Shown here: positions 1 through 25,830 of the stretch, piece after piece
Layout of the letters: each line of letters starts with the position of its first letter
How positions within the stretch are numbered: position 1 is the first letter of the stretch
DNA from: a virus
IMG/VR virus record: IMGVR_UViG_3300024333_000078
Span: 1-25,830 of that record
Strand: one strand, 5' to 3'
Length of the DNA: 25,830 bases
Translations under genes and position numbers: made by a program
The notes under the pieces: model-generated
Database searches by the model: none
What the model saw: the letters and a program-made list of their open reading frames with translations, nothing else
Told to the model about the DNA's origin: nothing

Positions 1-2
1 GG

Positions 3-404
3 AAAATCAAAAACAAGAGTAAACTAAAAAACAAGAGTAAACTCAGAGGTCGCCTGAGTAAAAATATGCGGTCTGTTCTCACTGGTTGGTCTATTGGTAG
101 AATAAACAGCAGGATTCAAATGCTAACTGAGGAGAACGGTGTCTCTCTTCGGAGAGTTCCCGCTTATGGTAATTCTATTACATGTCCATACTGTAGCCAC
201 AGTGAGAAGGCGAACCGAGCAAGTCAGGGAGAATTTGTTTGTGTGAAGTGTGGTGTTTCACTCAATGCCGATACTGTCGGTGCGACAAATTCACTGGCTC
301 GGTTCGCTTTGGGTACTTACGGTTCCCAATACAAACAAATGTTCTTGGTGAAACATCCTTATTACCACTCAGGTGATAAGGTAATTTCTTCCAATTTCAT
401 TTGA
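3..404 (+). CDS. tnpB: TnpB-like RNA-guided nuclease, C-terminal part (runs off left edge)
   Basis: The frame is open to the window edge; the first ATG is at 66, but codons upstream of it also read sensibly, so this is the 3' end of a longer gene. It has the hallmark TnpB/OrfB C-terminus: a zinc ribbon with two Cys pairs (CPYC at 183-194, CVKC at 240-251), then the RuvC-III motif NADTVGATN, whose catalytic Asp codon is at 270-272. TnpB proteins of the IS200/IS605 and IS607 groups are RNA-guided DNA nucleases that help the element persist. The Lys-rich start contains an 18-bp tandem duplication (13-25 and 31-43 are identical). The stop at 402-404 overlaps the resumed pnkp frame, and a strong hairpin (357-381) lies inside the 3' end, as expected for the right end of such an element. 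A TnpB-related phage Cas12-type nuclease cannot be excluded without the N-terminus. Confidence 0.8.
   Translation, partial: KIKNKSKLKNKSKLRGRLSKNMRSVLTGWSIGRINSRIQMLTEENGVSLRRVPAYGNSITCPYCSHSEKANRASQGEFVCVKCGVSLNADTVGATNSLARFALGTYGSQYKQMFLVKHPYYHSGDKVISSNFI
10..45 (+). repeat. 18-bp tandem duplication inside the TnpB-like gene
   Basis: The 13-mer acaagagtaaact occurs at 13-25 and again at 31-43, a period of 18 bases. It adds six residues in frame (a Lys/Asn/Ser-rich stretch) just before the RuvC/zinc-ribbon region. It looks like a recent replication-slippage duplication. Confidence 0.7.
357..381 (+). other. Candidate TnpB-element right-end hairpin / omega-RNA scaffold
   Basis: Bases 357-366 (ccttattacc) pair with 372-381 (ggtgataagg), giving 10 bp with one T-G wobble and a 5-base loop (actca). 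It lies over the end of the tnpB-like frame, directly before pnkp-like coding sequence resumes. In IS200/IS605-type elements a subterminal right-end hairpin is recognised by the transposase, and transcripts across it form the omega-RNA whose guide is the flanking DNA. Position and shape fit that role; the function is inferred and the exact element end is not determined. Confidence 0.5.
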
Positions 405-1273
405 ACGGTTTGATTGAACGTGATTTCATAGGGTATTCGTCGGCTATACGCAACGAGAGCATGCTTCTTCACGAACATGGTTACAACAACGCGGTGCTTA
501 AAGTGCTTGACGGTATCAAGGCGGCTAGTGGTTTCGGGGCTATGTCGAAGGAGCAAGGTGTATCCGAGCTTGGTAATGCGGTGTACAACACGTTCTCGTC
601 AACCATGTCGTTCGGTGTTGATAACATGATGGTGGACCACCACGGCACGATGCGTGGTTTACATTTGTTCGATAAGCAGGTTGAGCTGTATGGTTCGGAA
701 GGTGAACTCGGTATACAGGCTTTCGATATATTGAAGCTCGTGTATAAAGATGGTACGGAACGTGTCAATTACGATAACAGTTGTTTCTCGAGCATTAACG
801 ATAACTTGCACCTCGTGGTTGATTTCGATAAACCTAGCATCGCGTACAGGTCGCGTGGATGTAATGATATCACCGTGGCTTTGCGTAATGCTGACGATAT
901 ACTGGCACACGTGAACGAGTTTTACATTAGGTTGACACGCATTAACATGATGGAAGGTGTTGTTATAAAACCCCTGAACGATGAGGTATGCTTGACGAGC
1001 AATATAGCCCCTTGTTTGAAATGCAGGAACACGGAATACTTGCGTATCATCTACGGTCACGATTACGATATGGGGGAGAAGTACGATGCCCTCATCAAGA
1101 ACAAGAGTATATCTAAGAAGGTGCGATTATCTATAAGCGAGTTCAGGTTGGGTCACGACATGTTGAATATACCGTATGGTTCGCTTGATGGTGGTGATGA
1201 GTCGCAACTCGTTAAGGTATGCAAGTTGATAGGCGAGGTTGAGTCGGAGAAGGAATTGGACCCAAGATTATAA
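401..1273 (+). CDS. pnkp: Pnkp RNA-repair enzyme, C-terminal ligase domain, 5'-truncated
   Basis: This matches the C-terminal half of the adenylyltransferase (ligase) domain of bacterial Pnkp, which heals and seals broken RNA. Visible elements are a segment with the pattern of the Pnkp helical insert (LNGLIERDFIGYS), nucleotidyltransferase motif IV EGVVIKP at about residue 185, motif V around LKCRN with the Pnkp signature YLRIIYG near 213, and a C-terminus ending ELDPRL, like the usual Pnkp end. The kinase, phosphatase and motif I lysine are absent. The listed start is a TTG at 401 with no good ribosome site; the same frame is open back to 380 and the first ATG is at 461. It therefore looks like the 3' part of pnkp cut off by the TnpB element. 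hen1 follows 18 bases downstream, the usual pnkp-hen1 order. A split ligase subunit (Rnl-like) is an alternative. Confidence 0.75.
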   Translation: MNGLIERDFIGYSSAIRNESMLLHEHGYNNAVLKVLDGIKAASGFGAMSKEQGVSELGNAVYNTFSSTMSFGVDNMMVDHHGTMRGLHLFDKQVELYGSEGELGIQAFDILKLVYKDGTERVNYDNSCFSSINDNLHLVVDFDKPSIAYRSRGCNDITVALRNADDILAHVNEFYIRLTRINMMEGVVIKPLNDEVCLTSNIAPCLKCRNTEYLRIIYGHDYDMGEKYDALIKNKSISKKVRLSISEFRLGHDMLNIPYGSLDGGDESQLVKVCKLIGEVESEKELDPRL

Positions 1274-1291
1274 TATTTAAAAAATATTTTT

Positions 1292-2536
1292 ATGGCAACT
1301 ATAGTAATAAAATCTAATAACCCGGATATATCGTACGTCCTGTGTAAAAATCCTAACGGTATGCCGCTCGTCAAGAGTATCAGAGATGGTATAGGTGTTG
1401 GCTGGTACAGCGACGATACGACTTACTGCATCAATTTCAGGGATGGTAAGAGGACCATATCGTTCAAGGAATACGAGGGTCAGCAGCACGAGTACCTCAC
1501 GTACACGTCGTATAACTCTCCGTTTGCGTACCTGTCATTACTCAACGAGTTCTTGAGGGTTAATTCTACCCATAAGGATGATGTTAGCGGTTACGAGTAC
1601 GAGATGTATTTCTCGTGTGTCAGTATAAAGGGTAAGATGTGGTTGGGCATGTTGATATCCTTTATCAAGGATGCTACCGTTGAGCTAGGTGAGGTATCAG
1701 TTGGTAATTATTCTGTGCGTGTTAAATCGACGCTTGGGTTCAATGTCCTGTTGAGCATATCCCAGTTCATTATATTCATGGTTTCGGTCAGGAACGGTGA
1801 TGACATGTACATAGATGTCAATTTGAAGCGCAAGTACATCAATTTGATGAGGAAGTTGCGTGTCCCGTATTCCGTCAGGAACATATTCAAGTCCAACCTC
1901 CTTGTTGAAGGTAGTGGTCAGCTCATAAAGGAATTGCAGGAAGATTGCGATGATGTGCTATTGTTGCAGCCGGGTAATTCTAATAGCAGCAGGATGTCGT
2001 TCGTGATGGGCAACAGGTGGTTGTGTGAACGTGATGTTGTCGATATAGGTTGTGGTGAGGGTAAGTACAGTTTTAAAATAGCCGGTAGGACAGAACGTAC
2101 GGTACACGCTGTTGATATAGACGAGGATGCCATCGCTTATGTATCCACTAAAGCCAAGAACGCGAAATACGGTAATGTGGTCACGTATGATTCTGTTGAG
2201 TCGTGTGTCGATAACATGTCAACGGAGTTCGACGTGCTTGTTGTCGAGGTTATAGAACACATGGAGTACGATGACGCGGTGGATATGGTAAGAAGATTGA
2301 CGACTAACAATCTTGTAAATAAAATAATATTAACTACACCGAACAGGATGTTCAATGTTTATTACGGTATGGGTGATGGTGAGATGCGGCATGGTGATCA
2401 CAAGTTCGAGTTGTCACCCGGCGAGTTTGATGATTTCATTAAATCTGTACGTGGTGATATGAATTTTAGCCACCACGGCGTAGGTGATAAAGTGAATGAA
2501 GAATACACGACTCTCGGTTGTATATTGTACCGGTGA
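1292..2536 (+). CDS. hen1: Hen1 RNA 3'-terminal ribose 2'-O-methyltransferase
   Basis: Bacterial Hen1 methylates the 2'-OH at a cleaved RNA 3' end, before or while Pnkp ligates it, so the repaired tRNA resists re-cleavage. The C-terminal half has the SAM-binding motif DIGCGEG (near 250), the metal-binding EVIEHM (E319, E322, H323), TTPN near 350, and RHGDHKFE with H370. Together these form the Hen1 E-E-H-H Mg/Mn site. The N-terminal about 230 residues are divergent but start like Hen1-N (NPDISYVLCKNPNG); that domain activates the Pnkp ligase in characterised systems. At 414 residues it is slightly shorter than typical bacterial Hen1 (about 450-500). The ATG follows an A/T-rich spacer after pnkp. 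No catalytic residue appears to be missing, so the methyltransferase looks functional even though the partner is truncated. Confidence 0.88.
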   Translation: MATIVIKSNNPDISYVLCKNPNGMPLVKSIRDGIGVGWYSDDTTYCINFRDGKRTISFKEYEGQQHEYLTYTSYNSPFAYLSLLNEFLRVNSTHKDDVSGYEYEMYFSCVSIKGKMWLGMLISFIKDATVELGEVSVGNYSVRVKSTLGFNVLLSISQFIIFMVSVRNGDDMYIDVNLKRKYINLMRKLRVPYSVRNIFKSNLLVEGSGQLIKELQEDCDDVLLLQPGNSNSSRMSFVMGNRWLCERDVVDIGCGEGKYSFKIAGRTERTVHAVDIDEDAIAYVSTKAKNAKYGNVVTYDSVESCVDNMSTEFDVLVVEVIEHMEYDDAVDMVRRLTTNNLVNKIILTTPNRMFNVYYGMGDGEMRHGDHKFELSPGEFDDFIKSVRGDMNFSHHGVGDKVNEEYTTLGCILYR

Positions 2537-2549
2537 TTTGTTTTTTTGG

Positions 2550-2557
2550 TATATTTG
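2550..2557 (+). promoter_or_regulatory. Bacteroidetes-type -7 box TATATTTG
   Basis: An exact TAnnTTTG match lies 24 bases before the start of the 171-residue gene. A weak ATTG is placed at 2524-2527 as a possible -33 element (22-base spacer). It suggests that the third gene of the block can be transcribed separately from hen1. Confidence 0.5.
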
Positions 2558-2581
2558 GTTCACTTATAAAAAAATAATTAA

Positions 2582-3097
2582 ATGATGGACGGGTTAAATG
2601 TATATGAGGATGATTTATACAGTGTCGATGTAATTGATTGTTGTGATGACGATGAATACACTCGTATCGGTTGTAAATCAACAGAAAGGGAGTGTAAGAA
2701 AATAAAAGTACATTTCGCTACTAGTATAAAGCACATAATAAACAAAACAAGGTTGAAGCAAAGGAGCGATTACGTTCTGAGTGTCGATCTTATTATGAGG
2801 AACAAGATGGAAAAGATGCCATCTGTTCTTAACTCCATGCAGCTGCTGTTGTTGAATTACGAGGTGAACAAGTTGATAAACAAGGTCATATCAAGTAACA
2901 CCACCAACTATACCGACATAATGCATATAAACTCGAACATGTCTGTTACCAGCGTTTTGAACACGGCATCCTTGCTGCGTAGTACTTACAAGAATGTCAA
3001 CTTCACGTTTACCGTTTACCATGATCTGGAAGAAGAGGATATGGCGGAGTCTATTTGCTCTCACGATAGCGTGTTTAGTAAAGTGACTGTTTTATGA
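2582..3097 (+). CDS. Unknown protein downstream of hen1
   Basis: This 171-residue protein is not recognised. The first 30 residues are acidic with an unusual CCDDDE run; the rest looks mixed alpha/beta, with a Leu-rich helix near 88-105 (SMQLLLLNYEVNKLINKV) and many Asn/Ser. There is no signal peptide, membrane segment or clear catalytic motif. It starts at an ATG 45 bases after hen1, has its own TATATTTG box, and ends at a TGA two bases before a strong bidirectional terminator. It is the last gene of the plus-strand block. The context allows a role alongside RNA repair, but nothing in the sequence proves one. Confidence 0.75.
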   Translation: MMDGLNVYEDDLYSVDVIDCCDDDEYTRIGCKSTERECKKIKVHFATSIKHIINKTRLKQRSDYVLSVDLIMRNKMEKMPSVLNSMQLLLLNYEVNKLINKVISSNTTNYTDIMHINSNMSVTSVLNTASLLRSTYKNVNFTFTVYHDLEEEDMAESICSHDSVFSKVTVL

Positions 3098-3099
3098 TA

Positions 3100-3138
3100 A
3101 AAACAAAAGCCTGTTTGATTTAAACAGGCTTTTGTTTT
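3100..3138. terminator. Bidirectional intrinsic terminator between convergent blocks
   Basis: A perfect 17-bp inverted repeat (3100-3116 with 3122-3138, loop gattt) has A-runs on the left and T-runs on the right, so it yields a hairpin followed by U-rich RNA on both strands. It separates the RNA-repair block (+) from the tail-tube block (-). The stop of the minus gene at 3137-3139 overlaps its right arm. Confidence 0.9.
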
Positions 3139-3613
3139 ATTTTATATCGTTGATGTCGAACGGTCCTTCCAGCCCGAACATCCGGTAGTTGTTGCCGAAT
3201 ATCTCGTGCATGAACAACTCGTGACGCTTCGCCTTTAGCTTGTGCTTGGCTATCGGGTCGTTGTTCTTGTCGAATTTTATGACTTTTGAAACGTTGTCGA
3301 ACACCTTGCTGAAATCCTCGAATGATGTCAGAGCGTTTCTCGTCTTGAGGTCATATGTCGACATCTCGTACACCATCTTCACGTAGTCTTCTTGCTCCTC
3401 GTTGACTGCTTGTACTTTGTTAAGGAACTCGAACTGGTCTTTGTTCGTAACGTCTATGGAGTTGTCCTTGATGTAGTCCTGTATGCTCTGCATTGCGTCA
3501 GCCTGTGTTATGTCATCCTTGAACGGGAACGGCACATCACCGGCGTTATCCACGCGAAGCACGTACATGTTGTCAAGCACGTCAATTACTGCTGTATTCT
3601 TGAAATCTGACAT
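3137..3613 (-). CDS. Unknown tail-module protein (possible tail assembly chaperone)
   Basis: A 158-residue, highly charged, mostly helical protein lying 18 bases after the tail tube gene. It is the last gene before the terminator. No recognised domain is seen. In contractile-tailed phages a small helical protein placed directly after the tube gene is often a tail assembly chaperone, so that is a positional guess only. The ATG at 3613 is used; TAA ends it inside the terminator arm. Also possible is a head-completion or tail-terminator protein. Confidence 0.75.
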   Translation of the reverse strand: MSDFKNTAVIDVLDNMYVLRVDNAGDVPFPFKDDITQADAMQSIQDYIKDNSIDVTNKDQFEFLNKVQAVNEEQEDYVKMVYEMSTYDLKTRNALTSFEDFSKVFDNVSKVIKFDKNNDPIAKHKLKAKRHELFMHEIFGNNYRMFGLEGPFDINDIK

Positions 3614-3631
3614 ATAGCGTGGTGTATGTTT

Positions 3632-4225
3632 TTAGATAATGTCCGATAGGTCGTATGCACCGTTGCGGAGTTCTTCCCAGTTGTCTGAAACGAATTTAGC
3701 GGTGAGGGAATATATACCGTCCTTGCTGCCGTAATCGAGATCCATAGAGTTCAATGGATCCATCATGAAAGCGGTCTTGAAGTTGAACGAGCGGTATATT
3801 TCCTGTGCCTTGTTCGAGATCGCGACGTATATGGACCCGGCGTAATCGCGTTTAAGGCCCTGCGACCCCCTGTTAGGGTTGTAGTGTATGTTAGCCCACT
3901 GGCGCAACGTGTTGTACGTGTACATCGAGTTAGAATCGTCCAAGTTCACCTCGAATTCTATCGTGAATTCGGCGTGTGTTTTCTCTGGTGCTGCGTTAGC
4001 GTACACGCGTTCCGCGAACTTGTACTTCTGTGTCACTATACCAGTAGGTGTTATCTCTGGTAAACCTTTAACCGTTTTAACTTGTTCTAGTAACAGGTCA
4101 ACGCCACCGATTACAGCGGGTGGTGTGAATATAACCTCGTACTGGTTCAAGTACAATGGTTCCCAGTTGTTCACGGCTGCCGCAGAGTTAGAGAAGTGGG
4201 GCAATCCGCTAGTTAATCTTGCCAT
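3632..4225 (-). CDS. gp19: Tail tube protein, gp19-like
   Basis: The protein polymerises into the inner tube of a contractile tail, inside the sheath and above the baseplate hub. It has 198 residues (T4 gp19 has about 163) with the tube-protein pattern: an early YLNQYEVIFTPP strand, a middle segment with the LRQWANIHYNPNRGSQ type sequence, then RDYAG and the YRSFNFKTAFMMDPL stretch typical of tubes. The open frame begins at a TTG at 4231, but ATG at 4225 (MARLTSG) is the natural start. An A/T-rich leader with gaataaataa lies upstream at 4241-4250. Neighbours are an unknown protein upstream and a small helical protein downstream. Confidence 0.82.
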   Translation of the reverse strand: MARLTSGLPHFSNSAAAVNNWEPLYLNQYEVIFTPPAVIGGVDLLLEQVKTVKGLPEITPTGIVTQKYKFAERVYANAAPEKTHAEFTIEFEVNLDDSNSMYTYNTLRQWANIHYNPNRGSQGLKRDYAGSIYVAISNKAQEIYRSFNFKTAFMMDPLNSMDLDYGSKDGIYSLTAKFVSDNWEELRNGAYDLSDII

Positions 4226-4274
4226 GTTCAATCTTTTTTTTTATTTATTCGAGGTTGTGTGTTAACATGTTGTG

Positions 4275-5228
4275 TTATAACACTACCTTCAACTTTATAC
4301 TAGGTAAGAACACCTTCAGGAATCCCATTTCCTCTTTTGGGCGTAACTCGACGTTGTTCACGATTATCTTACCCTTCTTGGCTTCCGTGTGTGATATCAA
4401 TGTCTCCTCGATGAACTTGGGGTCTATGTTGAACACCACATCTTCACCGGTGAACTTTATGGTCTTGTGGAGTATAAGGTTGTTTATTATCACGGATACC
4501 TCTGATGTTTCCGAAAACTTGTTTATGTTCTTGAACAAAGATATTTCCCTTCCCTTGTAGATGTCATCCGATTCGATGTTATCTGGTTTCGTTCTCCTCA
4601 CGCTCACCTTTTGTTCTGGAACATCCTGTATGTCATCTAGCTCTATGCCGGCTTTCTTGATGAACACGTTGAAATTGCCGTTGAACACGTCGTTGCTAGA
4701 TGCTTCCACTTTCTTGACCATGGTTTCGGTAACGTCGCTGCGTACCTCCGACGGGTCTATCATCCCTTTCTTGACGACGAACGCGTTCTTGGATGGTCTG
4801 TAAACGGTGAAGCCCGTGTACTCGTTGTTGTTTATGTTGGACACGAGGAAGTAATCGCCGTCCAACATCTTGTACACGCGGTTCTTTTCTATTTTAGATG
4901 GTTTCTCACCTTCTTCCTGTATGTCGTTATCTACACCCGCACCTTCCTGTATCAGCTTGTTCATCTTATCCCGTGCTTCGCCGAGAGCATCGTCGACTGT
5001 CTTGACTATATCGTCGCCGTCGTGATCGCATAGTATATCTATCTGTTTGAAATTCAAAGCAGGGAATACATTGAATCCACTCAACGATGCTTTCTGGTTG
5101 TGCTTAACGTAATAAAGCCTACCACCCGACAAAGTGAAGTTGAAGTTCACGTTGACCTGCGTGTTCAACGTGACCAGGTTGTGTGCCGAATTATACCTCG
5201 AAATCTCCTCTATCTCGCGTGTTTCCAT
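4275..5228 (-). CDS. Unknown structural-module protein, in frame after an amber codon
   Basis: A 317-residue protein of unrecognised family. The N-terminal half is beta-rich (NFNFTLSGGRLYYVKHNQK), followed by a charged linker around 85-115. A later beta-rich region carries an SVRRTKPDN linker near 213, and the C-terminus ends in Lys/Val strands. It begins two codons after the stop of the 461-residue gene and in the same frame (TAG, CAT, then ATG), so UAG readthrough would join the two. Placed between capsid and tail tube genes, it may be a head-tail connector or virion protein; this is inferred from position only. Confidence 0.75.
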   Translation of the reverse strand: METREIEEISRYNSAHNLVTLNTQVNVNFNFTLSGGRLYYVKHNQKASLSGFNVFPALNFKQIDILCDHDGDDIVKTVDDALGEARDKMNKLIQEGAGVDNDIQEEGEKPSKIEKNRVYKMLDGDYFLVSNINNNEYTGFTVYRPSKNAFVVKKGMIDPSEVRSDVTETMVKKVEASSNDVFNGNFNVFIKKAGIELDDIQDVPEQKVSVRRTKPDNIESDDIYKGREISLFKNINKFSETSEVSVIINNLILHKTIKFTGEDVVFNIDPKFIEETLISHTEAKKGKIIVNNVELRPKEEMGFLKVFLPSIKLKVVL

Positions 5229-5231
5229 ATG

Positions 5232-6617
5232 CTATTGTTTTGGTGGTGTCTTTTTCTTGCGACCGCCTTTGGGTACCATCTTGTTCCCTTCGTGCGAGCC
5301 TGTCCTGAACTGCGACATCACGTGGCTTTGTAATTTAGACAAGAACCCGCTGACTATCGCGTTGAATATAGGGCAAGAACTCCCCATGAACGATACGAGA
5401 CCGATGTAATAGCCCCTTTCGTCTTCGTCCATTGATTTTATCGAGCTTGCTATGGAACCTAGGTCACCGACGTCAAGGTCATCGCCTTTTGATTTACCGA
5501 CGAGTTCCTTCAAACCACCCTTACCGTTATCCCTTTCGATACGTATGGCTGCCTTCGTAGCGCTATCGTAGCTGTTGCCCTTGCGTTCTGTTATGCTCGG
5601 TACAGGTACTTCGGGGTCGGGTATGCCGTTCAGTTTAAGCATGTCGTTGAAATCCATGTCGCTTGGTTCCCTGTCCAACAGCGAGTGGTCGTAATCGGCT
5701 ATATCGTTATCGATGTTTGCTATATCAAGGTCTGACAACCTGCTTAGAACCGATGCGATAACCTTCACGAAATCCTCCATGTTGAGGTACCCGATAGCCT
5801 TCTTTATTTTGGTCCGTGTTTCAGATTGTCCGCCACCGATTGTTTCGGCTGGTATCTGTATATCCGGTCTGCTTGGCTGGATGAATGACGTGACGTTATC
5901 CTCGGTGAGTACATCGACACTATCATCGAAGAACTCTATCCTGTGTGCTAGTTGTAATTCTGGCACGACATCCTTGTCGTTTGCAGTTTCCTTTCCTTGT
6001 TTCTTTGACGGTGATACGGCCTTGAATGGCTTCGCTTCTACCGTCTGTTTCTTTTCTGGTTTTGGTTTAACCTCCTTCTTGGGGTTGAACGTGCGTTTCG
6101 CTTGTCTCCTGTATTCATTGCCGAGCTTGTTGACGAGGTACTTCTGCATCCAGCATGACGTGCTGAGGAAGTTCATCATGCCGACGTAATCACGCTTGTT
6201 GTATCCTTCCATGTCGGCTATTATCTCGCCAACACGCTTCCAGTCAGTTTTGGTTATGTCGGTTGAATCTCCCGATTTACCGATTAGTTTTTTAAGCGAA
6301 TCCTTGCCGGTGGAGTTTGCTATCTTGGTGTCATTGTATCCCTTGTTGAACTTGTTGCCTGACCACTCGTTTATGCTGTGTAACACACTCTCGTTAACAG
6401 TGCCTTCCTTCACCATCTCGTGTTGTGCTATCGCATCTATAACGTAGCCGTAATCGAGAGTGTTCTGTATGCACTGGCACAACGTCTCGTCGCTTGCTTT
6501 ATCGATGACCATATTAAAGATTAATGCTGGGTCTTCGTGTTCCAGCATTAATCTAAGAATATCTAACCTACATAGCCCTGATTCGTCGATTGTGTTATTG
6601 AATTCAGCAATGTACAT
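5232..6617 (-). CDS. Unknown virion-module protein with an internal duplication
   Basis: A 461-residue protein not assigned to a family. Two related segments are visible: residues about 93-165 (KKLIGKSGDS, then GYNKRDYVGMMNFLSTSC) and about 348-429 (KELVGKSKGDD, then DERGYYIGLVSFMGSSC). They share a conserved order of GKS-type loop, charged helix, Tyr-Val/Ile-Gly and Ser-Cys. A Lys/Pro-rich linker (about 173-215) separates them and the tail is very basic (GGRKKKTPPKQ). The GKS motifs are not preceded by a proper P-loop, so ATP binding is not claimed. It ends in TAG directly before, and in frame with, the next gene. The basic tail suggests nucleic-acid contact. Confidence 0.75.
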   Translation of the reverse strand: MYIAEFNNTIDESGLCRLDILRLMLEHEDPALIFNMVIDKASDETLCQCIQNTLDYGYVIDAIAQHEMVKEGTVNESVLHSINEWSGNKFNKGYNDTKIANSTGKDSLKKLIGKSGDSTDITKTDWKRVGEIIADMEGYNKRDYVGMMNFLSTSCWMQKYLVNKLGNEYRRQAKRTFNPKKEVKPKPEKKQTVEAKPFKAVSPSKKQGKETANDKDVVPELQLAHRIEFFDDSVDVLTEDNVTSFIQPSRPDIQIPAETIGGGQSETRTKIKKAIGYLNMEDFVKVIASVLSRLSDLDIANIDNDIADYDHSLLDREPSDMDFNDMLKLNGIPDPEVPVPSITERKGNSYDSATKAAIRIERDNGKGGLKELVGKSKGDDLDVGDLGSIASSIKSMDEDERGYYIGLVSFMGSSCPIFNAIVSGFLSKLQSHVMSQFRTGSHEGNKMVPKGGRKKKTPPKQ

Positions 6618-6694
6618 AGTGTTGTTGTTTTTGAATCGTTTCTATATTGACTGCCCGATGTAGGTTGTTTTGTTTCTATTTCGGTTAGGGTGTG

Positions 6695-6853
6695 TTACTT
6701 GCCTTGCATCTCTACCTTACCAACAGGTCTGTCGGTCCCCTTGGCATCATTAGCCTTTGGTGAATCTTCAGTTTTTGGTGTAGATAGTTCAGCGTTAGCC
6801 GAGATAAACTCCTTGAATGTCTTTGCTTTGCTAGTGAATGTCTTGATTTCCAT
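6695..6853 (-). CDS. Small (52 aa) putative internal head protein with capsid-targeting-like N-terminus
   Basis: A short frame of 52 residues, MEIKTFTSKA to VEMQGK, lies alone between the capsid terminator and the 461-residue gene. The segment KTFKEFISANAE resembles the N-terminal capsid-targeting sequence of T4 internal proteins (MKTYQEFI-x-E pattern), which the prohead protease removes. The remainder is Pro/Asp/Lys-rich and probably disordered. Codon use matches neighbouring genes. It is a reasonable candidate for a prohead core or packaged internal protein, but the short length leaves doubt. Confidence 0.6.
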   Translation of the reverse strand: MEIKTFTSKAKTFKEFISANAELSTPKTEDSPKANDAKGTDRPVGKVEMQGK

Positions 6854-6878
6854 ACTAACACTTATATTTTTTTTTAAA

Positions 6879-6910
6879 AAGAAAGCAGGAGTTTACCCCC
6901 CTGCTTTCTT
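6879..6910 (-). terminator. Intrinsic terminator after the major capsid gene
   Basis: An 11-bp perfect stem (6879-6889 with 6900-6910) with a 10-base loop. On the minus strand it starts 17 bases past the capsid stop and is followed by a T-run (then A-run). It would end or attenuate capsid transcription before the small 52-residue gene. Confidence 0.8.
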
Positions 6911-6927
6911 GTTAGAGATTCATGTTA

Positions 6928-8664
6928 CTAAACAGATGCAACAACGTTTTGCAAGCCACTCACATTAAGTGTGATGTACTGTGTCTCTGGGTGCCATCCT
7001 GCGTCAACTACTTTGTAGCGTGACTTGATGAACATTTTTGGAGAACCAGTTGACTCGCTGATAGTCTGGATGGTTTCTGCCATGATGTAAGGCATGAACT
7101 TGATACCGGGTTCTTCGTCTTTACCACGACGGCCTATAACTATCTTGCTGTCACCCCACTTAGCGTTAGGATCAACGTACACTTTCATACCGTACACTTC
7201 GCAAGATGGGAACAATTGTCCACCAGTTGCGGGTGCTTTGATGTTGAAAGGTGAGATAGAATAGTTTGATATGTCAGCCAAAGCAGCAGCTACGCGACCG
7301 TTTGTAACAACATATTCACCTGACCCCCAACGTGACCTGTGGTAAATCAAGTTGGACATCTCTGCAAGCTTGGTACCGAGTCTGCGTTGTAGTGTAGACA
7401 CATTATCGAAAGTTCCACCTGCAACTGCACCAAGATTTATTGATGCGACGTTAGCACCTTCAACGCGGTTGATGTTAGCGGTGTGTACTGATCCGAGTTC
7501 GGTAATACGTGCGGTGATTTTCTTAGACATTGTTTGTGCAAGCTCGTTGATACCGAGGTTTTCCAACATCTTGATAGCATCGAAGTTCATTACTCTGTTG
7601 AAGTCTTGAATCTGCTCAACAGTTGCCGATAGACCAACCTGGTCGGTTTCTGCCTCAACGAACTTGGTGAACATCTTGATACCCATCTGACGGTATTGTG
7701 CTTTCTCACCTTCAGCTCTGTTCATTGACAAAGGTAGGTTGATAGCATCAGTTGTAGGATCAGGGTCTGGTGTGTAGTTTCCTACCCATGGGTGTGTTTC
7801 GTTGCTAGTGGTGAAGCCAGAGATGTGGTTCTCCAATGCAGATGTCAATTGTGCTTTGTGGATATCTGCATCGACAGTTATTGCATATCCTGCAACAGGC
7901 ACGCCTGCAACATTTATGGGTGTATCAGTTACGGCTTGGATTGAATATCCATCTCCCAACGCAGCATTAATAGTGGTTGCTGAAATATCATTAACACGGA
8001 ATATAGCGTTACCATCTATACGTGACCATCCAACGAAACGTAAATCCAATTGTTCAACTGGAGTAGTAGCAGTATTGTACACTATAAAGCGTTGGTTCTT
8101 GCTGATTGCGCCAGTAGAAATAGCTGTACCGAAAGTAACACCTGTTGCAGTTGCAATAATGGTATTAGCGTTGATGCCGTTGATTGTGATGGTGAACGGA
8201 GCGAAATCAGTATCAACATTACCTCCTTGGTACACATAGTCAAGGTAAGGGATGAATCCAACTGGTGAATCCATATTGATTGTTGATACTAGGTCGAATG
8301 CTATTGTTTTAGCAGCTGCCTGGATAGAGATAGGTAACAACGATGGGAACCTGTCGCCTGAACCCGAATTAGCAACGGTTGTTTTAACAACACCGTTGTA
8401 AGGAGTTTGAAATGGTGTTGGTGCTATTGGTGCACCCATAGCAGAGATTGAACCAGGTTGTTGGAAGAACATACCGGGTGTTGTAGTCGCCTCTGTAAGG
8501 TATGTGTTGTCGAACATAGCTTGGTTATGAGCCATCTCGGCTAGGAATTTGTACTTGTCAGCACTGGTGTTGCTTTCGGTAATACCGTACTCTGATAGGA
8601 ATCCAGCCCAATCCGAGAGCATCTGCCTATCTTCACTTTTTTGAAAAATTTTCATACCTGCCAT
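6928..8664 (-). CDS. gp23: Major capsid protein, gp23-like
   Basis: This is the 578-residue head shell subunit (T4 gp23 has 521). The T4-type core pattern is clear: LLPISIQAAAKTIAFDLV followed by MDSPVG (about 107-135), and a C-terminal region with the RWGSGEYVVTNGRV strand, VYGMKVYVDP, then FMPYIMAETIQ and SRYKVV. The N-terminal propeptide is charged; a likely prohead-protease site of the Leu/Ile-x-Glu type is LTE at 56-58 before ATTTPG, with LAE at 41-43 as an alternative. The gene sits directly downstream of the protease-scaffold gene, as 21-22-23 are ordered in T4. It ends in TAG immediately followed by TAA, and a terminator follows. An HK97-fold gp24 vertex paralogue is less likely given its position. 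Confidence 0.92.
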   Translation of the reverse strand: MAGMKIFQKSEDRQMLSDWAGFLSEYGITESNTSADKYKFLAEMAHNQAMFDNTYLTEATTTPGMFFQQPGSISAMGAPIAPTPFQTPYNGVVKTTVANSGSGDRFPSLLPISIQAAAKTIAFDLVSTINMDSPVGFIPYLDYVYQGGNVDTDFAPFTITINGINANTIIATATGVTFGTAISTGAISKNQRFIVYNTATTPVEQLDLRFVGWSRIDGNAIFRVNDISATTINAALGDGYSIQAVTDTPINVAGVPVAGYAITVDADIHKAQLTSALENHISGFTTSNETHPWVGNYTPDPDPTTDAINLPLSMNRAEGEKAQYRQMGIKMFTKFVEAETDQVGLSATVEQIQDFNRVMNFDAIKMLENLGINELAQTMSKKITARITELGSVHTANINRVEGANVASINLGAVAGGTFDNVSTLQRRLGTKLAEMSNLIYHRSRWGSGEYVVTNGRVAAALADISNYSISPFNIKAPATGGQLFPSCEVYGMKVYVDPNAKWGDSKIVIGRRGKDEEPGIKFMPYIMAETIQTISESTGSPKMFIKSRYKVVDAGWHPETQYITLNVSGLQNVVASV

Positions 8665-8695
8665 TTTGTAAGAAATGTTTTTTTAAATTTGCATT

Positions 8696-11008
8696 TTAAT
8701 GTATCGCAGCGTGGCGTGTCAACGACTTGATGTAGTCAAGTGAGTAACCGCGCTTGTAATCGACGAATTGGCTCTGGGTTATTATTCCTTCTGTACTTTG
8801 GCATTGTTTACCCTCGGTTATTATCGTTTGTCCTTGTTCTAGTTTTTCTGCGTGTTCGTTTAGAGTCGCTAGGTCTAAGTTGAGCGAGTTCCAAAAAGTC
8901 CTTACTTGTGGGGCTGTGTTCAACTTGTAGAACCCTTTGGCTGCTTTCTTACCTATCTCCGCTTTCTGTGCTTCGCTGAGAACACTGTAAGCTTTCTTGT
9001 ACATGTCTGGCATGAACTTGATGTAGTTAGGTAATTCCTTGTGTTTGCTTTCCATTATACCTTGGATGGTGTTGATCACATCACCCTCGCTGAAGTAAAC
9101 ACCAGCGTTCAATGTGTGTACAATTTCCTTCTTCAACTCGTTGTCCAGCCCGTAGAACAAGTTCTTGTTGTTCTCGCTTAGTAGTTGTAGGAATGGGTAT
9201 TTAGATTCCAACACGGTTGTGTTAGCACGCTCGTTTACTTTTGTCAGAACCTTGTCCAAGTCTGCCATCAACGTGTCTACGCCTTCTGTGATGCTTGATA
9301 TGTTAGAAGATAGGTTCCTATCTTCAACGCCGCTTACTTTACCTGTCTTGAAGTCCTCGGTGTTTATCACGTTTGCCAACATGTTGGTGTGCCCGATGTG
9401 CTCGTTGATTATCTCCGCGTTGAAGTCGATAGCCTTGATGGCTTGCTCGGTTCTCTCTGAAATCACGTTCGAGTGTTGTATGCTCTCGTTTAGTGTCTTG
9501 CCCAGCAGCTTGGTGTATTTGATAACGCTCTCGGTAACTATACCGTTCTCGTTTATTACCCTAGCTAGGTCGTCAGAGTGGCGGATCGACTCGTTGATTG
9601 CCTTTGATTGCACGTTAACGAAGTTCACCAGCTCGTTTGTTGTTTGCCCTAGGGTCTCGGCGTACCCGATTAATCTGTTGTGTTGCTCTGTCATGATAGA
9701 CGAGTGGTTCATCACTGTTTGCAGTTGTTTTGCCAACACGTTGATGTACTCGATGAGCGATGCTATCGTGGCTGCTTGGTCACCTGCTGGCTGTGCTGCT
9801 GAAACCTGTTGCGTTGGTATCAATGGTGATGTTGGTTGTGCGAGCTGGTTACCCAGACCACCGCTTACTGGTTGTACCAGACCACCGCTTACTGGTTGTG
9901 CCATGGCACCGTCTGCTGTTACACCAGGTACGCCTGCTGCTTGCGCTGCTACACCAGAAGGTTGTGTTGCACCAAGTGTCGATACCGCTGGTTGTGCTTG
10001 TACTTGTGGTTGAACCTCAATCTGAACTTGAACCTGAGCTTGTGCCTGTGGTTGAACTTGTGCTTGTGCTTGTACCTGTGGTTGAACCTGAGCTTGCTCC
10101 TGTGGTTGAACCTGTGCTTGTACCTGCGCGGCTTGAGCTTGTACATGCTGTGCTTTCTTCTCGAGAACCGCTTTTGTCTCGTGCTGGATACCCTCGAGAA
10201 TACCCCTCAGTTCGCCGAATTGCTTCTGCATCATCTTGCTGTACTCATCGAATTCCACTTTAGAAATCGAACTCATCCCGTCATCATTATTTTTATTAGG
10301 TGTGTGCTTGTTGAGCACTTTCTCGAACGATGCTAGATCGCTCTCATTTACTTTATATATCTTAGCTTCTCCACCGAAAAAATTAAATTCGTCAACAAGC
10401 ATCATCGTGTTGGTGATGTTGTTCACTCTTATGTTATCTAGCGATTCGGTTAACATCGAGAAATTCTCCTGCATCTTCTCCGGGATGTTGTTCTGCAACA
10501 CGGCTTGCGAGAAACCTGGTTCGGCAACGAGGTCGAACGTGAATATCTTGAACAGCGTGACGCGACCTTGACCGTCGACCTTGCCAGCGCTCCTCGATGA
10601 TGTTGATAACTGGACACCCGAATCTATTAGCGTCCTCGCTATGTTTCCGTAAGGGGTGTTGAGTACCTCTATCTTTATCTTCACCGTGTCGTCGGTCTCG
10701 TCGTACCATATGTCGGTGATTATGTGCGAGACGTTCTTTAACGACGTGTCGTACCCCTGCGGGTGGTCGAGTTCGCCCATCAGTTGCCTTCTGTCTATCC
10801 TTTTCTTAAGTTCAGGTATGTGCTTGATGTAATCCTCGCGCATGTACTCCCTGCCGTTGTTGTTGGTTATGCCGAATTTTGCAACAATGGCTATGAACTC
10901 GTACTTGGTGTTGTTCTGCGGTGCTTGTATCAATGGCGAGTTGATGCTCTCTACAATGAACACGTAATCACCACCTACCGTACCGTTTATGACCTTGGGT
11001 GAACCCAT
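8696..11008 (-). CDS. gp21: Prohead protease (gp21-like) fused to a long scaffold-like region
   Basis: A 770-residue protein; T4 gp21 has about 212. Residues 1-175 are an S80-type prohead protease: GELDHP with H82, the Ser motif STSSRSAG (around S137-S140), and FDLVAEPGF with D159. Next come a helical stretch, a Gln/Ala/Val repeat tract (about 288-340; coding 9990-10145), a Pro/Gly/Gln linker with a 24-bp duplication, then repeated helical units of the SIRHSD / SIQHSN / HIGHTN type (about 420-560) and an alpha-helical C-terminus. Several L/I/V-x-Glu sites (MLTES, IVTES, SITEG, IITEG) fit self-processing. The architecture suggests that protease and core scaffold (gp21 plus gp22 roles) sit in one chain. 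The start ATG at 11008 is preceded by an aaataaataa leader. Confidence 0.85.
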   Translation of the reverse strand: MGSPKVINGTVGGDYVFIVESINSPLIQAPQNNTKYEFIAIVAKFGITNNNGREYMREDYIKHIPELKKRIDRRQLMGELDHPQGYDTSLKNVSHIITDIWYDETDDTVKIKIEVLNTPYGNIARTLIDSGVQLSTSSRSAGKVDGQGRVTLFKIFTFDLVAEPGFSQAVLQNNIPEKMQENFSMLTESLDNIRVNNITNTMMLVDEFNFFGGEAKIYKVNESDLASFEKVLNKHTPNKNNDDGMSSISKVEFDEYSKMMQKQFGELRGILEGIQHETKAVLEKKAQHVQAQAAQVQAQVQPQEQAQVQPQVQAQAQVQPQAQAQVQVQIEVQPQVQAQPAVSTLGATQPSGVAAQAAGVPGVTADGAMAQPVSGGLVQPVSGGLGNQLAQPTSPLIPTQQVSAAQPAGDQAATIASLIEYINVLAKQLQTVMNHSSIMTEQHNRLIGYAETLGQTTNELVNFVNVQSKAINESIRHSDDLARVINENGIVTESVIKYTKLLGKTLNESIQHSNVISERTEQAIKAIDFNAEIINEHIGHTNMLANVINTEDFKTGKVSGVEDRNLSSNISSITEGVDTLMADLDKVLTKVNERANTTVLESKYPFLQLLSENNKNLFYGLDNELKKEIVHTLNAGVYFSEGDVINTIQGIMESKHKELPNYIKFMPDMYKKAYSVLSEAQKAEIGKKAAKGFYKLNTAPQVRTFWNSLNLDLATLNEHAEKLEQGQTIITEGKQCQSTEGIITQSQFVDYKRGYSLDYIKSLTRHAAIH
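9853..9899 (-). repeat. 24-bp tandem duplication in the scaffold linker
   Basis: The same 23-base string starts at 9853 and at 9877 (period 24), encoding a doubled QPVSGGLV-type unit in the Pro/Gly-rich linker. It is in frame and probably arose by slippage. Confidence 0.7.
9990..10145 (-). repeat. Low-complexity Gln/Ala/Val-coding tract
   Basis: Short degenerate repeats of the gcttgtacctgtggttgaac kind encode a QAQVQPQ-like tract within the protease-scaffold gene. Simple repeats like this vary in length between strains and usually form a flexible or extended linker. Confidence 0.75.
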
Positions 11009-11030
11009 TATCGTCAGAAATTATTTACAT

Positions 11031-11040
11031 TTATTTATTT
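11031..11040 (-). promoter_or_regulatory. Recurrent leader motif AAATAAATAA upstream of protease-scaffold gene
   Basis: On the minus strand the decamer lies 22 bases before the ATG at 11008. Near-identical decamers (GAATAAATAA) precede the starts at 4225 (4241-4250), 23402 (23408-23417) and 11445 (11451-11460). It resembles the T4 late promoter TATAAATA in composition, or could be an A-rich translation signal, since no Shine-Dalgarno is seen. The role is not settled. Confidence 0.35.
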
Positions 11041-11094
11041 AAAGTGTCGTGTTGTTTTTTTAAAAAAAAATGCTTTTTGTTTTAATTTTTTTTG

Positions 11095-11102
11095 TATATT
11101 TG
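11095..11102 (+). promoter_or_regulatory. Bacteroidetes-type promoter TTTG / TATATTTG without a downstream gene
   Basis: TATATTTG at 11095-11102 matches the Bacteroidetes -7 consensus exactly, with TTTG at 11076-11079 (15-base spacer, shorter than usual). Transcription would start near 11109, but no plus-strand gene begins for 500 bases, so it may produce an untranslated RNA or a long leader. Confidence 0.4.
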
Positions 11103-11208
11103 CAGTGCATATTGGATTGCATGAAGCATGGTGGGAGTCCTGTACTTTCATATATCCTCTGTGTACAGATCCTTGATGACAATGTTGTTTCTTAACACGA
11201 GTTAGGGT

Positions 11209-11445
11209 CTAGCGTGGCTTGGTGTTGCAGACACTAGCGTTTTCTACATAGATATCCGTCCTGTCTATATGCGTTATATCCTCGTTCTTCTTGAAATAAG
11301 CCCACGTGAAATCAGGTCTCATCTTCGCCGAGAAGTATGACCCGTGGATGTCGTCGTCAATGGTTATCTCGGCGTAAAGCAACTTCTATATGAAGCCGCT
11401 GCTCTTCGACTTGTATAAATCGTGTAAACTCTTTATCCCGCTCAT
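11209..11445 (-). pseudogene. Short gene interrupted by an in-frame amber codon
   Basis: From ATG 11445 (preceded five bases upstream by the recurrent GAATAAATAA leader) the frame reads 19 codons, MSGIKSLHDLYKS to GFI, then TAG at 11386-11388, then continues in the same frame for 58 more codons to TAG at 11209-11211. The second part (KLLYAEITIDDDIHG, later FTWAYFKKNEDITHID) has the TTC/TAC/GAC/AAG-rich codon use of the phage's real genes. It lies just upstream of the protease-scaffold gene, where T4 keeps small prohead core genes. It could be a nonsense-mutated remnant or a readthrough gene. The product is not recognised. Confidence 0.45.
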
Positions 11446-11548
11446 AAGTGTTATTTATTCTTTCGTATGTAACGCTTTACGATGTTATCCCCGTATTATT
11501 TTAAGAGAAATATTAACATCGTTGTATTGCATTTCAAAAAAAAGGTTA

Positions 11549-11556
11549 TATATTTG
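11549..11556 (+). promoter_or_regulatory. Bacteroidetes-type -7 box TATATTTG upstream of LRR gene
   Basis: An exact TAnnTTTG box lies 52 bases before the LRR gene start, with ATTG at 11526-11529 as a weak -33 match (19-base spacer). It probably drives the gene at 11609. Confidence 0.55.
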
Positions 11557-11608
11557 CGGTGTTATTGAAAGTATAATTGTAAAATAACCGTTAAAAAAAT
11601 TTAAAATT

Positions 11609-12676
11609 ATGGGCGTGTTTGGTGATTGTAGTGAAGTAATCGTAATGGCTGCGCGTAGAGTTGTTAGTAATGTATTTAAATCACATTTTAAATCTAAAAC
11701 TGTCAAAGTTGGCGATCTCGTGTTGAGCTGGGATAAAAAGACTCTTATTGGTGTAAGTAATAAAAATATAGAAACAGTTACCATCCCTAGTTATGTAACT
11801 AGGATAGGTGATGATGTTTTCGATTATTGTGTTTGTTTAAAATCAATAACTATACCGTATTCTGTTACCAGTATAGGTAAATGTGCTTTCTATAATTGTT
11901 ATAGTTTAACATCTATTGTTATTCCTGATTCGGTAAAGAGTATAGGTGATTTTGCTTTCTATAATTGTTATAGTTTAACATCTATTGTTATTCCTGATTC
12001 GGTAAAGAGTATAGGTGGTTTTGCTTTTTATGGATGTAAAGGTTTAACATCTATAACTATTCCAGATTCTGTAACTAATATAGGCGGTTGTTCTATTGTT
12101 TGTGGTAAAGTTTTTCATGGATGTAAAGGTTTAACATCAATCACTATACGTGGTATCAAGTACAAAACTGTTATGGGTGATGACGGTGATTTATGCGTTT
12201 ATGACAAGTCATACAAACATGCTGTTGACCATGAAGTATTTTCTAAAATAAAAGTATATACTGGTGTAAGGTGGTTTTATGGTGTTGAAGATGGTAAAAT
12301 AAAGCTATCCGATGAACTTGTAATGGTATGTGATGAATTTAGGTCGTTGTGTGCACATGCTGATACGCTTGAACAAGCGATAGAAGATTTGATAAGGAAA
12401 TACGATACACTTAAACAAGATGTATCAAATCTTGAAGTATTAACATTAGATACAATCATAACAGAGCAAATGTATATGGATTATACGGGTGCTTGTTCTG
12501 GTGGTGTTGATAGTTTCAAGAGGTTATACAAGGAAAGGTACAAAGATGATATCAAACATAAATTAACTCTAAGAGAACTCCTACCTCTTTTGAAATCAAT
12601 AAGAAACTACAACATGCCGAGGTTGTTGTGCTGTATGGATGATGAAGCCGTGAAATTCTGGAATGAATTGGCATAA
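11609..12676 (+). CDS. BspA-type leucine-rich-repeat protein (intact paralogue)
   Basis: A 355-residue protein with four to five 23-residue LRR_5/BspA-like repeats (about residues 50-175) of the pattern LTSIVIPDSVKSIGDFAFYNCYS. An alpha-helical domain of about 180 residues with no recognised fold follows (starting TVMGDDGDLCVYDKSYKH, containing YTGACSGGVDSF and LLPLLKSI). Two neighbouring repeats are almost identical at DNA level (69-bp period). There is no signal peptide, so it appears cytoplasmic or virion-associated. It is more A/T-rich than its neighbours. A second copy of the family, with the same C-terminal domain, lies at 18728-21567 and is broken by an IS. BspA-like repeats usually mediate protein binding; the target is unknown. 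An alternative start is ATG 11645. Confidence 0.8.
   Translation: MGVFGDCSEVIVMAARRVVSNVFKSHFKSKTVKVGDLVLSWDKKTLIGVSNKNIETVTIPSYVTRIGDDVFDYCVCLKSITIPYSVTSIGKCAFYNCYSLTSIVIPDSVKSIGDFAFYNCYSLTSIVIPDSVKSIGGFAFYGCKGLTSITIPDSVTNIGGCSIVCGKVFHGCKGLTSITIRGIKYKTVMGDDGDLCVYDKSYKHAVDHEVFSKIKVYTGVRWFYGVEDGKIKLSDELVMVCDEFRSLCAHADTLEQAIEDLIRKYDTLKQDVSNLEVLTLDTIITEQMYMDYTGACSGGVDSFKRLYKERYKDDIKHKLTLRELLPLLKSIRNYNMPRLLCCMDDEAVKFWNELA
11885..12018 (+). repeat. 69-bp near-perfect tandem repeat within the LRR gene
   Basis: The sequence starting gctttctataattg at 11885 repeats at 11954 with about 65 identical bases, equal to one 23-residue LRR unit. This indicates a recent unit duplication. Confidence 0.8.
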
Positions 12677-12822
12677 TTAATTTCATTGGTGTAACCAAAT
12701 AATGAACGAGCCAACAATACATAAGTGCATGGTTTGGTATGCGCAAGGTGTTGAAGCTTTCTAACGACATGAATAAGAACATAGAATTGTGGTGCTTGTA
12801 CAAATAGTAAAAATGCGGTAAC

Positions 12823-13083
12823 ATGGAAGAATTTTTCATTAAAATATTCAGTGGTTTATCATCTAGTAAACCAAACTCGTGTGGTGATGTATTGTACACC
12901 AACAGTGATGGTAGTCTAGTGTACGTTTACAACATGTACGAAGATGACATCACGTACTCGTACATAGGCGTGTATTCCTTGTTCGAGAAGGAGTTCGGTA
13001 TACCCTACAACGATATACGTGATTTCATATCCTCGATGGAGGAGAAGTACTTGAACGTTGATAAGTTTAACTTTAACGAGTAA
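12823..13083 (+). CDS. Small unknown protein upstream of dnaJ
   Basis: An 86-residue acidic protein rich in Tyr, Asp and Glu (YVYNMYEDDITYSYIG), with predicted helices at the C-terminus. It is not recognised and has no membrane segment. It lies 17 bases before the DnaJ gene and uses the same codon style, so the two are probably co-transcribed. The 146 bases before it hold only two very short frames (from 12702 and 12739, ending 12807) that could be debris of a small gene. Confidence 0.65.
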   Translation: MEEFFIKIFSGLSSSKPNSCGDVLYTNSDGSLVYVYNMYEDDITYSYIGVYSLFEKEFGIPYNDIRDFISSMEEKYLNVDKFNFNE

Positions 13084-13100
13084 AAAAAAATACAGTTTGG

Positions 13101-13991
13101 ATGAATCATTACGAGGTTCTCGGTGTTAGCGATTATGCGGTGGTTGAAGATGTCAAGAAGGCGTACAAGACGCTCGCTAAGAAATACCACCCCGATGCTA
13201 ACATTGATGTCGACGCTTCAACAAAAGCGGCGAATGATGTTAAGATGAAGGAAATAAACGATGCGTACTCGGTGCTTAGTGACGAGGGTAAGAAGAAGCA
13301 GTACGACCATAATCTGAGGCATGGTTTCCAGAACCCGAACAATTTCAACCCGTTCGATGGTACTGGGTTCAACTTCGGCGGGTTTAACTTCACGTTCGGC
13401 AACATGCGGAACCAGACTGCCGTCATCGAGTACAGGTTCCACATACAGGAGTTGAGGGATCTCGATGTGAGGAAGGAGTTCTACGTGTCTGATGTGACTA
13501 ACAACAAGCGTATATCCGACACGATAGACATAAAGATGACGTATGATAATATAATAACGAAGGACATACGCATACACCAGGCAAACCACAGGATGTACGT
13601 AATGTCGCAGAGCCATATCCCCGGCAAGGGTCATAGCTACAACGGCACTCGTGGTATGCTTGAACTGGTGTTGTTGTTCGAGTTGCCTAGTAATGTTATC
13701 ATGGACGAACGTGCCAACATCATCCACTCTGAATCCGTGAGCCTGCACGATGTTGTATGTGGTGATGGTATCGAGTTGAAGACTTGTTTCGGCAACACGT
13801 ACAAGGTTAAGGTGAACAAGATGTCTTCGTTGAGCGATGTCAAGTGCGTGCTTAAAGATAAGGGTCTTGGTTTTAACGGAACGTCTAGGCGCGATTACGT
13901 GTTCGATTTGAAAGTTAACGCCCCGGATATATCCAAGTTGAACGAGAGCGAGAAAGCCGAGTTGTCTAATTTGTTGTTGAAATGTAAATGA
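13101..13991 (+). CDS. DnaJ-family co-chaperone (J domain plus C-terminal peptide-binding domains)
   Basis: A 296-residue class B (zinc-finger-less) J protein. The J domain occupies residues 1-70 with the HPD motif at 30-32 (KKYHPDAN) and a YDHNLRHG end. A Gly/Phe/Asn-rich linker (about 76-100) follows, then C-terminal domains I and II with the HIPGKGH, VSLHDVVCG and KDKGLGF landmarks of CbpA/DnaJ. It would stimulate a host or phage Hsp70. T4-like phages need host chaperones for capsid folding, so a phage J protein may redirect DnaK; that is inference. The stop overlaps the next start (ATGA), showing translational coupling to the YopX-MazG gene. Confidence 0.9.
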   Translation: MNHYEVLGVSDYAVVEDVKKAYKTLAKKYHPDANIDVDASTKAANDVKMKEINDAYSVLSDEGKKKQYDHNLRHGFQNPNNFNPFDGTGFNFGGFNFTFGNMRNQTAVIEYRFHIQELRDLDVRKEFYVSDVTNNKRISDTIDIKMTYDNIITKDIRIHQANHRMYVMSQSHIPGKGHSYNGTRGMLELVLLFELPSNVIMDERANIIHSESVSLHDVVCGDGIELKTCFGNTYKVKVNKMSSLSDVKCVLKDKGLGFNGTSRRDYVFDLKVNAPDISKLNESEKAELSNLLLKCK

Positions 13992-14566
13992 TGTTTATGG
14001 GAAATTCGAGATGCAAGGTGTATGCGCATGGTGAAGATGTGTCTGGTGATGTGCTGGTGTCAACCGGCTTGTTCGATGCTAACGGTGTAGAGATATTCGA
14101 TGGTGATATCATACGGTGTGATGGTGTTGGTGACTTAGATGTGATCATGGATACCGATATCGGGTCGTGGGTGATAGGTGGTCGGTTGTTGTTCAATGAA
14201 TTATCTAGGTATAATTGTGTCGTCATAAGTAATTCTTTCGAAAATAGTAGTGGTTGTCGCGAGCGTGCTTGCGCGAGCGGCCACATAAATACACACACTT
14301 TACGTGCGGCTATCGACAAGTGGGGAGTCGACGCGCAGGTGGAGATGGTTGAGGAGGAATGCATCGAGTTGGCCCTCGCCATACACAAGTTGAGGCGCAA
14401 GAGGGGTGATTTCGTTGAGAAGACGAACGCCGTTATAGACGAGATAGCCGATGCCATCATAATGTTGGAGCAAGCCAAGTTGATATTCGATATTGACGCT
14501 ATAAACGCTAGGATTTGTTTCAAGATGGACCGGTTGAAATCGAGGATAGAAGAAGGTGTTGCTTAA
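13988..14566 (+). CDS. YopX-like domain fused to MazG-like nucleotide pyrophosphohydrolase
   Basis: A 192-residue protein. The N-terminal part has a YopX-type pattern (STGLFDANGVEIFDGDII near 25-42, and GSWVIGG). The C-terminal part (about 105-190) is a MazG-like all-alpha NTP pyrophosphohydrolase, with EEECIEL followed by VIDEIADAIIML giving the EExxE and DExxD metal-binding acids. MazG-type enzymes hydrolyse (d)NTPs or (p)ppGpp-like nucleotides; phage copies may alter host stress signals or cleanse the pool. The linker (SGCRERACASG) is encoded by a GC-rich imperfect palindrome around 14255-14280. The start overlaps the dnaJ stop. Confidence 0.75.
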   Translation: MMFMGNSRCKVYAHGEDVSGDVLVSTGLFDANGVEIFDGDIIRCDGVGDLDVIMDTDIGSWVIGGRLLFNELSRYNCVVISNSFENSSGCRERACASGHINTHTLRAAIDKWGVDAQVEMVEEECIELALAIHKLRRKRGDFVEKTNAVIDEIADAIIMLEQAKLIFDIDAINARICFKMDRLKSRIEEGVA

Positions 14567-14594
14567 TATAACAAACTGTATTTTTTTATAATTT

Positions 14595-15086
14595 ATGAAA
14601 ATTCTTATTATAGGACACGCGAGGCACGGCAAGGATACGGTCGCGGGTATCATCGGTGGTTTAACTGGCATGAGGTTCGAGAGTTCGTCAATGGCGGCTT
14701 GCCGGATATTCATATTCGACATGTTGAAGCACAAGTACGCGTACAGGAACGTCGCGGAATGCTTCGAGGACAGGTTCAACCACAGGTCTGAATGGTACGA
14801 GCTTATATGCTGGTACAACAGGAATGACAAGGCAAGGTTGGCAAAGAACATACTTGCTGAAAACGATATCTACGTCGGTATGCGCGACAGGGAAGAGATA
14901 CGCGAGTGTATCAAGCAGGGCGTGTTCGATGTCGTGGTTGGTGTTTTCGACCCGAGGGAGGAACTGGAACAAAGCGACTCTTTCAACATAGACGTGTGGG
15001 AAGAAAGTGATATAGTCATAATGAATAATTCAACGCTCGATGACCTCGAGAAGCGCGTTAAGCTTCTGGTCTGTGGCATGGTGTGA
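14595..15086 (+). CDS. Deoxynucleoside monophosphate kinase-like P-loop protein
   Basis: A 163-residue P-loop kinase. The Walker A motif GHARHGKDT is at residues 7-15, followed by a NMP-binding-type region and VGMRDREEI near 94-102, the arginine-bearing segment common in phage dNMP kinases (T4 gp1 family). A terminal strand (ESDIVIMNNS) precedes the last helix. It phosphorylates dNMPs to dNDPs, feeding phage DNA synthesis, and fits beside the MazG-like gene. A shikimate- or adenylate-kinase-like role is less likely. Confidence 0.7.
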   Translation: MKILIIGHARHGKDTVAGIIGGLTGMRFESSSMAACRIFIFDMLKHKYAYRNVAECFEDRFNHRSEWYELICWYNRNDKARLAKNILAENDIYVGMRDREEIRECIKQGVFDVVVGVFDPREELEQSDSFNIDVWEESDIVIMNNSTLDDLEKRVKLLVCGMV

Positions 15087-15113
15087 TATAAATAACAAAA
15101 ACATCACGGCTGT

Positions 15114-15647
15114 ATGTATTTAGGTGAGTTCAAGAAACACGTCCCGAGTTTAAAATCATATCTTAGCGAGAGCTTGTTCCGCGATAACTGGAGGAATTAC
15201 GCCAACGATACGTATCTGACAACAGATTCACCATCCAAGGAAACGCTGTCGGTCATGGAGGTTATGGTGAAGATATTCGGTGTAGGTGGTGCGGATGAAC
15301 TCATATTCACGACCAACGACATCTCTTTCGGTGAGGATTACCTTCAGATAACCGACAAGGTCAAGATGTTGCAACCTAAGATTGTCAAGACAGTCAACCT
15401 ACCCGGTCGTTACATCCTGTACATAACGCTTTACGATCTGGAAGGTGTTACAGTGTCTTGTGTTGATATGGTGTCAGATGAAAGCACAAACGGTTTCGTG
15501 TTCATAAAGGATGTCGATTTCGACAAGATAAGCGGTGAGGAAGATGACGAGGACATAGATGTTGACGATGATGGAGCAACCGAGGGAGCAGATGGAGGTG
15601 GTACGGGAGAAGATACTAAGGCTCAGGATGATTTCTCTGATTTGTAA
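15114..15647 (+). CDS. Unknown acidic protein with possible prohead-protease site
   Basis: A 177-residue protein with a globular first 140 residues and a very acidic, Gly-rich tail (EEDDEDIDVDDDGATEG type). The N-terminus has FKKHVPSLKSYLSES, where YLSE (16-19) matches the Leu-x-Glu cleavage pattern of T4-type prohead proteases, so it could be an internal head protein; this is a weak inference. No family is recognised. It lies 27 bases after the kinase and is followed by a terminator. Confidence 0.7.
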   Translation: MYLGEFKKHVPSLKSYLSESLFRDNWRNYANDTYLTTDSPSKETLSVMEVMVKIFGVGGADELIFTTNDISFGEDYLQITDKVKMLQPKIVKTVNLPGRYILYITLYDLEGVTVSCVDMVSDESTNGFVFIKDVDFDKISGEEDDEDIDVDDDGATEGADGGGTGEDTKAQDDFSDL

Positions 15648-15655
15648 ATTTATTA

Positions 15656-15688
15656 AACCCAACTAGTTATAATAAGATTAGTTGGGTT
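15656..15688 (+). terminator. Intrinsic terminator after the nucleotide-metabolism block
   Basis: A perfect 10-bp stem (15656-15665 with 15679-15688) with a 13-base loop, followed by gatgattttt. It closes the block ending at 15647 and insulates the VWA gene. Confidence 0.8.
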
Positions 15689-15733
15689 GATGATTTTTAC
15701 ACTAAAAATATCTCGAGTTGTTGTTTTTTTGTG

Positions 15734-15741
15734 TAAATTTG
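15734..15741 (+). promoter_or_regulatory. Bacteroidetes-type -7 box TAAATTTG upstream of VWA gene
   Basis: An exact TAnnTTTG box lies 35 bases before the VWA gene start and directly after a terminator, so a new transcript should start here. No good TTTG is found at the usual -33 spacing. Confidence 0.5.
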
Positions 15742-15776
15742 TAAAGTTGATAATTCTAATATTAATTTAATCATAT

Positions 15777-17969
15777 ATGAAAACGACATTAAATGGACTC
15801 TATTCGCAGAGTATTGAAAAGCAGCAAGCATTGCCACAGGTAACGGGTGTTAATTACTACGTTGTTGTTGACGTTAGTGGTAGCATGTCCGGCGAGTTGC
15901 ATAAAATCCGCGCGCAGTTAAAGAACAAGGTGTCTTCGTTGCTCCGTGATGATGATACACTAACAATAGTGTGGTTCTCTTCAGATTCACAATGTGGTGT
16001 GTTGAAGGAGAACGTGAAGGTTACAAACCTGGTACAGCTTAATGATTTACACGCTGCGATCGACAGGTTCTTGAAGCCAATGAGTTGCACCGCGTTCAGG
16101 AAACCTCTTGAACTTGTCAAGAGCATCATAGACAATTACGGTTCTAGTAATCCCAACGTGCTTATATTCCTAACGGACGGGTACAACAACGATTGTAGCT
16201 GGAAGGACGTGATGCAAAACCTGTCCGTGTTGAACGGTAGCCTTGCATCTTCGATGTTCGTCGAGTATGGTTATTACGCTGATTCGTCTAGGCTGTCTGA
16301 AATGGCATCGCTTGTTGGTGGCGAGAAGGTCACTTCATCGTCGTTCGATGATTACGATAGTGCCTTTACTAGGAAATTATCAACGCCGCTGTTGTCAACG
16401 AAGAAAATCAAGGTTGCCTTGGATAAAACACCGTCACGTGATTTCGTTTATAGCATCGACAACGGCGAGGTTATACTGTACAGCATCGTTGACGGGCATG
16501 TGCTGGTTGGGCAGGATATTGATAAGGTTTATTACACTATTGATGGTTCTGGTAATACAAATGCACCACAGGCTATGTACGCGCTGGCTTTCCTGTTGTC
16601 AGACAAGATGCGCGTCGAGGATACCGAGGACGTGTTGTCCAGTATAGGTGATGTCAGGATGATCAACATGTACGCCAACGCGTTCGGCAAGCAAAAGTTG
16701 TTCGAGTTCAAGTCAGAGCTGAAGAAGTGTATTTACGATGATTCGTATCGTTTCAATGAAGGTATGAACACGAGTCACATGATAGATGACGAGAAGTACT
16801 GTGTTGTTGAACTCATAGAGGATTTACAGGATCACGGTGCATTGTTCCACCCGTTGAGTGAGCATTTCGAGTACAACAGGATTTCAGCCGCCATGGAGGA
16901 CAAGGACGAGTTCACGGATGAACAGAAGCAGCTCGTGGAGAATGCAAGTTCGGTTAATGAGCTTGAGGCTATATTGGAGAAAATCAAGAAGGAGAACTTC
17001 AAGTTGAAGTTCGTACCTAACAATAAGAACAAGGGGTACACGTTCGACGACCTTGTTTACCATGAGGATAGGGCTAATATATCGGTTCGTGTCAGGATTG
17101 ATGGTCACGTCATGCTTCCAAATAACGAGTATGGTATAGATATCGTCAACACGTTCGTGTACCGCACGTACAACATCATCAAGGATGGTATCGTTAACAT
17201 AACCAAGATACCTGTATCTTTTGTCGGTAACATCGGTTTCAATTTATCATCGAGGTTGTTTTCGAACGGTGTTATGGTTTTTGTCCCAGACCCCAATTCA
17301 AATATAATGGTTATTGATTTCAGCAGTTTGCCGACTATAAACCGTTCGATGTACAAGAATATGTCCGCTGTTAAACTTGCTAAATTATCGTTCGATTTGT
17401 GCAGGATGCAGGCGATGAACAAGGTGTTCAAGGCATCTAAGGATAGTAAGAGCGTATCGATGGTGGAGAAATACGGGGAGGAAGCCACTAACTGGTTGAA
17501 CGGTCTAGGGTTCACCGATTTCTCTGGTTTCTCGCCTAAGTTGAAGAAAGCTGAACCTAAAGATTCATACGTTGCCATCGAGTTGCTCGTTAAGATTAAA
17601 GGGTTGTCAAGCCTTCCGAAGGTCGATGATGTTGTGAAGAAAGTTGCCACCGGTAAACCGCTCACCATATCAGAATCGTTGATTAACGAGGCTATATTTG
17701 ATTATAACACGATGATCCGACTGACAGAATCGCTCAAAAAGTCTAACCCTGGGGTTTGTGATGATTTTATAGCAGCGAAGGTCAAGGAGGTTAACGACAA
17801 TAAGAAGAATCTCATGAGGGAGATATCCAAGCAGAAGTTCTCTATGATACTGTCTAGGAAATGGTTCCACGAGTTTAAGTCTATGGACGAGAATACCATT
17901 GATATCGTTGTTGATGGTAAGACGGTTGCTGTTACATTTGAATATGCGGAAACTACTATCGAAATTTAA
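15777..17969 (+). CDS. Von Willebrand factor A domain protein
   Basis: A 730-residue protein. Residues about 25-215 are a VWA domain with a complete metal-ion-dependent adhesion site: DVSGSMS (D32, S34, S36), T105 in SCTAF, and D134 in FLTDGYN. The remaining about 500 residues are helical with beta segments and have no recognised domain; there is no signal peptide or anchor, so it acts in the cytoplasm or virion. VWA domains bind partner proteins through Mg, often together with MoxR-type ATPases, none of which is visible here. It has its own promoter box and is followed one base later by the AEP-like gene, which is probably co-expressed. Confidence 0.82.
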
Positions 17970-17970
17970 T

Positions 17971-18651
17971 ATGAATTACGAGATTATTAAAGACGAGAAA
18001 CTCCTTCTGGAGTTCATAGACTGGTTGCCTGAATTGGAGGAAGGAGAGTGTTATTACTGTGGTTTGTTCGCTAGGTCGAAGTATTGCAAGGATGTGTTGC
18101 ATATCAATTCAGACAAGCAACAGCTCAAAAGGTTCACGACAACCAAGGAGTTCTTGTTCGAGAAGATTCAGCAACTTGAATGTGAAGTTGGTACATATTA
18201 CCAGAAACACGTTAAAATACCACAGGAAGCACTCGCGTTGTATATCAACATTAACCCCAGAAGTTATGAAAAGGCTGCCAAGATGTGCTTGGTTAAACTT
18301 GCCGAATTAATCACGAGACCTTACGGTGGGTATAACCCACACCAGGAGATGTTGAGCTGTATCCACAAATCAATTAGCAGGAAGGTTTTCTTCGATGTTG
18401 ATTTCGATGGTGTTGATTTCGATACCGTGAGTGGTAAGGTTGAGGATGTGCTTAACAAGGATTGTGTCAGCTACTTGAAAACACGTGGTGGATTCCACGT
18501 GCTTGTCGATATCGGCAAAATACAGGATGAGTACAAGAAAACATGGTACAAGGGTATAACTTCGATAGAAGGTGTGGATTGTAAAGGTGATAACATGATT
18601 CCTGTACCAGGTACGTACCAAGGTGGGTTCATTCCACATTTCATCCGTTAG
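17971..18651 (+). CDS. Unknown protein with primase/AEP-like motifs
   Basis: A 226-residue protein from ATG 17971, directly after the VWA stop; an overlapping earlier start would run into the VWA gene and is not needed. The C-terminal half has FFDVDFD (D142, D144), then [13 protein letters not shown] with H176, and [10 protein letters not shown]. This order of DxD and GxH resembles archaeo-eukaryotic primase-type nucleotidyltransferases. A YCG...KYC Cys pair set (27-39) and [10 protein letters not shown] occur earlier. The family is not certain and the protein is short for a replicative primase; a nucleotidyltransferase or unknown phage family is possible. It ends in TAG. Confidence 0.6.
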
Positions 18652-18727
18652 TGTTTCTTGTATTATGTTATTGATGTTAAACGTGTTGAGTTATAGGTTT
18701 AAATAAAAATACTTTCAAAATAAAATT

Positions 18728-19148
18728 ATGGAAATGGTAAAAGGTATTGACTTTAAATTAAGTGAAGATGGTAAAACATTGTTGCGTGTTGATAAAGATG
18801 TTGTCGAGTTTGTAATCCCAGATTCAGTAACGAGTATAGGGAATTATGCTTTTATGGATTGTGCTAGTTTAAAATCAATAACTATCCCTAGTTCTGTAAC
18901 GAGTATAGGGTATAATGCTTTTAGTGATTGTTCTAGTTTAAAATCAATAACTATCCCTAGTTCTGTAACATACATAGATAATTGCATGTTTTATGGTTGT
19001 TCTAGTTTAACATCTATTAATATCCCTAGTTCTGTTACCGAAATAGGTGTTAGGTCTTTCGAGAGTTGTACATCTTTAAAATCAATTACCATACCTGATT
19101 ATGTAACTAGGATAAATTATAGTGCTTTTAGTAAATGTGCTAATTTAG
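18728..19148 (+). pseudogene. LRR (BspA-like) protein, 5' part, interrupted by IS
   Basis: The first 140 residues of the second LRR paralogue: a short beta N-terminus (FKLSEDGKTLLRVD) and four to five 23-residue repeats of the LKSITIPSSVTSIGYNAF type. At 19148 the reading frame meets the IS1380-type element, and translation would run 16 further codons into the IS before stopping at 19198. Joined to 20894-21567 after removing the IS and one TTAG copy, it gives one open frame of 364 codons, similar to the intact 355-residue paralogue at 11609. A possible -7-like TACTTTCA lies just upstream. Confidence 0.85.
19145..19148 (+). repeat. Target-site duplication TTAG (left copy)
   Basis: ttag directly precedes the IS left end and is repeated at 20890-20893, directly after the right end. 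A 4-bp duplication fits the IS1380 family. Confidence 0.85.
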
Positions 19149-19165
19149 CCTGTATTATTCATAAA
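19149..19165 (+). repeat. IS1380 left terminal inverted repeat
   Basis: CCTGTATTATTCATAAA; the reverse complement of the right end reads CCTGTATTATTCACAAA, with one mismatch. Confidence 0.88.
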
Positions 19166-19203
19166 AAAAGAAGAAAAGCCATGGTATTCCGAGGATAACA
19201 TAT

Positions 19204-19211
19204 TATCTTTG
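19204..19211 (+). promoter_or_regulatory. Possible transposase promoter -7 box TATCTTTG
   Basis: An exact TAnnTTTG match lies inside the IS, 24 bases before the transposase ATG. No clear -33 TTTG is seen at the expected spacing. Confidence 0.45.
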
Positions 19212-19235
19212 AGTTGAATAAACACAAAAAACACC

Positions 19236-20609
19236 ATGAGCTTTTCAGAGAACAAGATTACAACAAAAACAGACGCAACGCCACATCCCCAGCCTCAATT
19301 GTTCGAGCTACCACCCATCGGCAAAAGACGGTTAGAGATATCATTTACAGGAGAGTACTTATCTTCTAACGGGGGATTGCTGCTACTTAAAGAGGCTGAG
19401 AAGAGGGTTGGTATCGCCAAAGCACTGAGCGACTGTATTTTGGACGGCAGGCACCCCGGCTACATAAGCCACACCCACTACGATATGACCTTCCAGCGCG
19501 TCATGCAGATAGCCGCAGGGTACGAGGATGCCAATGATTGCAACATCTTGAGGAACGACACGGTTCTCAAGATGTGCATCGACCGCGCCCCCGTGTCCGG
19601 GGCCCCGCTGGCCTCCCAGCCGACTATGTCTCGATTCGAGAACACGCCCACCAACAGGGAACTATACCGCATGGCGGAGGCCTTCCTCGACAACTTCATG
19701 GCCTCCTACCAGGCCGAGCCCGCCGTCATCATCCTCGACGCCGACGACACGAACGCCGACGTCCACGGCGGCCAGCAACTGAGCCTGTTCAACGACTATT
19801 ACGGCGAGCACTGCTTCATGCCCCTGCACATCTACGAGGGCTTCTCGCGGAAGCTGGTGACGACCATCCTCAAGCCCGGGCGGCGGAACAAATCGGCCGA
19901 CGTCTTCGCCATCATCCACCGCATCATCGTCAGGCTACGCAAGCGCTGGAAGAAGACGGTGATCATCGTCCGCGGCGACGGCCACTTCTGTAGCAAGGAG
20001 CTGATGGACTGGTCGGTGGGGCAGCCGAACACGGGCTTCCTGACCGGGCTGACAGGCAACGCCGTCCTCAACAGGGAGGTGGCCGGGATGATCAAGAGCA
20101 TGGAGGACAGGTTCGCCCACGACAAGACGCCAGCCAAGCGTTACCACTCGTTCAGCTACAAGGCCGAGAGCTGGAAGATCCAGCAGCGGGTGATAGCCAA
20201 GGTGGAGGTGAGCGAGAAGGGAACCAACGTTCGCTTCGTGGTTACCAACCTGGAGTACCGCACCCGGGCCCTGTACGAGGAGGTGTACTGCGCCCGTGGA
20301 ACCATGGAACTGTGCATCAAGGACCACAAGACCTACCTGCGGTCTGACCGCATGTCTTGCAGCGATTTCCGGGCCAACCAGTTCAGGCTATTCCTGCACT
20401 CGGCGGCCTACGTCCTGATGCACAGCCTCCAGCATTGTATGCAGGAAACCAGCAACATACCATCGCTGGTGATGAAGACCTTCAGGGAACGATACCTGAA
20501 GATTGCCACCGTGGTGCGGGAACTGAAGACCAAGGTAGTGGTCGAGTTCCCGCGTGCTTGCGTCGAGTATATCGATATCGGTAAATACCTCGCATCTCTT
20601 GGTTATTGA
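19236..20609 (+). CDS. IS1380-family transposase
   Basis: A 457-residue DDE transposase of the IS1380/DUF1670 group (RNase H fold), close in length to the family norm. Near the N-terminus is the family pattern SFTGEYLSSNGGLLLLKEAE; the catalytic acids probably lie in ILDADDTNADVHG (around 165-175), VRGDGHFC (around 247) and RGTMELCIKDHKT (around 350-362). It cuts and pastes the element at the CCTG termini. Codon use is rich in GCC/GAC/CTG, unlike the phage genes. The frame is intact, so the element may still be active. Confidence 0.92.
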   Translation: MSFSENKITTKTDATPHPQPQLFELPPIGKRRLEISFTGEYLSSNGGLLLLKEAEKRVGIAKALSDCILDGRHPGYISHTHYDMTFQRVMQIAAGYEDANDCNILRNDTVLKMCIDRAPVSGAPLASQPTMSRFENTPTNRELYRMAEAFLDNFMASYQAEPAVIILDADDTNADVHGGQQLSLFNDYYGEHCFMPLHIYEGFSRKLVTTILKPGRRNKSADVFAIIHRIIVRLRKRWKKTVIIVRGDGHFCSKELMDWSVGQPNTGFLTGLTGNAVLNREVAGMIKSMEDRFAHDKTPAKRYHSFSYKAESWKIQQRVIAKVEVSEKGTNVRFVVTNLEYRTRALYEEVYCARGTMELCIKDHKTYLRSDRMSCSDFRANQFRLFLHSAAYVLMHSLQHCMQETSNIPSLVMKTFRERYLKIATVVRELKTKVVVEFPRACVEYIDIGKYLASLGY

Positions 20610-20872
20610 CGAACTGCCTCTTTCAATTGATTTGTTTTCAACTATTTGTATGGTTTCCCTGGAACACCAAGAGCTTGCTGTATCCTCATTGTTAATCATT
20701 GGCGATGTTTCGACACGGTATGACTTTTTAACGAACCGGGCGTTGCGGTATTGGTAGATATTTGAACGGTGTTACAAACGGATACTAAAAATCGAGTTTT
20801 ACATACCCCCCTGAGAATCGCTCACACGCACAGGAGCGGCTGTAATGGTCGGTATAAGCCACGGAAATGGAC

Positions 20873-20889
20873 TTTGTGAATAATACAGG
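20873..20889 (-). repeat. IS1380 right terminal inverted repeat
   Basis: Inverse of 19149-19165 with one mismatch; followed directly by the second TTAG copy. Confidence 0.88.
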
Positions 20890-20893
20890 TTAG
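20890..20893 (+). repeat. Target-site duplication TTAG (right copy)
   Basis: Identical to 19145-19148. Removing one copy together with the IS restores gct-aat-tta-gaa-tca, which continues the LRR repeat in frame. Confidence 0.85.
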
Positions 20894-21567
20894 AATCAAT
20901 AATTATTCCTAATTCAGTAACTTATATAGGTAATTTTGCTTTCTATAAATGTGTTGCTTTAAAATCAATAACGATATCTGATTTATCATGTGTTATGGAT
21001 TATAATGCTTTATATTGTTGTACTGGTTTAAAATCAATAATTATATGCGGTGTTAAATATAAGACTGTAATGGGGGATGACGGTAAGTTATGTGTGTACG
21101 ATAAATCATACAACCATACTATAAGTCACGATGTTATTTCTAATATTAAAGTTTACACAGAGGTTAAATGGTTTCGTGGTATTGTAGGTACTGTCGAGTT
21201 ATCTGATGAACTCGTGATGGTATGTGATAAATCACGATCGTTGTATGCTCACGCCAGTACGCTTGAACAAGCGATTGCAGATTTGATAATGAAATACGAC
21301 ATGCTTAAACAAGATGTGTCGAATCTTAAAATACTGACGCTTGATTCCATCATAACCGAGCAGCTATACAGGGATTACACCGGTGCTTGCTCTGGTGGTG
21401 TTGATAATTTCAAGGAGTTATACAAGGAGAAATATAAAGAGGATATAAAAAGTGAACTGACTTTAAAAGAACTTCTACCATTGTTGAAGAGTATAATGAG
21501 TTACAATACACCAAGATTACTTTGTGCAATGGATGACGAATCTGTTAAGTTCTGGAACGATTTATAA
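20894..21567 (+). pseudogene. LRR (BspA-like) protein, 3' part, cut off by IS
   Basis: This is the remainder of the second LRR gene: two more repeats (SIIIPNSVTYIGNFAFYKC, then LKSITI), then the same about 180-residue C-terminal domain as the paralogue at 11609 (TVMGDDGKLCVYDKSY; YTGACSGGVDNF; LLPLLKSIM). The first ATG is at 20995, so any product made from here would lack most repeats. The separation from the 5' part is explained fully by the IS. The downstream domain has no stop or frameshift, which argues for a recent disruption. Confidence 0.85.
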
Positions 21568-21614
21568 AAAGTCTCGCAATGAGTATACATTCATAGCTTT
21601 GCTGTGGTGGGCTT

Positions 21615-22361
21615 TCACTGAGAGACCATAACTGTCTTGGATAACGCCATTGATTTTGTTTGTTCGACCATGCCCGCCATTACACCAGGTGTCGGGTATA
21701 TTTTAGCATCTATTGCCGATGCCATTGTCGATAACAACAGAAACAGCGGTTCGCCTAGCACCGCCGAGTAATTTGGTGTTACTCCTAGTTTCGTTACCTT
21801 ACCCTTGCTCCACACCTCGTTTGAACTATCGACTATGCTCGTGGTTGCCGTCGTGTTGACCTGGCTATCGGCATTCACTGTTATGGTACCGCCAGATAGT
21901 TCTATCAATGATTTGGTGTCCTTGTGTTCTATCGTTATGATACTGTCGTTGCCTATGTTGATGTATGATTCTTGTAGTTCTATACGCAATCCGGTGGATG
22001 CGACGTAGTATACCTTCAAGTTCTTGTCACCGTCGAACAGCAGCACGTGCGTGTTGTCGTAATCTTTTTTCAAGAACTCCTTCACGTCGTCGGCTAGTTC
22101 TTGCAAGTACGCGTATTCCGGGTGATATATATCGCCGTCTTGAAATGTTACCTTGACTATAGACCCCTTCTTCGGTATCGACACAGCACCACACTGGCCA
22201 CCTTTCCCGAATATTGGCGTGTACTCGGGGTATGCCCACGGCAACTCGCTCGTCGGTACGATATCGCCGTGCAGGAACGACACGCGTATCCTGCACCTGC
22301 CTATCTTCAAGTCGTCGTTTATGTCCTCTACTATACCTAGGTATGTCCCGTTTAATTTCAT
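21615..22361 (-). CDS. Baseplate central spike protein, gp5/VgrG-like OB-fold
   Basis: A 248-residue protein. The N-terminal about 95 residues are a gp5-type OB-fold: YLGIVEDINDDLKIGRCRIRV, SELPWAYPEYTP, and GSIVKVTFQDGD. This fold closes the tail tube end at the baseplate hub. The middle is beta-rich (residues 100-190), with short repeating strands like the start of a spike prism. No lysozyme domain is seen, unlike T4 gp5, and the C-terminus carries no obvious PAAR motif. It is next to the hub-like gene at 23433 and fits the gp27-gp5 order. Confidence 0.78.
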   Translation of the reverse strand: MKLNGTYLGIVEDINDDLKIGRCRIRVSFLHGDIVPTSELPWAYPEYTPIFGKGGQCGAVSIPKKGSIVKVTFQDGDIYHPEYAYLQELADDVKEFLKKDYDNTHVLLFDGDKNLKVYYVASTGLRIELQESYINIGNDSIITIEHKDTKSLIELSGGTITVNADSQVNTTATTSIVDSSNEVWSKGKVTKLGVTPNYSAVLGEPLFLLLSTMASAIDAKIYPTPGVMAGMVEQTKSMALSKTVMVSQ

Positions 22362-22388
22362 TCTATTGATGTTGGTTTAACTTCTTTA

Positions 22389-23402
22389 TTATATATTCCT
22401 TGCCCTATTTTCAGCACTACGATTTATATTCTTGTACCTGTTGACCGAATTGCGTATATCTGATAATGCACCTGGTGGTGGTTTGCGCCAAGCGTTGCGT
22501 ATCGCATCTTTGGCTACACCACGTAGTGAATGGTCTTGTTCTATGTCGTTCTTCTTGGATTCTGGTCTAGTCCACACGCCTTTTGTACCGCCTGTTAGCG
22601 AAGGTATCGGCGTTAGCTGTAAATTGAATTCGTGTTTCTCTACGAACCAGTTAGGTTTAACCGACATCTTGTTCTTAGACATCTCGGGGCTGTGGACTTG
22701 TAGTTTTTCGAATGGCAAGCTCTCGCTGAAATCGAACTCGCACATCTTGCACGAGAACTTCATGTACGTCTTGTAATCGTTGAAGAACGTGTACTGTTTA
22801 ACAGATTCCTTCTGTTCTTTTGTCGATTGGTATAAACCGTTGTTCGTGTCTTCAAGCACTGGTTTGGTTATCTGTATGTTCCTGAACTCGGCCACATAAA
22901 CATCCATGTCGAACCACCTGAGGTTCTCCGGTAATATCTCTCGCATGTACTTGTGGTCGTACACTGTTTTCCTGTATAAATCGGCTAGGTATGTTACCGA
23001 CATGTCGAGCGATTCTAGCGTTTCTATATCTATCTTCTTCTCCGCACCCTTCATTGGCAGGTTCATCTGCGTGCTTGCCGTCCATAAAGCGTTCAACCCC
23101 GATACCGATTGGAAGAACCACGGGTTGTTCTCCGTTATGTTGTTAAGGTGGTCAATGAACAACATAAGGTTGTTCGCCTGGTACTTGTACCCGCGGTTTA
23201 TAAGGTACTGGTACGCGCCGTTCGTTGTTGTTAAATCGAAAAGCGGTGATGTCGGCAATCCGGTCTCGGGGTCTTCAATGCCAGAGTCAATAGCCATGTT
23301 GGGGAAATCAATGGAGAATGTGAGGAACGTCGGTTCGTTCCTAGATGGGTTATCAATCGGTCCACGCTTGAACTTGTCTATGTTGTCTGTGAAGTAATAC
23401 AT
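22389..23402 (-). CDS. Tail/baseplate structural protein
   Basis: A protein of 337 residues from ATG 23402; the open frame starts one codon earlier at a TTG. It has a beta-rich N-terminus, a WFFQSV segment, an ESLDMSVTYLADLYR helix, and LRWFDMDVYVAEFR, then CKMCEFDFSES and a disordered basic C-terminus rich in Arg/Asn. I do not recognise it by name; it lies between the hub and spike genes, so it is probably part of the tail tube initiation complex or baseplate hub. A GAATAAATAA motif lies five bases upstream of the ATG. Confidence 0.72.
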   Translation of the reverse strand: MYYFTDNIDKFKRGPIDNPSRNEPTFLTFSIDFPNMAIDSGIEDPETGLPTSPLFDLTTTNGAYQYLINRGYKYQANNLMLFIDHLNNITENNPWFFQSVSGLNALWTASTQMNLPMKGAEKKIDIETLESLDMSVTYLADLYRKTVYDHKYMREILPENLRWFDMDVYVAEFRNIQITKPVLEDTNNGLYQSTKEQKESVKQYTFFNDYKTYMKFSCKMCEFDFSESLPFEKLQVHSPEMSKNKMSVKPNWFVEKHEFNLQLTPIPSLTGGTKGVWTRPESKKNDIEQDHSLRGVAKDAIRNAWRKPPPGALSDIRNSVNRYKNINRSAENRARNI

Positions 23403-23432
23403 CAAGTTTATTTATTCGATGTTATGTGTGGG

Positions 23433-24893
23433 CTAGTTGTCGAACTCTATGTTATCACCCCACGAAGCCCTGCACAGCTCGAGTACCGTGTTGAACGGGT
23501 AATTGCCACCATCCTTGTCGAAGATGAACTTGACCGCATCCACTACGTAGTAACCGGTCTTGTCCTTGTCCATCTTGACGACCTGCTTGCCGCTATCTTC
23601 CTCTATGTCCTTGTTCTTGTCGTCTGGCACGTATATCTCCTCGCGTATCTCCTGGTCTAGCCCTTCCTTGACTATCACGAGCGGTATCCTCATGCCCCTG
23701 ATGATGTTCATGTTCGCTCCTTCTAAAGTGACTAGCATCTTGTTCTTCTTGAAATCGAGCATGTTCTTGTTGTTGGAGTGCTTCGCGTATATGTAGTTGT
23801 CGTGCACGTTGGTGTTGAGGATACCTTCCCACGAGTTGCACACGTTCTTGCCTATATCCTCCGCCGTTATGGTGCTCCCGAACTGTTCTATGAAGAAATC
23901 TAGGAACTTCTCGTTGTTCTTGTCCGATATGTTTATGTCGTAGTAGTAGAGTATCCTCCTGTTCGGCTCGCTCGTCAGTATCTTGCCTTGCTTGCTTATT
24001 GGTATTATAGACGTTATGTAAGACGATGACCCGCGGAAGTGCGAGTAGTTTGTCAGGAAGTTATCCTGTGGTTCATCGTCGTCGTTCTTGGATGTGCCGT
24101 TGGAACCTGGCGTGTAGTGTTCTTTGTTCCTCAACACGGAGCTGAACATCATGTCGAAGTCTTCTTCCTGCGATAGCATGTCGTTGATGTTCACCAGTGT
24201 CAGGTTGTACGCTCTGTCCACGAACGAAGTGTAGAAGCTGTCGCCATCCTTGTACGTGCGGTTTGTGATGTCGTCGATTAGTTCCGAATACGGTATTGAT
24301 GGTTGTAGCCATGTCATGGAGTCGCTCGTGCTTACCTCGTTGCTCGCGAAGCCGATGCCTATATCGCCGGCTATCTTCATGAGCGAATCCATGGCTGAAC
24401 CCTTGTAGTAGTTGACATCCGAGTTGTACATCTTCGGCACGTTGAGGTTGCCTGAAACGACGTACTGGTGCCCCCTGCCTTCTGCCGACTGGGGGTTTTT
24501 AGATGATTTGTCCTCTATCGGCAATATGCTGCCTATAAGGAAGTCGCACCTCAATGCCTTTACACGCTTGTGTGGTGCCTTTATATACACTTGCATCACC
24601 GATTTGTTCGTCGGGAAGAACTTGTTCGTGAACACACCTGACGGGTCGTTTATGACCACACGTGCGAACGGCAGCATGTCCTTCTCGGACACCTCGAAGT
24701 ACGATATGTCCTTGCTGTCGAAAGTGTACCCGTTTATGTTCACGTGCGGTGCCATGTCACCGACGACCTCGCTCACGGTCGTAGTGGTGTCCTTGTCTGT
24801 ACCTTGTTCTGGCTTCTCGGTGTTCTTTATCCACGCGTCGTTTATCTTCAACGCGTGGTCTTTCAATTTCAGTATCTTGTTGCTTAATGCCAT
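23433..24893 (-). CDS. Baseplate hub protein, gp27/late-control-D-like
   Basis: A 486-residue protein that probably forms the hub ring on which the spike sits. Hub-like landmarks are the early FEVSEKDMLPFARVVI strand, a SLMKIAGDIGIGFASNE helix, TWLQPSIPYSELIDDI, and DSFYTSFVDRAYNLTLVNIN, a pattern shared by gp27 and gpD-type hubs; a charged linker near 270 is followed by beta-rich C-terminal domains. It stands between the LysM wedge-like gene (8 bases upstream) and the tail/spike genes. It ends in TAG, with TAA six codons later. The assignment rests on pattern and context rather than a strong signature. Confidence 0.65.
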   Translation of the reverse strand: MALSNKILKLKDHALKINDAWIKNTEKPEQGTDKDTTTTVSEVVGDMAPHVNINGYTFDSKDISYFEVSEKDMLPFARVVINDPSGVFTNKFFPTNKSVMQVYIKAPHKRVKALRCDFLIGSILPIEDKSSKNPQSAEGRGHQYVVSGNLNVPKMYNSDVNYYKGSAMDSLMKIAGDIGIGFASNEVSTSDSMTWLQPSIPYSELIDDITNRTYKDGDSFYTSFVDRAYNLTLVNINDMLSQEEDFDMMFSSVLRNKEHYTPGSNGTSKNDDDEPQDNFLTNYSHFRGSSSYITSIIPISKQGKILTSEPNRRILYYYDINISDKNNEKFLDFFIEQFGSTITAEDIGKNVCNSWEGILNTNVHDNYIYAKHSNNKNMLDFKKNKMLVTLEGANMNIIRGMRIPLVIVKEGLDQEIREEIYVPDDKNKDIEEDSGKQVVKMDKDKTGYYVVDAVKFIFDKDGGNYPFNTVLELCRASWGDNIEFDN

Positions 24894-24901
24894 GTTTCAG
24901 G

Positions 24902-25480
24902 TTATCCGAATATTTTCTTGTTGAGCAACTTCTGCTTCAACCTGGCTCTCGTCAAGTTCTCGGGGCATTCAGGGCTGACGTTTGTCGCGCTTGCACCTAG
25001 CAATATCTTGTCGCCGTCGAACACTATGTTCTCCTCGTTCGGCGCGTTGATGTTCGGTGGCAGAAGGTTATCCCTGCCGGCTTTCTTCCTGAGTATGTCG
25101 AGGCGTTTCTCGTCTTTCTTGGTCTTCGGCTTTATGGCGACCGCCTTCTTGTTCTCGGTGTCTTTCGTTTCCTTCCTCGGTGTCTTGAAACAAGCGGACA
25201 TGTCATCTTCCTCGGGTATGTACAGCACTTGCCCGGTGTGTATTGATAGCGGGTTGGATATTCCGTTGAACTTGAGTATGTAGTCGAACCTGTTTGGGTT
25301 GCCGTAAACTATCTCCGATATGAGGTCGGGGCGCATGGCTAGTTCTGACGTTACCATCACGTAAGTCTTCGTCCTCACGTCGCTCTTGTACTCCACCGAT
25401 GATTGGGTCAGGTCGATTATGACCGTACCGTCCTTCTTCACGAACTCCTGCTTGCGTTCAAGCGTTTCTATCTGTATCAT
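24902..25480 (-). CDS. LysM-domain baseplate wedge-like protein (gp53-like)
   Basis: A 192-residue protein. Residues about 45-95 form a LysM-like module (MRPDLISEIVYGN, FDYILKFNGISNPLSI, GQVLYIP). The C-terminal half is Lys-rich and disordered, then ends with short helices (RARLKQKLLNKKIFG). In T4-type phages gp53 is a LysM-like wedge protein that locks the baseplate ring; the context beside the hub gene fits. A peptidoglycan-binding role is the alternative, but there is no lytic domain or signal peptide. Confidence 0.68.
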   Translation of the reverse strand: MIQIETLERKQEFVKKDGTVIIDLTQSSVEYKSDVRTKTYVMVTSELAMRPDLISEIVYGNPNRFDYILKFNGISNPLSIHTGQVLYIPEEDDMSACFKTPRKETKDTENKKAVAIKPKTKKDEKRLDILRKKAGRDNLLPPNINAPNEENIVFDGDKILLGASATNVSPECPENLTRARLKQKLLNKKIFG

Positions 25481-25490
25481 CTCTAAACCG

Positions 25491-25829
25491 TTATTCTATC
25501 TCGAATGCGAACCCCATCATTGATACGCCACCGACCTTTATGTCCATGATGCCTATGTCGTGGAAACCTTCTTGCAATAGCTTTGTATCAATGTCTATAT
25601 CGTATTCCCTCGCGAGCAGGCTGTACGTGTTCAGCTGGTTGTACGTGTTTGATTTCCACGAGTCTTCCGAACCTGAGAACTTGAACAACATGTCGTGCAT
25701 GCCAGCACCGAACTGAGACGCGCCTAGAACCTCACCCGGTGATGTGCCTATGGTCATCTTTATCTGCGAGTTAAGAGCCTCTAGCTTGTTCGATGTTTCT
25801 GTCGTGCCGTGCGTGTAGTTTGGGTCTTC
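25491..25829 (-). CDS. Unknown baseplate-module protein, C-terminal part (runs off right edge)
   Basis: The frame is open to the window end (at least 112 codons); the first ATG within it is at 25757, but the codons upstream (YTHGTTETSNKLEALNSQIK) read as protein, so that ATG is probably internal. Visible parts are a helical, Asn-rich middle (NTYNQLNTYSLLAREYDID) and a final DIGIMDIKVGGVSM strand pair. No family is recognised. It is 10 bases upstream of the LysM gene, so it belongs to the same transcript. Confidence 0.7.
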   Translation of the reverse strand, partial: EDPNYTHGTTETSNKLEALNSQIKMTIGTSPGEVLGASQFGAGMHDMLFKFSGSEDSWKSNTYNQLNTYSLLAREYDIDIDTKLLQEGFHDIGIMDIKVGGVSMMGFAFEIE

Positions 25830-25830
25830 C

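What the first reader, a model, noticed from the sequence alone, without database searches (positions are those of the whole stretch)
380..2536. Phage-borne Pnkp-Hen1 RNA repair cassette
Seen: a ligase-domain fragment with EGVVIKP, YLRIIYG and a DPRL C-terminus, 18 bases before a methyltransferase with all four Hen1 metal ligands (E319, E322, H323, H370). Known: bacterial Pnkp/Hen1 heals, seals and 2'-O-methylates ribotoxin-cut tRNA so that it resists further cleavage. Inferred: the phage uses it to defeat host anticodon-nuclease defences. This is a stronger counter than the unmarked Pnk/Rnl1 repair of T4, since the methyl mark would give lasting immunity. The divergent, short Hen1-N suggests a phage-specific branch.
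Basis: partly seen in the sequence, partly recalled or inferred. Interest (0 to 1): 0.78.

Follow-up and report, generated by a model that had tools for sequence, protein, structure and literature searches.

The report
Phage RNA-repair operon broken by TnpB
This phage carries genes of a known bacterial toolkit that mends and marks toxin-cut RNA, but a mobile TnpB element has replaced the half of the RNA-joining enzyme that holds its active site, so the toolkit as sequenced probably cannot seal RNA, although many other phages carry intact versions.

Summary
In detail: window 401-1273 encodes a Pnkp-type RNA ligase fragment and 1292-2536 a full Hen1 2'-O-methyltransferase with all four metal ligands; sequence and predicted fold both match CgHen1 of the Pnkp1-Rnl-Hen1 complex. 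A 99.8%-identical, 120.8-kb sibling contig supplies the missing upstream part: a 463-aa kinase-metallophosphatase, i.e. the rest of Pnkp. Between it and the ligase fragment lies a 1,398-bp TnpB element whose right end is window 1-409. The ligase lacks about 130 N-terminal residues, including the motif I lysine that is invariant in all 41 relatives aligned, and no other RNA ligase was found in the sibling. The cassette is therefore best read as a genuine but disrupted Pnkp-Hen1 system whose sealing step is dead, not a working counter-defence. The claimed phage-specific branch is not supported: viral Hen1s intermingle with bacterial ones. Phage Pnkp/Hen1 was already noted in XacN1 (2018). I found 30 other viral records with Hen1 next to an apparently complete ligase, including Hen1-T4Pnkp fusions, and two viral Pnkp genes split by unrelated inserts. 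Main caveats: metagenomic assembly, only two near-identical contigs, no activity data.

The parts
1..409 (+). Right part of a TnpB transposable element (full element 1,398 bp in the sibling, L003:7721-9118); encodes the C-terminal 133 residues of TnpB (ORF 3-404)
   Evidence: Pfam Cas12f1-like_TNB 1.3e-10, NCBIfam guided_TnpB 4.3e-13; boundaries from two copies in the sibling contig
380..398 (+). Right arm of a 19-nt inverted repeat near the element's ends (left arm L003:7753-7771), 95% complementary
   Evidence: exact right-end motif also in the second copy and in another virus
401..1273 (+). ORF of 290 aa; 410-1270 is the C-terminal two thirds of a Pnkp-type RNA ligase domain; N-terminal third with motif I absent
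953..973 (+). Ligase nucleotidyltransferase motif IV, EGVVIKP
   Evidence: translation; E, G, K invariant in 41 of 41 relatives
1019..1030 (+). Ligase motif V region, KCRN
   Evidence: translation; K and R invariant in 41 of 41 relatives
1292..2536 (+). Hen1 RNA 3'-terminal 2'-O-methyltransferase, 414 aa, apparently intact
2039..2062 (+). SAM-binding motif VDIGCGEG of Hen1
   Evidence: translation; G253, C254, G255 conserved
2246..2260 (+). Hen1 metal ligands E319, E322, H323 (EVIEH)
   Evidence: invariant in 22 sequences
2399..2401 (+). Hen1 metal ligand H370
   Evidence: invariant in 22 sequences

Best explanation
This is a phage Pnkp-Hen1 RNA repair operon disrupted by a TnpB transposable element. 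Its ancestral order was kinase-metallophosphatase, ligase, Hen1. The element now sits at the phosphatase-ligase boundary, and about 0.4 kb of ligase coding sequence to its right, including the catalytic lysine, is gone. In intact relatives the inferred action is that of the characterised bacterial complexes: kinase and phosphatase heal the cut RNA ends, Hen1 methylates the 3'-terminal 2'-OH, and the ligase seals. Here kinase, phosphatase and Hen1 look catalytically complete but sealing should be lost, so the operon is probably decaying or limited to end-healing. Shown: domain content, element boundaries, absent motif I, no other RNA ligase found in the sibling. Inferred: loss of activity, ancestral state, substrate.
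For: Ligase and Hen1 assignments. The sibling contig (99.8% identical over 18 kb) shows Pnkp kinase-phosphatase with motifs GPSHCGKT, DIH, GDFID, GNHE and GHI, then TnpB, then ligase fragment, then Hen1. Element boundaries are defined by two copies in the same genome sharing left end TTGAT|AACTGCATG and right end TTTGAACGGT. K-x-MGS and ELxPWxxxG are invariant or nearly so in 41 intact ligases (27 viral, 14 bacterial; the lysine 41 of 41) and absent here; the fragment resumes about 3 residues after the invariant G. VYGG-to-PW spacing is 166-180 aa in fused relatives, against 39 aa retained before the element. The sibling has no second PNKP_ligase, no A1-profile match to the missing part, no RNA_ligase family member and no RtcB; the weak T4 Rnl1 hit is an NAD-dependent DNA ligase. 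No Rfam intron. Bacterial relatives keep Hen1 beside a full kinase-phosphatase-ligase.
Against: The ligase fragment is still open over 290 codons and Hen1 is intact, as if disruption is recent or something is still selected. The TnpB stop overlaps the fragment's TTG start (TTGA), so the fragment could be translated. Both contigs are metagenomic and near-identical, so the junction rests on few assemblies, and the sibling record may be incomplete.
Confidence: 0.8

Rival explanations
1. Residual heal-and-cap system: kinase, phosphatase and Hen1 still act together, with the ligase fragment kept as the Hen1 docking partner. They produce 5'-phosphate ends and 2'-O-methylated 3' ends that are left blocked or handed to a host ligase.
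For: Pnkp and Hen1 catalytic motifs intact. In CgRnl, Hen1 contacts the insertion domain and C-terminal part, and Pnkp1 contacts E369, N375 and D379 (PMC4411300); by alignment the C-terminal contacts fall in the retained part. The fragment is an open frame with an overlapping TTGA start.
Against: Repair of cleaved tRNA needed all three proteins in vitro (PMC4411300). No known system uses a half ligase. The CgRnl K4 contact lies in the lost part.
Confidence: 0.1
2. Assembly artefact: the phage has an intact ligase, and the repeated TnpB element led the assembler to drop about 0.4 kb.
For: At least two 93-95% identical TnpB copies in the genome. The second copy also borders an apparent loss, in a Band_7 gene. 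The window contig starts inside the element.
Against: The window's TnpB part is identical to copy 1 and only 96.8% identical to copy 2, so the right junction is phased by differences. The missing segments are nowhere else in the 120.8-kb record.
Confidence: 0.1
3. One reading: a working Pnkp-Hen1 counter-defence that repairs and marks cleaved tRNA during infection, with the ligase N-terminal part or a substitute ligase encoded elsewhere in this phage.
For: Healing and methylating enzymes intact; intact cassettes in 30 other viral records; phage tRNA repair against anticodon nucleases is established for T4 (general knowledge).
Against: No N-terminal part and no other RNA ligase family in the 120.8-kb sibling.
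Confidence: 0.05

Closest known systems
Capnocytophaga gingivalis Pnkp1-Rnl-Hen1 complex (PDB 4xrp/4xru, PMC4411300)
   Same: Hen1 full-length match by sequence and fold; separate ligase polypeptide; Rnl C-terminal match
   Different: CgPnkp1 is T4Pnkp-like (PMC4411300); here the phosphatase is calcineurin-like. CgRnl is complete; here the ligase lacks motif I.
Bacterial Pnkp-Hen1 (TIGR04075/TIGR04074; Clostridium thermocellum, Anabaena)
   Same: Kinase plus calcineurin-like phosphatase plus ligase domain content and the Hen1 metal motif
   Different: Ligase split off and truncated; Hen1 70 bits and Pnkp 107.6 bits, far below the NCBIfam equivalog cut-offs of 340 and 750
Paenibacillus/Listeria Hen1 plus fused Pnkp operons (L058-L130)
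   Same: Hen1 about 27-32% identical over full length; same domains
   Different: Gene order Hen1 then Pnkp; Pnkp intact and fused
Xanthomonas phage XacN1 ORF197/ORF198, reported 2018 (PMC5852040)
   Same: Phage Hen1 next to a PNKP-type ligase
   Different: XacN1 ligase is full length with motif I; order reversed; no element
Vibrio phages RYC and vB_VpaM_sm033
   Same: Adjacent ligase then Hen1, same order as here; nearest to the window Hen1 in the tree (85/77 support)
   Different: Hen1 fused to a T4Pnkp-like kinase-HAD phosphatase; ligase intact

Membership tests
Hen1 RNA 2'-O-methyltransferase | Rossmann methyltransferase with ExxEH...H metal site | tested here: met
   E319, E322, H323, H370 invariant in 22 sequences; fold hits 4xrp and 3jwg-j
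Hen1 RNA 2'-O-methyltransferase | N-terminal ligase-activating domain (bacterial type) | tested here: met
   Pfam Hen1_N 2e-44, profile 2-205 of 222; full-length Foldseek match to 4xrp_F, E=8.7e-30, TM 0.75
Canonical bacterial Hen1 equivalog TIGR04074 | Score above curated cut-off of 340 bits | tested here: not met
   70 bits, methyltransferase part only
Hen1 RNA 2'-O-methyltransferase | 3'-terminal 2'-O-methylation activity | not testable with these tools
   needs an assay
Pnkp-type RNA ligase | PNKP_ligase C-terminal region with motifs IV and V | tested here: met
Pnkp-type RNA ligase | Motif I nucleotidyl-accepting lysine (KxMGS) and ELxPW region | tested here: not met
   the lysine is present in 41 of 41 relatives; absent here and elsewhere in the sibling record
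Pnkp/Hen1 operon | Polynucleotide kinase and phosphatase encoded with ligase and Hen1 | tested here: met
   L003:6359-7747 in the sibling contig; outside the window
Phage-specific Hen1 branch | Viral Hen1s form one clade apart from bacteria | tested here: not met
   at least 3 label changes, 0% of bootstrap trees with one; viruses interleave with Bacillota and Bacteroidota
IS200/IS605-type TnpB element | TnpB with RuvC residues and zinc ribbon, preceded by a fixed target motif | tested here: met
   both copies follow TTGAT, a motif that appears in ISDra2 TnpB papers (its role as the ISDra2 target motif is from general knowledge)
IS200/IS605-type TnpB element | tnpA transposase in or near the element | tested here: inconclusive
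   no tnpA ORF seen within the 1,398-bp element; not searched genome-wide

The most novel reading that the evidence does not exclude
The split is functional: the TnpB element supplies an overlapping start (TTGA) for a ligase fragment that no longer seals but still docks Hen1, giving a phage heal-and-2'-O-methylate system without sealing, in which cut RNA ends are made resistant rather than rejoined by the phage.
Probability: 0.07. Interest if true: 0.65.

Novelty: new member of a known kind. Interest (0 to 1): 0.38.

Why it matters
It corrects a plausible but overstated reading: this copy of the cassette is broken at the ligase. It also shows that Pnkp-Hen1 RNA repair is spread across diverse phages (30 further viral records, 5 of them isolate genomes annotated mostly as hypothetical protein, methyltransferase or polynucleotide kinase), including a Hen1-T4Pnkp fusion form. 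The Vibrio, Xanthomonas and Stenotrophomonas phages give concrete subjects for testing whether phages use 2'-O-methyl marking to resist tRNA-cutting defences. Mobile nucleases appear more than once in phage Pnkp genes.

Tried and rejected
(1) TnpB element as a self-splicing intron: Rfam found nothing over the junction, and splicing could not restore ligase residues that are absent. (2) A second RNA ligase rescuing the system: PF09414 and PF01139 gave no match; the PF09511 hit at 28.8 kb is LigA, an NAD-dependent DNA ligase, identified by its sequence. (3) Reassigned stop codon extending Pnkp through its TAG: TAG ends 7 of 55 long ORFs, so the standard code holds. (4) Single-sequence scans for close relatives found only the sibling contig; alignment queries were needed. 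(5) Megablast of 25 kb against phage records: no match. (6) Tests of selection: window and sibling differ at too few sites. (7) A related TnpB family with five copies in another virus has a different left flank and did not clarify the loss beside the element. (8) Rfam on two other split Pnkp loci: nothing.

Full report
WHAT IS THERE. The window is a 25,830-base IMG/VR virus record. ORF 401-1273 encodes 290 residues and ORF 1292-2536 encodes 414 residues, 18 bases apart on the + strand. The first matches the Pfam PNKP_ligase domain (2.8e-15), but only profile positions 257-352 of 377, and the Rnl subunit of the Capnocytophaga gingivalis Pnkp1-Rnl-Hen1 complex from residue 209 to its end (7e-17). 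The second matches Hen1_N (2e-44) and CgHen1 along its whole length (5.8e-29). An AlphaFold2 model from a 22-row alignment (mean pLDDT 89.4) hits CgHen1 chains first by fold (E 8.7e-30, TM 0.75).

THE MISSING UPSTREAM PART. A second virus contig, IMGVR_UViG_3300045146_000225 (120,792 bp), matches the window at 99.8% over 18 kb. Upstream of the shared region it encodes an SbcC/Rad50-like ATPase, then a 463-aa protein with an AAA_33 kinase domain and a calcineurin-like phosphatase domain (Metallophos 5.3e-10, TIGR04075 5.4e-31 over profile 8-403 of 851). Its Walker A, DxH, GDxxD, GNHE and GH motifs are intact. This is the kinase-phosphatase half of bacterial Pnkp.

THE LIGASE IS BROKEN BY A TnpB ELEMENT. 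Between this Pnkp half and the ligase fragment lies a full 394-aa TnpB gene (guided_TnpB 1.6e-16). A second copy with 93% identical TnpB lies elsewhere in the same contig, and comparison of the copies gives exact ends: both begin after TTGAT with AACTGCATGTTAAAT and end with TTTCATTTGAACGGT; copy 1 is 1,398 bp. A 19-nt inverted repeat lies near the ends. In window coordinates the element ends at 409, so the ORF's first three residues (MNG) are element-encoded and ligase sequence starts at residue 4. In an alignment of 41 intact ligases (27 viral, 14 bacterial), the motif I lysine (KxMGS) and the E, P, W and G of ELxPWxxxG are invariant; the window fragment starts just after that G and has neither segment. 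Relatives with fused Pnkp have 166-180 residues between the phosphatase VYGG motif and PW; here 39 remain before the element, so about 130 residues (0.4 kb) are lost. A ligase profile found no other piece in the sibling, and RNA_ligase and RtcB profiles found nothing; a weak T4 Rnl1 hit is LigA. The two contigs are identical over the ligase fragment; Hen1 differs by three amino-acid changes and one silent change, too few to judge selection.

HOW IT PROBABLY WORKS. In the characterised complex the kinase and phosphatase heal ends, Hen1 methylates the 3' end and Rnl seals; repair of cleaved tRNA needed all three proteins, and methylated product resisted colicin D (PMC4411300). Without motif I, ligase adenylation is not expected (established nucleotidyltransferase chemistry). 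The phage may still heal and methylate ends, but sealing should fail unless the host or an unseen gene supplies it. Hen1 docks on the Rnl insertion domain and C-terminal part, and the C-terminal part is retained here, so a residual role for the fragment is possible but unsupported by data.

RELATIVES. Profile scans and custom HMMs over fetched loci found 30 other viral records with Hen1 beside a ligase that reaches the N-terminal part: 5 isolate phages (XacN1; Vibrio RYC and sm033; Stenotrophomonas CM1 and RAS14) and 25 IMG/VR contigs, some near-duplicates. Forms: Hen1 plus fused kinase-phosphatase-ligase (18); kinase and ligase without a detected phosphatase domain (2); Hen1 fused to a T4Pnkp-like kinase-HAD phosphatase with a separate ligase (3: RYC, sm033, L011); Hen1 plus a separate ligase, with no fused kinase-phosphatase recognised (5); Pnkp split inside the phosphatase domain (2). 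In the last two (L018, L012) the halves meet at the same place between the DxH and GDxxD motifs with little or no residue loss; L018 has a LAGLIDADG-domain gene there and L012 a small membrane-protein gene. The Hen1 tree needs at least three virus/bacteria changes and no bootstrap tree has viruses as one clade; the window sequence sits, with weak support, by the Vibrio phages. Whether every IMG/VR contig is viral was not checked here.

NOVELTY. Phage Pnkp and Hen1 genes were reported in XacN1 (PMC5852040), though ORF197 there is only the ligase part; a putative Pnkp1-Rnl-Hen1 cluster is reported in Borgs (PMC11208441). The jumbo-phage survey PMC7824862 covers RNA repair but contains no occurrence of Hen1 in its text. 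The window copy is thus a disrupted member of a known kind. The breadth and architectural variety in phages, and the recurrent interruption of Pnkp genes, are additions.

CAVEATS. Two near-identical metagenomic contigs carry the junction. The element is repeated in the genome, which can mislead assemblers, although sequence differences phase the right junction. The sibling contig may be incomplete. No activity was measured.

Noticed in passing
G001 (sibling contig) about 13.3-15.1 kb; L046, L048: The second TnpB copy sits in a Band_7/SPFH gene that has lost its N-terminal half (Pfam profile 90-175 of 176 only) just right of the element, as the ligase did. The missing half is nowhere else in the record. 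Two copies, two similar 0.3-0.4 kb losses: unexplained.
   Followed up: partly
window 401-409 and L046 right end: In both copies the truncated downstream gene is in frame with an element-borne TTG start that overlaps the TnpB stop (TTGA), so the fragment could be re-initiated.
   Followed up: no
L018:7354-11473 and L012:7344-10280: Two viral Pnkp genes are split at the same point of the phosphatase domain, one around a LAGLIDADG-domain gene and one around an 85-aa membrane-protein ORF.
   Followed up: partly
L005:6001-8154, L006:5995-8175, L011:5986-8127: Hen1 fused to a T4Pnkp-like kinase-HAD phosphatase in one polypeptide, beside a separate ligase.
   Followed up: partly
window 18728-21567: An IS1380 transposase (19236-20609) lies between two LRR-related ORFs, the second resembling the C-terminus of the LRR protein at 11609-12676; it probably interrupts a paralogue. 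The sibling contig ends near this point.
   Followed up: no
window 2303-2394: Window and sibling Hen1 differ by three amino-acid changes close together (T338S, G361V, G368D) and one silent change; in the five-phage alignment the window alone has G where the other four have D in RHxDH.
   Followed up: partly
window 6928-8664: The major head protein is closest (31-34%) to Lak megaphages of Prevotella and one uncultured megaphage; Bacteroidota-type promoter motifs occur in the sibling. A Bacteroidota host is likely.
   Followed up: partly
window 2582-3097: A 171-aa ORF directly downstream of Hen1 on the same strand without a significant family match; possibly part of the operon.
   Followed up: no
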